Position numbers and translations under genes: made by a program
DNA from: a virus
DNA: 64,000 bases
Direction: 5' to 3' (one strand)
IMG/VR virus record: IMGVR_UViG_3300043464_001162
Location: 23,045-87,044 of that record
The notes under the pieces: model-generated
The model's input: the letters and a program-made list of their open reading frames with translations, nothing else
What the model was told of the DNA's origin: nothing
Database searches by the model: none
Part shown: piece by piece, positions 1 through 64,000 of the stretch
Numbering within the stretch: position 1 is the first letter of the stretch
How the letters are laid out: every line of letters starts with the position of its first letter

Positions 1-227
1 ATATAATTGCAGTAAAACCTGTTAATGGATATTTACCAACACATTATAGAAATACATCAGATTTGACAAGAGGATTGGAAAATTCTTTCTTTAAGGGTTC
101 AAAAAATACTGCAGCTACGACTTTGGATGGTGCACCACCGGTTGAAACATTTGTATCTAATCCAAATACATTGACAGTAAATAGAACAGGTAGAAATACT
201 TCTGAACCAATTTTAGAAGTAGAATAA
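1..227 (+). CDS. C-terminal end of a structural protein (partial)
   Basis: An open frame enters from the left edge (first complete codon at position 3) and stops with TAA at 225-227, giving about 74 residues of a protein C-terminus. It is rich in Thr, Asn and Gly (for example NTAATTLDGAPPVETF) and ends in EPILEVE. The composition matches the virion proteins downstream, and it sits in the same direction 48 bp before the next gene. It is therefore probably a tail or baseplate component, but no family can be named from this fragment. The start lies outside the window. Confidence 0.6.
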   Translation, partial: IIAVKPVNGYLPTHYRNTSDLTRGLENSFFKGSKNTAATTLDGAPPVETFVSNPNTLTVNRTGRNTSEPILEVE

Positions 228-246
228 ACGGAATTTTAAAATAATT

Positions 247-255
247 ATATTTATA
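247..255 (+). promoter_or_regulatory. ATATTTATA box before the 276 gene
   Basis: Exact ATATTTATA, 20 nt before the ATG at 276. It is one member of a set of identical boxes found in intergenic leaders throughout the window. It is proposed as the -10-like phage promoter element; there is no recognisable -35 partner. Functional assignment is inference. Confidence 0.45.
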
Positions 256-275
256 ACAAAAGATAATATTATACT

Positions 276-899
276 ATGGGATATTTAAGTAACACAGAAT
301 TAACCGTTGATGCAATTCTTACCAAAAAAGGTAGAGAAAAGTTAGCAGCAGGTCAAGGATTAAACATCACTCAATTTGCATTAGCAGATGATGAAATTGA
401 TTACACACTTTACGAACCAGCACATCCATTGGGTTCGGCTTATTATGATGCAGCTATTAAAAATATGCCTGTATTAGAAGCTAATCCGGATGAGACTCAA
501 GTAATGAAGTATAAGTTAGTAACTTTACCAAAAAATACAACCAGAATTCCGGTTGTTGAATTTGGTGTTCCTAACATTTCAGTTAATCAAAGAAGTGGTG
601 AGGTTGCATTATCGCCAACTACATCTCCAGCAGGAAATAGAAGTTTAGGATATACAATTGTATTATCTAATAAAAATGCAGGTGATATTATCGGTGAAGG
701 TGTAACATCAGAAATTGGTTCAGTTCCAGTATTTATCGGTGACGATGTATCTGCAACTGCAGCAATAGCTAAAGGATTATCATTCAAATTTATTCCAAAC
801 CCATCATTAACGTCAACCATTAGAACTACAATTACAGTTTATGGCAACGAAACGGGTGGTTCACAAACAATTCCAATAACAGTAACTTACGTTCAATAA
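276..899 (+). CDS. Virion structural protein, probably tail or baseplate
   Basis: A 207-residue protein with N-terminus MGYLSNTELTVDAILTKKGR followed by FALADDEIDY. An opening of this kind (TVDAILTKKGR... FALADDEIDY) recurs in virion proteins of large T4-like phages, from memory of the family. The rest is beta-rich, Ser/Thr/Gly-rich sequence without catalytic motifs, signal peptide or membrane segment. It is the first complete gene of a structural trio (276, 909 and 2221). The ATG has no Shine-Dalgarno sequence, only an A/T-rich leader with an ATATTTATA box. The exact role in the tail is not known. Confidence 0.65.
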   Translation: MGYLSNTELTVDAILTKKGREKLAAGQGLNITQFALADDEIDYTLYEPAHPLGSAYYDAAIKNMPVLEANPDETQVMKYKLVTLPKNTTRIPVVEFGVPNISVNQRSGEVALSPTTSPAGNRSLGYTIVLSNKNAGDIIGEGVTSEIGSVPVFIGDDVSATAAIAKGLSFKFIPNPSLTSTIRTTITVYGNETGGSQTIPITVTYVQ

Positions 900-908
900 T
901 AAAATACT

Positions 909-2147
909 ATGGCAGTAATAAGAGACAGTAGAGGAAGCCTTTTAGCAAGTAATATATCAAATTACTTAGCAGGTGCAGCAAACACCGCAGGGACTCCAGT
1001 AGATACTAACGAATTAGTTAGAATCGTAAACCAATTTTTAGGAACCGGTGAACAAATCAGTTCCGACATAACTACCATCACAAATGGTATTTATAAAAAA
1101 TTTGGAACAATTGACAAAGTAACCAACAGAACTGAAATCGTAACTTCTGGAATATGGAGTGGTGATAATGGTTCGTTAAATTTATTTTTCACTTCATCGG
1201 AACAACAATCTAGTGTTAGTGGTAAATATTATTTAGATGTATATAATGAAAATGCAACATCTGCATCTGCAGAAGTTCAATTCTCAATCGCTTATGGTGA
1301 TGTGAATGGATATGGTGCACCTACATTACAACAAACTGATACATCAAACTTGCCAACAAAGGCAACTTATAATCAATTTAAGAATGTTTTATTAGATAGT
1401 TCTGATGCGTTCTTTAGTGTTTATACAGGTTCAGTTGCTGGTGGCCACAATTTAGAGAACTTCTATGTAATCAATGTAAATAGAGCTAGATACAAAGAAA
1501 GATTAGACCCAGGTAATTTTTCAATAGAATTATCAGGTTCAGTAGGTTCTTTGACACTTATTGATGATAGTGGTGGTTCTGATGAAAATGTGACAACTGC
1601 AGGTAGAGTTTATAATGTAGTTGAAGGAACTTTAAATATAGGTTCTGCATTGACTTCAAGTATTACATCGGTTTTTGATTCAACTTCTGGACAAGGATAT
1701 GGTTTATTCTATCCTGATATGGGAATTATATTATTAAACCCAACAGCTTTAAAAAATACCGTTGATATAAAATTATCACCGGCTAACTCATCTATAACAG
1801 ATATATATCACCAAAACAATGGTGCAAACTCTGGTTCAATTGCATTATTAAATTCAATGGCAGGTGGTGCAGACTTCCAAATGAGAAGAACTGAGAATGT
1901 TTCTACATCTCACTACTTTGTAAGAGCAAACAATAGAGAATTTAACTTCTCAAACAACCCAACATTCGTAACAGGATTAGTAGGTGAGTTTGTTCAACCA
2001 TTATTTGAAAGAGACCCTAAAGTTTACATTACAACGGTTGGTCTTTATGATGATGCAAACGAATTATTAGCAGTAGCTAAAGTTTCTAAACCAATTGAAA
2101 AATCATTTGATAAAGAAATTGCTATCAAAGTTAAATTAGACTTCTAA
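909..2147 (+). CDS. Structural protein with shared C-terminal domain (baseplate-like)
   Basis: A 412-residue protein without enzyme motifs. Its last ~60 residues contain YITTVGLYDDANELLAVAKV then KPIEKSFDKEIAIKVKLDF. The same end occurs in the next gene (FITTIGLYDDNCDLVAVAKL), so the two are paralogous in their C-terminal domain and differ elsewhere. Segments of this kind occur in baseplate-associated proteins of marine T4-like phages, as far as I recall. It follows the 276 gene by 9 bp and is closed by a strong terminator at 2171-2196, which ends this transcription unit. The assignment to the baseplate is inference. Confidence 0.6.
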   Translation: MAVIRDSRGSLLASNISNYLAGAANTAGTPVDTNELVRIVNQFLGTGEQISSDITTITNGIYKKFGTIDKVTNRTEIVTSGIWSGDNGSLNLFFTSSEQQSSVSGKYYLDVYNENATSASAEVQFSIAYGDVNGYGAPTLQQTDTSNLPTKATYNQFKNVLLDSSDAFFSVYTGSVAGGHNLENFYVINVNRARYKERLDPGNFSIELSGSVGSLTLIDDSGGSDENVTTAGRVYNVVEGTLNIGSALTSSITSVFDSTSGQGYGLFYPDMGIILLNPTALKNTVDIKLSPANSSITDIYHQNNGANSGSIALLNSMAGGADFQMRRTENVSTSHYFVRANNREFNFSNNPTFVTGLVGEFVQPLFERDPKVYITTVGLYDDANELLAVAKVSKPIEKSFDKEIAIKVKLDF

Positions 2148-2170
2148 TCGGAGAATATATTAAAAAATGT

Positions 2171-2196
2171 AAAGCCCCCTCTTTTGGGGGTTTTTC
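2171..2196 (+). terminator. Rho-independent terminator
   Basis: Stem AAAGCCCCC (2171-2179) pairs with GGGGGTTTT (2186-2194, one G-U pair) around a 6-nt loop and runs into a T tract. It lies 24 bp after the stop codon of the 909 gene and just before the next promoter box, so it separates two transcription units. Confidence 0.9.
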
Positions 2197-2205
2197 ATTA
2201 AAAGA

Positions 2206-2214
2206 ATATTTATA
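2206..2214 (+). promoter_or_regulatory. ATATTTATA box before the 2221 gene
   Basis: Exact ATATTTATA directly after a terminator and only 6 nt before the ATG at 2221. Its place between a terminator and the next gene supports a promoter role. The very short gap implies a leaderless or nearly leaderless mRNA if it is a -10 element. Confidence 0.5.
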
Positions 2215-2220
2215 TACGAT

Positions 2221-3420
2221 ATGTTAAAAAGAATACCAAAGTCGGATATTAGTATAAGGCCATTTAAGGCCTACAAAGAATGGAGTTTCAATGAAAGTTC
2301 TACGGGAAGTATTTCATTATTAGAAGCAGATATATCTTCGGGGGACATTAATCTATTCAATGACAATTCAGGGTCCGTACCAAAAAGTTCATTATATGGT
2401 CAACTTAGGGCCCAATTTTACAATGATTTGGGGGATAATCCATTTTTAAGAACTGGAAATAAAACAAAATCATATTCCAATGCATTTTTCGTTAAGGAGA
2501 GATTTTTAAGTGGTTCTGCAAAAGTAATATCAATTCCAAATGTATATGTTGGTGAGGGCATAAAAAAAGGGTCTGTTGTTTTAACTGATAATATTGATGA
2601 ATTGGATGAAATTTCATATTTTGATGATTCATTTGGAAATCTACAAGATAGTAGAGACAAATTATTATTATCTAGATTGGGGGTAAATGAAGAGGTAATT
2701 CAATTTGAGGATTTGGCAGAATATGGATATACGGGTTCAATATTGGATTTGTTAGGTGATTTCGATGTTGAATCAAAGACATTAAATATAACATACAATG
2801 GTGAATCATATGACTTAATAGTAGATTCTATTGACATTAATAATGGAGCTATTATTGCAAAAAATATTCCATTTTTACCAGAAGAATCACAAGGTATAAA
2901 AATTGGTAACATATTCTATAATCAAGGATTAGTCGTATTAACCAGAGATTCTGAATTAAAATTACAAAATCAATGGAAGTTGGATTATAAATCTACACAA
3001 ACAATATACGAACATGAGTATTTATTGATTGCAAATGAGGATGAATTTAATGTGTCACAAAATCCATCGGCAATAATTGAGGTTGGTAAAGAAACGCAAA
3101 GATACATAACTTCCGATGGTAAAACTATGAGTGTTATTACAAATCCTGGAGTAAGTTATATCAAAAAGAAATCGGTATTAGAAAATGGTAATATATTAGA
3201 TTATGGGTATACGGGTTCTATTGGACATTCAAAGGCGGGATTTGAACATTATGAATTAAGTGGTTCGGTAGATAGTACGGGTTCATTCTTAGCACCATTC
3301 ATTACAACCATTGGACTATATGATGACAATTGTGATTTAGTTGCAGTTGCTAAACTTCCACAACCTATTAAGTCGGAACCAGATATTCCGGTAAACTTTA
3401 TTATTCGTTTTGATACATAA
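2221..3420 (+). CDS. Structural protein paralogous at its C-terminus to the 909 gene product
   Basis: A 399-residue protein opening MLKRIPKSDISIRPFKAYKE. The C-terminal stretch FITTIGLYDDNCDLVAVAKL plus QPIKSEPDIPVNFIIRFDT matches the end of the preceding gene's product, indicating a shared assembly or docking domain. Several YGYTGSI/YTGSILD repeats occur in the middle. No enzyme motif, signal peptide or membrane helix is visible. It begins its own transcription unit after the terminator. It is probably a baseplate or tail-associated virion protein; the exact homologue is not recognised. Confidence 0.6.
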   Translation: MLKRIPKSDISIRPFKAYKEWSFNESSTGSISLLEADISSGDINLFNDNSGSVPKSSLYGQLRAQFYNDLGDNPFLRTGNKTKSYSNAFFVKERFLSGSAKVISIPNVYVGEGIKKGSVVLTDNIDELDEISYFDDSFGNLQDSRDKLLLSRLGVNEEVIQFEDLAEYGYTGSILDLLGDFDVESKTLNITYNGESYDLIVDSIDINNGAIIAKNIPFLPEESQGIKIGNIFYNQGLVVLTRDSELKLQNQWKLDYKSTQTIYEHEYLLIANEDEFNVSQNPSAIIEVGKETQRYITSDGKTMSVITNPGVSYIKKKSVLENGNILDYGYTGSIGHSKAGFEHYELSGSVDSTGSFLAPFITTIGLYDDNCDLVAVAKLPQPIKSEPDIPVNFIIRFDT

Positions 3421-3423
3421 TTT

Positions 3424-3432
3424 ATATTTATA
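3424..3432 (+). promoter_or_regulatory. ATATTTATA box before the 3452 gene
   Basis: Exact ATATTTATA, 19 nt before the ATG at 3452, in the 31-bp gap between the structural genes and the DNA-metabolism genes. Same motif as the other proposed promoters. Confidence 0.45.
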
Positions 3433-3451
3433 AGTAAATAAAACAAAAAAC

Positions 3452-3715
3452 ATGTCAAATATTTTAAAAAAATACGATGAACTAAAAGATACTGCGAGAT
3501 TAGATGCTCCACAACCAAAGATGGTGGATGGTAATAAATTAAAAGATTTAACTCCATATACTAAAGGTAATAGAGATAAACAAGTTGCTGATGATGAATC
3601 TGGTATAATTGATTTAGAAAAAAGAACTGGATTACCTAGATATGGTTTGGCTTCTGCAATTGGTGCATTGGGATATACCGATAAGAAAAAATATGGTGAT
3701 ACTCCTAGAAAATAA
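3452..3715 (+). CDS. Small hypothetical protein
   Basis: An 87-residue charged protein, not recognised. It starts MSNILKKYDELKDTARL and contains GNRDKQVADDESGIIDLEKR and GYTDKKKYGDTPRK. It is probably soluble, with no cysteine cluster, membrane segment or signal peptide. It lies 9 bp upstream of the endonuclease I gene and probably shares its promoter. Being co-transcribed with recombination and primase genes suggests a DNA-related accessory role, but nothing in the sequence proves that. Confidence 0.55.
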   Translation: MSNILKKYDELKDTARLDAPQPKMVDGNKLKDLTPYTKGNRDKQVADDESGIIDLEKRTGLPRYGLASAIGALGYTDKKKYGDTPRK

Positions 3716-3724
3716 AACATTTTA

Positions 3725-4153
3725 ATGGTTAAGAAAAAAGTTACAAAAAAGAACAATCCAAAGTGGGTTGCTAAAAAGTATGGATTTAAGTCTGGTTTAG
3801 AGGAATCCATATCATCACAAATAGAAAGTAGAGGAATAGTAGTAGAATATGAAACCGAAAAGGTTGCATATATTATACCTGCATCCGAACATAACTACCA
3901 TCCTGATTTCAAACTACCCAATGGTATTAGAGTCGAGACCAAAGGTAGATTTGTTGCAGCAGACCGCAAGAAACACCAATTAGTAAAGGAACAAAACCCT
4001 AATTTGGATATTCGTTTCGTATTTTCCAATTCAAAGAACAAAATCAGCAAAAACTCCAAAACTACATACGGAATGTGGTGTGAAAAGAACGGATTTAAGT
4101 ATGCCGATAAATTCATCCCAGAAGATTGGTTTTTAGAGGAAAATAGACCATAA
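3725..4153 (+). CDS. T7 endonuclease I-like Holliday junction resolvase
   Basis: A 142-residue protein of the phage endonuclease I family, a PD-(D/E)XK nuclease that cuts branched DNA and four-way junctions. Visible catalytic residues are E26 (in SGLEES), D61 (in YHPDF), E71 and K73 (in VETKGR). Their spacing is exactly that of the known T7 active site E20/D55/E65/K67. The flanking HQLVKEQNPNLDIRFVFSNS and TTYGMWCEKNGFKYADK are also typical. It would resolve replication and recombination intermediates before packaging, the role gp49 has in T4. It lies next to the primase and the Mre11-Rad50 fusion. Confidence 0.92.
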   Translation: MVKKKVTKKNNPKWVAKKYGFKSGLEESISSQIESRGIVVEYETEKVAYIIPASEHNYHPDFKLPNGIRVETKGRFVAADRKKHQLVKEQNPNLDIRFVFSNSKNKISKNSKTTYGMWCEKNGFKYADKFIPEDWFLEENRP

Positions 4154-4193
4154 ATTATTTGGTAATATCAAATATTTGTCGTATATTTAGGGG

Positions 4194-5135
4194 GTGTTGA
4201 AGCAAAATGATAAGAATATAGTCGTATCTACCCTAACTGGTGTTTTAGGTAGTCATCTCACTCTAAAAGGGAATGAGCTAGCATTTTATTGTCCTTTTTG
4301 CAATCATCACAAACCAAAACTACAAGTTAATACGGAAACTCAAAAGTGGCATTGTTGGACTTGTAATAGTGGTGGTAAAAAATTGACCTCTTTATTAAAG
4401 AAATTAGATGTTGATAGAAAGACTATTTCAATCATTAGAGAAATCTACGGAGATAGTAATTATAACCCACAATTAGAGGATGCCGATACAAAGGTGTTCA
4501 TTTCCCTACCAAAAGAATTTATATCACTTAGTGAGACTCCCAAAGGGTTTAATCCAGAATATAAACATGCAATACATTACCTTACTCAAAGAGGTATTAC
4601 TGAAAAGGACATAATCAAATATAACATAGGATATTGTAAAGAAGGATTATATGGACAAAGAGTAATTATACCATCATACAATTCCGATGGTTCGTTAAAT
4701 TACTTTGTTTCTCGTTCGTATTATCCGGACAACAAAATGAAATACAAAAATCCTCCAATCAGTAAAAATGTAATATGTTTTGATTCACAAGTTAATTGGA
4801 ACGAACCGATTATATTATGTGAGGGTGTATTTGACGCAATCACAATTAAAAGAAATGCAATTCCATTATTAGGTAAGTTTCCATCCAGAACATTGGTGGA
4901 GAAAATCTTTATGAGTGGAATTACTGACATTATTATTTCATTGGATAACGATGCTATCAACGAAGCACTTAAAGCTGCTGAGTATTTTAGAAAACAAGGT
5001 ATTCATGTAAAAATGATGTATCTTAAAGATAAAGATGCCGCCGATATGGGGTATGAAAAATTCTACGAAGAGTTAAAGGAGGCCAAAGAGTTTTCATCGG
5101 AAGAATTATTATTGAACAAAATAAATTCATTATGA
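4194..5135 (+). CDS. DnaG-type primase (gp61-like)
   Basis: A 313-residue primase. The N-terminal zinc ribbon has C33-x2-C36 and C54-x2-C57 with WHCWTC, and binds template DNA. The Toprim domain follows, with the metal-binding glutamate in LCEGVFDA (about 207-214) and the acidic pair in SLDND (about 248). It would make RNA primers for lagging-strand synthesis, like T4 gp61. The start is uncertain: no ATG is available, so GTG at 4194 or TTG at 4197 is used. A variant box ATATTTAGG lies only 2 nt upstream. The stop overlaps the ATG of the next gene by 4 bp, implying translational coupling. Confidence 0.9.
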   Translation: MLKQNDKNIVVSTLTGVLGSHLTLKGNELAFYCPFCNHHKPKLQVNTETQKWHCWTCNSGGKKLTSLLKKLDVDRKTISIIREIYGDSNYNPQLEDADTKVFISLPKEFISLSETPKGFNPEYKHAIHYLTQRGITEKDIIKYNIGYCKEGLYGQRVIIPSYNSDGSLNYFVSRSYYPDNKMKYKNPPISKNVICFDSQVNWNEPIILCEGVFDAITIKRNAIPLLGKFPSRTLVEKIFMSGITDIIISLDNDAINEALKAAEYFRKQGIHVKMMYLKDKDAADMGYEKFYEELKEAKEFSSEELLLNKINSL

Positions 5136-8100
5136 GTTTAAGAAAAATTTATCATATAGCGGATGTACATATCCGCAATGTGAAAAGACACAAAGAGTAT
5201 AGACAGGTATTTGAATTGATGTTTGAGGAAATCCGTAAAAGAGGAACCGAAGACGCAATTATATATTTAGCAGGTGATATTGCACATGCGAAATTGGAAA
5301 TGAGTCCAGAATTAGTCAACGAAATAAGTTGGTTATTCAAAGAGTGTGCTAAAACTTGTCCTACAATTCTTATTACTGGAAATCACGATTGTAATATGAA
5401 CAATATGGATAGAATGGATGTTCTTACTCCTATCGTAGATGCATTGGAATTAAAAGACTTTTATTACCTAAAAGATACACAGGTATTTTCTATTGGTGGT
5501 GTTGATTTTTCAGTATTTTCAATTTTGGATAACAAAGACAATTGGATTACTGCTGATAAACTATTTGGTAATAAAAAAATTGCATTATTCCACGGACCTG
5601 TTGATAATTCTCAAACTGATATAGGTTATGTAGTAAGTAGTAGACATTTTACAACGGATATATTTGATGGTTTTGATTTAGCCTTATTGGGTGATATTCA
5701 TAAGCGTCAGGAGATGATTTCTCCAAAAGGATGTAAGGTGGTTTATGCAGGTTCATTGGTTCAACAAAACTTTGGTGAAACATTGGGTAGACATGGTTTT
5801 TTAGCATGGGATTTGGACACAATGACTTACGAAGAAATTGACTTACAAAATGATTATGGTTATTATACAATGGATATTGACAATGGTAAAGTTCCAGTTG
5901 TAAATGATATGCCAAAACACCCTCGTTTAAGAGTAAGATTGTCAAACACCGATACTGCCGATACTAAAAAGGTAATTGCAGAAATCAAAATGAAATATGG
6001 TGTTGAAGATTTTACAATTATTAGAACGGACTCATTATCAAAAAAGAAAACAGGAGATAGACAAAATAAATTAGACTTTGAAGACATTTCCGATATCAAT
6101 TATCAAAACTCTTTAATCAATGAGTATGTAGAAAGGATGATGCCATTCGTTGATAAGAAAGATTTGGCAGAATTGGAAAATATTAACAGAGATGTAAATA
6201 GTAGAATTGTACATGAAGATACTTTAAGAAACATTATGTGGAAACCAATTAGATTTGAGTTTTCTAATATGTTTAGTTATGGTGAAGATAATAAAATTGA
6301 CTTTAATAAGTTAAATGGGTTGATGGGATTGTTTGCACCAAACGCACAAGGTAAGTCATCTATATTTGATGCTATTTCATTTTGTCTTTATGATAAAAGT
6401 AGTAGAGCATTCAAAGCTGCTAACATTCTAAACAATCGTAAGACTGATTTTAGATGTTATTTGAATTTCCAAGTTAATGGTGTAGATTACTTTATTGAAA
6501 GAACTGCAAAAACAATTAACAAAGGTAAGAATGTAAAAGTTGATGTAAACTTTTGGTATATTGATGGTGATGAGAAAATATCTTTGAACGGAACTGAAAG
6601 GAGAGATACAAATCAGGTCATTGAACAATATGTTGGTAAGTATGAAGATTTTGTATTGACTACATTATCTTTACAAGGTAATAACTCTATATTCATTGAT
6701 AAGTCACAAAGTGAGAGGAAAGACTTACTTGCTCAATTTATGGGATTAAATGTTTTTGATAAATTATATGAAACTGCAACCGAAGATATTAAAGAAGTTT
6801 CAGTATTGATTAAGAACTTTAAGAAAACGGACTTTACAACGGAACTTGTAGATAAAGCAAATGAGTTGAAAGATAAGAAAGGTGAATTAAAAGAATTTGA
6901 GAAAGAATTGGCTAAGTTGAATGGTAATAAGGGTGGGTTAGATGGTATTATATTGGAATTAAGTAGAAACCTTACTCCAATTGACTCTAATTTGGACTTA
7001 CCTAAATTGGAAGAAAAAAGAAAGGGTTTGGGTGAAGATATTCAAAACAATACAACTTTAATTGGGACAAAAGAAACATTCATTAAAATATTAGAAGGAA
7101 AAATTGAAGAAATTTCACAATCAATAGATGAAAAGAAACAATCAAATGGTATTGATATAGAAATTGTCTATTCAAACTATCAACGAGAACAAAAATCTTT
7201 AATTGAAGCTACTAAAGTATATGACACTGCAAAAGTGTATTTAAGGGGTGCAGAAGAAAAGATTAAACATTTGGATAAACATGAATATGACCCAAATTGT
7301 AAATTTTGTTGTGATAACACATTTGTAAAAGATGCAATGAAGTCAAAAGAAGCATTGCCTCAATTACAAGAAATAGTTAAACAAGCAATGATTGATTGTG
7401 TTGGTATTCAACAAACCATAGATACGATGGAAGGTGTTGAGGAACAATATAATGAATTGACCGACTTAAAAATAAAACTTGGACAATCCAAAGGTATCTT
7501 AAAAACGGCAGAGGCCGAATTGAAGGGGTTGGAAACAAAAGAAGAATTATTACAAACTCAATTAGATAAAGTTGAAGAAGATATTGAGAAGTATTTTGAA
7601 AATGAAGAAACAATTGAAAGCAATAAAGAGTTAGAAAAACAAATCAAAGAATTAGAGGTAGAGAAACATAAAATTGAGTTGGATATTAAAGATATCAGTA
7701 AACAGATAGCTACTACAAATGGTTCTATTTCATCATTACAGACCTATATAGAGGGTATAAAGCAGAAGATGAGTGATGTTAAGGACTTAGAAGAAAAGAA
7801 CCGATTATACACCTATTATTTAGATGCTGTGAAGAGAGATGGTATTCCATATGAGTTGATTAGTAAAGCACTTCCGGTAATTGAAAATGAAATCAATAAC
7901 ATTCTTGCACAAGTAGTAGACTTTGGTGTGACAATGGAAATGGATGGCAAATCTATCAATGCAAAGATTGTTTACGAAGACCAGGAATGGCCATTGGAGA
8001 TGTGTAGTGGTATGGAGAAGTTTGTAAGTGGGTTGGCTATTAGAGTTGCACTTATTAATGTATGTAATTTGCCTCGTCCAAACTTCTTAGTGGTGGATGA

Positions 8101-8275
8101 AGGATTTGGAACATTAGATGCAGACAATTTATCATCTTTATTTATGATGATGCAATATTTGAAAACTCAATTCGATTTTATATGGATGATTTCTCACTTA
8201 GAACAAATGAGAGACATCGTAGACGGATTAATTGAAATAAAAAAAGAAAATGGATTTAGTAAGATTGATTTCTAA
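5132..8275 (+). CDS. Single-chain Mre11-Rad50 / SbcD-SbcC (gp47-gp46) fusion nuclease
   Basis: A 1047-residue protein that joins both subunits of the recombination nuclease. Residues 1-340 form an Mre11/SbcD metallophosphoesterase: D11-x-H13, G48-D49 and GNHD at 83-86. From about residue 370 comes Rad50/SbcC: a Walker A APNAQGKSS (402-410), long coiled coils with a CKFC zinc hook at 723-726, the ABC signature CSG at 958-960, and Walker B FLVVDE (985-990) followed by GFGTLD. In T4, gp47 and gp46 are separate proteins that resect DNA ends for recombination-dependent replication. No stop or internal gap separates the halves here. Its 3' end overlaps the convergent minus-strand gene by 20 bp. Confidence 0.95.
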   Translation: MSLRKIYHIADVHIRNVKRHKEYRQVFELMFEEIRKRGTEDAIIYLAGDIAHAKLEMSPELVNEISWLFKECAKTCPTILITGNHDCNMNNMDRMDVLTPIVDALELKDFYYLKDTQVFSIGGVDFSVFSILDNKDNWITADKLFGNKKIALFHGPVDNSQTDIGYVVSSRHFTTDIFDGFDLALLGDIHKRQEMISPKGCKVVYAGSLVQQNFGETLGRHGFLAWDLDTMTYEEIDLQNDYGYYTMDIDNGKVPVVNDMPKHPRLRVRLSNTDTADTKKVIAEIKMKYGVEDFTIIRTDSLSKKKTGDRQNKLDFEDISDINYQNSLINEYVERMMPFVDKKDLAELENINRDVNSRIVHEDTLRNIMWKPIRFEFSNMFSYGEDNKIDFNKLNGLMGLFAPNAQGKSSIFDAISFCLYDKSSRAFKAANILNNRKTDFRCYLNFQVNGVDYFIERTAKTINKGKNVKVDVNFWYIDGDEKISLNGTERRDTNQVIEQYVGKYEDFVLTTLSLQGNNSIFIDKSQSERKDLLAQFMGLNVFDKLYETATEDIKEVSVLIKNFKKTDFTTELVDKANELKDKKGELKEFEKELAKLNGNKGGLDGIILELSRNLTPIDSNLDLPKLEEKRKGLGEDIQNNTTLIGTKETFIKILEGKIEEISQSIDEKKQSNGIDIEIVYSNYQREQKSLIEATKVYDTAKVYLRGAEEKIKHLDKHEYDPNCKFCCDNTFVKDAMKSKEALPQLQEIVKQAMIDCVGIQQTIDTMEGVEEQYNELTDLKIKLGQSKGILKTAEAELKGLETKEELLQTQLDKVEEDIEKYFENEETIESNKELEKQIKELEVEKHKIELDIKDISKQIATTNGSISSLQTYIEGIKQKMSDVKDLEEKNRLYTYYLDAVKRDGIPYELISKALPVIENEINNILAQVVDFGVTMEMDGKSINAKIVYEDQEWPLEMCSGMEKFVSGLAIRVALINVCNLPRPNFLVVDEGFGTLDADNLSSLFMMMQYLKTQFDFIWMISHLEQMRDIVDGLIEIKKENGFSKIDF

Positions 8276-8441
8276 GAACCATCTTATCAGCCTTCAACAC
8301 ACTTGATTGTGGTTTTGAGACACCAATGTGTTTCTTAATTAGATTTTCAACTAGACTACCCATTTTAAACCCGTGTTCTTCACAATATTCTTTGAGAAGT
8401 TCATGGGTTTCTTTTTTGATTTGTAACATTGCGTATTTCAT
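8256..8441 (-). CDS. Ribbon-helix-helix DNA-binding regulator
   Basis: A 61-residue protein and the only convincing minus-strand gene. Its pattern MLQIKKETHELLKEYCEEHG then KMGSLVENLIKKHI is that of the ribbon-helix-helix (Arc/MetJ/CopG-like) fold: a beta strand with alternating residues, then two helices. Such proteins bind DNA as dimers on short repeated half-sites. Three AGTTTT elements spaced 10 and 20 bp lie between a minus-strand promoter box (8492-8500) and its start codon, an autoregulatory arrangement. Matching elements lie upstream of the scaffold-capsid operon. The fold is read from sequence; the regulatory role is inference. Confidence 0.75.
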   Translation of the reverse strand: MKYAMLQIKKETHELLKEYCEEHGFKMGSLVENLIKKHIGVSKPQSSVLKADKMVLRNQSY

Positions 8442-8450
8442 AACTTATTT

Positions 8451-8490
8451 AGTTTTCTTTAGTTTTTTAAAGACTTTATTAGTTTTCTTT
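8451..8490. promoter_or_regulatory. Phased AGTTTT repeats, candidate operator
   Basis: AGTTTT occurs at 8451, 8461 and 8481, all on one face of the helix (10-bp phasing). Two of the copies continue as AGTTTTCTTT. The block lies just upstream of the start of the minus-strand ribbon-helix-helix gene, between it and a minus-strand promoter box, and upstream of the plus-strand fibre promoter. The same AGTTTTCTTTAGTTTTCT sequence occurs at 49710-49727. Confidence 0.55.
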
Positions 8491-8491
8491 A

Positions 8492-8500
8492 TATAAATAT
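8492..8500 (-). promoter_or_regulatory. Minus-strand ATATTTATA box for the ribbon-helix-helix gene
   Basis: The plus strand reads TATAAATAT, so the minus strand carries the exact ATATTTATA box pointing at the only minus-strand gene, about 50 nt before its ATG. That the box flips strand with the gene supports a directional promoter function. Confidence 0.5.
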
Positions 8501-8521
8501 GAGATAATAATTTTTTTGAAG

Positions 8522-8530
8522 ATATTTATA
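8522..8530 (+). promoter_or_regulatory. ATATTTATA box for the long fibre gene
   Basis: Exact ATATTTATA, 12 nt before the ATG at 8543. It is divergent from the minus-strand box at 8492-8500 in the same 101-bp intergenic region. Confidence 0.5.
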
Positions 8531-8542
8531 GAAAAGATTTAA

Positions 8543-11500
8543 ATGGCTGTTATAAAGAAAACCTTATTTCCAAAAAATTTAGAAAAGTTTGCAGTATTAG
8601 TAAACGATACACAGGCTGATAGTAAATATTTTAAAATAACAGAATTACCTGACACATTTACAGGTGGTAAGAATGCATTCTTAATAGCGGGTTCAGAATA
8701 TTTGGTTCCTGATACTAAAATACAAATTGAATTAAAAGACTCAGCTGGTAATGTAATTTATCACGAACCAGGTGAGGGTTTAATTTCATCATCGGTTAAT
8801 GGTGAGTCATTTATAACGGAATATTATGAAGGTGTTTCTAAGGTCGTTGCAGTATATGTTTATCCGGATACTGCATATGGCCCTTGTACACTTACTATAT
8901 TAGGTGAATTGAGTGAATACGAAGATGCAAATGGTCTTACACTTCCCGTACCTTTGGATTGGGAGAATAAGTATAATGTAAAATGGCAAAAGCAAATTGA
9001 TGTAAACCCATCTCTTGCAAATACCACTAAGATTAGATTTTATAAAAGACCAATTGCAAGTATTACCGAATTGTTAGAACCGGTTTATAGAATAGAAAGT
9101 GGTTCTAAGGTAAGTTCAGGAATAAATCAATCGTTTGCAAACATAAAAATTTCACAATTAGAAACATTTGCGGGAGATGTGAAAAGAGTAAAAGTATTTA
9201 GAACTTCGTTGGGTGATATATCCGATTTTAGTTTGATACAAGATATATTGGTTGAGTCAAAAGAATTATTAACTACATTTGCATTATCTGGAAGTGTTAT
9301 TGGAAATACAGGAACATTTACATCGGAAACCTTTAAAAACTTTTGGAATACCGGTTCATTGAATGTACAATTGTCAAATAGTAGAGTTGAAAATGGTATA
9401 AAGATGAATGGTAGCGGAAAATTAACATACACATCATCTTTAGATTTAAAAAGTGCAAATACATATGAATTAAATTTAGATGCATTTTATTCGGCATCCA
9501 CATCTAGTAATTTGGGGATATATTTAAGTTATGTTTCTCAATCTACAACATTTACAAGTAGTCTTGCAACATTAACAGGAACACAACCAACTAAAAATTT
9601 ATTAGACACTACTATACCATTTAAAATTGATAGAGATTATCCATCTGCAAGTTTATACTTTTCACAATCACAGGGTGAGTGGCATTTAGGAAATATTAGT
9701 TTACGATTATCACAAGATACTGCATTTTCTCCTGATGAGATTTCTTTTATAACTCCAATGCCTACGGTAATTGGTAATGAAGATTTTAATTTTAAGTTTG
9801 AATTTTTTGATGTTAATAATAACTATGTACCTGTATTTGTTACACAAAGTGCAAATTTTACAGGTGGTTCAAATACAATTACAAAATTATTAACTTTTGA
9901 GTCCGATAGAACTGCATTTAGATTTTCATCTGGGTCTTTTGCAAATCCACCAAATCAATCGGTAAGATTTAAAACTATAAGAACTAATTTTACAGGTTCC
10001 ATAACATATGCATCATCTGCATTTGATGTTGGTGGTAATTATATTCAACCATCAACTTACGCCGGTGCATATCCAGGTGCATTTGTATCTCAAAATGATA
10101 ATGGTGCACTTTTAAATATAGCCAGTTTTAGTGGAAGTGTTGCAAGTGTATTAGTTGGTTCAATTGTTTATACAGCATCATGTGAAGGATTTCAGGAATT
10201 TGAAACAATTTATAGATTTGAAGATGGGGATAATGCTCCGGGTGTATTCGTAACTGCAAATACAAATCAATTTATTTATAAAGCAACCGATTTATCTTTA
10301 AACCCAACAGGACAGGTTATTACAATAGAGGCTAAAAGAAAAAATTTGGCATCGGCAACTACACCTTTAACTGTAAATTCTGGAAGTGGTAAACCACCAT
10401 TAACATTGGTATCTACGAATGCAACCAATGGTGTGGATACTTATACGATATCTGGAACTTCATATCCATATTCAACTGGTGAGACAATTTATTCTATTTC
10501 TGGTTCCGACCAATTTGGTAATGTATTTTCCGATGCAATCAAAATAAGTCCTGTAAAAATATTGGATGGATTATCCGTATCTTTGACAAACGATAATGCA
10601 TCACTACCGGCACGTTCTACTGGATTTGTAGAAAGTGGTTCTTTCGTATTGAGTAGTGGTTCAGTTAGTGTTAAAGTTGGTAATGAAATTATAGCACATA
10701 GTAATGGATTAACTGCAAATAATAGATTTGATGTTATATCGGCTGTTGCAACAAATGTTCAAACTGGTTCATTGAATTATTCAACAACCGATTATTTCAT
10801 AACAAGATTAGATGCTGATAGTGGTTCTTTGAATTTGACTATACGATATAAAGATGGTGCAGGTGATACATCTGATACAACAAAATTAGTAACATATACT
10901 AAATCAAAAGTAGGAACTCCAAATGTTGTTGTCGCAGTATCTCCATCCGCACAATCAATATCTTCAAATTCACGAGGTAGCGGTTCTGCATCACCTACAA
11001 CTTTGACAATAACGGCATTGGAAGGTAATACTAGTCGTTTCACATCAATAGGTACTCCAACATATACAAACGGATTGGCAGGTACAGTTTCGACCAATAC
11101 CATAACATTTACATCAACGGCTTCTTCGATGTTTTCCGATACGGGTCAAGTAACAATACCTGTTAATTATACAGATAGTGAAGGAGTATCGGGTACTAAA
11201 AATATAATTGCAACTGTTTCAAAATCAAAAACGGCAGTTCCAAATGTAGTTATATCTGCAACTCCACAAGCACAATCGGTATTAGCAAATGCATCTGGTG
11301 TTCAAACTGGAATTTTGTCAAATGTGACAGTATCTGCATTAGAAGGAACTACGAGTAGATTCACATCTATGACTGCAACTTATACCGGATTTTCTACTAA
11401 CCCAACAATTAGTGGTGCAACATTAACAATGACATCTGCGGTAATGAATGCAGCTGAAGCATCTGCTACAATTGTTGTAACACATAGTGATAGTGAAGGT

Positions 11501-13093
11501 ACTACTGGTCAAACACAAACGATTGTAGTAAGATTTACAAAAGTGAATACGGGAGCTGCAGGGACACCTGGTTTGGATGGTGCAGATGGTGGTACAGGAC
11601 CAGGTGTAGTTTATAGAGGAGATTGGGCACCAAATACGGCATATTTTTCATCATCCGTTAGAATAGATGTTGTACGAGGTAGTAATTCACAATACTATTT
11701 AACAAAAGTAGGACACACATCTACTGCAGATGGTGCAGTGGATAAACCAATAACTGGTACATCATATTTAAATCAATGGAGTTCATTTGGTGCAACATTT
11801 AGTTCGGTTGCAACAGATATCCTTTTGGCACAAGATGCAACTATTACAAGAGGTTTAGTAATGGGAACATATGGTGTAAGTGATAAAGGATTTATTAGAA
11901 GTGCAAACGCAACTGCATTGATGGCCGGGAAAGGATATTACTTAGATACAACGGGTAGTATGAGATTTGGTGACCCGTCTGGTGCATATATTAAATTTAC
12001 TGAGTCCGAAGGTGTTACAATAGCAGGAAGTGTTTCAATTTCAGGAACTGCAACTATTGGTGGTACATCTGCAACAACCGTTAAAGATGGTGCTGCAGCA
12101 GGTGCAACTGCTCAACAAAATAATTCGAACAAAACTGCGGGTCAGGTTGGTGGTTGGAAAATAGATAGTGATTCAATATTTAGTGGAACAAAAGATACAT
12201 CTGGATATTCAACAGCAGGTATAACTTTATATAGTGGTGGTTCCATACATGCACCTCAATTCTACATTGATACATCAGGTAATGCATTTTTCAAAGGAGA
12301 TATTACGGGTGCAAGTGGTACATTTAGTGGAACATTAAGTGGTGCTACTATAACAGGTGGTACTATTAATATCGGCCCTAATAAATTTCAAGTAGATAGT
12401 AGTGGTAATGTTAGTATATCCGGTAATACTACCATAGGTGGAACTTTAAATTACTCTGGTCAAAATAATATCATAGGATATCACTATATAAATGGTGGTA
12501 CATGTACATCACCATCATTTTTTTTAGAACCTGGTTCGGATTTTAGATTTATTGACCAAAAAAATAGTAGTTTACTTGGTGCTATAAGAGGATATACTAT
12601 TGTAACAAATTGTGGAGTACCTGGATTAGAAACAACAAGTAGGACAATCGTAAGTATAGCAGAAAATGGGTTTTCGTGGGGTAAAATAAATGGAGATACA
12701 TGGGCAACATTAGATGGAACGGAATTGCGTGTTCTTGGTGATGTAGTTGCAAATACGTCCGATAAAAGATTAAAAACAAACATAATTAACATAGATTCAC
12801 CTTTGGAAAAATTATCTAAAATAAATGGTGTATACTTTAATTGGAACGAAACAGCTAAAGAACTAAATCAAAAAAATACAAATAAAAGAGAAGTTGGATT
12901 TATTGCACAAGAAGTTCAAGAGGTTATGCCTGAAATCGTTTCACTTGCACCATTTGATACAATAAATCATACCAACCAAAGTAAATCGGGTGAAAATTAT
13001 CTAACAATTCAATATGAAAAAATAGTTCCATTATTAGTGGAATCTATTAAAGAATTAAAAAAAGAAATCGAAGAATTAAAAAAGAATAAATAA
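8543..13093 (+). CDS. Long tail fibre/spike with S74 self-cleaving chaperone domain
   Basis: A 1516-residue fibre. The N-terminal ~1000 residues are beta-rich with Ig-like repeats (two similar blocks begin PNVVVAVSPSAQSISSNS and PNVVISATPQAQSV). A short collagen-like run GAAGTPGLDGADGG follows, then an S74 intramolecular chaperone at the C-terminus. Its Ser-Lys dyad is visible as S1406 and K1411 in SDKRLKTNI, followed by GFIAQEVQEVMPEI and a final coiled coil. In characterised S74 fibres this domain drives trimer folding and then cuts itself off. It should bind the host surface, and its gene immediately precedes the glycan island. Confidence 0.9.
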   Translation: MAVIKKTLFPKNLEKFAVLVNDTQADSKYFKITELPDTFTGGKNAFLIAGSEYLVPDTKIQIELKDSAGNVIYHEPGEGLISSSVNGESFITEYYEGVSKVVAVYVYPDTAYGPCTLTILGELSEYEDANGLTLPVPLDWENKYNVKWQKQIDVNPSLANTTKIRFYKRPIASITELLEPVYRIESGSKVSSGINQSFANIKISQLETFAGDVKRVKVFRTSLGDISDFSLIQDILVESKELLTTFALSGSVIGNTGTFTSETFKNFWNTGSLNVQLSNSRVENGIKMNGSGKLTYTSSLDLKSANTYELNLDAFYSASTSSNLGIYLSYVSQSTTFTSSLATLTGTQPTKNLLDTTIPFKIDRDYPSASLYFSQSQGEWHLGNISLRLSQDTAFSPDEISFITPMPTVIGNEDFNFKFEFFDVNNNYVPVFVTQSANFTGGSNTITKLLTFESDRTAFRFSSGSFANPPNQSVRFKTIRTNFTGSITYASSAFDVGGNYIQPSTYAGAYPGAFVSQNDNGALLNIASFSGSVASVLVGSIVYTASCEGFQEFETIYRFEDGDNAPGVFVTANTNQFIYKATDLSLNPTGQVITIEAKRKNLASATTPLTVNSGSGKPPLTLVSTNATNGVDTYTISGTSYPYSTGETIYSISGSDQFGNVFSDAIKISPVKILDGLSVSLTNDNASLPARSTGFVESGSFVLSSGSVSVKVGNEIIAHSNGLTANNRFDVISAVATNVQTGSLNYSTTDYFITRLDADSGSLNLTIRYKDGAGDTSDTTKLVTYTKSKVGTPNVVVAVSPSAQSISSNSRGSGSASPTTLTITALEGNTSRFTSIGTPTYTNGLAGTVSTNTITFTSTASSMFSDTGQVTIPVNYTDSEGVSGTKNIIATVSKSKTAVPNVVISATPQAQSVLANASGVQTGILSNVTVSALEGTTSRFTSMTATYTGFSTNPTISGATLTMTSAVMNAAEASATIVVTHSDSEGTTGQTQTIVVRFTKVNTGAAGTPGLDGADGGTGPGVVYRGDWAPNTAYFSSSVRIDVVRGSNSQYYLTKVGHTSTADGAVDKPITGTSYLNQWSSFGATFSSVATDILLAQDATITRGLVMGTYGVSDKGFIRSANATALMAGKGYYLDTTGSMRFGDPSGAYIKFTESEGVTIAGSVSISGTATIGGTSATTVKDGAAAGATAQQNNSNKTAGQVGGWKIDSDSIFSGTKDTSGYSTAGITLYSGGSIHAPQFYIDTSGNAFFKGDITGASGTFSGTLSGATITGGTINIGPNKFQVDSSGNVSISGNTTIGGTLNYSGQNNIIGYHYINGGTCTSPSFFLEPGSDFRFIDQKNSSLLGAIRGYTIVTNCGVPGLETTSRTIVSIAENGFSWGKINGDTWATLDGTELRVLGDVVANTSDKRLKTNIINIDSPLEKLSKINGVYFNWNETAKELNQKNTNKREVGFIAQEVQEVMPEIVSLAPFDTINHTNQSKSGENYLTIQYEKIVPLLVESIKELKKEIEELKKNK

Positions 13094-13094
13094 T

Positions 13095-13577
13095 ATGTAT
13101 ACAAATTTAATAGAAAACTTTCTAACAATAGAGGAGTGTAATTTTATAATAAATCAATATAAATTTAATTCACAACCAGTATTTAACTCAATAAATGTTA
13201 TAGAAAGAAGGTGTACGTTTGTAGAATCAATACAATTTGATATTGAAAATAAAATAATTAATAAATTAAATGAATTAGATATATTTGATAAACAATATAC
13301 TAATATACAATATTTTGTATTTAATTCTTATGATATTGACAATGAATTAGAATTACATCCAGATAGTAGTGAAGTTGCAAGAGGTGGAACTATTACTATT
13401 ATTATTCAATTAAATGAAGAGTATGATGGTGGTGATTTTTACTATTTACTAAATGATGTAGAAATTATGTTACCCAAAAAACAGGGAAGTATATTTATTT
13501 TTGATTCAAATATTTTACATGGAGTTAAAAAATTAACCGATGGAAAAAGATATTCATTAAATTGTTGGCCTAAATAA
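13095..13577 (+). CDS. 2-oxoglutarate/Fe(II) dioxygenase, prolyl-hydroxylase-like (first copy)
   Basis: A 160-residue double-stranded beta-helix oxygenase. The iron ligands are visible as H88-x-D90 (ELHPDS) and H142 (NILHGV), and R152 in KRYSLNCW is the 2-oxoglutarate anchor ten residues later. Typical core strands TIIIQLNEEYDGGDFYY and KQGSIFIFDS lie between. This is the layout of small prolyl-4-hydroxylase-like enzymes, which hydroxylate protein side chains; the substrate cannot be read from sequence. It starts 1 bp after the fibre gene and ends 8 bp before a gene for a protein with 15 consecutive prolines, with a second oxygenase on the far side. A proline substrate is therefore an attractive inference. 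Confidence 0.85.
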   Translation: MYTNLIENFLTIEECNFIINQYKFNSQPVFNSINVIERRCTFVESIQFDIENKIINKLNELDIFDKQYTNIQYFVFNSYDIDNELELHPDSSEVARGGTITIIIQLNEEYDGGDFYYLLNDVEIMLPKKQGSIFIFDSNILHGVKKLTDGKRYSLNCWPK

Positions 13578-13585
13578 AATAATAT

Positions 13586-14281
13586 ATGGCGTTACAAAGT
13601 ACCGGACCTATATCGATGTCACAAATTAAAGCTGAATTGGGTTCTACATCTAATATATTAAGAGTATATTCCGAAGCTGCTGGAAAAACTGCACCACATG
13701 GTATGAAAGAATTTTTAGGATATAGTAAACCCGGCCCTCCTCCTCCACCACCGCCTCCTCCGCCACCACCACCTCCACCGGCTCCGACATATTATTCATT
13801 TCCAGCTATTCGTAGTACAACAAGTGCACAGGATGCATGTGATTCATTAGGCCCTATTATCACTATTTATAGTACCTGTCAAACTTTGATTGCAAATTGT
13901 ATATTATATACATATTTTGATGCAGAACCAGAGCTATTAAGAACTGTTCTATCTGGTTGGTATTCAATAGGGGACAATTGGTATTATGTTAATAATAATT
14001 CAGGAACTATTAATAGTACAGGAACATGTGATGGTGGTACATCACCTGAATGTGAATGTTATAGGGTTACTAATGAGGGTGGACGTAACGATGGTGGTAT
14101 AACATTCACATATAATAGATGTTCGGATGGTATTTTAGACGAATTGACTGTTGGACCAGGGTCTTCTAGAACAGTATGTGTGCAAAATGGTACAGATATA
14201 AACTCTGATTCTGGATTAATGACAGTATCATCTTGTCCAGACCCATGTACTACAAATGGTGATTGTGTGGAGTGTGCATAA
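13586..14281 (+). CDS. Poly-proline, cysteine-rich fibre/adaptor protein
   Basis: A 231-residue protein in three parts. Residues 1-50 (SGPISMSQI-like start TGPISMSQIKAEL, ending MKEFLGYS) match a motif recurrent in phage tail-fibre and hinge proteins. Then comes a run of 15 consecutive prolines bounded by KPG and APT. The C-terminal ~150 residues carry 12 cysteines (PECECY, SCPDPCT, GDCVECA) and many Asn/Gly/Thr, probably a disulfide-stabilised binding head. The proline codons are mixed (CCT, CCA, CCG), so the tract is not a simple slippage product. It is flanked on both sides by prolyl-hydroxylase-like enzymes, then glycosyltransferases, suggesting that it is their target. Confidence 0.7.
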   Translation: MALQSTGPISMSQIKAELGSTSNILRVYSEAAGKTAPHGMKEFLGYSKPGPPPPPPPPPPPPPPPAPTYYSFPAIRSTTSAQDACDSLGPIITIYSTCQTLIANCILYTYFDAEPELLRTVLSGWYSIGDNWYYVNNNSGTINSTGTCDGGTSPECECYRVTNEGGRNDGGITFTYNRCSDGILDELTVGPGSSRTVCVQNGTDINSDSGLMTVSSCPDPCTTNGDCVECA

Positions 14282-14291
14282 TAAATAAATT

Positions 14292-14867
14292 ATGATTATA
14301 AAAGAAAATTTAATTTTTAAGTACGATAATATTATATCAAGTTTAGAGTGTGATACTATTTTTAATTACTATAAAAATAATCATAGTAATGGTATAAATG
14401 ATATTCATATTTTACCTTGGTTTGAAGAAAACACTTTGTATTGGAATCTTTTAAAAAATACCGAAATTAAAAATGAAATAGGTAAATGTAGAGAAATTAT
14501 AACAAATTTAATAAAAAAATCGTATGGTGTAAATGTATTCCCAAATGTTACCACATTAGTAATGTGGAAGGAAGGTAAATCAATGGCAATTCATAAAGAT
14601 AATGGATATGACAATGACAAACATATTTTACATATGAGAACCTTCACTGCAGTGATGTATATTAATGATGATTTTGAAGGAGGTGAAACTATAATAATGA
14701 AAGAAAACTCAAATGAAATAGAATATGAATGTACACCACAAAAAGGTTCAGTTTTAATATTTAAAAGTGATGAGAGTTGTTTGCATGGGGTAAAAATGAT
14801 TGAAAAAGGTGAAAGATTAACATTATCAATGTGGTTTACAATGGATAAACAATATTTAGAAAATTAA
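14292..14867 (+). CDS. 2-oxoglutarate/Fe(II) dioxygenase, prolyl-hydroxylase-like (second copy)
   Basis: A 191-residue oxygenase of the same fold as the 13095 gene but divergent. The iron ligands are H101-x-D103 (AIHKDNGY) and H165 (CLHGVKM), and the 2-oxoglutarate arginine is R175 (GERLTLSMW). The core strands FTAVMYINDDFEGGETII and KGSVLIFKSD are characteristic of the prolyl-4-hydroxylase alpha-subunit-like superfamily. It lies 10 bp after the poly-proline fibre gene and 7 bp before a glycosyltransferase gene. Two different enzymes around one Pro-rich protein may mean two hydroxylation sites. Substrate is inference. Confidence 0.87.
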   Translation: MIIKENLIFKYDNIISSLECDTIFNYYKNNHSNGINDIHILPWFEENTLYWNLLKNTEIKNEIGKCREIITNLIKKSYGVNVFPNVTTLVMWKEGKSMAIHKDNGYDNDKHILHMRTFTAVMYINDDFEGGETIIMKENSNEIEYECTPQKGSVLIFKSDESCLHGVKMIEKGERLTLSMWFTMDKQYLEN

Positions 14868-14874
14868 ATAAGTT

Positions 14875-15849
14875 ATGATAGTTTTTATTACAACAGGTTA
14901 CGGAAAAAATATTATTGGTGGTGCCGATTTGTGGTGCAATAATTTTATAGAAAATATTTTACCATTAGTCAAAGAAGATTACAAAATCGTAATTGATGGT
15001 AGACCTTTAATTAAAGAATTTGGTGCAATCTACACTTACGAAAACGAAAAAGAAGTTGATAGGATATTAAAAGAATGTGATAAGATTATTTTCTTACACC
15101 ATTCTTACAAACCAAATCCTGTTATTAAAAACTATTTACACAAAACTTATCTTACATTTGTCCATGCTTTCATTCCTGATATGTTGGGATTAAATTCCGA
15201 TTATGAAAATTTAATGACAAAAGTAGATTGGGAATGGCAAAAAGAAATATTAGATAATTCCGATAACATAGTTTGGATAGGATATGAGAACGATACGATA
15301 CACAACGAATATCCAAAAACAAAAACAATTACAAATTATTACGAATGGAAACATGGTAAACCATTTACAGGCATTGTAAGTGATAAAATTGGATATGCTG
15401 CAAGATGTGAGACCAGAAAGAATGCACATTATTTAGATTACATTCCATCAATTATATTTTCAAACAAATATGATTATAAAAGAATGTTAGAAGGGTCAAA
15501 TACAAATTCCGACTATCATAGGTTTATGGAGTTTGATTACACATTTCATAATAAATTCTTTGAAGGAAACTTTCAAATATTTCATGGATGTTATACAAAA
15601 GAACCATTTGGTTATGCAATATTTGATGCAGTGGATAGTGGTAAGGTTCCAATTATACATACCGATTGGATGAAACATATTGATTACAAATATCGAGCAA
15701 ATTCTAAAGGAGAATTTCATCAAAGATATTTAGAATTACAAGAAGATAGTTTTGAAAAAGTAAATTTAGAATTTTGTAAATTAAGAGACGGACTAACAAA
15801 GTATACAAATAAACAAAATTGGATTAAAGAAATAATAGAAATAATATGA
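14875..15849 (+). CDS. Putative GT-B glycosyltransferase
   Basis: A 324-residue protein with a GT-B look: N-terminal glycine-rich TTGYGKNIIGGADLWCNNF, and a C-terminal donor-site-like KEPFGYAIFDAVDSGKVPII resembling the E-x7-E region of GT4-type enzymes. No signal peptide or membrane helix is visible, so it should act in the host cytoplasm. It opens the transferase part of the island, 7 bp after the second oxygenase, and its stop overlaps the next start (ATGA). Donor and acceptor are unknown. The superfamily call is by motif only. Confidence 0.6.
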   Translation: MIVFITTGYGKNIIGGADLWCNNFIENILPLVKEDYKIVIDGRPLIKEFGAIYTYENEKEVDRILKECDKIIFLHHSYKPNPVIKNYLHKTYLTFVHAFIPDMLGLNSDYENLMTKVDWEWQKEILDNSDNIVWIGYENDTIHNEYPKTKTITNYYEWKHGKPFTGIVSDKIGYAARCETRKNAHYLDYIPSIIFSNKYDYKRMLEGSNTNSDYHRFMEFDYTFHNKFFEGNFQIFHGCYTKEPFGYAIFDAVDSGKVPIIHTDWMKHIDYKYRANSKGEFHQRYLELQEDSFEKVNLEFCKLRDGLTKYTNKQNWIKEIIEII

Positions 15850-17198
15850 AGTATCTAAACATATTGTGTAATAGTTTTGAATTGAATTGTTTATTTCCGG
15901 AAGCTGACTTAGTAAAATCGGAATATGTAAACAATTACTATAATACATTAACTATAAAATACGGAGATGATTTGATTGATATAAATCATTATTTAGATGA
16001 TATATTTTTGAAAATATCAAATTCAAAAAATTTAATTGATATTGATTCATATTATTTAAATCCACCAAATGATTTGACTATAATATGTGATAGAAAATTG
16101 TGGTATGAATTATATTTTCCATTGTTAAAAAACAATAAATCAGATTTCTATAAATTAGAACAAATATATGTTGAAAGAAATGTAGAAGTATTTTTTAATT
16201 TTGCAATATTAGAAGCTGTAAACTATGAAGATGAAGAAGAATACTTTTTATATGATTTTAAATTTAAACATATAAAAATATCAGATTATGAATTATTTAA
16301 AGATAAGAAAAATTTTTACTATGATTCTTTTTATTCATTGTTTCATTTATTAGCAGAAGGACAAATGATGCGAGTTTTATATCCAAATATGGCATACGCT
16401 TCTGCAGAATACCATATTGATTTTAAAACAATATTTTCAAAATTTAATATAAATAATAAATTACATAGGTCAAAGGTATACTCACATACTTGTTTAAAAC
16501 CAAGATACCATAGAATTAAATTTTTATTAGATGCAGATAAAAATAATGTTTTACATATTGGGGAAAACAATGTAAATGAAAGATTTATTGATGAATACAA
16601 TGTTGCAACCAAAGAGGATAAAATATATACAGATGGTACACAAAAACATAATAATAACCACAAAATATATTTTAATAAAGAATATTATCAAAAATTTTTA
16701 AAAATTATAGATAGAATAAATGTCACCAAAGATGACCATGATTTTTTATTTAATCATTTACGAAATTATTTTTTAAATGAAGAGTATAATAATTCTTATA
16801 TAGATGTGGTTGGTGAAACTCATGCAATATTTAATTTAAAGTATGGATTTTTTACTGAAAAGTCATTGAAGCCGATATTGGCCGAAAAGTTTTTTATGAT
16901 ATATGGTTCTAAAAAAGTATATGAAGAATATAAAAGAATTGGTATTGATTTATTTTTAGATGAATTTGAATTAAATGGAATTGAAGACAAAAATGAATTT
17001 GAACAAATAGATATGATAATAAAATCTTTAAAAAAATTAAACCAAAATAAATTAAAAAAATTATATATTGAAAAATATAAAATAATTAAACAAAACAAAG
17101 AAAAATTATTTAATCATTATTGTAAAATAATAAATGATGTAAATGGTTTACTTCTAAGAAATACAGTTTTAAAAAACAAAAAAAATAAATTAATATGA
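15846..17198 (+). CDS. Putative glycosyltransferase-like protein, EKxxKP family
   Basis: A 450-residue, very Asn/Lys/Ile-rich protein. Near residue 335 it has FFTEKSLKPILAEKFFMIYG followed by EYKRIGIDLF and a Lys-rich helical tail. The same layout (EK..KP, G, a RLGF/RIGI element, then an acidic stretch) occurs in the products at 29654 and 36599, so the three are a paralogous family. The TEK motif in front of a hydrophobic strand resembles the donor-binding region of GT10-type fucosyltransferases, which is why a GT-B transferase is suggested. It overlaps both neighbours by ATGA junctions. Function unproven. Confidence 0.45.
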   Translation: MKYLNILCNSFELNCLFPEADLVKSEYVNNYYNTLTIKYGDDLIDINHYLDDIFLKISNSKNLIDIDSYYLNPPNDLTIICDRKLWYELYFPLLKNNKSDFYKLEQIYVERNVEVFFNFAILEAVNYEDEEEYFLYDFKFKHIKISDYELFKDKKNFYYDSFYSLFHLLAEGQMMRVLYPNMAYASAEYHIDFKTIFSKFNINNKLHRSKVYSHTCLKPRYHRIKFLLDADKNNVLHIGENNVNERFIDEYNVATKEDKIYTDGTQKHNNNHKIYFNKEYYQKFLKIIDRINVTKDDHDFLFNHLRNYFLNEEYNNSYIDVVGETHAIFNLKYGFFTEKSLKPILAEKFFMIYGSKKVYEEYKRIGIDLFLDEFELNGIEDKNEFEQIDMIIKSLKKLNQNKLKKLYIEKYKIIKQNKEKLFNHYCKIINDVNGLLLRNTVLKNKKNKLI

Positions 17199-18103
17199 TT
17201 TTAGTAAATGGGTGCTCTTTTTCAACACCATCTGACGTTGATGGTGCATGGGTTGCAGGGTTTTATAAAAATGGATTGAGTCCGTTTAAACATGGATTAC
17301 CCATTGATAGTTTCCAATATAATGTTGTAAGAAATGTATCTGCAGGAGGTACTTCAAATATGGCCATAAGAAGAAAAACTTTTTGGTATTTAAATGATTC
17401 GTATAATGTTCAAAAACCAGATTATGCAATAATTCAATGGTCTACAATTGATAGGTGGGATTATCCAGTTTTCGTAACAGAAGATAAAGCAAAAAATTAC
17501 CCTTTTATGGATATGTTTCCCGAAAGGATAAATAAGATAAATTATATGAACAATGGAACCGATGTATTTGGTTTTGCAAAAGATTTTTATGAAAAATATT
17601 ATTCATTATATGGTGCTGTATTAGAAACTTTAGAAAACATATATCACACTCAAAAATATTTAGAGGAAAGAAATATACCATATAAAATGATTACTATTGG
17701 TAATTTATTTGATATGGACACTAGTGTTGAAAAATTAAAAAATCTGCAAAAAAATCCAGATAAGTTGCAAATAGGCAATTATGCAAATTTAAAAACAAAT
17801 AATGGTATTTTTGAAAAATTAGAAGCTTTGGATGGTTCTTGGCATGAATTGAACATTTTGAATGCATTGATAGATAAGATAGATTTCACTAAATTTTTAT
17901 TTACAGATGATGTGAATATCCGCGGATTTGGTGGTGGTATTATAGAATGGTTTTTAAATAAAAATGAAATGTTAACAGGTGGTCGCTGGCATCCAGACGG
18001 AGAACAACATATGAGATTTTTTGATGAATTTTTATGGCCTAAAATAAAAGATGAAATAAATGCAATTACTAAACAAAACACTAATAAAAGATTACTTATC
18101 TAA
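17195..18103 (+). CDS. SGNH-hydrolase-like protein (first of three)
   Basis: A 302-residue protein beginning MILVNGCSFS. The GCSFS element is the block I nucleophile motif of SGNH/GDSL esterases. It is followed by SAGGTSNMAIRR (block II Gly region), PDYAIIQWSTIDRW and, near the C-terminus, GRWHPDGEQH, where the Asp-x-x-His of block V would lie. Such proteins add or remove acyl groups on sugars. It overlaps its upstream neighbour by 4 bp and its downstream neighbour by 44 bp. Sibling genes lie at 32048 and 32769. Whether it acts as an esterase or an acyltransferase cannot be decided. Confidence 0.65.
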   Translation: MILVNGCSFSTPSDVDGAWVAGFYKNGLSPFKHGLPIDSFQYNVVRNVSAGGTSNMAIRRKTFWYLNDSYNVQKPDYAIIQWSTIDRWDYPVFVTEDKAKNYPFMDMFPERINKINYMNNGTDVFGFAKDFYEKYYSLYGAVLETLENIYHTQKYLEERNIPYKMITIGNLFDMDTSVEKLKNLQKNPDKLQIGNYANLKTNNGIFEKLEALDGSWHELNILNALIDKIDFTKFLFTDDVNIRGFGGGIIEWFLNKNEMLTGGRWHPDGEQHMRFFDEFLWPKIKDEINAITKQNTNKRLLI

Positions 18104-18818
18104 TAATCATATAATTGATGAAAATGGTAATACGATATTAGACCCTGTTAAATATCGTTGGTCACATGGTGCAACTGATTTACATTTGGGAGATGGACTT
18201 ATGATTTATTCTCTTATAATGTTCAATCGTGCCAAAGTTTGTGTCTGTATTGGTTCTGGAGGTGGGTTTATTCCACGTTTAATGACACAAGCTAGATGTG
18301 ACCTTTGGGAACAGGGAATATTTGAAGGAAATAACTCTCCAGAATGGGGTGACATAGGTACTACTATAATTGTAGATGCTGCTAATGGTATTGGTGGGTT
18401 TGTAGATTGGTCAAATGAAAATTCATTTTTAAGAAAACATTTTAATCCTCAAATTATTTTACAAACATCAGAAAAAGCTTATTACGATTATTTTATAAGA
18501 CAAGATATTAAAATAGATTATTTACATATTGACGGAGACCATTCATATGATGGTGTTAAACTGGATTTTGATTTATACTCAAAGATAATGTCTGAAAATG
18601 GTATTATAACTATACATGATACCGATGAAACTTATCATAAGACTTTTGTAGTAACTGAAAATTCAAAAGAAGATTTTGTTCCATTTGATGGCCCAACGAA
18701 ATTTATTAAAGAATTAGAAAAAAATGAGGAGTGGAATTTGGTAAATTTAAAAAATTTCCGTATGTTTGATAAAAAAGTTACAAGTACTGGTTTAGCACTG
18801 CTAACAAGAAAGCTTTAA
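18060..18818 (+). CDS. SAM-dependent class I methyltransferase
   Basis: A 252-residue protein with a SAM-binding glycine-rich motif VCVCIGSGGGFIPRLM near residue 65 and the later DYLHIDGDHSYDGVKLDFDL and IITIHD typical of Methyltransf_24-type enzymes found in glycan clusters. It probably O-methylates a sugar or other small acceptor. The ATG at 18060 lies 44 bp inside the preceding gene in another frame. No later ATG exists until GDGLM, inside the fold, so the overlap is accepted, though a non-ATG start further in is possible. It is soluble. Confidence 0.75.
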   Translation: MQLLNKTLIKDYLSNNHIIDENGNTILDPVKYRWSHGATDLHLGDGLMIYSLIMFNRAKVCVCIGSGGGFIPRLMTQARCDLWEQGIFEGNNSPEWGDIGTTIIVDAANGIGGFVDWSNENSFLRKHFNPQIILQTSEKAYYDYFIRQDIKIDYLHIDGDHSYDGVKLDFDLYSKIMSENGIITIHDTDETYHKTFVVTENSKEDFVPFDGPTKFIKELEKNEEWNLVNLKNFRMFDKKVTSTGLALLTRKL

Positions 18819-18839
18819 AAAAGATTAATAAAAAATTAA

Positions 18840-19688
18840 ATGAATAAAATAAGATTAGTTACTGTTACTGGCAGTAGGGTAGACACTTTGTGGCATATGC
18901 TGAATCATTATAAAGATTTGGTAGATGAAATGTATGTAGTAGTTTATGAGTGGGAAGGGTTTAGTTTATTTGATGAAGTTTCTAAAATTACAAAACAATT
19001 TGAGAATGCACATATTATAGAAAGAGTAACTAAAGAAAAATTCAATTGGGAATATGTTACTCAATTATACAATGAAACCAAAATGTTATTTCCTAACGAC
19101 TGGTGGGTAGTTTCGGATGATGATGAATTGCATATTTACTCAAAACCACTAAAAGAAATTATTTCAGCTTGTGATAGAAATGGTTGGGAATTGGTTAGAG
19201 GTGGTTTTATAGATAGAATTGGCCAAACGGGTAATTTTCCAAAAATAAATAAAAAAGAAAATATATTTGACCAATTTCCGGTTGCAGGTTTTTTTAGATA
19301 TCCAATGAGTGGTGCCTGTCCAAATAAAGTGTGTATAATGAAAGGTTATATTGAAATAACATCAGGACAACATTACGCAAAAATAGATGGACAAACTACA
19401 TGGAAATGGCAAGGCTGGAATCACCCACTAATCGCACCGGTAGATGAATACAATGTTCAAGTTCATCATTTCAAATGGGATTCCACTTGCATTAAAAGAA
19501 TTAAAGAAGTTGCAGATATTAAAAAAGATTATTCTTATTCAACTGAATATTTAAAAATGTATCAATCCTTAAGAAGTAATAATTTTGAAATAGATGTTAC
19601 CCAATGTGAATATATGTTTGAATATATTGGAAAAGAATTTGGGTATAAACAATGGAATAAATTATTTAAAAAAATTATTGCAATATAA
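18840..19688 (+). CDS. GT-A glycosyltransferase
   Basis: A 282-residue protein opening MNKIRLVTVTGSRVDTLWHM. It contains a DxD-like metal-nucleotide site in DWWVVSDDDELHIY near residue 95 and a late HHFKWD motif, the arrangement of GT2/GT92-like GT-A transferases. No membrane segment is visible. It is preceded by an A-rich 21-bp gap without a Shine-Dalgarno sequence. The sugar transferred is not predictable. Confidence 0.65.
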   Translation: MNKIRLVTVTGSRVDTLWHMLNHYKDLVDEMYVVVYEWEGFSLFDEVSKITKQFENAHIIERVTKEKFNWEYVTQLYNETKMLFPNDWWVVSDDDELHIYSKPLKEIISACDRNGWELVRGGFIDRIGQTGNFPKINKKENIFDQFPVAGFFRYPMSGACPNKVCIMKGYIEITSGQHYAKIDGQTTWKWQGWNHPLIAPVDEYNVQVHHFKWDSTCIKRIKEVADIKKDYSYSTEYLKMYQSLRSNNFEIDVTQCEYMFEYIGKEFGYKQWNKLFKKIIAI

Positions 19689-19736
19689 TTTGGCAATACA
19701 AATAAAAAATCATATATTACTAAAAATAAATAAGTT

Positions 19737-19988
19737 ATGGCTTTAAAGAAAAAAGAAGTTACAGAAGTTGTAAAGAATGAAATTCCACAACAAACTAATA
19801 TCATTTCAAATGAAGAGTTATTAATGCTTGAAACTAAAAAAGTTAAAGCTTTGGAAAAGATTGCAAATTCATTAGATGCTCTTACGGTTTGGTTTGAAGA
19901 AATTGATAAAGACGATTGGAGTAGTAGAATTCAATACTATTTGTCTGAATTTCACAAGGTAGTACCAAAAGACAAAAACGATGCATAA
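19737..19988 (+). CDS. Small hypothetical protein
   Basis: An 83-residue protein with a Lys/Glu-rich start (MALKKKEVTEVVKNEI), a probable coiled-coil helix LMLETKKVKALEKIANSLDA and a tail WFEEIDKDDWSSRIQYYLSE. Not recognised. Its end overlaps the start of the first GT7 gene by 8 bp, so the two are probably translated together, and it may be an adaptor for that enzyme. No cysteine, signal or membrane segment. Confidence 0.5.
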   Translation: MALKKKEVTEVVKNEIPQQTNIISNEELLMLETKKVKALEKIANSLDALTVWFEEIDKDDWSSRIQYYLSEFHKVVPKDKNDA

Positions 19989-21276
19989 ACTTGGTGTAAT
20001 AGTTCCATACAGAAACAGGTATGAACATTTACAAGAGTTTAAAAAAAGTATAGTAGAATATTTAGAATCTAAAAATATAGATTTTAAAATTATTATTGTT
20101 GAACAAGACAATGCTAAACTTTTTAATAGAGGAATGTTATGCAACATTGGATTTATAGAAGCACAAAAAGAAAATTGTGATTATATAGTAATTCACGATG
20201 TTGATATGATACCAGTTGATGTTGATTATTCATACTCAAATGTGCCAGTCCATTTGGCAACTGATAATATTCCATTTGAATCTTATTTTGGCGGAATGAC
20301 TTTGTTTCCTACCGATATATTTCAAAAAATAAATGGTTTTTCTAATTTATATTGGGGTTGGGGATTTGAAGATGATGATTTGCGATATAGATGTGTAAGA
20401 AAGAGTGTACCTTTTGCAAAAATTATAAATGATACATTTACTAAACAAAAATTACCTATTTTCAATGGGGTAAATGCTTTTGCAAAAATTCCTAATATTA
20501 TAAATTATAATAGAAGTTTTAAAATAGAATTGGATATAAATTTATCCAGAGTTGTTTATGATGAAAACTTACAATTTGATATATTTCCTATTTTATCAAT
20601 AAAGGGTTATGATTTCAAACTTTTTTATAATTCTTTTAATAGATTTTATTTACAATTGTTTGATAAAAAGGGTAATTACTATGATGTTTATTCGGATATA
20701 GTAACTGTATCGAATAATAAAATATCGATTGAATATCTTAAAGAAAACAACACCATAAATTTTTCAGTAAACGATAGTTTACATAGTATTGAACTTTCTA
20801 ATCACATATACAATTATTCAAATGTAGATAATATAATAATTGGCTCGGATGATGAGAAAAAACATTTTTTCAAAGGTAGTGTAAATGAATTTTTATTAAC
20901 ACAAAATGATGATGTAAAAATGCACTATCAAAATTATGATATTGAAGAATATAAATTTATTGATATTTCTGGTAATGAAAATCACGGAGAATTTTTTAAT
21001 ATCTATATAGACCATTTTAAGCCATTTGTAAATTATTATTCATATATTCCATTTAGACGAAATAGTAAATTAATAAAATTGGAACATAAAGATTGTGGAT
21101 TTAATGATGGTAGATGGCAAGATGATAATAGTAGGTGGAATCAATTAAGATATAATAATGAAGTACAGATAGGTTCTAGAGATAGAAAAATAGATGGCCT
21201 TTCAACTTTAGTAAAATATAAATTATATGGTAAGACTAACCAAAATAATATAATGCATTTAAATGTTGGAATATAA
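19981..21276 (+). CDS. GT7-family (beta-1,4-galactosyltransferase-like) enzyme with inserted LamG-like domain, copy 1
   Basis: A 431-residue protein. Residues 1-140 form a GT7 GT-A domain: MHKLGVIVPYRNRYEHL, the metal site HDVDM (D73, D75), ESYFGGMTLFP and the hallmark YWGWGFEDDDL at 124-134. About residues 160-330 are a concanavalin-A/laminin-G-like beta domain. The GT7 C-terminal signature DGLSTLVKYKL (from 405) reappears only after that. The lectin-like module is therefore inserted inside the transferase. GT7 enzymes add Gal, GalNAc or GlcNAc in beta-1,4 linkage; the donor here is unknown. The stop overlaps the next gene's start (TAATG). Confidence 0.8.
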   Translation: MHKLGVIVPYRNRYEHLQEFKKSIVEYLESKNIDFKIIIVEQDNAKLFNRGMLCNIGFIEAQKENCDYIVIHDVDMIPVDVDYSYSNVPVHLATDNIPFESYFGGMTLFPTDIFQKINGFSNLYWGWGFEDDDLRYRCVRKSVPFAKIINDTFTKQKLPIFNGVNAFAKIPNIINYNRSFKIELDINLSRVVYDENLQFDIFPILSIKGYDFKLFYNSFNRFYLQLFDKKGNYYDVYSDIVTVSNNKISIEYLKENNTINFSVNDSLHSIELSNHIYNYSNVDNIIIGSDDEKKHFFKGSVNEFLLTQNDDVKMHYQNYDIEEYKFIDISGNENHGEFFNIYIDHFKPFVNYYSYIPFRRNSKLIKLEHKDCGFNDGRWQDDNSRWNQLRYNNEVQIGSRDRKIDGLSTLVKYKLYGKTNQNNIMHLNVGI

Positions 21277-22694
21277 TGAAATTAGGAGTTTGTGTACCAT
21301 ATAGAAATAGAGAAGCTCATATGAATGAGTTTGTTCCTCACGTTTCAAAGTTTTTGGAAGAGAGAGGAATTGAACATACAATTTATTTAGCACACCAATG
21401 TGATGATAAACTTTTTAATAGAGGTTTAATGAAAAATATTGCCGCTAAACATGCATTTGATGATGGGTGTGATTATATTGTATGGCACGACATTGATATG
21501 GTTCCTGAAGATGAGAGTTGTGACTATTCATTTCCAAAAGACAATCCACAACACATAGCAGTTCGTATATCACAATCAGACTATCAATTAAAATATGAGG
21601 AATACTTTGGTGGTGCAGTTGTATTCTCAAAAGAACAAGTAGAAAGAACTAACGGATATTCAAATGATTATTGGGATTGGGGAATGGAGGATGATGACCT
21701 TTTTTGGAGATGTGTAATGGAAGGATACGCTGAAAAAACTAAATTAGATTTCAATAAAGAAATGTATGTGGCAAATTTTAATGGTGTAAACTCAAAGATA
21801 CAATTTAGGCCAAGTAGAGAACAAAAAGATTCAATCTCAAACTCACATACCATTTCAGTATTAGTAAAGGCAGACCAACAAATTGAAAAAGTTCCTATTT
21901 GGTTAATCGGTGATGAAGATAGACAATTTATAGAATACCCAATTTTCAGAAAACCTGGATATGATTGGGGATTGTCATTTAATAATAGTAGAGCATATAC
22001 AATGCAACTATGGGATAGAATGAAGGGACATTTATATCAATGGATTAAAAGATATGAAAATCAATGGAGTTGGATAACAATGTCAGTTGACGCTGAAAAT
22101 AAAAAAGTACATTTTTATTTAAATGGTAGAGAAAGTGATGCAAGATTAGGAACTGGAACACAATCACCACTATATTTTAATGAAACATTGAAACGATATG
22201 GAATGGAACCATTTTATGTTGGATACTCAAAATCACCAGTCGAATCTTTTTTCAAAGGTGGTATTGCAAGTATACAAATGTGGAATAGGTGTTTGACTCC
22301 AGAAGAAATAAAAAATATACATAAAGAAACACCTGAAGATAATTTAATATTAGATATATTCACTATGAATTTAGAGTTTGGTGAAATGGAAAATATTAAA
22401 TTAACAAAAGAAACAATAGAAATACCACATACAATATTACCCCATAGACGAGATGGTAAATTTAAATGTTTACCACATCAAACGGAAGGATTGATAAGTG
22501 TTGGTGGTATTGACAAATGGGCAAAAGGTGAAACTACTGCAAGAAACGAAAGGCGATATATATTAAAAATGCAACAAGGTGAAATTGATTATAAAACGGA
22601 TGGTATCAATAATATGAAATACCAATTTATTTCAATTGACACTATTTATGATAGACATAAAATGATAAATGTTAAAACAATAAGTTATGAGTGA
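21276..22694 (+). CDS. GT7-family glycosyltransferase with inserted LamG domain, copy 2
   Basis: A 472-residue paralogue of the preceding gene with a clearer insert. GT7 part: MKLGVCVPYRNREAHM, HDIDM (D72, D74), YFGGAVVFSK, DYWDWGMEDDDLFWRC at 131-146. LamG-like part, about 168-360: NSHTISVLVKAD, WSWITMSVDAENKKVHFYLN and FFKGGIASIQMWNRCLTPEE, all typical of LamG_3 repeats. The GT7 end DGINNMKYQFISID starts at 442. The inserted lectin could hold the glycan acceptor. It shares TAATG coupling upstream and an 8-bp overlap downstream with a radical SAM gene. Confidence 0.87.
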   Translation: MKLGVCVPYRNREAHMNEFVPHVSKFLEERGIEHTIYLAHQCDDKLFNRGLMKNIAAKHAFDDGCDYIVWHDIDMVPEDESCDYSFPKDNPQHIAVRISQSDYQLKYEEYFGGAVVFSKEQVERTNGYSNDYWDWGMEDDDLFWRCVMEGYAEKTKLDFNKEMYVANFNGVNSKIQFRPSREQKDSISNSHTISVLVKADQQIEKVPIWLIGDEDRQFIEYPIFRKPGYDWGLSFNNSRAYTMQLWDRMKGHLYQWIKRYENQWSWITMSVDAENKKVHFYLNGRESDARLGTGTQSPLYFNETLKRYGMEPFYVGYSKSPVESFFKGGIASIQMWNRCLTPEEIKNIHKETPEDNLILDIFTMNLEFGEMENIKLTKETIEIPHTILPHRRDGKFKCLPHQTEGLISVGGIDKWAKGETTARNERRYILKMQQGEIDYKTDGINNMKYQFISIDTIYDRHKMINVKTISYE

Positions 22695-24102
22695 TGATAA
22701 AACATATATAGAGAACCCCCTATATGTAAAAGTAAGAGATGAATTAAATACGGTTGGTACGGGTATGTGTTTGGCAAAATGGACACAAGTAACCCTACAA
22801 TTACAAAGTGGTCATAATCACTCATGTCACCATCCAAAAACCCATAAAATTTCAGAAGTCGAAATAGCTAGAAATCCATCTGCACTTCACAACACTAGAT
22901 TTAAGAAATTAAAAAGAAAAGAGATGTTGAGTGGTGCAAGACCTAGTGAGTGTGATTATTGTTGGAATGTAGAGGATAACTCCGATAGATTTAGTGATAG
23001 AGTTTTTAAATCAGGAGAAAGTTGGTCATACCCATTCAAAGAAGAAATTTTTAATTCAGATTGGAGAGAAGACTACAACCCAAAATATGTGGAAGTTTCT
23101 TTCTCAAATGCATGTAATTTTAAATGTTCATATTGTGGCCCTGCATATAGTTCTAAATGGGTAGAAGAGGTTGAAGAATTTGGCCACTACCCAACAACTG
23201 ATAGATTTAATTCAAATGAATGGCTTAAAATAGAAGATAAATTTCCAATTCCACATAAAGATGCAAATCCATATGTAGAAGCATTTTGGAAATGGTGGCC
23301 AGAACTATATAGAGATTTACATACATTTAGAATAACTGGAGGAGAACCATTATTGTCAAAAGATACTTGGGGTGTATTGGATTTTATTATAAATGAACCA
23401 AATCCAAACACAGAGCTAAAATTAGCAATAAATTCTAATTTAGGAATACCTGATAGTTTGGTTGATAAATTTATTGAAAAAATAAAAAAAATCGAAGATG
23501 GTGGTAAAGTAAAAGAAATCGTAATTTTCACATCAGTAGATACTTGGGGAGAACAGGCAGAATATATTAGAACTGGATTAGAATTTAATAGATGGTGGAA
23601 TAATATAAATAAAATAATGACGAAATGTCCAAGAGTTATTATTACATTTATGTCAACTTATAATGCATTGAGTATTTTTAATTATGAGAAATTAATTCAT
23701 AATGTTTATAAATTAAAAGACGAATATGCATCAACCGATAGATATTGGTCATCTGCAGTATTCTTAGACTCATCGTATCTTAGATACCCATTCCATCAAG
23801 CAGTGCAAGTTTTACCAATGGATTTTTCTAAATACATTTTAGACCAAGCAAAATTGATTACATATTATGCAGCACCTAATTTTAGTCACGAACATATTGG
23901 GTATAGTGATGTAGAAGTTCAGAAAGTAAAAAGAATTTATGATTGGATGAATGCACCACAAGATGCTGAAACACAAATGAAAAATAGATATAATTTTTAT
24001 CAATACTTTTCAAATCACGATATTAGAAGAGGAACTAATTTTCTAAAAACATTTCCTGAATTAGAAGAATTTTACAACTTCTGTAAAACAATACAATTAT
24101 GA
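22687..24102 (+). CDS. Radical SAM protein (twitch/SPASM-like), first of three
   Basis: A 471-residue protein. The [4Fe-4S]-SAM motif CNFKCSYC is near residue 143, followed by the SAM-binding RITGGEPLL near 218. Extra N-terminal cysteines (CHHPKTH, SECDYCW) could bind a second cluster, as in twitch/SPASM proteins. Such enzymes perform radical chemistry such as epimerisation, dehydration or peptide cross-linking. It overlaps the GT7 gene by 8 bp and a LamG-like gene by 4 bp, so it belongs to the glycan operon. Substrate unknown. Confidence 0.8.
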   Translation: MSDDKTYIENPLYVKVRDELNTVGTGMCLAKWTQVTLQLQSGHNHSCHHPKTHKISEVEIARNPSALHNTRFKKLKRKEMLSGARPSECDYCWNVEDNSDRFSDRVFKSGESWSYPFKEEIFNSDWREDYNPKYVEVSFSNACNFKCSYCGPAYSSKWVEEVEEFGHYPTTDRFNSNEWLKIEDKFPIPHKDANPYVEAFWKWWPELYRDLHTFRITGGEPLLSKDTWGVLDFIINEPNPNTELKLAINSNLGIPDSLVDKFIEKIKKIEDGGKVKEIVIFTSVDTWGEQAEYIRTGLEFNRWWNNINKIMTKCPRVIITFMSTYNALSIFNYEKLIHNVYKLKDEYASTDRYWSSAVFLDSSYLRYPFHQAVQVLPMDFSKYILDQAKLITYYAAPNFSHEHIGYSDVEVQKVKRIYDWMNAPQDAETQMKNRYNFYQYFSNHDIRRGTNFLKTFPELEEFYNFCKTIQL

Positions 24103-24851
24103 GTTTAAGAATAAATAAAGATAATATAGTTTTTGTATTACCTGAAAGTAGATATGCGGTATCAAGTAGAATTGATACTTGGATGGATGAGGACTTTACA
24201 CTACATGTAACTGCAAAAATATTCGAAGAAGTATTAACGGAAAGAGAAACATTTATAATTTCTAGAAATGGAATGCATTCGGGAATCTCCGCATTCAAAG
24301 ATTCGTATGGTAATTGTAATATAGTATTTACATATTGGTTCAAAAAACCAGATGGTTCTGCAATTCCAAAACAAGTTATTTATTTATTAAAAAAAGACCA
24401 GTTAAATGATTTTAATGAATATACTATGATTTGTGACCATAATGATGAAAAAACAATTACATGTTATGTTAATGGATTTGAGATTGGAAAAATTGAATAT
24501 GAAAAAGACATTAAAGAATCATATAAAAATTGTTTTTATTGGTTTGCATGTGGTAGTATGATAGGGCCCGAAGAACATAATGCAATTGGTGATTTTGAAT
24601 ATAAACTATCTTTTGTTTTAAATAAAAAATTAGACATAGTTGATACACAGGATATAATCGATACTTACTATGACAAATATAGTCATATTATATTTGAAAA
24701 TAATTTAAGAAAATTAAATTATGACCATCCACTTAGAGATAATTTTGCATTCTTATGTGATTTTCAAAATCATAATAGATATAAAATATGGGATATAAGT
24801 TTTAGTGGAAATTATCCACAATTTTATATAGATAAAAATATTTATTTTTAA
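24099..24851 (+). CDS. Stand-alone LamG/concanavalin-A-like protein
   Basis: A 250-residue beta-rich protein matching the LamG-like fold: FTLHVTAKIFEE, ETFIISRNGMHSGISAF, YTMICDHNDEKTITCYVNGF and NAIGDFEYKLSFVLNKKL. It resembles the domain inserted in the two GT7 enzymes but has no transferase part, so it may be a free lectin or an acceptor-presenting partner. It is translationally coupled to the radical SAM gene (ATGA) and followed 10 bp later by an epimerase gene. No signal peptide. Confidence 0.55.
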   Translation: MSLRINKDNIVFVLPESRYAVSSRIDTWMDEDFTLHVTAKIFEEVLTERETFIISRNGMHSGISAFKDSYGNCNIVFTYWFKKPDGSAIPKQVIYLLKKDQLNDFNEYTMICDHNDEKTITCYVNGFEIGKIEYEKDIKESYKNCFYWFACGSMIGPEEHNAIGDFEYKLSFVLNKKLDIVDTQDIIDTYYDKYSHIIFENNLRKLNYDHPLRDNFAFLCDFQNHNRYKIWDISFSGNYPQFYIDKNIYF

Positions 24852-24861
24852 AAGTAAATTT

Positions 24862-25833
24862 ATGAAAATACTAATTACGGGTGGTGCTGGTTATTTAGGT
24901 TCGGTTATAACAAAAAGAATGTTAGACGAAGGACATGAAGTTATTGTTTTGGATAAGTTAATATTTAACCAAACATCTTTATTGGGATACACATACACTT
25001 CTAAGTTTCGATTTATCTATGGTGATGTTAGAAATGAATCACTATTAGAAAAATTATGTAATGAAGTTGATGTAATAATTCCATTGGCTGCAATAGTAGG
25101 ATTCCCTGCATGTTCTGCAGACCCAAAATTAGCAAAAGAAATTAATTTTCAACAAATAGTAAACATAGTTAAATTTACAAACGGAAAAGGTAAAAAGATT
25201 TTATATCCAAATACAAATAGTGGATATGGTTTAGGTTTAGGACAAACGGAATGTACCGAAGAATCTCCACTTACACCAATATCAGTTTATGGCCAAACCA
25301 AATGTGACGCTGAAAACTTTTTAAGAACCTCTACCGATGCAATTATTTTCAGATTAGCTACGGTATTTGGAGTATCTACAAGAATGAGGACGGATTTATT
25401 GGTAAATGACTTTGTTTATAAAGCAATAACGGACAAATATATCGTTGTATTTGAAAAGACTTTTAAAAGAAACTTTATACACATTAGAGATGTTGCATCT
25501 GTATTTTGTTTTATGTTAGAAAGATACGACAAATATAAAGGAGAAATTTTTAATATAGGATTGAGTGATGCAAATCTTTCAAAACAAGAGTTATTAGAAA
25601 AAATACAAACTCATGTAAAAGATTTTGCAGTTTCTTATAACGATTATTACGAAGACCCAGATAAAAGAGATTATGTAGTATCAAACGAAAAAGTAGAGTC
25701 AACAGGATGGAGACCACATATGGATTTAGACAAAGGTATTAAAGAACTTATAATGGCATATCAAATGATTGTACCTAAAATGGGTGCAGAATTTAGAAAT
25801 GGTTTCCCGTTGGGTTACGCAAATCAAACATAA
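24862..25833 (+). CDS. NAD-dependent sugar epimerase/dehydratase (extended SDR)
   Basis: A 323-residue extended SDR. The Rossmann NAD motif GGAGYLG (7-13) is intact, as is the catalytic YxxxK in SVYGQTKCDAE (about 146-150), together with RNFIHIRDVASVF and a C-terminal GWRPHMDLDKGI. It would act on an NDP-sugar (epimerase, reductase or 4,6-dehydratase type) in the host cytoplasm. It directly precedes an RmlC-type epimerase gene (1 bp gap), suggesting a dTDP- or GDP-deoxysugar route. Of the three SDRs in the window this is the only one with a normal active-site tyrosine. Confidence 0.85.
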   Translation: MKILITGGAGYLGSVITKRMLDEGHEVIVLDKLIFNQTSLLGYTYTSKFRFIYGDVRNESLLEKLCNEVDVIIPLAAIVGFPACSADPKLAKEINFQQIVNIVKFTNGKGKKILYPNTNSGYGLGLGQTECTEESPLTPISVYGQTKCDAENFLRTSTDAIIFRLATVFGVSTRMRTDLLVNDFVYKAITDKYIVVFEKTFKRNFIHIRDVASVFCFMLERYDKYKGEIFNIGLSDANLSKQELLEKIQTHVKDFAVSYNDYYEDPDKRDYVVSNEKVESTGWRPHMDLDKGIKELIMAYQMIVPKMGAEFRNGFPLGYANQT

Positions 25834-25834
25834 T

Positions 25835-26380
25835 ATGAGTAATAAATGGGATGAGTTTCAAATTACTCCATCGAAAAAATTTGGTTATGAAGTACCAACA
25901 TATACTCCATCAATTTATAGAGAATATAGAGGTGAAATATTTACAACCTTTCATTCGGAAGAACATCCTGTAATGACACAAATCCACTACGATAAAAGTG
26001 AGATTAGTATTCATGGTAGATTCTCAAAATCATACAAAGGTGTGTTAAGAGGATTACATTGGGATAGTAAAACGTGGAAGTTAGTTCAAGCTGCAGTTGG
26101 TGACATTTATTTAGTCGTTTTAGATATGAGATTAAACTCACCAACATCAGGAGAGTGGGAAAGTTTTATTTTATCTGAAAGAAATAGAAATCAAGTATTA
26201 GTTCCACCAGGATTTGCAAATGGACACTACGCATTGACTGATTGTATGTTTCATTATAACTTATTTTATAAAGATGGTTATGTGGATGCAGACGAGCAGG
26301 GTGTAGTCAAATGGAACGACCCGGAATATCAAATGGAATGGCCAACAAATAATCCAATATTACAAAAAAGAGACAAATGA
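25835..26380 (+). CDS. RmlC-like dTDP-sugar 3,5-epimerase (cupin)
   Basis: A 181-residue cupin. The RmlC pattern is clear: KGVLRGLHWD with the catalytic histidine, KLVQAAVGDIYLVVLDMRLN, SPTSGEW, LVPPGFANGHYALTD and VVKWNDPEYQMEWP. It should epimerise a 4-keto-6-deoxy-NDP-sugar at C3 and/or C5. The ATG at 25835 is chosen because it follows the upstream stop directly and begins MSNKWDEF. A longer in-frame version from 25769 would overlap the upstream gene by 65 bp and is less likely. Its stop overlaps the next gene's start (ATGA). Confidence 0.85.
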   Translation: MSNKWDEFQITPSKKFGYEVPTYTPSIYREYRGEIFTTFHSEEHPVMTQIHYDKSEISIHGRFSKSYKGVLRGLHWDSKTWKLVQAAVGDIYLVVLDMRLNSPTSGEWESFILSERNRNQVLVPPGFANGHYALTDCMFHYNLFYKDGYVDADEQGVVKWNDPEYQMEWPTNNPILQKRDK

Positions 26381-27015
26381 TAAAAAATTTAGAACAATAT
26401 CCAATAGTAAGAACGGAAAACAAAATTGGATGGACACCGGAAAAACTTATTAGATTTGAAAATAGAATAGTTGAACATTGGGAAGCTGGTAAAATAAGAG
26501 GCCCTATTCATTTATCAAACGGAAACGAAGAACAACTAATTGAAATATTCAAAAGAGTATCAGAAAACGATTGGGTATTTTCAACATGGCGTTCACATTA
26601 TCATTGGTTATTAAAGGGTATTTCGTCCGATTATGCAGAGTCACTTATATTGGATGGTAAATCTATCACCTTATGTGATATAGATGATAAATTCTACTCA
26701 TCTGCAATTGTGGGAGGTACTCTATCCATTGCATTAGGTGTTGCAATAGGAATTAAACAAAAAGGTGGGGATGAAAAAGTGTTTGTATTCATTGGTGATA
26801 TGTCATTTGAAAGTGGCATATTCTACGAAGTTCACAAATATGCAAGAAATTTTGACTTACCAATTGTATTTGTAGTTGAAGATAATGCAGTATCAACTTA
26901 TACACCAACAGAAGCAACTTGGAATAAAAAAAGAGAAATTCCATCCGATGTAATCCATTACACTTATAAATCAAAGTATCCACATTACGGAAGTGGTAAG
27001 TGGGTAGTATTTTAG
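26377..27015 (+). CDS. Thiamine-diphosphate enzyme, PP-domain half (E1-alpha/transketolase-like)
   Basis: A 212-residue protein equal to one domain of a ThDP enzyme. It has GGTLSIALGVAIGIK and the ThDP-Mg motif GDMSFESGIFYE...LPIVFVVEDN, the GD...N pattern of E1-alpha subunits, with Met where Gly is usual (GDG). It is too short to be a full enzyme (E1-alpha is normally over 300 residues) and lacks the pyrimidine-binding domain. That domain is encoded about 9 kb away at 35924. Together they could form a heteromeric ketol- or acyl-transfer enzyme on a sugar. It is coupled upstream to the RmlC-like gene. Confidence 0.75.
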   Translation: MIKNLEQYPIVRTENKIGWTPEKLIRFENRIVEHWEAGKIRGPIHLSNGNEEQLIEIFKRVSENDWVFSTWRSHYHWLLKGISSDYAESLILDGKSITLCDIDDKFYSSAIVGGTLSIALGVAIGIKQKGGDEKVFVFIGDMSFESGIFYEVHKYARNFDLPIVFVVEDNAVSTYTPTEATWNKKREIPSDVIHYTYKSKYPHYGSGKWVVF

Positions 27016-27016
27016 T

Positions 27017-28222
27017 ATGTTATATAATCCAACAAAAGATAATTTTGACAGATTTATATCTGATTGGGATATAGAAACCGAGTATGTTTTATTTGGTGCA
27101 AGTAAAGAGTGCGTCCAATTCATTAGAAGTTTAGACTTACTAATGGGTGATAAAAAATTAAAAATTAAATATATTGTAGACCATAATATAAAGGATACTA
27201 CAACATTGGATAGTATAAATGAAATTAGTAAATTTTTCAGACAATCAAAAGATATTAAAACCAATAGAACGGATTTAAAATTAATTCATATTGATGACTT
27301 TGATGTAACTAAAAATGAACAAGTTATTATAACAACCGATGTTTATAGACAATTTTATAAAGAGTATTTAGAAAAACATAATATTCAATATACTTGGTAT
27401 AAAAATATAGCATCTATCTGGCCACTCAAATATGAAAACAAAGTTCACATATTTCAAACGGATGTATTGGTTACGGAAAAATGTACATTAGCATGTTCTC
27501 ATTGTAATATGTTTATGCCACATTTTGTTTCACCAAACCATAGAGATTTAGAAATAATAAAATCCGACATTGATTTATTTTTTAACAAAGTAGATTATGT
27601 TAGTGTATTTCATTTAGTAGGTGGTGAACCATTTTTATATCCACACATAGAAGATGTTATTCGTTATGTTCTTACAAATTATATAAGTAAAATTGACAAA
27701 TTAATAATCACAACAAATGGTACAATAAAACCAAAACAAAGTATATTAGACTTATTAAAAAGTAATGATATTATTTTAAGTATTAGTGACTATACCGATA
27801 AATTAGAAAATATAAAATCAAAAGTTTCAAAAGTATTGGAAACTTATAAAACCGAAAATATAAATCATTATGTTCGAACTGAAATTGAATGGTATGATTT
27901 TGGTGATTTAAGAATTAAAAAGAATTTAGAAACGGATACGTTAATTAAGCACTTTGATAGTTGTACGGCACCATTCAGAGGTTTGAACGATGGTAAGTTT
28001 TATTATTGTCATTTAAATACATCAGCGGTATTAACAAAATTATTTCCATTAAATGATAATGATTATGTTGGTTTAAAAGATGTATCAAAAGAAGATTTAA
28101 TTAAATTTGACTTAGGTTATACCGATTTAGGATATATTACATTTTGTGATAATTGTAATGGATGTAATACTGGAATAAAAGTACCAGTAAGTTATGAAAA
28201 ACAAGGTTTAAGAGATTTATGA
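27017..28222 (+). CDS. Radical SAM protein with N-terminal Rossmann-like domain, second of three
   Basis: A 401-residue protein. Residues 1-130 look Rossmann-like (EYVLFGASKECVQFIRSL, KIKYIVDHNI). The radical SAM core follows, with CTLACSHC at about 158-165 and HLVGGEPFLYPHIEDV, then IITTNGT. A C-terminal CDNCNGC suggests an auxiliary iron-sulfur cluster. It starts one base after the ThDP gene and overlaps the HAD gene by 4 bp (ATGA). It probably modifies a sugar or peptide substrate; the reaction is not predictable. Confidence 0.8.
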   Translation: MLYNPTKDNFDRFISDWDIETEYVLFGASKECVQFIRSLDLLMGDKKLKIKYIVDHNIKDTTTLDSINEISKFFRQSKDIKTNRTDLKLIHIDDFDVTKNEQVIITTDVYRQFYKEYLEKHNIQYTWYKNIASIWPLKYENKVHIFQTDVLVTEKCTLACSHCNMFMPHFVSPNHRDLEIIKSDIDLFFNKVDYVSVFHLVGGEPFLYPHIEDVIRYVLTNYISKIDKLIITTNGTIKPKQSILDLLKSNDIILSISDYTDKLENIKSKVSKVLETYKTENINHYVRTEIEWYDFGDLRIKKNLETDTLIKHFDSCTAPFRGLNDGKFYYCHLNTSAVLTKLFPLNDNDYVGLKDVSKEDLIKFDLGYTDLGYITFCDNCNGCNTGIKVPVSYEKQGLRDL

Positions 28223-28656
28223 AAGTAATAATTGATATAGATAATACATTGTCAATCGCCACCGATAGATTTAAATTATCTGAAAAAGAAAACGGAAAAA
28301 CCGATTGGGATTTTGTCCATGCACCTGAAAATCTTATAAAAGACAAACCAAATTTACCAATGATTGAATTGGCAAAAAATTATAAAGAAAATGGTTTTGA
28401 AGTTATCATACTAACAGGCAGACCAGAATCTACAAGAAAGGTAACAAAAGAGTGGTTACAAAAATACAATATACCATACGATAAATTATATATGAGAAGT
28501 TGGGAAGATAATTTTTTAAAAGCACCTGTTTTTAAAAGAAAAATATATGAAAATGAAATAAAAGAAAATGTATTTTGTGCATATGATGATGACCAACGAA
28601 TAATAGATGTTTGGGTTGATTTAGGAATAACCAGTTTTAAAGTTTTTGTGATATAA
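28219..28656 (+). CDS. HAD phosphatase (PseT phosphatase-domain-like)
   Basis: A 145-residue HAD-superfamily protein. Motif I is DIDNT (nucleophile D6, D8), motif II is in VIILTGRPES and motif IV in CAYDDDQRIIDVW. The architecture is like the 3'-phosphatase half of T4 polynucleotide kinase (PseT). In this setting it could equally dephosphorylate a sugar phosphate intermediate. Its start overlaps the upstream radical SAM gene (ATGA) and its stop overlaps the next gene by 1 bp. Confidence 0.75.
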   Translation: MKVIIDIDNTLSIATDRFKLSEKENGKTDWDFVHAPENLIKDKPNLPMIELAKNYKENGFEVIILTGRPESTRKVTKEWLQKYNIPYDKLYMRSWEDNFLKAPVFKRKIYENEIKENVFCAYDDDQRIIDVWVDLGITSFKVFVI

Positions 28657-29648
28657 TGAAATCAATAGACCATTATACTAAATTATTATTAAAAGATAAA
28701 GCTTTACAAAACCCAAACTCATTTGAAGAATTGGGTTATATTTTTTTTGGGCCACTACTATTCAATTTTTTTATTTGGTTAAAATTCGAAGTAAAAGGAA
28801 GTGACCTCATATTGTTTAATTCTAGAGAAGGGTATTTTTTAAAAGATATTTATGAATTATTCAAAATAAAATATAACTTACCAACGGGAGTATATTTTAA
28901 AACATCTAGAAAGATATCGTCTATTGCATCACTTTTTACCAATGAAGATATTTACAAAACATTTGACTCACATAGATATTCAGGAATTTTATCAAATTTA
29001 ATGAAAGATAGATTCGGAATAGAATGTGATAAAAATGATAATATAGATACTAAAACAGAAATTCCAAATATAGATGAATATGTTGAATCGATTTTAAATA
29101 ATGCAAAAAGAGTTAGAAATGACTACGGTAAGTATATAAATAATACAATAGTAAATCATAATAATATAGTAATGATTGATAGTGGATATCAGGGTACAAC
29201 ACAATATAATTTACAAAAAGCCTTTGGTCTATATGTAAGTGGTAGATATATAAATTACAAAGGAAATGAAAATTTATTAGATGTAGTTGGGTTATATGAT
29301 TTTAATAAAACCAATTTTCAAAAAAACATAATATTCTTTGAATCCATTTTTACCGATAAAGTTGGTTCATATATTGATATTGTAGATGGTAATTTTATAA
29401 ACGAAAAAATAGATGAAGATAATCACCATTTTGAAGAAAAGATAAAAATTATAAATGGTATAAAATTATTTATAAATGATATGTTTGTTGTTAATTTTGA
29501 TGAAACATCCGTATCATACGAATACTCCGATTATCTTTTTGATTTAATGTGTAAAGATGGTTTTATTAAAAATGAAAAGTTATTTGATATTTTTTTTCAC
29601 GATAATTATTATGTAAGAGATAGTGTCAAAAAAATAGTAAGACAATAA
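28656..29648 (+). CDS. HAD-like protein of the kind found in glycan clusters
   Basis: A 330-residue protein. LILFNSREGYFLKDIYEL near residue 51, FKTSRKISSIASLF and VMIDSGYQGTTQYNL near residue 173 resemble the large predicted HAD hydrolases (COG5610-like) that accompany glycosyltransferases in surface-polysaccharide loci. The DxGxxGT element is characteristic of them. The classical HAD nucleophile DxD is not obvious. No membrane segment. It is coupled to the preceding small HAD gene (TAATG). Role unknown. Confidence 0.55.
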   Translation: MKSIDHYTKLLLKDKALQNPNSFEELGYIFFGPLLFNFFIWLKFEVKGSDLILFNSREGYFLKDIYELFKIKYNLPTGVYFKTSRKISSIASLFTNEDIYKTFDSHRYSGILSNLMKDRFGIECDKNDNIDTKTEIPNIDEYVESILNNAKRVRNDYGKYINNTIVNHNNIVMIDSGYQGTTQYNLQKAFGLYVSGRYINYKGNENLLDVVGLYDFNKTNFQKNIIFFESIFTDKVGSYIDIVDGNFINEKIDEDNHHFEEKIKIINGIKLFINDMFVVNFDETSVSYEYSDYLFDLMCKDGFIKNEKLFDIFFHDNYYVRDSVKKIVRQ

Positions 29649-29653
29649 TTGTT

Positions 29654-31045
29654 ATGGAAAATATGCAGGGTTCTAAATTTAAGTTTATTTATACGGATTG
29701 GTTTATCCATCATGGAGAAAGAAAACCATTTGGCAATGCTATTCATCCAGTTATTAGAGAATTTATTCAGCATATTCATAAGAATAATCTTAATATAGAT
29801 TATTATAAAATATTACAATATAGTGAAAACGAAAAGGGCATAAAATTTGACCATTCGGAGTTAATAAATTATATTGATAGAAATTTTCCAAAAAATATAA
29901 TATCATTAAATCAAATACAAGAAGATGATTTTACATACATCTATCCTATTGAAGTAAAAGACACATTGGGTGCAATTAATAATCATAATGGATTTGAATT
30001 AAATGGTGAAAAATATAAATGGTATTTAAGAGATATAATACCAACTGAAATATTAGATGGTTGTAGAAGTGGTAAAATAAAAATTTTAATAAGCATAATT
30101 CACGACCCATTATACGATGATTATAATATAAAACAATTCGAAACACAAATGAATCAATTGGGAATAGATGGTTCTAATATTATAATTTTAGGTGGAAGTA
30201 ATTTTCAAGAATATTATGAAAAACATCCGGAAAGTAAAATAAAAATATATAATGGCCATCTTTTTATAAAAGGATATGCGGATATGATGTTATCATTTCC
30301 AACCATTGGTAATTTGGGATATATTTGTGAATTAGTGGATGCATCCGATTTGGATGAAAATGAAATCAGACCATATAAATTTTTGTGTAATAACAAAACA
30401 ATGACAAAGGAACACAGAGTATCCATGGCCTATTTTGCAATAAAATATGATTTATTGAATGAGGGCAAATTTTCCTTTATACAAAAAACAAACAAAGATG
30501 ATTTAATATCACATATATCAAAAATAATTCAAAATCCAAAAGAAGAATATATACAAAAAATAGTTGATATATTACCATATGAATTAGATACACATCACCT
30601 TTCACCAAATGAAAAAACTAATTTTGGTGCAACCAATAATATGAAAGATTGGTATACTGATACTTACATAAATTTAGTTACTGAAACTTTCTTTGGTAGA
30701 AATGTATTTTTATCTGAAAAAATATTTAAACCACTTTCAAACTTGCAACCATTTATTGTTTTGGGAGATTATAGAACTATTCATGAATTAAAAAGATTAG
30801 GATTTAAATCATTTGAACCATTTATAGATGAAAGCTACGATTTAGAAATAGACCCAAAAGAAAGAATAAAAAAGATTGAAATTGAAATTGAAAAATTAAA
30901 AAACAAATCAATTGAAGAAATACACAATTGGTATTATTCTATAAAAGATATATTATTATACAATCAAAAACATATGTATTCATTTAAAAACTATGAATGT
31001 TTTGAAGAGATATTTGAAAAAATAAAATTAGATTACGAAAAATAA
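29654..31045 (+). CDS. Putative glycosyltransferase-like protein, EKxxKP family
   Basis: A 463-residue paralogue of the products at 15846 and 36599. Key region near residue 355: LSEKIFKPLSNLQPFIVLGD, followed by LKRLGFKSFEPFIDESYD. The similarity to the 36599 product (SEKIWKP, QPFILAGP, FHPYIDESYD) is striking. A preceding NLVTETFFG strand supports a GT-B donor site like that of GT10 enzymes, but this is motif-level reasoning only. The C-terminus is a Lys/Glu-rich helix. It begins 5 bp after the previous gene and ends 4 bp before the next. Confidence 0.45.
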   Translation: MENMQGSKFKFIYTDWFIHHGERKPFGNAIHPVIREFIQHIHKNNLNIDYYKILQYSENEKGIKFDHSELINYIDRNFPKNIISLNQIQEDDFTYIYPIEVKDTLGAINNHNGFELNGEKYKWYLRDIIPTEILDGCRSGKIKILISIIHDPLYDDYNIKQFETQMNQLGIDGSNIIILGGSNFQEYYEKHPESKIKIYNGHLFIKGYADMMLSFPTIGNLGYICELVDASDLDENEIRPYKFLCNNKTMTKEHRVSMAYFAIKYDLLNEGKFSFIQKTNKDDLISHISKIIQNPKEEYIQKIVDILPYELDTHHLSPNEKTNFGATNNMKDWYTDTYINLVTETFFGRNVFLSEKIFKPLSNLQPFIVLGDYRTIHELKRLGFKSFEPFIDESYDLEIDPKERIKKIEIEIEKLKNKSIEEIHNWYYSIKDILLYNQKHMYSFKNYECFEEIFEKIKLDYEK

Positions 31046-31049
31046 AACT

Positions 31050-32048
31050 ATGGAACTCACAGGAAAAAAAATTATTGTAACCGGAGCAAACGGACTAGTT
31101 GGTCTACCGGCAGTTAAAAAATGTTTAGAAGAAGGTGCTGCAAAAGTATATGCGGTAGACTTAAGATTTAGTGAAAATTTAAACTTTCTAAAAGGTCAAT
31201 ACCAAGATAGATTAGAATTAGTTAAGACGGATTTAACATATCTTTCTCATTGTGAAAATTTATTTACAATGGATAAGATTGATATCGTATTACACATAGC
31301 CGGAGTAAAAGGCTCACCCGCTAGGTCATCAACACAACCTGCAGATTATTTATTCCCAATGTTAATGTTTAATACAAATATGATTAAAGCATCTTTTGAT
31401 GCTAAAGTTGATTGGTTTGTTTATCTTTCATCGGTTGGAGTTTATAAGCCGGCAGAAGTAATGAACGAAGAAGATACTTGGTCACAAGAAGAAACTTGGG
31501 CATCAACTCCATCTCGTTTAGATTGGCATCCGGGTTGGACAAAAAGAATGGGAGAACTTACTTTGGATTCTTTAAGAGTTCAGTATGGTTGGAAAAACTA
31601 TACCGTTATTAGACCTTCAAACATTTATGGTATCAATGATAACTTTGCACAAGACGCAACAGTAATCAGTTCTAATATTTGGAAATTATTCAATGTAGAA
31701 GGTGATGATATGGTGTGTTGGGGCAATGGTTCATCTCGTAGAGATTTTGTATTTGGTGATGATGTTGCACAAGCTTCAATAGATGTAGTTAAAAAAGAAG
31801 TTAGTGATATTATTAATTTTGGATGTGCAGAGGCAGTGACAATTAAAGAGACAATTGAAACTATTGTTGAATGTTATACCGAAATTACTGGTAAAACTAA
31901 AAATATTGTTTGGGATGAGAGTAAAACAAATGGTGACCCAATTAGATGTTTGGGTGCAAAAAAACAAAAAGAATATGGTATTCTTCCAAAAACTACATTA
32001 AAGGAGGGTATTAAACAATCTATTAAAGAATATAAAAGTAGATTATAA
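31050..32048 (+). CDS. Extended SDR (GDP-fucose-synthase-like) lacking the catalytic tyrosine
   Basis: A 332-residue SDR with a good NAD motif VTGANGLVGLPA (10-21), HIAGVKGSPARS, VYLSSVGVYKP, RPSNIYG and FVFGDDVAQA. It resembles GDP-4-keto-6-deoxymannose epimerase/reductases. Oddity: in the active-site YxxxK the tyrosine position is proline (HPGWTKRMGEL, about 167-171). The lysine is present but the usual proton donor is not. It may be a binding or scaffold protein, or use another residue. Its stop overlaps the next start by 1 bp. Confidence 0.75.
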   Translation: MELTGKKIIVTGANGLVGLPAVKKCLEEGAAKVYAVDLRFSENLNFLKGQYQDRLELVKTDLTYLSHCENLFTMDKIDIVLHIAGVKGSPARSSTQPADYLFPMLMFNTNMIKASFDAKVDWFVYLSSVGVYKPAEVMNEEDTWSQEETWASTPSRLDWHPGWTKRMGELTLDSLRVQYGWKNYTVIRPSNIYGINDNFAQDATVISSNIWKLFNVEGDDMVCWGNGSSRRDFVFGDDVAQASIDVVKKEVSDIINFGCAEAVTIKETIETIVECYTEITGKTKNIVWDESKTNGDPIRCLGAKKQKEYGILPKTTLKEGIKQSIKEYKSRL

Positions 32049-32767
32049 TGAAATTATTTACAATAGGATGTTCATTTACAGAAGGACAAGAATTGGAAAA
32101 CATGAGAACGGAATGTTATGCACACCAGCTAGCAGAAAAATTAAATTTAGAATATTTTAATTTTGGAGCATGTGGTGCATCAAATGATTATATTTTTAGG
32201 AAAGTTTTTGAATTAATTAATTCAAATACATTACAAAGTGATGACATTATTATAATTCAATGGACTCATTACAATAGAAAAGAATTACCTGTAATGTTTA
32301 ATGATAAAGAATGGTATCATTATCTTCCAAATTCATTTCACGCCTATCAAGATAAAACCATACTTAGACAAGGCAAAAATTTAAATGTTCAAAATCAATA
32401 TATGAACCATGATTTGCATAACGATAGAATAGAACTTGAATCCAAAAATAAAAAAGCATTGGATGAATATATTGTTTCTTTTTTACAAGAAGAATACCAA
32501 AAAAATACTACTATAAATTATATAAATGCACTATACACTTACTTAGAACACTTTGGTTATAATCATTTACATTTTTTTGGTTGGGATAGATGTATAATTA
32601 ATTCCGTTTATGATAATGGCCACTGCTTTTTAAATAAATCATTCGGTGGTTATACGGATACATTGTTAAATAATCATCCAGATAAAGAATCTCACAATAG
32701 ATGGGCCCACCTATTATTTGAAAAACTAAATGAAATATACAAAAATAATTTAAAAAATTTAATTTAA
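32048..32767 (+). CDS. SGNH-hydrolase-like protein, second of three
   Basis: A 239-residue protein starting MKLFTIGCSFTEGQELEN, with GCSFT as block I. FGACGASNDYIFRKVFEL is the block II region, DIIIIQWTHYNRKE is block III-like, and HPDKESHNRW lies where the catalytic Asp/His pair is expected. It shares this layout with the genes at 17195 and 32769. It is probably a carbohydrate acyl-esterase or acyltransferase domain acting with the surrounding sugar enzymes. It is translationally coupled to the SDR gene upstream (TAATG). Confidence 0.65.
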   Translation: MKLFTIGCSFTEGQELENMRTECYAHQLAEKLNLEYFNFGACGASNDYIFRKVFELINSNTLQSDDIIIIQWTHYNRKELPVMFNDKEWYHYLPNSFHAYQDKTILRQGKNLNVQNQYMNHDLHNDRIELESKNKKALDEYIVSFLQEEYQKNTTINYINALYTYLEHFGYNHLHFFGWDRCIINSVYDNGHCFLNKSFGGYTDTLLNNHPDKESHNRWAHLLFEKLNEIYKNNLKNLI

Positions 32768-32768
32768 A

Positions 32769-33806
32769 ATGAAACATATAGTAGTATCGGGTTGTTCTTT
32801 TACAAACAATTTTAGAATCAACATAGGTGATGAAAGAAGATGGGAGAGAGACCCGATTGAAGATTGGACGTGGGCAAATTGGTTGCAAGATTATTTAAAA
32901 GAAACACATATTTTACACAATTATGGAACGGTGACACATGATAATAAAAGTATTGTTCGTTCTATAATTTATAAAGTTTCAAACTTATTAAAAGAAGGTA
33001 TATCACCTGAAGATATTATGGTAGTTGCACAATTTACCACATTGATAAGAAATTCATTTTTTATAACTCCAGAAAAATATCATCCTGTAAATCCTGAAAT
33101 TAGATATAGAAAAAATGACGAAAGTTGGGCACATACAACGGATTATCTAATCAATGGTAAAGATAAAAACTCACCCTACGAACATGGATACTTTCACCTA
33201 ACGGGAGGATACAATAAAACAAATAATCCAATAAATGTAGACCCAGTAGTTTTTGAATGGTTGGATGGTGTTATGACTTATACTGAAAGATATTTTGAGT
33301 GGTTTGAATATATTAATATGTTATTAAATTTTCTTCATGTAAATGGAATTACGAAAATTAAATTCTTTAATATGAATAATAACTTCAGCAAAAAATATTT
33401 AAATGAAGGTAGAACCCCACCATATTATCATACACCCAAAGAAAAGTCTGTTTACGAATGTATTATAGAGAATAGAGATATTTGTGATACATGGGAACAA
33501 AAAGAACTGGAATTTGAAAACTCATATGTAAAATCGTATGCAGATAAAATAGACTTTAAAAAATATTTTTGGTTTTTTGAAGAAAATTCCTTACATTTAT
33601 ATGGTGGCATGATTGAATGGAGTATTAGAAATTTTGATTATAATATGGAAGGTAATTTACCAAAAGTATTATGGAGAGAAATGAATGGTATGGATTTAGA
33701 TGAACAAAAAAAATATTTAGAAAGAAGTTGGTATGGTCACACATCATCTATACTAACGAAAAAATTTGTAGAAGATGTGGTATTAAATTGGGATATTTTA
33801 AAATAA
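32769..33806 (+). CDS. SGNH-hydrolase-like protein, third of three (divergent)
   Basis: A 345-residue protein starting MKHIVVSGCSFTNNFRIN, the same block I motif as its neighbour, followed by SNLLKEGISPEDIMVVAQFT and many aromatic residues. The later blocks are poorly conserved: an ENSLHLYGGMIEW segment is near the C-terminus, and no clear Asp-x-x-His is seen. It may therefore bind rather than cleave. It starts one base after the previous gene. Unlike a secreted esterase, it has no signal peptide. Confidence 0.5.
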   Translation: MKHIVVSGCSFTNNFRINIGDERRWERDPIEDWTWANWLQDYLKETHILHNYGTVTHDNKSIVRSIIYKVSNLLKEGISPEDIMVVAQFTTLIRNSFFITPEKYHPVNPEIRYRKNDESWAHTTDYLINGKDKNSPYEHGYFHLTGGYNKTNNPINVDPVVFEWLDGVMTYTERYFEWFEYINMLLNFLHVNGITKIKFFNMNNNFSKKYLNEGRTPPYYHTPKEKSVYECIIENRDICDTWEQKELEFENSYVKSYADKIDFKKYFWFFEENSLHLYGGMIEWSIRNFDYNMEGNLPKVLWREMNGMDLDEQKKYLERSWYGHTSSILTKKFVEDVVLNWDILK

Positions 33807-33811
33807 ATTAT

Positions 33812-34804
33812 ATGAAAAAAACAGACAAGGTTTTAGTTACAGGAGCAAGTGGATTTATAGGTTCACACTTATTAAGGTTATTATATGAAAAAGGTTATAG
33901 AAACCTTCGTTCAACATCATTCAGTAGAGATTTGAGAAACGATTTCGAAGGAACATCGGAAGTAGAACATATTAAAGGAGATTTACAAAATGCAGAGTTT
34001 TGTGAATTGATTAGTAAAGATGTTGATGTAGTATTCCATTGTGCAGCAAACACTTCAAACGCATTAGATACCAAATTCAATCCATTATTACACGTTACTC
34101 CGAATGTGGAGATGAATGTAAACTTAATGGAACAAAGTTGGAAAAACAAAGTTAGAAAGTTTTTATTCATATCATCTAACACAACTTACCCTGATATGGG
34201 AACTGAGTTTTGTACCGAAGATATCAACGTACACGCTACACCAATGTTGCCTGTTTACAAAGCAGTTGGTGGTATGAAAAGATATGGTGAAATGTTATGT
34301 GATTTCTTTTCTAATCAGATTCACGAACCAATGCAATGTTTGATTGTTAGACCCTCAAACGCATTCGGCCCTAATGATAAATTTGATTTTGAAAAATGCC
34401 ACGTTACTCCTGCAAATATCCGTAAGGTAGCAGATGGTTTAAATCCAATTCCAGTTTGGGGTGATGGTACGGAAGTAAGAGATTTGTTGCATGTTGAAGA
34501 TATGGCAGATGGTTTCATCTTTGTAGCAGAAAATAACGATACATATGATATTTTCAATGTATGTTATGGTGAAGGGTTTACAGTAAATGAAACACTTGCA
34601 ACTATTAAAGAATTGGATAACAATACAAATCCAATTGAATATGTAAATAATAAAGCACCAATGATTCCTATTAGATTGTTATCTTCTAAAAAGATTAATG
34701 ATTTAGGATGGAAACCAAAGAGAAACTTAAAAGAAGCTTTAAAAGAAACTATTGAGTGGTATAAAGCAAATAAGCATTTATATAACCCAAATTCAAAGCC
34801 ATAG
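33812..34804 (+). CDS. Extended SDR sugar-nucleotide enzyme with altered active site
   Basis: A 330-residue SDR: NAD motif VTGASGFIGSHL near the start, CAANTSNAL, FLFISSNTTYPDMG, RPSNAFGP, VRDLLHVEDMADGF and GWKPKRNLKEAL. It is an NDP-sugar epimerase/dehydratase by fold. The expected YxxxK reads VGGMK in YKAVGGMKRYGE, so the tyrosine four before the lysine is Val; a tyrosine sits seven before. The ATG at 33812 is preferred, since the longer frame from 33728 overlaps the SGNH gene. The stop overlaps a GTG start of the next gene by 1 bp. Confidence 0.78.
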   Translation: MKKTDKVLVTGASGFIGSHLLRLLYEKGYRNLRSTSFSRDLRNDFEGTSEVEHIKGDLQNAEFCELISKDVDVVFHCAANTSNALDTKFNPLLHVTPNVEMNVNLMEQSWKNKVRKFLFISSNTTYPDMGTEFCTEDINVHATPMLPVYKAVGGMKRYGEMLCDFFSNQIHEPMQCLIVRPSNAFGPNDKFDFEKCHVTPANIRKVADGLNPIPVWGDGTEVRDLLHVEDMADGFIFVAENNDTYDIFNVCYGEGFTVNETLATIKELDNNTNPIEYVNNKAPMIPIRLLSSKKINDLGWKPKRNLKEALKETIEWYKANKHLYNPNSKP

Positions 34805-35922
34805 TGGAGGATAACAAAGATATATTAAAAAAATATGTTTGTGAAATGCCATTTATGTATAGTGATGTACAATGGTTATCACAATTTGTATGTTGCCCTT
34901 CTTGGGCCCCACAAACAATTAGAGTCCACGAAGATGGTAGAGAGAAATGGTCACCCATAGATGAGAGTGATGATGTTATGAGAAATTGGACATCACCACA
35001 AGCACAAGATATTCGTAAATCGGTATTGGATGGTAGTTACAAATATTGCAATCATACAGTATGTCCAAGACTAAATGAATTAATCAACACAGGTAGAAAA
35101 CCATATCTTTTTAAAGAAATAGATGAATTTAGAGAAGTTTATAATATACATACGGAAGAAGATATTATAAATTATAAAACACCTCCTGAAGAAATACTTT
35201 TTGGATTTGACAGAAGTTGTAATTTAAAATGTCCATCTTGTAGAGTTAATTTAATACCAAATGATGATTTAGAATCACTAGAACATAAAGCAAAACTACA
35301 TTTATTAAAATCAATCGAAGATAATTTTGCAAGTGGGCTAAAACGAATAATGGTTACTGGAAGTGGTGACCCATTTTATTCAAAAATATACAGAGATTAC
35401 TTAATTAATTTTGATATAAAAAAATATCCTAAATTAGAACAACTGCAAATAATTACAAATGGTAATTTGTTAGATGAAAAATTGTGGAATCAAATGAAAG
35501 CAACTCCTTACATTAAAACAATAGAAATTAGTATAGATGCAGCTACTAAAGATACTTATGAAAATAAAACAAGACTAAATGGTAATTGGGATAGATTGAT
35601 AAATAACTTAAAATTTTTATCAACTCAAGGACATATAATAGAAGAATTTGTTTGTTCAATGGTTGTTAGTAAACAAAATTACAAAGAGATGTATGATTTT
35701 TACGAATTAATATCTAATATATTTAAAAATTCTAATTTTAAATGGGGAATATCTATAAATTATAGACAGATAGTAGATTGGGGAACATATTCTGCAGAAG
35801 ATTTAAAAGAATTGCAAATATTTAATGAAGACCACACTTTATTTAATGAATTTTTACAAGAACTAAATAAAATACATAATAGAAAATATGTAAATCATAA
35901 TTTTCACCACTTAATAAATTAA
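34804..35922 (+). CDS. Radical SAM protein, third of three
   Basis: A 372-residue radical SAM protein. It starts with GTG at 34804, overlapping the preceding stop by one base. The cluster motif CNLKCPSC is near residues 139-146 in FDRSCNLKCPSC. The N-terminal CCPSWAP and YCNHTVCP add four more cysteines, possibly an auxiliary cluster. IMVTGSGDPF replaces the usual GGEP element. The next gene is the second half of the split ThDP enzyme, one base downstream. Substrate unknown. Confidence 0.78.
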   Translation: MEDNKDILKKYVCEMPFMYSDVQWLSQFVCCPSWAPQTIRVHEDGREKWSPIDESDDVMRNWTSPQAQDIRKSVLDGSYKYCNHTVCPRLNELINTGRKPYLFKEIDEFREVYNIHTEEDIINYKTPPEEILFGFDRSCNLKCPSCRVNLIPNDDLESLEHKAKLHLLKSIEDNFASGLKRIMVTGSGDPFYSKIYRDYLINFDIKKYPKLEQLQIITNGNLLDEKLWNQMKATPYIKTIEISIDAATKDTYENKTRLNGNWDRLINNLKFLSTQGHIIEEFVCSMVVSKQNYKEMYDFYELISNIFKNSNFKWGISINYRQIVDWGTYSAEDLKELQIFNEDHTLFNEFLQELNKIHNRKYVNHNFHHLIN

Positions 35923-35923
35923 T

Positions 35924-36466
35924 ATGAGTACACCACAATTTTCACCATATAAGGATGAATTAACAAAAGCAATGACATTCCTTGCAGAAAAGGAAGATAC
36001 AATTTTTATAGGTCAACAAATAGTTTACGCGGGAAATCCAATGAGCACAACCTTAACGGAAGTACCAAAGGAAAAAATGATTGAAGTTCCTGTTATGGAA
36101 GAAACACAAATGGGTATGAGTTTAGGACTTGCAATGACCGGTAAATCGGTTATTACATTTTATCCTCGTTGGGACTTTTTAGTATCAGCTGCAAACCAAT
36201 TAATAAACCATGCTGACAAATTTGAACATATGACTGATAAAAAAGTTAATATTATCATTAGAGTTGGAGTAGGAAGTAAAGACCCATTAGACCCAGGTAT
36301 CCAACATAGAAACGATTATACACAAGAATTTAAATCTATATTGCAATTCACAAAAGTACATGAATTAAAATCTTATGAAGATATTTATAACATATACACA
36401 AATGCTTATAACGAAGGTGGTGTTCATATTATTGTTGAATGGCCTGAATTATATTATAAAAATTAA
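35924..36466 (+). CDS. Thiamine-diphosphate enzyme, pyrimidine-binding half (E1-beta-like)
   Basis: A 180-residue protein equal to the pyrimidine-binding domain of E1-beta or transketolase. EVPVMEETQMGMSLGLAMTG carries the conserved Glu that activates thiamine, and TFYPRWDFLVSAANQLINH and QHRNDYTQEF follow the E1-beta pattern. The C-terminal transketolase domain is absent. Its natural partner is the PP-domain protein encoded at 26377, about 9 kb upstream, which lacks this domain. The intervening genes are sugar enzymes, so the complex may transfer a two-carbon or acyl unit in sugar synthesis. Confidence 0.72.
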   Translation: MSTPQFSPYKDELTKAMTFLAEKEDTIFIGQQIVYAGNPMSTTLTEVPKEKMIEVPVMEETQMGMSLGLAMTGKSVITFYPRWDFLVSAANQLINHADKFEHMTDKKVNIIIRVGVGSKDPLDPGIQHRNDYTQEFKSILQFTKVHELKSYEDIYNIYTNAYNEGGVHIIVEWPELYYKN

Positions 36467-36469
36467 ATT

Positions 36470-36598
36470 ATGATAAAAAAATTACCTATTATTTCTTTTT
36501 TTGTAAAATGGTATGAAAATTACAAAATGAAAAAGAAATTAAAGAAAAAACTAGAAGAACTTAAAAAAAGAGACCCATTTATTTATAAAAGTTTTTAA
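36470..36598 (+). CDS. Very small basic protein
   Basis: A 42-residue frame, ATG at 36470 to TAA at 36598, filling the gap between two tightly packed genes. It begins MIKKLPIISFFVKWYENYKM and continues with a strongly basic, helical Lys-rich stretch and RDPFIYKSF. The first ~15 residues are hydrophobic enough for a membrane-associated helix. The stop is directly followed by the ATG of the next gene. Coding status is supported only by position and fit; function unknown. Confidence 0.45.
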   Translation: MIKKLPIISFFVKWYENYKMKKKLKKKLEELKKRDPFIYKSF

Positions 36599-38020
36599 AT
36601 GAATAGAATAGTACTTGGGTATGATGTTATGACATATAATGGTGAACAACCAAATTGTCAAAACCCAAAATTTTTGAGCACAATCCATACCGCATCTGAT
36701 TTTTATTTTTCTGACTCTTTAGAGTTTTTCTCAAAAAGATGGAATAATGAATGGGCCCTATATAATAGTAATCTATATAATAATTTTGCCGAAAAAAAAT
36801 CAATATATGAGATAAAGCAAGATGCGAAAAAAAATCTAAATTATAGTTGGTTTTATATCGTAGAACCCTTTTCAAATTTGGAAAATTTCTTTGGCAATGG
36901 TTCTTTCTATAAAGATTTTTCTTTAAATGGTATTTCAAAAGTTGCATTAGACGAAATAATAAATGGAAATGGTAATTTACTTATAAACTATATAATAGAT
37001 GGAGGAACTGCATTTAGAGTAGAAAATTTCCAAAAAATTATAAATTATACAAAAGAAAACAATATACCAGATAATAAAGTATATTTTGTTTTTGCAGATT
37101 TTAAGTTAAAAGAAAATTTAGAAAAATTAGGAGCAAATTATAATGTAATTGATTATAGTTACAATATGATTGCAAAGTCTCAAGAATTTAATAATACAAT
37201 CAATATACCAAATTATTCATATTGGGGAAAGGGTTCTTATGAACCACAATTTGGTACGATAGAGAATTCATATTCATCAGTTGCAACTTCCGAAGAATTT
37301 TTGGAAAGTATTGGAAAGGATAAAAAAGATTTCCTATTATTAAATAGACATTGGAAATTACATAGATTATTTTTATTAAGCCAATTACATAAATTGGGAC
37401 TTGAAAAAAGCTTAGTTTCTTGGGATAACAAATTTGCATATCAATTGCAAAGAGAAGCTTTTTTACAATATGATAATAACGAAGAATTTTTAAAATTAAT
37501 CACAGAAACTTCATCATTGTTGGATATTCATGATTTAACAAAAATAGCAGGATTTGGATTTGAAAATAAAGACATATATTTAAACACATATTTAAGTATA
37601 GTAACGGAATCTGTCTTTTTGCAAGAAGATATTAATTTCCCAAGTGGATATCTTTCTGAAAAAATATGGAAACCAATTGGCCATTGCCAACCATTCATTT
37701 TAGCAGGGCCATCAAAATCATTACAACATATTAAAGAGAGATTTGGTTATAAAACATTTCATCCATACATTGATGAAAGTTATGATTTAGTTGAAGATGA
37801 TATGGAAAGACTTTATTTAATTCAAATAGAAATAGATAAATTTTCAAATAAATCAAAAGAAGAAAAAGACCAATTTTTAAATGATGTAAAAGACATTTGT
37901 GTTTATAATCAAAATTTATTTTTACAATATGGTCGTAATAGTTGGAAGTCATCATCAGAAAATACTGAAATGGAAAAAATCATAAATTTTTTAATGGATG
38001 GTAAAAAGAGTTTAATTTAG
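36599..38020 (+). CDS. Putative glycosyltransferase-like protein, EKxxKP family
   Basis: A 473-residue protein and the closest paralogue of the 29654 product. Near residue 352 it has LSEKIWKPIGHCQPFILAGP, followed by KERFGYKTFHPYIDESYD and a helical tail. LLNRHWKLHRLFLLSQLHKL and ASSL-type helices precede it. The strand IVTESVFLQ before the EK motif again suggests a GT10-like donor site. It is the last gene of the accessory island, followed after 13 bp by a promoter box and the ligase/NMNAT fusion gene. Confidence 0.45.
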   Translation: MNRIVLGYDVMTYNGEQPNCQNPKFLSTIHTASDFYFSDSLEFFSKRWNNEWALYNSNLYNNFAEKKSIYEIKQDAKKNLNYSWFYIVEPFSNLENFFGNGSFYKDFSLNGISKVALDEIINGNGNLLINYIIDGGTAFRVENFQKIINYTKENNIPDNKVYFVFADFKLKENLEKLGANYNVIDYSYNMIAKSQEFNNTINIPNYSYWGKGSYEPQFGTIENSYSSVATSEEFLESIGKDKKDFLLLNRHWKLHRLFLLSQLHKLGLEKSLVSWDNKFAYQLQREAFLQYDNNEEFLKLITETSSLLDIHDLTKIAGFGFENKDIYLNTYLSIVTESVFLQEDINFPSGYLSEKIWKPIGHCQPFILAGPSKSLQHIKERFGYKTFHPYIDESYDLVEDDMERLYLIQIEIDKFSNKSKEEKDQFLNDVKDICVYNQNLFLQYGRNSWKSSSENTEMEKIINFLMDGKKSLI

Positions 38021-38021
38021 G

Positions 38022-38030
38022 ATATTTATA
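38022..38030 (+). promoter_or_regulatory. ATATTTATA box before the ligase/NMNAT gene
   Basis: Exact ATATTTATA one base after the stop codon of the island's last gene and 3 nt before the ATG at 38034. If transcription starts several bases after the box, translation probably begins at a later ATG (38052 or 38055, giving MMGLPAGY or MGLPAGY). Confidence 0.45.
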
Positions 38031-38033
38031 GGT

Positions 38034-40286
38034 ATGAATTCAGAAAATACTATGATGGGATTGCCGGCAGGATATCCATCTAAATCACAAGTTGATAAAA
38101 TAGAAAAGAAAAATAAAGAAATTCGTAAAAAATCAGATACGGATTCCGAATATGTCTACAATATTGTGGATGAAATTACGGATGATGTAAATAATTTTAT
38201 AGATGAATATTTCGACCTACCCTTAAACGAATCATTACTTTTGGAAGGTGGTGCAGCGGGTCACTTAGCACATCCGTTTGAAGATGGTGATTTGACATTC
38301 AACGACATGAAGGAAATGATAAAGAGGGGGCTAGTAGGTGGGTTGGATAAGGAAGCACCTGTTACTGAAAAATTAGACGGACAAAACATAGCATTCAGTT
38401 TTAAAGATGGTAAAATTATATTTGGTAGAAATAAAGGACATGTTAGAGATGGTGGTAAAAATGCATTAGATGTAAAAGGTATAACACAACAATTTGCAGG
38501 AAGAGGTGGCATTGAAAAGGCATTCGTTGGAGCTGCAGAAGATTTACAAAGTGCAATTTCAAAATTAACACCACAACAAACTAAGAATATGTTTAAAAAT
38601 GGTTCCAAATTTATGAGTTTGGAAATCATATTACCAGATACTCAAAATGTAATCCCATATGGTAAGAGTGTATTAGTAATGCATGGTACTATTGAATATA
38701 ACAAAGAAGGTGAACAAATAAATCGTTCCTCTACTGATGGTGAAGAATTTGCACAAGCAGTTCAAAAAGTAGGTGCAGATAAACAAAAAACATTTGGAAT
38801 AGAAGGCCCAAAAGTAATAGCATTTAGTGATGCAGAAAGTTTGAAATATGCAAAACTGGCAAAAGAATACAATTCTAACTTAAATGATATTGCAAAACAA
38901 TATGGTCTAAATAGTAAATCTAAATTAGAAGACTATCGTAATAAATGGTGGCAGAGAAAAATAGATAGTGAAAACAAAGAATCAAATCTTAATCTTTCTC
39001 CTAAAGAAAAAAAAGGTTTAGTAAATAGATGGGCAAATGGTGATAAAACTTTTGGTGTAAAATCTTTTGATGATAATACTAAATCGGATTGGTTCAGAAA
39101 CTTTGAAACAAACGAATTACAACAATCTCAAAAAGAAATGATTAAACCTATTGAGAATATATTTCTTAATGCAGGTGCACAAACATTAAAACGAGTTAGT
39201 AATTTTTTATCAACCAATAGTCCAACTGCAGCTAAAGAATTAAAAAGAGATACACTTACTGCAATAAAAGCTATTAGAGATAGTAAAGACCCAGATAAGA
39301 TTGCAAAACTTCAAAAAGAATTAGAAAGATTGGATAGTATTGGATTGGATAATTTAGTACCATCGGAAGGTGTAGTTTTTATGTATAATGGAAATCCATA
39401 TAAATACACAGGAACTTTTGCACCTATAAACCAAATTCAAGGAACTTTCAAATTTGATAAACCTGCAAAAAAAGAAGATAAGGTAGAGAAAAACGAAATA
39501 GCAATTTTCTCAGGTAGATTCCAACCATTTCATGCAGGACATTATAGTATCTATAAATCATTAGTTGACAAATTTGGTAAAGATAATGTTTATATATCAT
39601 CATCGAATATAACTGACCCTGTTAAATCTCCTTTTCCATTTAAAGATAAAAAGGCAATAATGAATAAAATGTTTGGTATTCCAACAAGCAAAATTGTTCA
39701 GGTTAAAAATCCATATTCACCAGCTGAAATACTAAGTAAATACCCAGAGGATACAAAATATGTAACTGCAGTATCCGAAAAGGATGCAGAAAGATTGGAA
39801 ATGGGTGGTAAATATTTCAAAAACTATGATAAAGTTCCTGACAATAAAAAGAAAGGATATGAAGATGAGGGATATTATATAATTGCACCTGAAATGCAAT
39901 TAAAAGTAAATAGAAAAAATATAAGTGGTACACAATTAAGAGCTACTTTTGGAAATGATTTATTAACTACAAAAGAAAAGAAAGATATATTTAATCAAGT
40001 TTATCCAAAATTTGACAAAGATGTTTTTGCAAATATAGTAGCTACAACCAAAAAAGCAGAAGCATTAAAAAAATCAAAACAAGTTACCAAAGATACAGCT
40101 TTAAAATCAAAATTAAAATCATTAGACCCTAAAACTAAAAAGAAAGTACAAAAAGCTTTACAAACTAAAATTAAAAATCCTGTTACTGGAAATACAATAT
40201 TAGTTAAATCTGCATTAAAATATGATGATAGTCAATCGGTAAAAAAACTTGCAGTTGGTCTAATAAAACAAGCTATGAAAAAATAA
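38034..40286 (+). CDS. Ligase-fold nucleotidyltransferase fused to NMNAT-like adenylyltransferase
   Basis: A 750-residue two-domain protein. N-terminal half: ligase-superfamily motifs EKLDGQN with candidate adenylated K113 (KxDG), FMSLEIILP, then EGVVF at 445 and YKYTG. C-terminal half: the nucleotidylyltransferase motif GRFQPFHAGH (about 493-502) and the NMNAT/NadR-type ISGTQLRA (about 630). The tail is Lys-rich. The C-terminal half should make NAD from NMN and ATP or activate a related nucleotide; the N-terminal half may be an RNA-ligase-like enzyme. The start may be 38052. It lies between the glycan island and the packaging genes. Confidence 0.75.
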   Translation: MNSENTMMGLPAGYPSKSQVDKIEKKNKEIRKKSDTDSEYVYNIVDEITDDVNNFIDEYFDLPLNESLLLEGGAAGHLAHPFEDGDLTFNDMKEMIKRGLVGGLDKEAPVTEKLDGQNIAFSFKDGKIIFGRNKGHVRDGGKNALDVKGITQQFAGRGGIEKAFVGAAEDLQSAISKLTPQQTKNMFKNGSKFMSLEIILPDTQNVIPYGKSVLVMHGTIEYNKEGEQINRSSTDGEEFAQAVQKVGADKQKTFGIEGPKVIAFSDAESLKYAKLAKEYNSNLNDIAKQYGLNSKSKLEDYRNKWWQRKIDSENKESNLNLSPKEKKGLVNRWANGDKTFGVKSFDDNTKSDWFRNFETNELQQSQKEMIKPIENIFLNAGAQTLKRVSNFLSTNSPTAAKELKRDTLTAIKAIRDSKDPDKIAKLQKELERLDSIGLDNLVPSEGVVFMYNGNPYKYTGTFAPINQIQGTFKFDKPAKKEDKVEKNEIAIFSGRFQPFHAGHYSIYKSLVDKFGKDNVYISSSNITDPVKSPFPFKDKKAIMNKMFGIPTSKIVQVKNPYSPAEILSKYPEDTKYVTAVSEKDAERLEMGGKYFKNYDKVPDNKKKGYEDEGYYIIAPEMQLKVNRKNISGTQLRATFGNDLLTTKEKKDIFNQVYPKFDKDVFANIVATTKKAEALKKSKQVTKDTALKSKLKSLDPKTKKKVQKALQTKIKNPVTGNTILVKSALKYDDSQSVKKLAVGLIKQAMKK

Positions 40287-40353
40287 AAAATTATTTTTGA
40301 TAGATTATTTTGATATATATAATATAAAGAAACAGTTATAAAAGTATAGAAAT

Positions 40354-41022
40354 ATGGCAAAAAGAAAAAGTTTTGATGAGAAATCAAAAGGGATGCACAA
40401 ATCTCGTAAACTCATCATAGACACGGTTTTTGGAAGAACGGATAATAATCAAACTCATTTTGGTTATGAAGGTGAGGTTGAACAAAAAAGAGAAGTAGGT
40501 GAAAGATGGGTTGACAACGATGGTAAAGAGTGGGAACAAAAAGAAGGTTTCAAAGTTGCAGTCACTCAAATGGACGATGTTAGACAATTTTTACAAAAGC
40601 TGAGTACATGTTCAGTTGAAGATTGTAAAACAGAAACATATAGTTCTGCAGACAAAAAACTAATTCGTAAAACAGGAATGTGTATAGTTTGTCTTGCAAA
40701 ATTTGAACAAGGTTTAAAACAAGATGGAACATATCCTTTCTATGAAGATTATAAGATAACAAGAAATAAACTTGCTTATGTTAGAGAATTGAAAGATAGA
40801 TATGAAGAAGCTTTGGGTGGTATTAAAAAACAAATGGAAATTATCACCGAAGATGGTAGAACCGAAACTTGGACATGGGATGTGGATATTGAAAAAGTAA
40901 AACAAGATTTAAAAAAAGATATAGATGGTGCATATGATGCCATTGAATTATTAATAGAAAGAAAAAGGTTATTAGAAGAAAAATTGGTTGAGTTAAATCA
41001 TCCAGAATTAATTAAAAAATAA
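40354..41022 (+). CDS. Hypothetical protein with cysteine cluster and C-terminal coiled coil
   Basis: A 222-residue protein, not recognised. CSVEDCKTETY and GMCIVCLAKF provide two Cys pairs about 30 residues apart that could bind zinc. The C-terminal ~90 residues are helical and Lys/Glu-rich (IELLIERKRLLEEKLVEL). It lies two genes upstream of the large terminase, where a small terminase (T4 gp16) would be expected, and the coiled coil fits that idea, but there is no direct sequence evidence. The leader (40287-40353) lacks a box but has two TTATTTT(T)GAT repeats. Confidence 0.4.
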   Translation: MAKRKSFDEKSKGMHKSRKLIIDTVFGRTDNNQTHFGYEGEVEQKREVGERWVDNDGKEWEQKEGFKVAVTQMDDVRQFLQKLSTCSVEDCKTETYSSADKKLIRKTGMCIVCLAKFEQGLKQDGTYPFYEDYKITRNKLAYVRELKDRYEEALGGIKKQMEIITEDGRTETWTWDVDIEKVKQDLKKDIDGAYDAIELLIERKRLLEEKLVELNHPELIKK

Positions 41023-41027
41023 AAATT

Positions 41028-41675
41028 ATGAAAAAATTCTTAAATTTAAAAAACATTGCAATTGCAGTATTAGTAGTAATCGTATTATTAGAGTATTTTA
41101 ACCCAGGTGGAAAGATGCCAGGTAGAACTGTTAGAATTGATGGTAAAAAATACGAAGTTATTAAACATGACATAGATACATTTGAAGTTGTTAAAACCAA
41201 AGTAGTAACTAAAAAAGGTTCGGATATCTATCATGAAACAATTGTAGAAAAGGAAGTAGTAATCCCTGCAATAGTGGATACTCAAGCATTATTAAAAGAT
41301 TATTATTCAAAAGTATTATACAAAGATGTATTAGTATTACCTGATTCATTAGGAACAGTTTCAGTAACAGATACAATCTCACAAAACAAAATCTTAGGTA
41401 GAACTTTCGATGCTAAAGTAAAAGAAAGAACTATTAAAGAAACTATGATTGTTAAAGAATTGCCAAAGACACAAGTATATTATGGTTTCAATGGTGGATT
41501 TAACAAAGCAGATGTTGTATCAAACATAGGTGCAGGTGTTATTGTAAAAACTAAAAAAGATAAAATCTACCAAGTTGGTGTGGGTGTTGCAAATAGAGTA
41601 ACAGACGGAACCAACGGAGCATTGTCACCATATGTTGGTGCTGGTGTATATTGGAAGATTAAATTCAAAAAATAA
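41028..41675 (+). CDS. Membrane-anchored protein with beta-rich C-terminus
   Basis: A 215-residue protein with one N-terminal membrane helix (IAIAVLVVIVLLEYF, residues 10-24) preceded by Lys residues, so the rest should face the periplasm. The middle is charged with many Val/Lys. The C-terminal ~60 residues (VYYGFNGGFNKADVVSNIGA, VGVGVANRV, SPYVGAGVYWKIKF) look like beta strands of an outer-membrane-type barrel or a sandwich. A spanin-like or host-envelope role is possible but unproven. Its stop overlaps the terminase start by 1 bp. Confidence 0.55.
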   Translation: MKKFLNLKNIAIAVLVVIVLLEYFNPGGKMPGRTVRIDGKKYEVIKHDIDTFEVVKTKVVTKKGSDIYHETIVEKEVVIPAIVDTQALLKDYYSKVLYKDVLVLPDSLGTVSVTDTISQNKILGRTFDAKVKERTIKETMIVKELPKTQVYYGFNGGFNKADVVSNIGAGVIVKTKKDKIYQVGVGVANRVTDGTNGALSPYVGAGVYWKIKFKK

Positions 41676-43285
41676 TGGGAGTTCAGGGGCAACCTAAGAA
41701 AACATTAAAAGAGATAATTGCTGAAGAATATCGCAAGTGTGCGTTAGACCCAATTTACTTTATGAAAAAGTATTGTGTCATTCAGCATCCGGTGAGAGGA
41801 AAAATACCCTTTCACCTTTATCCATTCCAGGAGGATTGTTTAACAGACTTCAAAGATAATCGTTTTAACATTATTCTTAAATCTCGTCAGTTGGGTCTAT
41901 CGACTCTATCTGCAGGATTTATTTTATGGAAGATGTTATTCAACCAAGACTTCAATGCGTTGGTAATTGCAACCAAAGTAACTGTTGCAAAGAATCTGGT
42001 AGAGAAGGTAAGAGTTATGCACGACTTACTTCCTATTTGGTTAAGAGATGGTGGTAGTTCATCGGTTGAAGATAACAAACTTTCCCTTAAATTAAAAAAT
42101 GGTTCACAAGTAAAAGCAATCGCAAGTTCTCCAGACGCAGGCCGTTCGGAAGCATTGTCATTGTTAGTTGTGGATGAAGCTGCATTCATTAGAGACATTG
42201 ATGAGATTTGGTTATCTGCACAATCAACCCTATCAACGGGTGGTTCTGCAATTGTATTGTCTACTCCAAATGGTATCGGTAATTGGTTCCATAAAATGTG
42301 GGTAGATGGTGAATCTGGCCAAAACGGATTTAATAATATCAATTTACATTGGACTGTTCACCCTGAAAGAAATCAGGCATGGAGAGATGAACAAACTCGT
42401 ATCTTAGGAGTAAAAGGTGCAGCACAAGAATGTGATTGTGACTTTGTTGGTTCTGGTGATACGGTATTTGAACCTGCATTACTGACTTGGTATAAGGACA
42501 CATATGTAATGGAACCTGTTGAAAAGAGAGGGTTTGATAGTAATTTGTGGGTATGGGAACATCCTAATTATAATAGAAGTTATATGATATCTGCCGATGT
42601 CGCTAGAGGTGACGGAGCCGACTATTCTACTGCACAAGTAATTGATATTGAAGATTCTTCACAAGTTGCAGAATATAGAGGTAAAATTGACACAAAAGAT
42701 TTTGGTAATTTCCTTACAGCATTGGCAACGGAATATAATAATGCATTGTTAGTAATTGAAAACTCAAATGTTGGATGGGCATGTATTCAACAGGTAATTG
42801 ATAGAGGATATCCAAATTTATTCTATATGAGTAATGATTTACAATATATAGATACCCAACGACAGATATCAAACAAATATTATAGAGACGAAAGACAAAT
42901 GGTTGCCGGATTTTCAACAACATCTAAAACCCGTCCACTTATCATTTCTGCATTGGACACATATATGAATGATAAAGATATTCTAATTCGTTCAAATAGA
43001 TTGATAGATGAAATGTTTACATTCATTTGGCATAGTGGTAGAGCAGAAGCAATGAAAGGATATAATGATGACCTTATTATGGCATTGGGTATTGGACTAT
43101 GGGTTCGTAATACTGCACTTCGTTTAAAACAAGAGGGAATTGATTTGACAAAAAATATGTTAAACGCAACAACAATTAACTCAAATCAGGGAGTTTATTC
43201 TTCAAATTGGCAAAATCAAACAAATCCATACGAAATGGAAGTTCGTAAGGGAGAAATAGAAAACCTAACTTGGTTACTTAAGTAA
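41675..43285 (+). CDS. Large terminase subunit (gp17-like)
   Basis: A 536-residue packaging motor. ATPase: Walker A-like KSRQLGLST at 69-77 and Walker B LLVVDEAAF near residue 165. Nuclease: an RNase H-fold with the first metal-binding Asp in SADVARGDGADYS (about 305-318) and VIENSNVG. It pumps DNA into the prohead through the portal and cuts the concatemer. The frame is full length for T4-like gp17. It overlaps the membrane-protein gene by one base upstream. A promoter box follows at 43293. Confidence 0.95.
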   Translation: MGVQGQPKKTLKEIIAEEYRKCALDPIYFMKKYCVIQHPVRGKIPFHLYPFQEDCLTDFKDNRFNIILKSRQLGLSTLSAGFILWKMLFNQDFNALVIATKVTVAKNLVEKVRVMHDLLPIWLRDGGSSSVEDNKLSLKLKNGSQVKAIASSPDAGRSEALSLLVVDEAAFIRDIDEIWLSAQSTLSTGGSAIVLSTPNGIGNWFHKMWVDGESGQNGFNNINLHWTVHPERNQAWRDEQTRILGVKGAAQECDCDFVGSGDTVFEPALLTWYKDTYVMEPVEKRGFDSNLWVWEHPNYNRSYMISADVARGDGADYSTAQVIDIEDSSQVAEYRGKIDTKDFGNFLTALATEYNNALLVIENSNVGWACIQQVIDRGYPNLFYMSNDLQYIDTQRQISNKYYRDERQMVAGFSTTSKTRPLIISALDTYMNDKDILIRSNRLIDEMFTFIWHSGRAEAMKGYNDDLIMALGIGLWVRNTALRLKQEGIDLTKNMLNATTINSNQGVYSSNWQNQTNPYEMEVRKGEIENLTWLLK

Positions 43286-43292
43286 TTTTTTT

Positions 43293-43301
43293 ATATTTAT
43301 A
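43293..43301 (+). promoter_or_regulatory. ATATTTATA box after the terminase gene
   Basis: Exact ATATTTATA, 17 nt before the ATG at 43319, in the 33-bp gap after the terminase gene. Same motif as the other proposed promoters. Confidence 0.45.
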
Positions 43302-43318
43302 TGTTGAAACTATCATAA

Positions 43319-44299
43319 ATGAATGAAGATTTAAATAAGTGGTTTAAAGAAAAATGGGTGAACATCGGCAAAAAAGTTGATGGCAAACACCCACCATGTG
43401 GAACTTCAGGAGAAAAAAGTGGTTATGCAAAATGTGTTCCAGCTGCAAAAGCTGCCGGAATGAGTAAAAAAGAAAAAGAATCTGCAACTCATAGAAAAAG
43501 AGCTGCACAAAATAAAGCTGGAAGAGGTGGTAAAGATAGTAGTGGACAAGGTAAAACTCCAATATATGTCTCAACTAAGAAAAACGAAAATATGAATATA
43601 GAAGAAAAACTAAATTTATTTTTAGAAAAGAATTGTCCAACTGACCCTGGTAAATGGGCAGCATCAAAGGCAGCAGCAAAATCTAAATTCGATGTTTATC
43701 CATCTGCATACGCAAATGGTTGGGCATCTAAGAATTACAAAGGTAAAGGTGGTGGATGGAGAAAATGCAATGAAAGTATACAAGAAGCAAATGCATTAGA
43801 TGAATGTTGGGATGGATATAGAGAGATTGGTGGAAAAATGAAAAATGGTAAAATGGTTCCAAATTGTGTTCCTGTAAAAGAGGATATCAATAGTGATGAT
43901 GATGTTAATAATGGTTTAGTTGAACCTGAAGAATATGATGTAGATAATTATGATGATTTTAAAGACTTTATAGAATACATAAAAGAATACAATAAAGAAT
44001 TATCAGAAGCAACTTGTCCTTGTTTAACTGAAGCAGAATATCAAGGTAGAAATGTTCCGTTAGGTAAACCAATGAGAGGTGATGTAAAGAAATTTAAAGT
44101 ATATGTAAAAAACCCTGCAGGTAATGTAGTAAAGGTAAACTTTGGACATGGTGGAACATCTGCAGCGGCTAAGGGTGAGAAAACGATGAAGATAAGAAAA
44201 TCTAACCCAAAGGCGAGAAAATCGTTTAGAGCTAGACACAATTGTGCAAATCCAGGACCAAGAACAAAAGCAAGATATTGGAGTTGTAGAAAATGGTAA
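43319..44299 (+). CDS. Cysteine-rich basic protein with DUF5872- and DUF6321-like segments
   Basis: A 326-residue, very basic, Gly/Cys-rich protein. The N-terminus (KWVNIGKKVDGKHPPCG...GYAKCVPAAKA) is like DUF5872. A second block CPTDPGKWAASKAAAKSKFD...YPSAYANGWASKNYKG recalls DUF6321. The C-terminal SFRARHNCANPGPRTKARYW is a third Cys block. Similar small domains are scattered in marine and T4-like phages without a known role. The charge and position between terminase and portal suggest a DNA-binding or head-internal protein. The family names are recalled, not searched. Confidence 0.6.
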   Translation: MNEDLNKWFKEKWVNIGKKVDGKHPPCGTSGEKSGYAKCVPAAKAAGMSKKEKESATHRKRAAQNKAGRGGKDSSGQGKTPIYVSTKKNENMNIEEKLNLFLEKNCPTDPGKWAASKAAAKSKFDVYPSAYANGWASKNYKGKGGGWRKCNESIQEANALDECWDGYREIGGKMKNGKMVPNCVPVKEDINSDDDVNNGLVEPEEYDVDNYDDFKDFIEYIKEYNKELSEATCPCLTEAEYQGRNVPLGKPMRGDVKKFKVYVKNPAGNVVKVNFGHGGTSAAAKGEKTMKIRKSNPKARKSFRARHNCANPGPRTKARYWSCRKW

Positions 44300-44325
44300 A
44301 TTTGGAAAAGTGGAAAATTTTTCAT

Positions 44326-44334
44326 ATATTTAGA
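44326..44334 (+). promoter_or_regulatory. Variant box ATATTTAGA before the portal gene
   Basis: One mismatch from the consensus box, 19 nt before the ATG at 44354. The 54-bp gap also holds an A/T-only weak hairpin that is not a convincing terminator. Confidence 0.3.
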
Positions 44335-44353
44335 AAAATAGAATTATATAAAA

Positions 44354-46096
44354 ATGGCAGATAAATCAATATTTAGTAGGTTACAAAAATTATTTTCAAC
44401 AAATACTATTGTTAGAAAAACGGCGAAAGGAATCAAAGTAGTAGATACCGATGAGTATCAAAACATGACTACTAACCTCGTTGACCGTTTTATGAAACTA
44501 AAAGTTACAAATTACGGAACTGGACAAGTAGAATCTTCATTAGCATATCAACAAGTTAGAATTGATTTGTTTAGAGATTATGACTCAATGGATACAGACC
44601 CAATTTTATCATCAGCATTAAATGTTTATGCAGACGAATGTACTGCAAGAAACGAATTCGGTAGTGTATTAAAGATACATCATGAAGATGACCAAATCAA
44701 ACAAGTATTAGAAAATTTATTTTACGATACACTTAATGTTGAATTTAACTTATGGCCATGGGTTAGAAATTTGGTTAAATATGGTGATTTTTATTTACAA
44801 TTAGAAATGGCAGATGAATTTGGTATTGTTAATACAAATCCATTATCCGTATATGAAATGAGTAGAGTTGAAGGATTTGACCAAGAAAATCCACAAAGAG
44901 TTAAATTTGTATACGCACCATATCAAAATCCAAATAGTGGATATTCTCAAAATAATAAAAAAGAATTTGAAAACTACGAAATTGCACACTTTAGATTAAA
45001 TGGTGATGCAAACTTCTTACCTTATGGAAAATCTATGTTAGAAGGTGCTAGAAGAGTTTGGAAACAATTGATGTTGATGGAAGATGCAATGTTAATCCAC
45101 AGAGTTATGAGAGCTCCTGAAAAGAGAATCTTTAAAGTGGATGTTGGTAATATTCCACCAAATGAAGTGGATAACTACATGCAAAAGATTATTAACTCAT
45201 CTAAAAAAGTTCCATTTGTTGACGAAAGAACTGGTGAGTATAACTTAAAATATAATATGCAAAACTTAATTGAAGATTATTACATGCCAGTTCGTGGTAG
45301 TGATAATGGAACTTCAATTGATACCCTAAAAGGTTTAGAATATAATATGATTGATGATATCAATTATTTAAAAAATAAATTGATGTCAGCTTTACAAATT
45401 CCAAAAGCATATTTAGGATACGAAGAAGATACCAATGGTAAAGCAACTCTTGCAGCAATGGATGTTAGATTTGCAAAAACAATTGAAAGAATTCAAAGAG
45501 TAATTGTATCCGAATTAACTAAAATTGCAATCGTTCACTTATATGCACAAGGAATTGAAGATGATAGATTAACTGCTTTCACATTAGAATTAACTATTCC
45601 ATCTAAAATATACGAACAAGAAAAGGTTGAATTGTATACATCAAAAATAGCATTGATTCAACAAATGCAACAAACCAAAATGGTTTCAAAAGAATGGATG
45701 TATAAGGCTATATTAAATATGGCTAAAGATGAACAAGATGAAATGACAATGCAAGTATTAGATGATACAAAACAATCATTCCGCTTAACTTCTATTGAAA
45801 CTCAGGGTATGGACCCGGCTAAACCAACCGGAACCGAAGGTACGACAAATGTTGAAGAAGAGATAGATAATATCAATTTAGAATTAGCAAATGAAGACGA
45901 AGGTGGTAGACCTAAAGACCCTACGAGATATGGTAAAGATGACCATCCACAAGGTAGAGACCCATTAGGTATTAAAACACTTAAACAAAAAGAAGGTTCT
46001 GTAAAATATAAACCCAGAGAATCATATACTGAGATATTTAAAGATATGAAGGGTAATAAAAAAAAGATTTTAACAGAGAATTTAACAAAAAAGTAA
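44354..46096 (+). CDS. Portal protein (gp20-like)
   Basis: A 580-residue protein with the T4-type portal layout: MTTNLVDRFMKLKVTNYGTG, YDSMDTDPILSSALNVYADE, WPWVRNLVKYGDFYLQLEM, LPYGKSMLEGARRVWKQL, VMRAPEKRIFKVDVGNIPPN and KAYLGYEEDTNGKATLAA. The dodecameric portal forms the unique head vertex through which DNA enters. The C-terminal ~80 residues are acidic then basic and less conserved. The position after terminase and before the prohead protease is the usual T4 order. Confidence 0.95.
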   Translation: MADKSIFSRLQKLFSTNTIVRKTAKGIKVVDTDEYQNMTTNLVDRFMKLKVTNYGTGQVESSLAYQQVRIDLFRDYDSMDTDPILSSALNVYADECTARNEFGSVLKIHHEDDQIKQVLENLFYDTLNVEFNLWPWVRNLVKYGDFYLQLEMADEFGIVNTNPLSVYEMSRVEGFDQENPQRVKFVYAPYQNPNSGYSQNNKKEFENYEIAHFRLNGDANFLPYGKSMLEGARRVWKQLMLMEDAMLIHRVMRAPEKRIFKVDVGNIPPNEVDNYMQKIINSSKKVPFVDERTGEYNLKYNMQNLIEDYYMPVRGSDNGTSIDTLKGLEYNMIDDINYLKNKLMSALQIPKAYLGYEEDTNGKATLAAMDVRFAKTIERIQRVIVSELTKIAIVHLYAQGIEDDRLTAFTLELTIPSKIYEQEKVELYTSKIALIQQMQQTKMVSKEWMYKAILNMAKDEQDEMTMQVLDDTKQSFRLTSIETQGMDPAKPTGTEGTTNVEEEIDNINLELANEDEGGRPKDPTRYGKDDHPQGRDPLGIKTLKQKEGSVKYKPRESYTEIFKDMKGNKKKILTENLTKK

Positions 46097-46113
46097 TAAA
46101 GTAATATAAAAAC

Positions 46114-46122
46114 ATATTTATA
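46114..46122 (+). promoter_or_regulatory. ATATTTATA box before the 46144 gene
   Basis: Exact ATATTTATA, 21 nt before the ATG at 46144, in the 47-bp gap after the portal gene. It would drive the prohead-core and protease genes. Confidence 0.45.
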
Positions 46123-46143
46123 TCTGATAAATAATATCAATTG

Positions 46144-47016
46144 ATGAAAAAAATAAAGCATTCAAAGTTTAAAAATACCGGATTTATATTCGAATTATTA
46201 GTAAGACAAATCACGTCCGAAATAATGTCTAATAACAAATCTGTTGCAGAAAAAATTTTAAAAGAACATTTTAATTCAAAAAAAGAATTATCTAAAGAAT
46301 TGAAATTATATCAATATCTTGTTAATGAAAAATACAATTCAGAATCAAAAGCTGAACAGTTCATCAACACAATATTAGAAGCTCGTAAAAGATTAGATGA
46401 AACTAAACTTACAAGAGAAAAATATAATCTTATTAAAGAAATTAAAGAAACTTATAATTTAGATGAATTTATAAAATCATCTATTTCAAATTATAAAACT
46501 CTTGCATCTATTTATAAAATATTTGAAACCGTTACATCGGTAGAACAATTTGACCCAACTGATATCGTTTCATCTCGTTTTACAATTGCAGAAAATATAA
46601 TCAACTCATCTATTGAAAATAAAGATGTAAAAATTAAAGATGCAGTTTTAGAAGAATATAGAAAACAAGATGAAGATTTAAGAGCGGTATCTTATAAATT
46701 ATTAGTAGAATCTTTTAATAGTAAATACAAAAATCTAACCGAAGACCAGAAAGGATTATTAAGAGAATATATTAACAACATCAATAACACAGGTAAATTG
46801 AATCAATATGTTAATGAAGAAGTAACTAAATTAGTAGATTCATTAAAAGAAGTTGGTTCTAAAATTTCTGACAAAGTTACTAAAATTAAATTAGCAGAAA
46901 CAATTGCAAATGTTAGAAAAATTAAATCTGTAAAAAAGATTAAAGAACAACATTTATCTGCAATGATGATGACATATGAACTATTAGGTGAACTAAAACA
47001 ATCGATTAAAAAATAA
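46144..47016 (+). CDS. Helical hypothetical protein, possible prohead core component
   Basis: A 290-residue, almost entirely helical and Lys/Glu-rich protein starting MKKIKHSKFKNTGFIFELLV. An in-frame TTG three bases upstream is a less likely start than the ATG. Segments such as LTEDQKGLLREYINNINNTG and KIKLAETIANVRKIKSVKKI suggest a coiled or bundle structure. It lies between portal and protease, where T4 encodes prohead core proteins gp67/gp68. A head-assembly role is inferred from position. No family recognised. Confidence 0.55.
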   Translation: MKKIKHSKFKNTGFIFELLVRQITSEIMSNNKSVAEKILKEHFNSKKELSKELKLYQYLVNEKYNSESKAEQFINTILEARKRLDETKLTREKYNLIKEIKETYNLDEFIKSSISNYKTLASIYKIFETVTSVEQFDPTDIVSSRFTIAENIINSSIENKDVKIKDAVLEEYRKQDEDLRAVSYKLLVESFNSKYKNLTEDQKGLLREYINNINNTGKLNQYVNEEVTKLVDSLKEVGSKISDKVTKIKLAETIANVRKIKSVKKIKEQHLSAMMMTYELLGELKQSIKK

Positions 47017-47020
47017 AATT

Positions 47021-47248
47021 ATGAGTGTAAATTATAGAGCATATAACGCAAAATTAGTAACATCTGGTTCTGCCGCATTAATAGATAGAGTGTGGGGTGT
47101 GTTACCTGTGAGTGGTGTGACCGGTACAATTACTTTAGAAGGTAATACAACCATTTCATTGGCACATTTAACAGCAGGAGAACCTTTTCCTTGTTATGTA
47201 AAAAGTATTTCAGTAACCAATGGTGGTTCTGTTTATGTATTAGCTTAA
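47021..47248 (+). CDS. Small beta-rich hypothetical protein
   Basis: A 75-residue protein, MSVNYRAYNAKLVTSGSAAL...VSGVTGTITLEGNTTISL...VTNGGSVYVLA. The strand-turn pattern with Gly/Thr suggests a small beta sandwich or barrel, possibly a virion surface or connector protein. It has no enzyme motif. It sits 4 bp after the helical gene and 10 bp before the DUF3008-like gene in the head operon. Function unknown. Confidence 0.55.
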   Translation: MSVNYRAYNAKLVTSGSAALIDRVWGVLPVSGVTGTITLEGNTTISLAHLTAGEPFPCYVKSISVTNGGSVYVLA

Positions 47249-47258
47249 TATTATCAAA

Positions 47259-47843
47259 ATGCCAGCAGTATCAAAAGCACAACAACGATTTATGGGTATG
47301 GTTCATGCAGCTCAAAAAGGTGATATGGAAAATCCATCACCAGAAGTTGCAAAAGCAGCCGATTCAATGTCTGACAAAGATGCTAAAGACTTTGCATCAA
47401 CTAAACACAAAGGATTGCCAAATAAAGTTAAAAAAGAATCAATCATAAAACTTAAAGAAATTATTAAGGGAATGATTGACGAAATGAATACTACTGCAAA
47501 TGTACAAGGATATAATACTCCAAATGCATTCGGTAAAAAAGGTAGCGAGAAAAAAACTGCAAAGAAGGCTGCAAAACTAACAGGATATAGTGTAGTTAAT
47601 GAGAATCGTTGGATTGAATTAAAAAAAGAAGATTCTCCTGCATATGTAAAAGTTAATAAAGGAATATCTAATATCAATAAACAACTTGCAGAAATTGAAA
47701 AATTTATGGGTTGGTATGGTAGATTGAAACAAGAGAATGGAGTAAGTAATCAAAATTTCTGGAAAAGAACGAATAAACATATTTATACTATAAAAGAAAG
47801 ATTACTTAAATTAGAACAACAAATCAGAAAAATAGCACAATAA
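47259..47843 (+). CDS. DUF3008-like protein with C-terminal helical extension
   Basis: A 194-residue protein. The N-terminal PAVSKAQQRFMGMVHAAQKG, then KAADSMSDKDAKDFASTKHK and GLP, is the signature of DUF3008, known from phages and bacteria without a defined role. The C-terminal half is helical and basic (KGISNINKQLAEIEKFMGWY, TIKERLLKLEQQIRKIAQ). It sits in the head operon and may be an internal head protein or prohead-core component. A second frame at 47191-47448 is a shadow. Confidence 0.65.
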   Translation: MPAVSKAQQRFMGMVHAAQKGDMENPSPEVAKAADSMSDKDAKDFASTKHKGLPNKVKKESIIKLKEIIKGMIDEMNTTANVQGYNTPNAFGKKGSEKKTAKKAAKLTGYSVVNENRWIELKKEDSPAYVKVNKGISNINKQLAEIEKFMGWYGRLKQENGVSNQNFWKRTNKHIYTIKERLLKLEQQIRKIAQ

Positions 47844-47844
47844 A

Positions 47845-48141
47845 ATGAATTTAGAAGAATTAAAAAACATTGTTAGAGAAGTATTAGACGAGCAAACAAA
47901 TGACTACGAAAAGTTTTTTAAGCGTATGCTTTCAAAAACAGGTCATTCATTAAAGGATATGTCTCCTAAAGCAAAATCTAAATTCTTTATTGCAGTTGAT
48001 AAAGCTTATAAAGCTAAGAACGAAGGTAGATTAAAAGGATATAACGAAGACTTACCTGGAAACCAAGATGTATTGGATGTAGATAAAGATGGTGAAATTG
48101 AGGCATCTGATTTGGCATCATTAAGAAATAAGAAAAAGTAA
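47845..48141 (+). CDS. Small protein with EF-hand/dockerin-like Ca-binding loop
   Basis: A 98-residue protein. The N-terminal LEELKNIVREVLDEQTNDYE is helical. The C-terminal DVDKDGEIEASDLASLRNKK matches a calcium-binding EF-hand/dockerin loop (D-x-D-x-D-G-x-I-x-x-x-D). It overlaps the protease start by one base, so it may be a prohead-core peptide cleaved during maturation, as small core proteins are in T4. Calcium binding is a motif-based inference. Confidence 0.6.
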   Translation: MNLEELKNIVREVLDEQTNDYEKFFKRMLSKTGHSLKDMSPKAKSKFFIAVDKAYKAKNEGRLKGYNEDLPGNQDVLDVDKDGEIEASDLASLRNKKK

Positions 48142-48731
48142 TGAATAAAGGATTACTAATAGAAACTCACTTATTTGAGGCAAAGCTTCAAAAAGAAGAA
48201 AATGGAACTTATTTGGTTAAGGGTATCTTGCAAAGAGCAGGTGCTCCAAATCAAAACCATAGAAGATATCCAAAAGAAATCTTAGAAAGAGAGTGTATGA
48301 AATATGAAACTCTTATTAAAGAAAGAAGAGCATTGGGTGAATTAGACCATCCTGAGTCTCCAGTTATCAACCTAAAGAATGTATCACACAATATTAGAGA
48401 AATTTGGTGGGAAGGTGATGATGTTTGTGGTGTGGTAGAAATTCTTTCAACTCCATCTGGTAATATCTTAAAAGAATTATTGAAGAACAATATTCGTTTA
48501 GGTATTTCATCAAGAGGATTAGGTTCAGTAAAAAATATGAATGATGGGACTGTAATGGTTCAGGAAGACTTTGAATTAGTTGGATGGGACTTTGTATCAA
48601 ATCCGTCAACACATGGTGCATTTATGGCTCCTATGAACGAAAGTAAACAATGGGCAAAAGTAGCTGAGGAATGTGGTAAGTGGTGCAAGTCACAAGATTT
48701 AATGAGAGAAATTATAATAGAATTAAACTAA
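48141..48731 (+). CDS. Prohead maturation protease (gp21-like)
   Basis: A 196-residue serine protease of the T4 gp21 type. The catalytic His is H70 in GELDHPES and the nucleophile lies in GISSRGLGS (121-129). The surrounding VKGILQRAGAPNQNHRRYP and DFELVGWDFVSNPSTHGAF are typical. It cleaves scaffold and capsid proteins during head maturation, preferring (L/I)-x-E sites in T4. A matching LDE site occurs near residue 59 of the capsid protein here. It is positioned before scaffold and capsid, as expected. Confidence 0.93.
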   Translation: MNKGLLIETHLFEAKLQKEENGTYLVKGILQRAGAPNQNHRRYPKEILERECMKYETLIKERRALGELDHPESPVINLKNVSHNIREIWWEGDDVCGVVEILSTPSGNILKELLKNNIRLGISSRGLGSVKNMNDGTVMVQEDFELVGWDFVSNPSTHGAFMAPMNESKQWAKVAEECGKWCKSQDLMREIIIELN

Positions 48732-48735
48732 TAAG

Positions 48736-49146
48736 ATGATAAAGTTAAAAGATTTAATGAAAGAAAATGAAGAATTTCAACAATTGCCTTCAAACTTAAA
48801 GAAGCATTTTTTGGAAATTATTTCAACATATGGTCAACACAGAGAAGGAATAAGTAGAAAATCTGACATTAGACAAGTTGCAGAAACATTAGGTGCAATT
48901 GCAGACGCTGCACAAGAATACACTTTGAGAGAAGGTGATGATTGGTTTGATAGAGTGACTATTAAAAGAAACATGGGTGAATTGAAAAAACTACAAGGTG
49001 CATTTGAAAAAGAAGCTAAAGAAGCATCTCAACAACAACAAAGATTGGAAGCACTTTATGAAGATATGGGAAATGTATTGGGTAGATATTTTGAAATTGC
49101 AGACATTTCTGAAGATGTTATGAAAGAAAGATTAGGAATAAAATAA
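48736..49146 (+). CDS. Helical hypothetical protein in the head operon
   Basis: A 136-residue helical protein, MIKLKDLMKENEEFQQLPSN... with KEAKEASQQQQRLEALYEDM and EISEDVMKERLGIK-like segments. Not recognised. No cysteine or membrane segment. It begins 4 bp after the protease gene and precedes the ferritin-like gene. It may be an internal head or scaffold-associated protein; this is inference from position. Confidence 0.55.
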   Translation: MIKLKDLMKENEEFQQLPSNLKKHFLEIISTYGQHREGISRKSDIRQVAETLGAIADAAQEYTLREGDDWFDRVTIKRNMGELKKLQGAFEKEAKEASQQQQRLEALYEDMGNVLGRYFEIADISEDVMKERLGIK

Positions 49147-49155
49147 AAAAACAAA

Positions 49156-49527
49156 TTGGAACAATTAGCATCATTATTATTACATAGTAGAACACAGGCA
49201 CATTCGTTTCATTTAGGACAAAGAGGTGTTGGTTCTTTATCTGCACATTTAGCATTGGGAGCATACTACGATTCAATTGGTGGTTTGGTAGATGGTTTAG
49301 TAGAAGCATATCAAGGACAATATGGTTTAATCAAATTACAACCTGTTAGTGGTTTAGATACAAACAATGATGTCAAAAATGTAATCAGTTATTTCGACAA
49401 ATTGATTGCAGCAGTTGCAAAATTGAGACAAGACAAAAAATTACAAATGAGTTGGTTACAAAACGACATAGATACGGTTGTAACTTTATTATACTCAACA
49501 AAATATAAATTGGTTAATTTACAATAG
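49156..49527 (+). CDS. Ferritin/Dps-like helical protein (DUF5856-like)
   Basis: A 123-residue all-helical protein, starting with TTG at 49156 (no ATG fits). LLLHSRTQAHSFHLGQRGVG, then LALGAYYDSIGGLVDGLVEA and YQGQYGLI, resembles the first helices of Dps/ferritin-like proteins (His..Tyr-x-x-Leu..Asp-x-x-x-E). It recalls the phage family DUF5856. Possible roles are iron or DNA binding, or a head-internal protein. Some Dps ligands seem present (H20, D45, E52 region), but a ferroxidase site is not proven. It lies just before bS21. Confidence 0.55.
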   Translation: MEQLASLLLHSRTQAHSFHLGQRGVGSLSAHLALGAYYDSIGGLVDGLVEAYQGQYGLIKLQPVSGLDTNNDVKNVISYFDKLIAAVAKLRQDKKLQMSWLQNDIDTVVTLLYSTKYKLVNLQ

Positions 49528-49531
49528 AAGG

Positions 49532-49708
49532 ATGTTAATAGTTAGTGTTAAAGGTGGAAATATAGAGTGGGCATTAAAGGACTATAAAAGAAAAGTTCAG
49601 TCCACAAAACAAATAGAAGAACTTAGAGATAGAAAGAATTTTACTAAACCCTCTAAGAGAAAACGGTTACAAAGAGAAGAAACTATAAGAAAAAACAAAT
49701 TATTTTAG
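49532..49708 (+). CDS. rpsU: Phage-encoded ribosomal protein bS21
   Basis: A 58-residue protein, MLIVSVKGGNIEWALKDYKR then KVQSTKQIEELRDRKNFTKP and a Lys/Arg-rich tail ending KNKLF. The order (short beta start, ALxxYKRK, LRxRxxFxKPSxxR) matches bacterial S21, and the MLIV start is like that of Bacteroidetes. S21 sits by the 3' end of 16S rRNA near the anti-Shine-Dalgarno. In Bacteroidetes it takes part in hiding that sequence, so a phage version could change which mRNAs are initiated. The ATG follows AGAAGG without a normal spacer. The next gene has a strong Shine-Dalgarno sequence. Confidence 0.87.
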   Translation: MLIVSVKGGNIEWALKDYKRKVQSTKQIEELRDRKNFTKPSKRKRLQREETIRKNKLF

Positions 49709-49709
49709 T

Positions 49710-49727
49710 AGTTTTCTTTAGTTTTCT
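49710..49727. promoter_or_regulatory. AGTTTT repeat pair, candidate operator of the capsid operon
   Basis: AGTTTTCTTTAGTTTTCT directly after the bS21 stop codon, with AGTTTT at 49710 and 49720 (10-bp phasing). It lies 11 bp upstream of a promoter box. It matches the repeats next to the ribbon-helix-helix gene at 8451-8490. Confidence 0.5.
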
Positions 49728-49738
49728 AAAAAATTTAC

Positions 49739-49747
49739 ATATTTATT
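49739..49747 (+). promoter_or_regulatory. Promoter-like box ATATTTATT for the scaffold-capsid operon
   Basis: One mismatch from the consensus, 151 nt before the ATG at 49899. This gives the longest leader in the window and puts the start downstream of the phased repeats. Confidence 0.4.
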
Positions 49748-49754
49748 ATCAAAT

Positions 49755-49835
49755 ATCTCATTTTTTATTATGAGATTATAAGACATCGTTGGTTAATGAA
49801 TACCCTTCTCTATAAGGTGTGACCGAACAACCAAC
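49755..49835 (+). promoter_or_regulatory. Structured 5' leader of the scaffold gene
   Basis: The leader can form two stems: ATCTCAT (49755-49761) with ATGAGAT (49770-49776), and GTTGGTT (49788-49794) with AACCAAC (49829-49835), the latter enclosing a smaller ACC(C)TT/AAGGT hairpin. No known riboswitch class is recognised. The structure lies 49 nt before the Shine-Dalgarno sequence and may control translation or mRNA stability. Confidence 0.4.
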
Positions 49836-49883
49836 ATAATTACATTGGAGTTTCTTATACGAAATAACTTCACAAACAAAACA

Positions 49884-49890
49884 TAAGGAG
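49884..49890 (+). promoter_or_regulatory. Strong Shine-Dalgarno sequence of the scaffold gene
   Basis: TAAGGAG followed by an 8-nt spacer to the ATG at 49899. I found no comparable site before any other gene in the window; most starts have only A-rich leaders. Confidence 0.8.
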
Positions 49891-49898
49891 AAAACAAG

Positions 49899-51128
49899 AT
49901 GGCAAATTCAAAATTATTGAAAGAAGCAATCGCTGACGCTAAAGCCGTTAAAGAAACTGCATTAGCTAACGCAAAATTGGCTCTTGAAGAGGCTTTCACT
50001 CCAAGACTTCAATCTATTTTAAGTCAAAAGCTACAAGCTGAGGCAGAAATGGAAGATGAAGAGAAGGATGAAACTAATGAAGAGTTAAGCTCAACTGGTA
50101 TCGGGTCTAAAGTAGACGGTGGATACGCTGAGACTCCAGGTTCACAACCAACTTTAGATGCAATGACTGATTTATCAGTTGGTGTAAAAAAAGATGCTGG
50201 AAAACCTGAACAAGCTGGTACTGACTATAAGAAAGTAGCAGACATTTCTGAAGAAGAAAATCCTTTCGCTGATGACGCAGCTGGTGATGACAAAGATGCA
50301 AAAATTGCAGAATTGGAATCTAGAATTGCAGAATTAGAAGGTGGTGATTCAACTGAAGACGAAATGGGTGGAGATGATGAAATGAACATGGATGACATGG
50401 GTATGGATTCAACTGACGACCAAATGGGTGATGATTCTATGGATATGGATTCATCTGATGAAGAATCAGAAGATGATATGGACTTAGAAGCAATCATCAG
50501 AGAATTAGAAGCACAATTGGAAGGTGACGACCAAATGGATGCAACTGAAGAACCGGCAATGGACGAAGCTAAAGAAGATGAAGAATCTAAAATGGATGAG
50601 GCTAAAGAAGATGAAGAATCTAAAGTAGACGAAGCTAAAGAAGATGAAGAAAAATCTGAAATGGACGAAGTTATTGACTTGGAAGAAATCTTAAGAGAAA
50701 TGGAAGCTGACTTAACAAACGAAGCTGAAGAATCTAAAGATGACGAAAAAGAAGAAGAATTGAAAGAAGCATATTCTACAATTAAATCTTTACAAAAAAC
50801 TATTAACGAAGTAAACTTATTAAACGCTAAGTTATTATTCGCTAATAAATTATTCAGAGCTCACAACATGACTAACGAACAAAAAGTGAAAGTGATTGAA
50901 ACTTTGGATAGAACAAACTCAGTAAGAGAAGTTAAATTGGTTTACTCTACATTAGCAGAGAATTTCAAATATACTTCAATTTCTAAAACAGCTAAAAAAT
51001 CAATCACAGAAGGTATTGCTTCTAAAGTAGTTAAATCAACTGCTCCAAAGACTGAAGTTAAGCAAGTAATTGCTGAATCTGCAGACTTCTCTGATAGATT
51101 TAAGAAATTAGCAGGTATCATTAAATAA
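49899..51128 (+). CDS. Prohead scaffold/core protein (gp22-like)
   Basis: A 409-residue acidic scaffold. Residues 1-45 form an Ala/Lys helix (KLLKEAIADAKAVKETAL). The middle ~200 residues are very rich in Asp, Glu, Met and Ser. An 11-residue repeat DEAKEDEESKM/V occurs almost three times, at residues 222-252. The C-terminal ~140 residues contain INEVNLLNAKLLFANKLFRA and EQKVKVIETLDRTNSVRE, typical of T4-like core proteins. It should form the prohead core and be degraded by the gp21-like protease. It is the only gene with a strong Shine-Dalgarno sequence here, as expected for a protein needed in large amounts. Confidence 0.82.
   Translation: MANSKLLKEAIADAKAVKETALANAKLALEEAFTPRLQSILSQKLQAEAEMEDEEKDETNEELSSTGIGSKVDGGYAETPGSQPTLDAMTDLSVGVKKDAGKPEQAGTDYKKVADISEEENPFADDAAGDDKDAKIAELESRIAELEGGDSTEDEMGGDDEMNMDDMGMDSTDDQMGDDSMDMDSSDEESEDDMDLEAIIRELEAQLEGDDQMDATEEPAMDEAKEDEESKMDEAKEDEESKVDEAKEDEEKSEMDEVIDLEEILREMEADLTNEAEESKDDEKEEELKEAYSTIKSLQKTINEVNLLNAKLLFANKLFRAHNMTNEQKVKVIETLDRTNSVREVKLVYSTLAENFKYTSISKTAKKSITEGIASKVVKSTAPKTEVKQVIAESADFSDRFKKLAGIIK
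50562..50651 (+). repeat. 33-bp tandem repeat in the scaffold gene
   Basis: Units start at 50562, 50595 and 50628 and encode DEAKEDEESK plus one residue. The third copy is incomplete. Units differ at a few silent positions. Confidence 0.8.
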
Positions 51129-51153
51129 ACAAAAACAAATAAATTCATTAAAA

Positions 51154-52773
51154 ATGGACTTAAAACAAATTATGACTGGCGCAAACCCTCAATCAGTAAT
51201 GCTTGAGCAAACAAGAGGTTTGAAAGCTAAGTGGGAAAAAACAGGATTGTTAGAGAACGCAGGTTCAGAAACAACTAAGCATGGTATGGCAGTAATGTTA
51301 GAAAACCAAGCAAAACAATTATTAGACGAAGCTACAAGAACAGGTACATCTGCAGGTTCTGAAGAGTGGGCTGGTGTGGCATTACCATTGGTAAGAAGAG
51401 TTTTCGGAAGCATCGCTTCTAAAGAATTCGTTTCTGTACAACCAATGAACTTGCCTTCAGGTCTTATCTTCTACATGGACTTTAAATATGGTTCAAACCC
51501 AGCGGGTAATCCAAACTTTACTGGTTCTTCATTGTTCGGTAATAGTGGAACTTTTGGTAAAGATTCTTTAGATGCAAACACAAACAAATTAGGTTCAACT
51601 CAAGCAGCTGAAGGTGGTTTGTATGGTGCAGGTAGATTCGGATACACTATCAATAATCAAACATCTGCTGTAGTTGCAACTATTGCTTCTGCATCTTTAG
51701 CAGACCTTTCTTATGATTTATCTGATTCTACTGTTTCTGCATCTTATGCAGCTGACAAATTAAGAAAATTAACGGTAGCATTACCTGCAGGTGCAGATTG
51801 GAATGGTGTAAGAGCATTTGAATTAATTCATTCTGGTTCTGGATATGTAACAATTCCTGAATTGACGGTTAAAAATGGTTCAAACGTATCATTTGTTGCA
51901 TCGTATACTTCGGCTAACCCATTAGCAGGTTTTGCAACAGTTGGTACAACTTTGTATTACCACGCTCAACCTACAGCAGCTTTAAGAGGTGACTTCGAAG
52001 ATAGAGGTAATGATTTAGCTATCCCAGAAATCGAATTAGAATTGAAATCTGAGCCTATCGTTGCTAAGACAAGAAAATTAAAAGCTATTTGGACTCCTGA
52101 ATTAGCTCAAGACTTAAACGCTTACCATAGTGTAGACGCTGAAGCTGAGTTAACTCAAATGTTGTCTGAGTACATCTCTTTAGAAATCGACTTAGAAATC
52201 TTAGAAATGTTACAACAAAATGCTTTCACAACTGACTACTGGTCTTCTAAAGTAGGATATGACTGGAATGGTGCTGGATTCTCTATTGATTCTTCAGCAG
52301 CAGCAGCATCTGCTTACACTAAGAGTACTTGGTATCAAACTTTAGGTATCAAATTACAAAAGGTATCTAACAAAATCCATCAGTTAACAATGAGAGGTGG
52401 TGCTAACTTCGTAGTAGTATCTCCAAACGTTGCAACTATATTGGAATCAATGAATGGTTTCTCTGCTAACCCAGGTAAAGACGCTTTATCTTTCGCAGCA
52501 GGTGTTTCTAACATCGGTTCTATCTCTAACAGATATGACGTTTACAAAAACCCATACATGACTGAGAACGTATTATTAATGGGCTTCAAAGGTTCTAACT
52601 TCTTCGAAACAGGAGCAGTTTACGCACCATATGTACCATTGATTATGACTCCATTAGTTTATGACCCAACTAACTTCACTCCAAGAAGAGGTGTTATGAC
52701 TAGATATGCTAAGAAAATCGTAAGACCTGAGTTCTACGGTAAGATTATCATTGATGGTTTAGACACTCTTTAA
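51154..52773 (+). CDS. Major capsid protein (gp23-like)
   Basis: A 539-residue HK97-fold capsid protein. GVALPLVRRVFGSIASKEFV followed by SVQPMNLPSGLIFYMDFKYG is the T4 gp23 region after the cleavage site. ELAQDLNAYHSVDAEAELTQ, then LEIDLEILEMLQQNAF and GGANFVVVSPNVATILESM, are also typical. A likely maturation site is after E59 in QLLDEATR (L-x-E), close to the T4 cut after residue 65. It lies 25 bp after the scaffold gene, shares its transcript and is closed by a strong terminator at 52820. Confidence 0.95.
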   Translation: MDLKQIMTGANPQSVMLEQTRGLKAKWEKTGLLENAGSETTKHGMAVMLENQAKQLLDEATRTGTSAGSEEWAGVALPLVRRVFGSIASKEFVSVQPMNLPSGLIFYMDFKYGSNPAGNPNFTGSSLFGNSGTFGKDSLDANTNKLGSTQAAEGGLYGAGRFGYTINNQTSAVVATIASASLADLSYDLSDSTVSASYAADKLRKLTVALPAGADWNGVRAFELIHSGSGYVTIPELTVKNGSNVSFVASYTSANPLAGFATVGTTLYYHAQPTAALRGDFEDRGNDLAIPEIELELKSEPIVAKTRKLKAIWTPELAQDLNAYHSVDAEAELTQMLSEYISLEIDLEILEMLQQNAFTTDYWSSKVGYDWNGAGFSIDSSAAAASAYTKSTWYQTLGIKLQKVSNKIHQLTMRGGANFVVVSPNVATILESMNGFSANPGKDALSFAAGVSNIGSISNRYDVYKNPYMTENVLLMGFKGSNFFETGAVYAPYVPLIMTPLVYDPTNFTPRRGVMTRYAKKIVRPEFYGKIIIDGLDTL

Positions 52774-52819
52774 TCTTTGAGTAGATTAGATAAGTAATAG
52801 ACTTACAATAAAAGAAAAA

Positions 52820-52847
52820 GGGAGAGTAGAAATACTTTCCCTTTTTT
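52820..52847 (+). terminator. Rho-independent terminator after the capsid gene
   Basis: GGGAGAGTA (52820-52828) pairs with TACTTTCCC (52833-52841, one G-U pair) around a GAAA tetraloop, followed by six Ts. It ends the scaffold-capsid transcript 46 bp after the capsid stop codon. Confidence 0.92.
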
Positions 52848-52852
52848 GTTTT

Positions 52853-52861
52853 ATATTTATA
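52853..52861 (+). promoter_or_regulatory. ATATTTATA box after the capsid terminator
   Basis: Exact ATATTTATA, 5 bp after the terminator T tract and 15 nt before the ATG at 52877. The terminator-box-gene order strongly suggests a promoter. Confidence 0.55.
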
Positions 52862-52876
52862 GTAAATTATAATACA

Positions 52877-53536
52877 ATGTCATACCCTGAACCACGTTAT
52901 CATAGACAAGAAACTGCAAAAGAATATACAAAAATTTATACATTACGACAAGAAGATGGTATGTTGGGATATATTTCAGCAGGCCAATTTGCAACAACCG
53001 GGTCAAACGAATTAATAGGAACACAAATTATAAGTGGTAGTTTACAATTGAGTGGTTCGTTATATGTTAATGGTCATAAACAATATAATTATGGCCAATT
53101 CTACGATTTAAATTCACAAAGCGGTTCATCTGGTTCTATTCAATCAATGCAAATTAGAACGACAGACTTATCAAACGGAGTATCAATAGTAAGTGGTTCA
53201 CAAATAAAAGTAGAAAATGCAGGAGTTTATAATTTACAATTTAGTGCTCAATTAGAAAATACTGCAAATGTTAATATAGTATTTTATATTTGGTTTGCAA
53301 AAAACGGAGAAAATATTCCAAATTCAAACACACATGTTGATGTTGCAAAAGCACAATCGGCACATTTGGGTAAACAAGTAGCTGCTTGGAATTTTATATT
53401 TGATTTGGAAGCAAACGATTATGTTCAAATAAAATGGTCGTCTGATAATAATGGTGGAATATTACATTATGATGCAGGAACACCATCAATTCCAGGAACA
53501 CCATCGGTAATTACAACGATTACACAGATAGCATAA
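52877..53536 (+). CDS. C1q/TNF-like jelly-roll virion protein
   Basis: A 219-residue protein. Residues 1-75 are an adaptor (YTLRQEDGMLGYISAG, GTQIISGSLQLSGSLYVNG). Residues ~80-200 read as a C1q/TNF-type jelly roll: VENAGVYNLQFSAQLENTAN, VFYIWFAKNGENIPNSNTHV, VAAWNFIFDLEANDYVQIKW. Such trimeric heads are used for surface binding. Its place right after the capsid gene, with its own promoter, suggests a head fibre or decoration protein. A tail role is not excluded. Confidence 0.65.
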   Translation: MSYPEPRYHRQETAKEYTKIYTLRQEDGMLGYISAGQFATTGSNELIGTQIISGSLQLSGSLYVNGHKQYNYGQFYDLNSQSGSSGSIQSMQIRTTDLSNGVSIVSGSQIKVENAGVYNLQFSAQLENTANVNIVFYIWFAKNGENIPNSNTHVDVAKAQSAHLGKQVAAWNFIFDLEANDYVQIKWSSDNNGGILHYDAGTPSIPGTPSVITTITQIA

Positions 53537-53554
53537 CATTCTTTTTTTATTCTT

Positions 53555-53563
53555 ATATTTATA
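53555..53563 (+). promoter_or_regulatory. ATATTTATA box before the neck genes
   Basis: Exact ATATTTATA, 25 nt before the ATG at 53589. It would start the neck and tail-completion operon (53589-57337). Confidence 0.5.
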
Positions 53564-53588
53564 GTAGTAAAACTATAAATTTTAAGTA

Positions 53589-54800
53589 ATGTCTGTAAAC
53601 ACATATTGGACGGGTTCATCTGCATCAGAATTTTCATCATCGGTCGTATTATCAATTGCAACTCCATTTGGATTGTATGATAGTGATACTGATTTTAGAA
53701 ACGATGCTCCAAAAACAGCAACTTGGGTAGCTAGAAGATTGGGTTATCCTATTGTAAATATTGAATTAGATAATCAACAAATTTGGGCATGTTTTGAAGA
53801 ATCAGTTTCCGAATATTCCGCACAAGTTAATCAATTTAATATTAGAAATAATATTGACATTCTAAGAGGACAACCTAAAGGTAAAGTTTCAAATTATTCA
53901 CAAACACTTGTAGATGGTTCATTTTTACCAACTGCAGTTCGTATGTCTCAACAATATGGAACTTTGGCAGGAGTTGGTGGTAATACTGCAGTTAAAAAGG
54001 CATATGTAAATTTAACATCATCTGTTCAAATATATGATTTAATAAATAATGCATATGATGCAACAACTGGAAATAGTATTTCATCATCGTTATCAGGTTC
54101 AGCATCGACAATAGATGTATTCAAAGTATATCATGAAGCAGTTCCTGCAATTACAAGATTCTTTGACCCATATTCAGTAGGTGCACAAGGTACATTGAAT
54201 TTAATGAGTGAATTAGGATTTGGTAATTTTTCACCTGCTGCACAATTCTTAATGATGCCAATATATGAGGATGTATTGAGAATGCAACAAATTGAATTTA
54301 ATGACCATATTAGAAAATCAACATTTAGTTTTAATATAGTAGATAATAAATTAGAAATATTTCCAGTTCCAACTGGTATGGGAAAAACCAGAGTTTATTT
54401 TGAATATATTAGTAGAGATGAATTTGAACACGATTCACAAACCATTCAAGCTGATTCACTTTCCGACTATTCCGACATTCCATATGATTTTATTCAATAT
54501 GCAAGTATAAATGATGTGGGTAAACAATGGATTAGAAAATATACTTTAGCACTTGCAAAAGAATTATTAGGAGCAATTAGAGAAAAGTATAGTTCAGTTC
54601 CAATTCCAGATGGTGAATTACAATTAGATGGTGCAGCATTGAGAGCAGAAGCTCAAGTTGAGAAAGATATGTTAGTTGAACAACTTAGAGGAAATTTAGA
54701 AGAAATGAGTAGAAAAAATGTGATGGAAAATAAAGCACATGAATCTACACACCACCAAGAGATGTTAAGAAAAGTTCCTTTAAAATTATATGTAGGATAA
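53589..54800 (+). CDS. Putative neck/head-completion protein (gp13-like)
   Basis: A 403-residue protein. DAPKTATWVARRLGYPIVNI opens the conserved part. KYTLALAKELLGAIREKYSS followed by VPIPDGELQLDGAALRAEAQ and a helical C-terminus is typical of neck proteins of T4-like phages, as recalled. It lies directly before the gp14-like and gp15-like genes, in T4-like order. It should help to close the filled head and attach the tail. No enzyme motif. Confidence 0.55.
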   Translation: MSVNTYWTGSSASEFSSSVVLSIATPFGLYDSDTDFRNDAPKTATWVARRLGYPIVNIELDNQQIWACFEESVSEYSAQVNQFNIRNNIDILRGQPKGKVSNYSQTLVDGSFLPTAVRMSQQYGTLAGVGGNTAVKKAYVNLTSSVQIYDLINNAYDATTGNSISSSLSGSASTIDVFKVYHEAVPAITRFFDPYSVGAQGTLNLMSELGFGNFSPAAQFLMMPIYEDVLRMQQIEFNDHIRKSTFSFNIVDNKLEIFPVPTGMGKTRVYFEYISRDEFEHDSQTIQADSLSDYSDIPYDFIQYASINDVGKQWIRKYTLALAKELLGAIREKYSSVPIPDGELQLDGAALRAEAQVEKDMLVEQLRGNLEEMSRKNVMENKAHESTHHQEMLRKVPLKLYVG

Positions 54801-54801
54801 T

Positions 54802-55257
54802 ATGCCAAAATTTGCAGTCGGTAGAGATATCGAATTATTTAAGAGTTTTGCCAGAGAAGTGGTAGACGATGTTGTAGAAAACATTGCAGTTTTGTTTAAA
54901 GTAAATTTGAATGAAACTAAAGTAAACCTATATGGTGAATCTACAAATAAAACATGGTATCCAGGAGTAGAATTAAATGTACTAATCAACAAATCAGGCC
55001 AATCTGCAGGATATGAAGGATTTGGTTCGGATGTATCACAAAATGTAGAATTTAGATTTGATAGATGGATGTTAGAGGAAAAAAATACATACCCAGAAAT
55101 TGGTGATATCATTTTCTTTGACCAATCTTATTATGAAATCGATAACACTACTGAAGTTCAATATGTAGGTGGATTACCATCTAACAATTTTAGTGTAGTA
55201 TGTTCTACATTTATGGTAAGAAAATCGTCTTTAAACATTGAAGAAAGAGTAAAATAA
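54802..55257 (+). CDS. Putative neck protein (gp14-like)
   Basis: A 151-residue protein. FAREVVDDVVENIAVLFKVN lies near the N-terminus. The beta-rich end EIGDIIFFDQSYYEIDNTTE followed by VQYVGGLPSNNFSVVCSTFM is similar in style to the T4 gp14 neck family. It begins one base after the gp13-like gene. It is shorter than T4 gp14 (256 residues), so the assignment rests on gene order plus this segment. Confidence 0.5.
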   Translation: MPKFAVGRDIELFKSFAREVVDDVVENIAVLFKVNLNETKVNLYGESTNKTWYPGVELNVLINKSGQSAGYEGFGSDVSQNVEFRFDRWMLEEKNTYPEIGDIIFFDQSYYEIDNTTEVQYVGGLPSNNFSVVCSTFMVRKSSLNIEERVK

Positions 55258-55258
55258 T

Positions 55259-56371
55259 ATGTCTACAAACCCACTTAGGAAAGACCTAAATAGAGCAGAG
55301 CAAGTCAAAGTTACTAAACAAGATTTGAAACAGAGTGTATCTCTTTTTGATATAGACTATGCAATGATGTCTTATTTAGAAGAAACTGCATTACCAAAAT
55401 TGGACGATAATGGTAAGTCAATAAGTATACCAGTTATCTATGGTAATTCGGAAAGATGGAAGGGTGCACAAAGAGATGGTATTTTTAGAGATAACAAAGG
55501 TAGAATACAATTACCCTTAATGATGATTCGTAGAAACTCAATCTCAAAAGATGAGTCTATGCCAATGTTAAATCGTCATGTGTCATACCCAACGGTTACT
55601 AAATGGTCTAAGGATAATAGATACGATAGATTTAGTTTATTAGGTTCTGCAGTAAAACCAAAATATGAATTGTATAATATAACAATGCCTCAATATGTGG
55701 AAGTTACTTATCAATGTATGGCTTGGACTGCATATACTGAACATTTAAATAAGGTAATAGAACAATTACAATTTGCAGGTAGTTTCTGGGGAGATAAAGA
55801 TAAATTCAAATTCAAAGTAACTATGTCCGATTTTGAAGTTATAAACGAAGTTGGAGAAGGAACGGAAAGAATAAATAGAATTGAATTTTCATTAGCAGTT
55901 AAAGCATATTTACTTCCAGAAAAATTTGACGGAGAAAATACTATTAAAAAGTCATTCTCAACTAAAAGAGTTGTTATGTCTACGGAAGTTGATATTACAA
56001 GTGGTACTGGTAGATTAGAAGGAATATTGACTACACCATCACCATACTACGACAATAAAGATTTAATTGATTACTTATCAATTAACAATAACTTGTCACA
56101 AAACCCAACAATGGATAATACTATAACATTTCAAAATATAAAGTTAATTGCAACACCAACAACATTATCCTATGTGGTGACATCCGGTGTCGATATTGAT
56201 GATGTGTTATATGATTTGAAACTTTATATAAATGGTGTAAGATATTATGACCAAACACATTTTACTGCATCTTATTCTAATTATAATTTGACATTTAATT
56301 TTACTACACCATTTGATGTAGATAGTGGGGATGAAATTGTAATTGTAGGTAAATTTATTGAATTAACATAA
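55259..56371 (+). CDS. Putative proximal tail/sheath-stabiliser protein (gp15-like)
   Basis: A 370-residue protein. The segment SIPVIYGNSERWKGAQRDGI, followed by QLPLMMIRRNSI, matches the gp15 pattern (PxxYG..xR..., then LP.M..x). PQYVEVTYQCMAWTAYTEHL and KDKFKFKVTMSDFEVIN continue it. The extra C-terminal ~120 residues form a beta domain (YVVTSGVDIDDVLYDLKLYI) not found in T4 gp15. It follows the gp14-like gene directly, which agrees with the tail-completion role. The stop overlaps the next start. Confidence 0.55.
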   Translation: MSTNPLRKDLNRAEQVKVTKQDLKQSVSLFDIDYAMMSYLEETALPKLDDNGKSISIPVIYGNSERWKGAQRDGIFRDNKGRIQLPLMMIRRNSISKDESMPMLNRHVSYPTVTKWSKDNRYDRFSLLGSAVKPKYELYNITMPQYVEVTYQCMAWTAYTEHLNKVIEQLQFAGSFWGDKDKFKFKVTMSDFEVINEVGEGTERINRIEFSLAVKAYLLPEKFDGENTIKKSFSTKRVVMSTEVDITSGTGRLEGILTTPSPYYDNKDLIDYLSINNNLSQNPTMDNTITFQNIKLIATPTTLSYVVTSGVDIDDVLYDLKLYINGVRYYDQTHFTASYSNYNLTFNFTTPFDVDSGDEIVIVGKFIELT

Positions 56372-56700
56372 TGAAAAGAACATTATTAGATATAACTCAA
56401 AAGATGTTCAGAAAACCTGGAAATGCAATATTAACTCCAAAAGATTTATCACATCCTGATTATTGGATTTTTGAAGCTACTGGTTGGAGATTTGTAGATA
56501 TATTGAGAGAAATAGAATTAAGAGAATCACAAGATAGATTAAGGGTTTATATAAATACTCAAAACATAAGTGCAAGAGATTATATAGTTGAACAGGGTGG
56601 TACTGGATTGTTATTGAAATTTAAAAGAGATAGTTTTGGATATCAATTGGACTCACAAGATTTTATTGAAATTAAAGGTGACATAGAAAGATATGCTTAG
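56371..56700 (+). CDS. Small hypothetical tail-region protein
   Basis: A 109-residue protein, MKRTLLDITQKMFRKPGNAI then HPDYWIFEATGWRFVDILRE. It is helical then beta and has no enzyme motif. It is coupled to the gp15-like gene (TAATG) and overlaps the next gene by 8 bp. It is presumably a tail-assembly component, but no family is recognised. Confidence 0.5.
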   Translation: MKRTLLDITQKMFRKPGNAILTPKDLSHPDYWIFEATGWRFVDILREIELRESQDRLRVYINTQNISARDYIVEQGGTGLLLKFKRDSFGYQLDSQDFIEIKGDIERYA

Positions 56701-57337
56701 ACAATTTAATTCAAATAGTAGAAAACTAAATAGAGTAATCAAACAAATCAATTTAAACAATTTGAGTGGTTCTGGATATTTGGATAATATATTAAGTGAT
56801 TATACTTCACAAATAAATTTTTCGGCATCAATAGACGGAAGGGGAACTATATTAAATCCACTATCAGAAATAGAAACTGGTTCTGCCGGTCAAAATGGTT
56901 ATTCAAATTTACCAAATGAATTAAGTGCATCGATTGAATATGTGTACAAACCATCATTTGATGCAAGAATACCGACTAAATTTAGTAGTAGAACAAAATC
57001 AAATCAAAATTCTATTAAATTAGTAAATAATAAAAATAAAATAAATAATTTTTATCAAGAGATATTACAACATAGTGCAAGAATGGTTGAAAGACAAATT
57101 GACGAATTTAACAACTCAGAAAATACACTTACAATTTACAATGTTAGTTTAGATTATGGAACCGAAGGTGCATCATCGGATAACTTTGAAGTTTTAGTTT
57201 ATGGTTTACATATTCCTGGAGATTATACCATTACCCAAATTGGAAATAATGTAGTTGTAAAATTGAATGATGAATATATAGATTTTGATTCTGTCACAAT
57301 AAATGATATTTATGTTATAGGCAAATTAAAAGAATAA
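56693..57337 (+). CDS. Hypothetical structural protein
   Basis: A 214-residue, Asn/Ser-rich protein. It opens MLRQFNSNSRKLNRVIKQIN and has a central helix NNFYQEILQHSARMVERQID followed by a beta-rich end (SSDNFEVLVYGLHIPGDYTI). It overlaps the preceding gene by 8 bp. It is the last gene before the repetitive fibre block and probably a virion or tail-assembly protein. Not recognised. Confidence 0.5.
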   Translation: MLRQFNSNSRKLNRVIKQINLNNLSGSGYLDNILSDYTSQINFSASIDGRGTILNPLSEIETGSAGQNGYSNLPNELSASIEYVYKPSFDARIPTKFSSRTKSNQNSIKLVNNKNKINNFYQEILQHSARMVERQIDEFNNSENTLTIYNVSLDYGTEGASSDNFEVLVYGLHIPGDYTITQIGNNVVVKLNDEYIDFDSVTINDIYVIGKLKE

Positions 57338-57340
57338 AAG

Positions 57341-57349
57341 ATATTTATA
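57341..57349 (+). promoter_or_regulatory. ATATTTATA box before the fibre block
   Basis: Exact ATATTTATA within the palindrome TATTTATAAATA, only 4 nt before the ATG at 57354. The start codon is well supported, so this short gap is an important test of how the box works. Confidence 0.4.
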
Positions 57350-57353
57350 AATA

Positions 57354-58547
57354 ATGGCAAGTTTAATAAGATTAAAACAAATAGAAAGTGGTTCTTCGTT
57401 ACAAGATGCAGCCGATATCGGACAAGATTTTAGTTCGTCTGTATTTGAAATTATAGATGGAGCAGGTTTGTTTTCATCATCTGCACAAGTCAATTTAGTT
57501 TCGGCATCTAATTATGATGGATTTGTTGTTCAATTGGATATGACAATGAGTAGTGATTTGGAAGCATCAATAATAAGTTCGTCAATTTCACAATCAGTTG
57601 CATTATTATCTCAAACATATGTTACAACTGCATCATTGGATACATTAAGTTCTTCATTGGCAGTAACAGATAGTCAAAGTTTATATTTGATTGGATTATT
57701 AAGTTCATCCGTTCAGGCAACTACTGGAGACTTTAGTTCATCTGTTGCATCTCAATTTAGTAGTTCTTACGCAACGATTTACTCAATCAGTTCTTCAATG
57801 AATACAACTATAAATGATTTAAGTTCTTCAGTTGCAACTTCTTTGAGTGCGTCAGAAGCTGGCCAATTGGAATTAAGTGGAGCAATTGCAACCACAATAA
57901 CAAACTTAAGTTCATCATTTGATACAACTATTGACAATCTAAGTTCTTCTATATTCACATCATTAAGTGCATCGGAAGCTGGACAAACTGCATTAAGTGG
58001 AGCAATTTCGACAACTATTGACAATCTAAGTTCTTCTATATTCACATCATTAAGTGCATCGGAAGCTGGACAAACTGCATTAAGTGGAGCAATTTCGACA
58101 ACTATAACAAACTTAAGTTCTTCAGTTGCAACTTCATTGAGTGCATCGGAAGCAAATATAATTTCAATCAGTTCTTCTATCAATACATCAATTAGTAGTA
58201 GTGATGCAAGATTTGCAGGATTTAGTAGTTCAATTGATACCACGATATTGAATAAGATAAATGCAGTTGGTGTAATTAGTTCTTCTGCACAATTAACAGG
58301 TGCAACATTGAAGGGTATTACGATAGCACCGGTGGATTCCGATTCTTACTCATTAATTATAAGTGGTGCATTGGCAGTAGTAAACGCAACTGGATTACAA
58401 GATGGCACGTTTGGAGATACGGATTCGACAGTTCCAGCTCAAATTTACTTAGATGGAAATCCAACAACAGCATCGGTTCCACCACCGCCAGACCCATCAA
58501 CAAATAATCAACCTAATTCAAATCAGATAGATATGGGTGAATTTTAA
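57354..58547 (+). CDS. Ser-rich repetitive fibre protein
   Basis: A 397-residue protein starting MASLIRLKQIESGSSLQDAA. Most of it is heptad-like Ser-rich repeats such as DNLSSSIFTSLSASEAGQ, expected to form a long trimeric stalk. Two 29-residue units are exact copies at the DNA level. It ends with a short Pro run (VPPPPDPS) and NQIDMGEF. It resembles the larger 58644 protein in composition and probably belongs to the same fibre complex. Confidence 0.7.
   Translation: MASLIRLKQIESGSSLQDAADIGQDFSSSVFEIIDGAGLFSSSAQVNLVSASNYDGFVVQLDMTMSSDLEASIISSSISQSVALLSQTYVTTASLDTLSSSLAVTDSQSLYLIGLLSSSVQATTGDFSSSVASQFSSSYATIYSISSSMNTTINDLSSSVATSLSASEAGQLELSGAIATTITNLSSSFDTTIDNLSSSIFTSLSASEAGQTALSGAISTTIDNLSSSIFTSLSASEAGQTALSGAISTTITNLSSSVATSLSASEANIISISSSINTSISSSDARFAGFSSSIDTTILNKINAVGVISSSAQLTGATLKGITIAPVDSDSYSLIISGALAVVNATGLQDGTFGDTDSTVPAQIYLDGNPTTASVPPPPDPSTNNQPNSNQIDMGEF
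57924..58097 (+). repeat. Perfect 87-bp tandem duplication in the fibre gene
   Basis: 57924-58010 and 58011-58097 are identical, in frame, and encode 29 residues each. A third, diverged copy continues after 58098. The lack of silent differences implies a recent duplication or gene conversion. Confidence 0.92.
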
Positions 58548-58598
58548 TATAATTGAAAAAAAAACTAAAATAAAAAATAGGATTTCATAATAAAAATC

Positions 58599-58607
58599 AT
58601 ATTTATT
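58599..58607 (+). promoter_or_regulatory. Promoter-like box ATATTTATT before the large fibre gene
   Basis: One mismatch from the consensus, 36 nt before the ATG at 58644, in a 96-bp A-rich gap. A weak GATTT/AAATC hairpin lies just upstream. Confidence 0.35.
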
Positions 58608-58643
58608 ACCGAATAACCTTAATTAAGAGAATAACAATACAAT

Positions 58644-61600
58644 ATGGCACAAATCATTAGACACAGACGTGGTAGTTTAGAAGCCCTTTCGGCAGCAACC
58701 TCATCGTTTCAAAAAGGTGAATTAATAATCGTATCAGGTTCGTCAAACATTACAGCAACCAATGGTTCTGGTATGGTGTTTGCAGCCGTAGAAAGTGGTT
58801 CGATACAAGCAGTAAATAGATTTATGATTGGTGATAACGCACCAAACACATTTGCTTCAAGTACATACAACGGATTAGTTAAAGGTGTTCCTTACTACGC
58901 GAGTGGTAGTTCAACTTTATATTTACTTGGTTCTGACGGAAATGATATTCCAGATTTAACAGGTAACATTAGTAACTTCAGTGCATCAGTAGTAACATCA
59001 TTCTCAGCAAGTAATGCAAGTATAACTTCATTATCTGCTTCAGTTGCTTCGGTAACTGGTGATTTTAGTTCTTCAGTTGCAACTTCATTCTCTGCAAGTA
59101 ATGCAAGTATAGTTGCTTTATCTGCTTCAGTTGCTTCGGTAACGGGAGATTTTAGTTCTTCAGTTGCAACTTCATTTAGTGCAAGTGAGGCTAGTTTAAC
59201 TGCATTATCTGCATCGGTTGCATCAGTAACAGGAGATTTTAGTTCTTCAGTTGCTCAAACATTTACAACTCAAAGTCAAAGAATTTCTTCGTTAGAATCA
59301 TTTAGTGGTTCTCAATTGACTCAAAATAGTGATTTAGCAACTATTACCGGTTCATTGATTAGTTCAGCATCAGCTGCTAAGACAACAAATGACTCACAAG
59401 ATGTTTCTATAACAAACTTAAATTCATTTAGTGCAAGTACAATAACTTCACTTACGGAATTAAATTCATATTCATCTTCATTAAAACAAGCATTTACTGC
59501 AAGTGGTACAAGTGTAACATTTAGTGGTGATGTAACTATTCCTGGTAACTTTACAGTTAGAGGTACTCAAACTATTGTAGATTCTACAACTGTTCAATTG
59601 GGTGATAATATTATCGAATTAAATGGTTCATCGGTAGCAAATGGTGGATTATATGTAAAAGATGCAACCGCACCAAATACTGAAACTGGTTCAATAATTT
59701 GGGATTCTACAAATGACTACTGGAAGGCGGGAGTTAAAGATTCTGAATCTAAAGTTCTTTTAGCCGGTGGAGATAGTGTAGTTAGTGGTTCATCACAAAT
59801 TACTATTTCTAATACAACCGGATTTACTGATTATAGTGGTTCGGTTTCTGCATCATTAGCAGAAATAACTGCAAATGTTGGTAGTGGTGTAGGAGTTTCA
59901 ATAACAAATTTAAACTCATTTAGTTCTTCTACATTAGGTAGATTATCTAATATAGAATCATTCAGTTCTTCGGCTGATACAAGATTTACTGAAATTGGAG
60001 TTGTTAGTGGAAGTTTAATTACTTCAGCATCGGCAGCAAAAACAACAAATGACACACAAGATGGTAGATTAACAAACTTAGAAGCAACTTCTGCAAGTGT
60101 TAATACATCGGTTTCAAATTTAAATTCAACAACTGCAAGTTTAAACACTTCGGTATCTGCTTTAAATAGTTCATCTGAATCACAACAAATTAGTATAGAT
60201 GCATTAAACACATTTAGTGGTTCTACATTGGGTAGATTAACAAACTTAGAATCAACTTCTGCAAGTGTTAATACGTCAGTTTCTAATTTAAATACATTTA
60301 GTGGTTCATCTTTAATTAGATTTACAAACTTAGAATCTACATCAGCGAGTGTAAATGATTCAATTGCGGCTTTAAATTCTTATACATCTTCTAATACTTC
60401 TACAACCGCATTAAATGCACATACTGCATCTGCAAACGAAAGATTTACTGAAATAGGTGTAGTAAGTGGTTCATTGATTAGTTCAGCATCAGCTGCTAAG
60501 ATAACAAATGACTCACAAGATGTTTCAATAAGTAATTTAAACACATTTAGTGGTTCTCAGTTAACTCAAAATTCAACTTTAGCAACTTATACAGGTTCGG
60601 TTGAAACAAGATTAACAGAAATTGGAGTTGTAAGTGGAAGTTTAATTTCTTCAGCATCAGCTGCTAAGATAACAAATGACTCACAAGATGTTTCAATAAC
60701 AAACATAAATTCATTTACACAATCATTCTCTCAATCAGTTGCAACTGACTTCAGTGCAAGTGATGCTAGATTAGATGTAATTGAAGCTTCTTTAGGTGGT
60801 GGTGGTTCATTGGGTAGTAGAGTACTTGCATTAGAAACATCTTCTGCAAACTTAAATACTTTCTCTGCAAGTGTATTAACACAATTAACTGAAATAGGAG
60901 TTGTAAGTGGTTCATTGATTAGTTCAGCATCAGCTGCTAAAACTACAAATGACTCACAAGATGTTTCAATAAGTAATTTAAATACATTTAGTGGTTCATC
61001 TTTAACTAGATTATCAAATTTAGAATCTACCTCAGCAAGTTTAAATACTTCAGTAAGTAATTTAAATTCTACAACTGCAAGTTTAAATACATCGGTAAGT
61101 AATTTAAATTCTACAACTGCAAGTTTAAATACTTCCGTTGCAGAATTAAACTCTTATTCATCTTCATTAAAATCTGCATTTGAATTTACAGGTTCTAATG
61201 TAGTAGTATTAGGTGATTTAACTGTTAAAGGTACAACTACCGCAGTAGAATCTACAACTATCCAATTAGGTGATAACATCATCGAATTAAATGGTACAGG
61301 TGTAGCAAATGGTGGATTATTAGTTAAAGACCCAACTGCACCAAATACGGTAAGTGGTTCTTTACTTTGGGATTCTACAAACGACTATTGGAAGGCAGGA
61401 GCATTAGGAGCTGAAAGTAAATTATTAAGACAAGATGGTGATTCAGTAGTAAGTGGTTCATCACAAATTACAATTTCATCAACAACTGGATTTGACACAT
61501 TTAGTGGCTCGATATCAACTGACTTTAGTGCAAGTAATGCAAGTATCACTTCATTATCTGCAAGTGTTGCAAGTGTAACCGGAGACTTTAGTTCATCAGT

Positions 61601-61970
61601 AGCAACTTCATTCTCTGCAAGTAACGCAAGTATCACTGCATTATCTGCAAGTGTTGCAAGTGTAACCGGAGACTTTAGTTCATCGGTAGCAACTTCATTC
61701 TCTGCAAGTGCAGCATCTCAATTATCATTGAGTTCTTCATTCGCAACTTCACAAGGAGTACAAGATGGTAGATTAGATTTATTAGAAACATCAACTGGAA
61801 GTTTAAATTTATTTACTTCTTCGATTGATACTACTATTAAAACTAAATTAGACGCTGAAACGGTTGTAAGTGGTTCATCACAAATAGACATAACTGCAAC
61901 TACCGGATTTACTACATTTAGTTCATCAATTGAAACAAGAATTTCATTAATAGACGGAGGAACGTATTAA
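58644..61970 (+). CDS. Large repetitive fibre protein
   Basis: A 1108-residue fibre. It starts MAQIIRHRRGSLEALSAATS, then GELIIVSGSSN. Most of the length consists of Ser/Ala/Thr repeats (SASNASITSLSASVASVTGD, FSSSVATSF; SISNLNTFSGS; SGSLISSASAAK) that should make a trimeric stalk. Two copies of a globular domain (DSTTVQLGDNIIELNG...DSTNDYWKAG) are inserted near residues 290-380 and 855-945. No S74 chaperone or enzyme domain is seen. This is the longest gene of the fibre block and has its own upstream box. Confidence 0.75.
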   Translation: MAQIIRHRRGSLEALSAATSSFQKGELIIVSGSSNITATNGSGMVFAAVESGSIQAVNRFMIGDNAPNTFASSTYNGLVKGVPYYASGSSTLYLLGSDGNDIPDLTGNISNFSASVVTSFSASNASITSLSASVASVTGDFSSSVATSFSASNASIVALSASVASVTGDFSSSVATSFSASEASLTALSASVASVTGDFSSSVAQTFTTQSQRISSLESFSGSQLTQNSDLATITGSLISSASAAKTTNDSQDVSITNLNSFSASTITSLTELNSYSSSLKQAFTASGTSVTFSGDVTIPGNFTVRGTQTIVDSTTVQLGDNIIELNGSSVANGGLYVKDATAPNTETGSIIWDSTNDYWKAGVKDSESKVLLAGGDSVVSGSSQITISNTTGFTDYSGSVSASLAEITANVGSGVGVSITNLNSFSSSTLGRLSNIESFSSSADTRFTEIGVVSGSLITSASAAKTTNDTQDGRLTNLEATSASVNTSVSNLNSTTASLNTSVSALNSSSESQQISIDALNTFSGSTLGRLTNLESTSASVNTSVSNLNTFSGSSLIRFTNLESTSASVNDSIAALNSYTSSNTSTTALNAHTASANERFTEIGVVSGSLISSASAAKITNDSQDVSISNLNTFSGSQLTQNSTLATYTGSVETRLTEIGVVSGSLISSASAAKITNDSQDVSITNINSFTQSFSQSVATDFSASDARLDVIEASLGGGGSLGSRVLALETSSANLNTFSASVLTQLTEIGVVSGSLISSASAAKTTNDSQDVSISNLNTFSGSSLTRLSNLESTSASLNTSVSNLNSTTASLNTSVSNLNSTTASLNTSVAELNSYSSSLKSAFEFTGSNVVVLGDLTVKGTTTAVESTTIQLGDNIIELNGTGVANGGLLVKDPTAPNTVSGSLLWDSTNDYWKAGALGAESKLLRQDGDSVVSGSSQITISSTTGFDTFSGSISTDFSASNASITSLSASVASVTGDFSSSVATSFSASNASITALSASVASVTGDFSSSVATSFSASAASQLSLSSSFATSQGVQDGRLDLLETSTGSLNLFTSSIDTTIKTKLDAETVVSGSSQIDITATTGFTTFSSSIETRISLIDGGTY
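59520..59780 (+). repeat. Globular fibre domain, copy A (paralogue at 61205-61445)
   Basis: The segment with VQLGDNIIELNG, NGGLYVKDATAPN and WDSTNDYWKAG is repeated at about 61205-61445 as IQLGDNIIELNG, NGGLLVKDPTAPN and WDSTNDYWKAG. The copies are clearly similar at DNA and protein level but not identical. Confidence 0.8.
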
Positions 61971-61999
61971 TAATAAACAGAAAGAATAAATAAAAATAT

Positions 62000-62560
62000 A
62001 TGGCAACAAATAATCCAACTTCATCAATTTTACTGAAACGTTCAGGTGTCGCAGGTTCAGTACCTACAACCACATCGTTACAGGTAGGTGAAATAGCTTT
62101 AAATACCTATGATGGTAAAGCGTTTTTACATAAGTCAGGTTCAACCGATGAGGTAGTAGAAATCGTAGTTGCCGGAGCAACGGTAACCGGTTCAATTAGT
62201 CTTACCGGAGCAGTTAGTGCATCAATAGTATCAGCATCTACTTTCATAGGTAATGGTGCTCAATTGACCGGTGTAACCGCATCAATGAGACCTGATGATT
62301 TTGATTTCAACTCTGACCCATTTGCTGGAACAATAGGATATATTCAAGGTAGTGGTTCTCTTTACAAAGTAGCAACTACTGAAAATGCAATTGACTTTAG
62401 ATATAACGATGTAACAATTGCAACTATCACAACTGCACAAGGATTTAGTGGTTCTCTTTACGGAATCGGTGATGTATTGGAATTTAGTGGTTCAGTAGCA
62501 AATAGACTATTCAATTTGGAAATATCAGCATCATTTGGTCCAGATGCAGGTCAATTTTAA
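62000..62560 (+). CDS. Small fibre protein with shared N-terminal motif
   Basis: A 186-residue protein. The N-terminal SSILLKRSGVAGSVPTTTSL, QVGEIALNTYDGKAFLHKSG matches the start of the next gene's product (IVQLKRSALSGKVPDTGSL, NLGELAVNTYDGKIYFKKSG). This kind of start is common in phage fibre proteins and probably attaches them to the virion. The rest is beta-rich, with YIQGSGSLYKVATTENAIDF. It is followed by a strong terminator. Confidence 0.65.
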   Translation: MATNNPTSSILLKRSGVAGSVPTTTSLQVGEIALNTYDGKAFLHKSGSTDEVVEIVVAGATVTGSISLTGAVSASIVSASTFIGNGAQLTGVTASMRPDDFDFNSDPFAGTIGYIQGSGSLYKVATTENAIDFRYNDVTIATITTAQGFSGSLYGIGDVLEFSGSVANRLFNLEISASFGPDAGQF

Positions 62561-62580
62561 TATTACAAAAGATTATAATA

Positions 62581-62611
62581 AAACCCTCACCTTAAAAAGT
62601 GGGGGTTTTTC
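62581..62611 (+). terminator. Rho-independent terminator
   Basis: AAACCCTCAC (62581-62590) pairs with GTGGGGGTTT (62599-62608, one G-U pair) around an 8-nt loop, followed by a T run. It lies 20 bp after the stop codon of the 62000 gene. Confidence 0.9.
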
Positions 62612-62621
62612 ATTTTATAAT

Positions 62622-62630
62622 ATATTTATG
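62622..62630 (+). promoter_or_regulatory. Promoter-like box ATATTTATG before the last gene
   Basis: One mismatch from the consensus, 11 bp after the terminator and 51 nt before the ATG at 62682. Confidence 0.4.
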
Positions 62631-62633
62631 TTC

Positions 62634-62647
62634 GTAGTATATACTAC
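62634..62647. promoter_or_regulatory. Perfect 14-bp palindrome GTAGTATATACTAC
   Basis: An exact inverted repeat with no spacer, just downstream of the promoter-like box and in the leader of the 62682 gene. It could be an operator or an mRNA 5' hairpin. I did not see it elsewhere. Confidence 0.4.
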
Positions 62648-62681
62648 ATTTGTTGTTAAATAACTTTAAAGACTTAGCCAT

Positions 62682-64000
62682 ATGGCATCAATTGTTCAAC
62701 TGAAACGCTCTGCGTTATCGGGAAAGGTACCTGATACGGGTTCACTTAATTTAGGAGAATTAGCTGTAAATACTTACGATGGTAAGATTTACTTTAAAAA
62801 ATCGGGTTCAATTGAATCGGTTGAAAGTGTATTAACAACAAATTCGGTAGTAACGGGTTCTATTAGATTAGAGGGAACTGCCTCTTTTGGTTCTCTACAA
62901 GTAAACGACACACTTACCGTCAATCATGGTATTAGTGTGATAAGTGGTTCATTGGGAATTACATCCGACCTAACAGTATTGGGTACGGTCAATGCAAGAC
63001 AATTTAATATTGCAATAATTTCTTCATCTGTCCTTTTTGAAAGTGGTTCATCCAATTTTGGTAATAGTTTAGATGACACTCATACGTTCACAGGTTCGGT
63101 AAATATTACCGGTTCATTTTTATTAAACGGACAAGAAGTAGGTGGTGGTACAACTACCGGTTCATTTACTGGTTCATTTACCGGTGATGGTAGTGGATTA
63201 AGAGGAGTAGTAAGTGATGATATACCGAGAGATGGTTGGGATTACAATGCAAATAGTTCGGCATCTATAAGTGATTTTAATAGTGTATCGGATAAATATT
63301 ATATAGATTTTGAACAATCACAATCAACTGCAGTAGGAACACCGGTTGGTTTTAAAGGATTTATGACAAATGTATCGGGTAGTACACAAATATTACCTAC
63401 ATTGAATAGTATTGATTTTGTAGTTGGAAATAATGTTGTTGCATCAATTGGAATAAATGGTATAGAATCCGTACCACCTGCAGGAACTGTAAGTGGTTCA
63501 TCACAATTGACATCTTCATACGATACAAGATATGTTTTAAGTGGAAGTATTACTCAAACAACTTGGGATAACATTGCAAGTAAACCTTCTGGAATAGTAA
63601 GTAGTTCTTCACAATTAACATCATCAGTATTAGCCACAACGGGTTCTAATCTATTTGTAGGAACTCAAACTTATAGTGGTTCAATTATACCTGCAACGGA
63701 TAATACATACGATTTAGGGTCTCCTACATACCAATGGAGAGATATATATGTTTCATCTGGTTCACTTTATATAGATGGAACAAAAGTTTTAAGTTCTACA
63801 AATCAAGAATTACAAATCACAACCGATGAAGGTCAATCTATTAAGATTTTAGAAGCAGGAAGTGATAGTATTATTTTACAATCTGCAGACGGAGATATTC
63901 AATTAAAAACATCGGGAGGTGGTAATTTATTATTCGACCCAACAACTGGATTAATTGATGTTAGAGGAACATTACAAATACAAGATGGAAATAAAGTAAC
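62682..64000 (+). CDS. Tail fibre protein (partial, runs off the window)
   Basis: At least 439 residues, open to the right edge. It starts MASIVQLKRSALSGKVPDTG, then LAVNTYDGKIYFKKSG, the attachment-type start shared with the 62000 protein. A beta-rich fibre follows with TGSFTGSFTGDGSGLRGVVS and DNTYDLGSPTYQWRDIYVSS, a segment widespread in phage tail fibres. No chaperone domain is seen yet; it may lie beyond the window. It begins a new transcription unit. Confidence 0.8.
   Translation, partial: MASIVQLKRSALSGKVPDTGSLNLGELAVNTYDGKIYFKKSGSIESVESVLTTNSVVTGSIRLEGTASFGSLQVNDTLTVNHGISVISGSLGITSDLTVLGTVNARQFNIAIISSSVLFESGSSNFGNSLDDTHTFTGSVNITGSFLLNGQEVGGGTTTGSFTGSFTGDGSGLRGVVSDDIPRDGWDYNANSSASISDFNSVSDKYYIDFEQSQSTAVGTPVGFKGFMTNVSGSTQILPTLNSIDFVVGNNVVASIGINGIESVPPAGTVSGSSQLTSSYDTRYVLSGSITQTTWDNIASKPSGIVSSSSQLTSSVLATTGSNLFVGTQTYSGSIIPATDNTYDLGSPTYQWRDIYVSSGSLYIDGTKVLSSTNQELQITTDEGQSIKILEAGSDSIILQSADGDIQLKTSGGGNLLFDPTTGLIDVRGTLQIQDGNKV

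Follow-up and report, generated by a model that had tools for sequence, protein, structure and literature searches.

Introduction

In plants, the proline-rich rods of extensins and hydroxyproline-rich glycoproteins undergo prolyl hydroxylation. Among prolyl hydroxylases that depend on 2-oxoglutarate (2OG), the basic residue after the distal His, Lys or Arg, separates the collagen-type prolyl 4-hydroxylases (P4H), and both P3H1 and PHD carry Arg at the 2OG site. The Skp1 pathway comprises the P4H PhyA and the hydroxyproline GlcNAc-transferase Gnt1; passages in PMC6939170 place Gnt1 in family GT60, together with a polypeptide GlcNAc-transferase of T. cruzi. The eukaryotic algal virus PBCV-1 encodes a small 2OG prolyl hydroxylase, vCPH, which is active on peptides according to passages in PMC7019647, where it is also stated that hydroxyproline was sought in virions and not detected. 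2OG-Fe(II) oxygenases occur widely among phages, and for most of them no substrate is known; those of the PHROG 61 type resemble human EGLN3, according to passages on Phold in PMC12774648, which propose no substrate for them. Among the open-access literature matches listed, with preprints outside the scope, none reports that phage virions carry hydroxyproline or are modified by prolyl hydroxylation.

We analysed a stretch of 64,000 nucleotides from a viral record, hereafter the window. The terminase, portal and major head proteins of this phage match PHROGs (1.4e-47, 1.9e-65 and 4.6e-73, respectively) that we take to be of the T4 type. The head protein matched 2496 phage records, the best named isolates being Microcystis phage Mel-JY01 (53.8%) and Flavobacterium phage immuto (52.1%). 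Here we propose that the proline rod of the tail tip of this phage is probably hydroxylated by oxyB, a putative prolyl hydroxylase; in contrast to vCPH, the proposed substrate is the product of a neighbouring gene. Such a conserved enzyme-substrate gene pair gives a directly testable target for one oxygenase family.

Gene order in the tail-tip slot

Directly after the long tail-fibre gene, three ORFs follow on the + strand, oxyA, the tip gene and oxyB, with gaps of 8 bp between oxyA and the tip gene and 10 bp between the tip gene and oxyB (Table 1). Inspection of the ORFs confirmed that two oxygenases with the catalytic residues given in an earlier note flank a protein with 15 consecutive prolines and 12 cysteines. 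The cysteines had been described as a head; they lie instead in the C-terminal part. Glycosyltransferases had also been said to follow directly, which we did not find: the next gene, for a 324-aa protein, has no Pfam family over the cut-off, and the genes with family support lie further downstream.

Table 1. Positions of the slot features and of the downstream glycosyltransferase genes in the window
Feature	Position	Strand	Remarks
Long tail fibre protein, 1516 aa	8543..13093	+	Left slot border; PHROG tail fibre matches, best 4e-29
oxyA, 2OG-Fe(II) oxygenase, 160 aa	13095..13577	+	PF13640, 3.2e-9; whether it acts on the poly-Pro tract is uncertain
Tail-tip (adhesin-like) protein, 231 aa	13586..14281	+	Taken as tip from position and relatives
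Relatives of the tip protein			L005, L008, L048, L072, L084 (same slot); L228 (equivalent slot)
Tip N-terminal domain, MALQSTGPISMSQIK...EFLGYSK	13586..13729	+	Alignment of nine slot proteins
15 consecutive Pro codons	13736..13780	+	Proposed substrate
Tip C-terminal part	13781..14278	+	All 12 Cys; partial homologue in L009
oxyB, prolyl-hydroxylase-like oxygenase, 191 aa	14292..14867	+	PF13640, 3.8e-13; proposed tract hydroxylase
324-aa gene	14875..15849	+	Right slot border; glycosyltransferase-like by eye only
Two family-supported glycosyltransferases	19981..21276, 21276..22694		Glyco_transf_7 (Pfam)

The 15 proline codons of the tract are a mixture of CCT, CCA and CCG, in a window of 30% G+C, and the tract is the only run of at least five prolines among the window ORFs of at least 50 aa. 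It joins the N-terminal domain to the Cys-rich C-terminal part, presumably as a polyproline-II rod, and the tip protein would be located on the virion. The N-terminal domain is shared with eight other slot proteins (45-91% identity with the window tip); across these nine proteins, the linker that follows it is poly-Pro, Thr-Pro, poly-Gly or poly-Thr. The slot, from the fibre gene to the 324-aa gene, is best explained as an exchangeable tail-tip (adhesin) cassette.

oxyB and oxyA compared with known hydroxylases

oxyB scored 50.7 bits against PF13640 (Pfam cut-off 27), and its iron triad and 2OG residue (H101, D103, H165 and R175) are all invariant in an alignment of 12 sequences of the oxyB and 177-aa types. 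Its best solved matches by sequence are P3H1 (2e-10) and BaP4H (4e-5). The oxyB model (pLDDT 83) matches P3H1 with a Z-score of 20.8 (2.1 Å, 179 aligned residues), further matches being PBCV-1 P4H (Z 18.0) and PHD2; in the 50 rows that Foldseek listed, every match is a prolyl hydroxylase apart from 6n1f, an unassigned 2OG oxygenase that occupies two rows. On this model, the fold of oxyB is prolyl-hydroxylase-like. With P3H1 and BaP4H, both prolyl hydroxylases, as its nearest relatives, oxyB is read here as hydroxylating the prolines of the tip. In both oxyA and oxyB the distal basic residue is Arg, as in P3H1 and PHD/EGLN, and not the Lys of collagen-type P4H, which is found at the 2OG site of the enzymes of L048, L072 and L239. 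P3H1 and PHD/EGLN act on collagen or HIF, whereas oxyB is a stand-alone domain encoded beside a poly-Pro tip gene. Among phage proteins, oxyA and oxyB both match the 2OG-Fe(II) oxygenases of PHROG 61 (3.7e-19 and 1.8e-21, respectively).

oxyA scored 38.1 bits against the same Pfam cut-off of 27, and its four catalytic residues (H88, D90, H142 and R152) are invariant in an alignment of nine oxyA-type sequences. A sequence comparison with solved structures gave no significant match, the best being PiuC at 0.13. With its model (pLDDT 94), the algal P4H reached a Z-score of 18.8, within 1 of PHD2 and PiuC (17.9), and the fold matches do not discriminate between the prolyl and the PiuC-type hydroxylases. 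In the oxygenase tree, none of its nine closest relatives has a poly-Pro neighbour. The earlier note had both enzymes hydroxylating the tract; a prolyl-hydroxylase-like oxyB tied to a poly-Pro tip is upheld by our analysis, and the joint action of the two is not. That oxyA acts on the same tract as oxyB is somewhat doubtful.

Poly-Pro and oxygenase occur together in the slot

Slot loci were fetched through the 324-aa gene, that is, blind to proline or oxygenase. We scored 61 slots, the window and 60 of the 66 loci returned; L053, L083, L100 and L101, in which the slot or the gene is cut, and L040 and L041, 100% copies of the window, were left out. Six of the 61 slots have both poly-Pro and an oxygenase and the other 55 have neither; no slot has one without the other. 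The longest proline runs in the six are 4, 5, 15, 17, 19 and 26; in the 55 others no run exceeds two prolines and none has a slot oxygenase. Fisher's test gives 1.8e-8 on the assumption of independent rows, and these rows are not independent. On the tree, both traits change together five times (5/5 independent pairs, 3/3 on well-supported branches); with 3 to 5 independent pairs the sign test (p 0.25) has too few cases to be significant alone. The thresholds (a run of at least 4 in the slot; elsewhere at least 8, or 13 prolines in 30) were set after the data had been seen. No slot has a longest run of 3, and cuts at 3 or 4 give the same split; with a cut at 6, L048 and L072, which carry Thr-Pro repeats with runs of four and five prolines, become loci with oxygenase and without poly-Pro.

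Three diverged oxygenase groups take part in this co-occurrence, according to an oxygenase tree built from non-duplicate ORFs of 140-420 aa with matches of 1e-15 or better. A homologue of oxyB (83%) adjoins a different poly-Pro tip in L005. Over the 45 residues that precede the linker, the L005 and L084 tips show three differences; nonetheless, the two loci have different oxygenase types. When relatives lose or swap the enzyme, the proline stretch goes with it; this suggests that phages run a collagen- and plant-like modification on their own fibres.

Some loci speak against the linkage: in L256, a tip without poly-Pro is adjoined by an oxygenase, and in five loci of the L262 type the oxygenase lies four genes away. 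The idea that every oxygenase near a fibre is linked to poly-Pro was rejected, a 237-aa oxygenase upstream of the fibre being not so linked.

Reverse test and wider samples

The reverse test started from the alignment of the 177-aa oxygenase and gave 16 loci, with 15 full-length matches, three of which are the seeds. A poly-Pro protein lies directly upstream of the 177-aa-type oxygenase in all 12 non-seed loci (six distinct proteins); L285, outside the 15, has a weak and partial oxygenase relative (34%) and no poly-Pro neighbour. The earlier note had let its reading depend on a conserved linkage between oxygenases and poly-Pro proteins, and this linkage was found, in the six poly-Pro slots as in the reverse test. 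In addition, a Pro-rich protein lies immediately upstream in L337, a locus reached by way of DUF6065.

In genome contigs, homologues of the 177-aa oxygenase adjoin DUF6065 and a P-rich neighbour is absent in 7 of 8 loci; the family is therefore not tied to poly-Pro. A scan of genome contigs with the 177-aa oxygenase alignment gave no confirmed match, and since DUF6065-adjoining homologues exist there, this reflects a limit of the scan. Neither a tip relative nor a DUF6065 relative was found in the 'phages' collection.

Viruses at large were sampled by a proline-codon pattern (at least 120 stretches, many of them short). Among the stretches listed, strand majority marks 36 loci as poly-Pro and leaves 14 more undecided; the stretch holds an oxygenase for 2 of the 36 and in one of these it is adjacent, so a general pairing of phage poly-Pro proteins with oxygenases was rejected. 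In L200, found by the same pattern, a 177-aa-type oxygenase is followed, after 51 bp, by a poly-Pro ORF truncated at the contig end. The stretches around the fibre homologue in Mel-JY01 and LR756508.1 have no run of at least six prolines and no oxygenase, and no poly-Pro gene lies near the annotated P4H of Mel-JY01.

Proposed modification of the tip and other explanations

During infection and ahead of assembly, cytoplasmic oxyB would convert prolines of the rod to hydroxyproline. The expected outcome is a stiffer rod of adjusted stability, with hydroxyls to which further groups could later be attached. We infer that the tract prolines are the substrate, as well as the position modified (C3 or C4) and the effect on the rod.

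A full hydroxyproline-O-glycan system, in which hydroxylation of the tract by oxyB, perhaps with oxyA, is followed by glycosylation of the hydroxyprolines by island glycosyltransferases, is unlikely in this phage, even though the window has two family-supported glycosyltransferases. The earlier note had assigned this task to the genes that follow the trio; the 324-aa gene, however, occurs both in the six poly-Pro slots and in the 55 others, and we rejected it as proof of tract glycosylation (its presence in all slots is by construction, since the loci were fetched through it). In searches run without a positive control, neither PF11397 nor the poly-Thr-linked 311-aa family had a match in the window's record, and, unlike in plant extensins, no hydroxyproline glycosyltransferase was identified in the window phage.

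Such a system is better supported in relatives. In L239 and L288, the gene for a Thr/Pro-rich tip shares one cassette with those for a P4H of the Lys type and a glycosyltransferase of PF11397 (2.9e-31 and 1.3e-37), for which no significant solved relative was found by sequence. We take PF11397 to correspond to GT60. The PF11397 enzymes have a DxH motif, the form reported for GT60 in a passage of PMC7185993. As in the Skp1 pathway, a P4H would thus be paired with a GT60-like enzyme, the substrate here being a Thr/Pro-rich phage tip. Hydroxyproline glycosylation is therefore plausible in these two relatives; since GT60 includes the polypeptide GlcNAc-transferase of T. cruzi, Thr could also be the acceptor. 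The Lys-type relatives match BaP4H at 4e-31, PBCV-1 vCPH at 4.7e-15, and also human and algal P4H; 34 of the 50 loci of the Lys-type scan were tabulated (L286-L302 and 17 of the 33 after them).

It is improbable that the oxygenases modify other parts of the tip, such as residues of the Cys-rich C-terminal part or tip-borne sugars. For oxyA, the matches to PiuC-like enzymes and to prolyl hydroxylases are of similar strength, and oxyB has matches to non-prolyl oxygenase families in NCBIfam, far below the cut-off (Fe2+-dependent dioxygenase PRK05467, 1.5e-7; cyclophane-peptide oxygenase YhhC, 3e-6). However, oxyB and its counterparts have prolyl hydroxylases as their nearest relatives of solved structure, a P-rich linker is the feature common to the oxygenase-linked tips, and L051, with a similar tip N-terminal domain and a Gly6 linker, has no oxygenase in its slot.

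Coincidence, by which common moron oxygenases would have hitchhiked into a variable tip slot, is very improbable. The superfamily can indeed be abundant (L026 has four 2OG-Fe(II) oxygenases within about 10 kb), and of 59 loci without poly-Pro, 13 have an oxygenase upstream of the fibre; against this stand the slot counts, the 12 of 12 in the reverse test and the participation of diverged oxygenase groups. The least credible reading is that of AlkB-like DNA or RNA repair oxygenases, which recalls an older one in cyanophages (passages in PMC2984593 propose a repair role for P4H-domain genes of Syn9 because two of them adjoin uvsX/uvsY) and the name DNA endonuclease carried by the PHROG 2297/274 matches, and which the neighbouring tail genes and the Foldseek rows of oxyB listed, all prolyl hydroxylases save the two with 6n1f, speak against.

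Linker-matched enzymes in other phages

Hydroxylation of the tip by oxyB may be one case of a wider arrangement. We lean slightly towards the view that tailed phages carry linker-matched modification kits for their own tail tips or fibres, four types being taken jointly: a prolyl hydroxylase with poly-Pro, a GT-A-like enzyme with poly-Thr, a P4H and a GT60-like hydroxyproline-GlcNAc-transferase with Thr-Pro rods, and a lysyl hydroxylase and galactosyl-/glucosyltransferase with Lys-containing collagen fibres. If so, enzymes of the phage itself would place hydroxyproline and glycans of the collagen or extensin type on its virions, and a swap of the tip would be a swap of the kit. The conserved enzyme-substrate gene pair suggests that phages hydroxylate, and perhaps glycosylate, their receptor-binding proteins themselves, a chemistry usually deemed eukaryotic; it would bear on host range, on fibre mechanics and, because each substrate, be it poly-Pro, Thr/Pro or collagen, is accompanied by an enzyme to match, on enzyme discovery.

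The poly-Thr tips of L042 and L073 adjoin another enzyme family, and L276 and L277 have both poly-Thr and poly-Pro together with both enzyme types. In the cyanophages S-CAM9 and S-PRM1, oxygenases and a protein with GT25 and PLOD-GT domains adjoin a collagen tail fibre; this protein is akin to PLOD/LH3 and COLGALT1, that is, collagen glycosyltransferase- and lysyl-hydroxylase-like. The linker and the enzyme set differ from those of the window, to which this case is a parallel in isolates; as these cyanophages were isolated on Synechococcus, their virions can be checked directly. The first S-CAM9 oxygenase has no significant solved relative by sequence. The C-terminus of the S-CAM9 GT25/PLOD-GT protein also matches the procollagen lysyl hydroxylase 6ax6, presumably that of mimivirus.

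Two oxygenases flank the poly-proline gene of a probable tail tip

Downstream of a long tail fibre gene, the window encodes an inferred adhesin-like tail-tip protein (the tip) between two 2OG-Fe(II) oxygenases, oxyA and oxyB. The catalytic residues, the run of 15 prolines and the 12 cysteines described in the earlier note were all found correct when we re-checked the window sequence. The tract uses mixed proline codons and the window has a G+C content of 30%, so it is not a simple DNA repeat.

Genes around the poly-proline tip in the window
Feature	Position	Strand	Remark
Tail fibre, 1516 aa	8543-13093	+	oxyA, tip and oxyB come next, all on +
oxyA	13095-13577	+	8 bp before the poly-proline gene
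Poly-proline protein (tip), 231 aa, 15 consecutive prolines	13586-14281	+	between oxyA and oxyB
oxyB	14292-14867	+	10 bp after the poly-proline gene

The phage looks T4-like. Terminase, portal and major head genes are present in the window, and the major head protein shares 52-54% identity with its counterparts in Microcystis phage Mel-JY01 and Flavobacterium phage immuto. The source IMG/VR record (87 kb) holds a further PF13640 oxygenase outside the window (G000:C1:129-395, locus L002).

Poly-proline and oxygenase co-vary

We scanned viral contigs with the 324-aa gene following oxyB as an anchor, blind to proline and oxygenase, and 66 loci were returned. The slot, the variable stretch between the long tail fibre gene and the anchor, was scored by the longest proline run of each slot protein and with an oxygenase profile, which was built on enzymes of the slot and run iteratively against every ORF. 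Four loci (L053, L083, L100, L101) were dropped as cut and the window copies L040 and L041 were excluded, leaving 61 (the window and 60 others). Poly-proline and oxygenase were both present in six slots (longest runs 4, 5, 15, 17, 19 and 26) and both absent from 55 (runs of 0-2), with no mixed case. Fisher's exact test gives 1.8e-8 assuming independent rows, which these are not (51 different anchor sequences). On the anchor-protein tree each trait needs five changes, and these coincide in five of five independent pairs (three of three on well-supported branches); with so few pairs a sign test stays above 0.05.

The N-terminal domain of the tip is common to nine slot proteins. The six with poly-proline, or Thr-Pro plus PPPP, each have a slot oxygenase; L051, with a Gly6 linker, has none, nor do L042 (poly-Thr) and L103 (Thr/Pro repeats lacking PPPP), which carry instead an enzyme family of 307-338 aa. 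Up to the linker, the L005 and L084 tips are identical at all but 3 of 45 residues, yet their oxygenases are of different type: L005 has a 191-aa oxyB-type enzyme, L084 one of a 185-aa type with DUF6065 after it. When the N-domain was used for a scan (47 loci), an oxygenase lay directly downstream in all eight loci with a proline run of at least 4, but seven of these are copies of the window or already belong to the slot set, L228 alone being new. The other 39 were examined from three genes upstream to four genes downstream of the tip: an oxygenase is adjacent in L256, four genes away in five L262-type loci, upstream of the fibre in a copy of L042 and further down the cassette in L239.

By eye, tip-like proteins of L239 (6556-7260) and L256 (6001-6876) seem to contain a Hint/intein-type domain, in L239 right after 11 prolines. 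A 307-417-aa family adjoins poly-Thr tips (L042:5824-8202, L073:6856-8331, L276, L277) and the Thr-rich L103; in the slot set it occurs in 2/2 poly-Thr slots and in 1/59 others (L103). It appears GT-A-like by eye, and the members tested gave no Pfam family above cut-off.

The link is a trait of tail-tip cassettes

An alignment of the 177-aa oxygenases of L008, L084 and L228 returned at least 16 viral loci, 15 of them matching at full length, including the three seeds. Among the matches listed, a poly-proline protein is directly upstream in all 12 non-seed full-length loci (six distinct proteins); the sixteenth, L285 (partial match, 34%), has none there. Other search routes led to the same pairing with a Pro-rich protein in L200 (proline-codon pattern) and L337 (DUF6065 scan). 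With the alignment of Lys-type P4Hs, which have Lys at the 2OG site (50 loci), the eight most similar loci (L286-L293, including three seeds and one seed copy) have Pro/Thr-rich proteins no more than four genes away, and the next nine (L294-L302) have none within that distance; 17 of the last 33 were tabulated, some with collagen-like neighbours.

A proline-codon sample of at least 120 stretches contained 36 poly-proline loci by strand majority, with 14 undecided. For two of the 36, the stretch retrieved includes an oxygenase, which is adjacent in one; none was seen in the rest of the 120 stretches listed. In genome contigs, 177-type oxygenases beside DUF6065 have a Pro-rich neighbour in one of eight loci, L337, on a phage-like contig. 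The link is thus a trait of these tail-tip cassettes, not of poly-proline proteins or of the enzyme family overall.

DUF6065 (PF19541, tested in L084) is found together with the 177-type oxygenase in L084:8267-9004, L008:1297-2028, L228:8025-8756, L200:5795-6550 and L336-L345, which include phages as well as MAG contigs where the two genes are neighbours and poly-proline is lacking. A conserved 237-241-aa oxygenase with no poly-proline tie lies just upstream of the tail fibre in L056, L065, L052, L085, L087, L088, L072 and others.

oxyB resembles prolyl hydroxylases

Against solved structures, the oxyB sequence matched prolyl 3-hydroxylase 1 (P3H1, 2e-10) and Bacillus P4H (4e-5). Its model (pLDDT 83) aligned best with P3H1 (Z 20.8, 2.1 A, 179 residues), then with PHD2 (Z 18.3) and PBCV-1 P4H (Z 18.0); the number of PHD2 matches carries no weight because the PDB is rich in such entries. 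NCBIfam matches of oxyB to other oxygenase families were sub-threshold. Lys-type relatives match BaP4H (4e-31) and human, algal and viral P4Hs. The oxyA sequence had no significant match among solved structures, and its model (pLDDT 94) gave a fold tie between algal P4H (Z 18.8), PHD2 and PiuC (17.9).

In a tree of 119 oxygenases, 22 have a Pro-rich neighbour within four genes. This label needs eight changes, compared with 20.5 on average for shuffled labels; at least four are forced by well-supported branches, many inner branches being weak. Among the 22 are oxyA and the oxyB pair, together with the 177-type and the Lys-type group; L305 and L331, which have a collagen-like neighbour, and the L072 upstream oxygenase are counted as well. 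None of the nine closest relatives of oxyA has a poly-proline neighbour.

Proposed hydroxylation and glycosylation of the tract

The earlier note suggested that the phage may hydroxylate its poly-proline fibre and then attach sugars to the hydroxyproline. In our best-supported reading, oxyB would hydroxylate prolines of the poly-proline rod of the tip prior to assembly. The data show gene order, family, fold and co-variation; substrate, regiochemistry, virion location and purpose are inferred. PBCV-1 P4H calls for caution: according to passages of PMC7019647 it is active on peptides, and hydroxyproline was sought in virions without success. None of the open-access papers listed in our literature searches describes phage virions with hydroxyproline or with hydroxylated prolines; a passage on Phold points out an EGLN3-like fold of phage oxygenases and names no substrate (PMC12774648).

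As for glycosylation, the 324-aa gene directly downstream of oxyB is also found in slots without poly-proline, and family-supported glycosyltransferases start only at 19981, so the neighbourhood alone is no proof that the tract is glycosylated. Two adjoining Glyco_transf_7-type proteins occupy 19981-22694, the second (21276-22694) also with a LamG/ConA-like lectin domain. In the relatives L239 and L288, one cassette combines a Thr/Pro-rich tip, a Lys-type P4H and PF11397 glycosyltransferases (2.9e-31 and 1.3e-37) with a DxH motif. PF11397 presumably corresponds to GT60. The Skp1 hydroxyproline GlcNAc-transferase belongs to GT60, which has DxH in place of DxD (PMC6939170, PMC7185993). Since GT60 also includes a polypeptide GlcNAc-transferase (PMC6939170), Thr may be the acceptor in L239 and L288.

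A collagen parallel in isolates

Synechococcus phages S-CAM9 (L350:537-9396) and S-PRM1 (L351) encode a tail fibre containing 59 collagen repeats (tested in S-CAM9: PF01391, 1.9e-21), annotated in S-PRM1 as a hypothetical protein. Next come two oxygenases (tested in S-CAM9: PF13640) and a protein of 614 aa. In S-CAM9 this protein matches GT25 (1.4e-28) and the PLOD glycosyltransferase domain (7.6e-47), and its C-terminus matches a procollagen lysyl hydroxylase (1.4e-8). The part from GT_PLOD to the C-terminus was found in 11 records of the phage collection, seven phages or fragments by name, and one record of each was inspected. Collagen repeats occur at most four genes upstream in S-CAM9, S-PRM1, S-8S53, S-8S55, Roseobacter phage CRP-6 (L354) and S-8S56, in the last within a fragment whose annotation likens it to tail fibre; none were seen in AG-345-L05, an 8.3-kb fragment. 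In L350-L354 and L356 a tail fibre or putative tail fibre has 17-59 uninterrupted collagen repeats, and its neighbour combines a PLOD-glycosyltransferase part with a lysyl-hydroxylase-like one (where tested, also GT25); the Synechococcus phages add tandem 2OG-Fe oxygenases. This neighbourhood is an apparent phage kit for collagen hydroxylation and glycosylation, found in isolates. A passage of a 2012 paper describes prolyl hydroxylases for collagen as absent from bacteria and viruses (PMC3368898).

Many of the loci retrieved with the Lys-type P4H alignment (L303-L335) also encode collagen-like GXY proteins no more than four genes from an oxygenase. We counted 27 collagen-like genes in 18 loci, 23 of them near an oxygenase, every locus except L349 having been fetched by its oxygenase.
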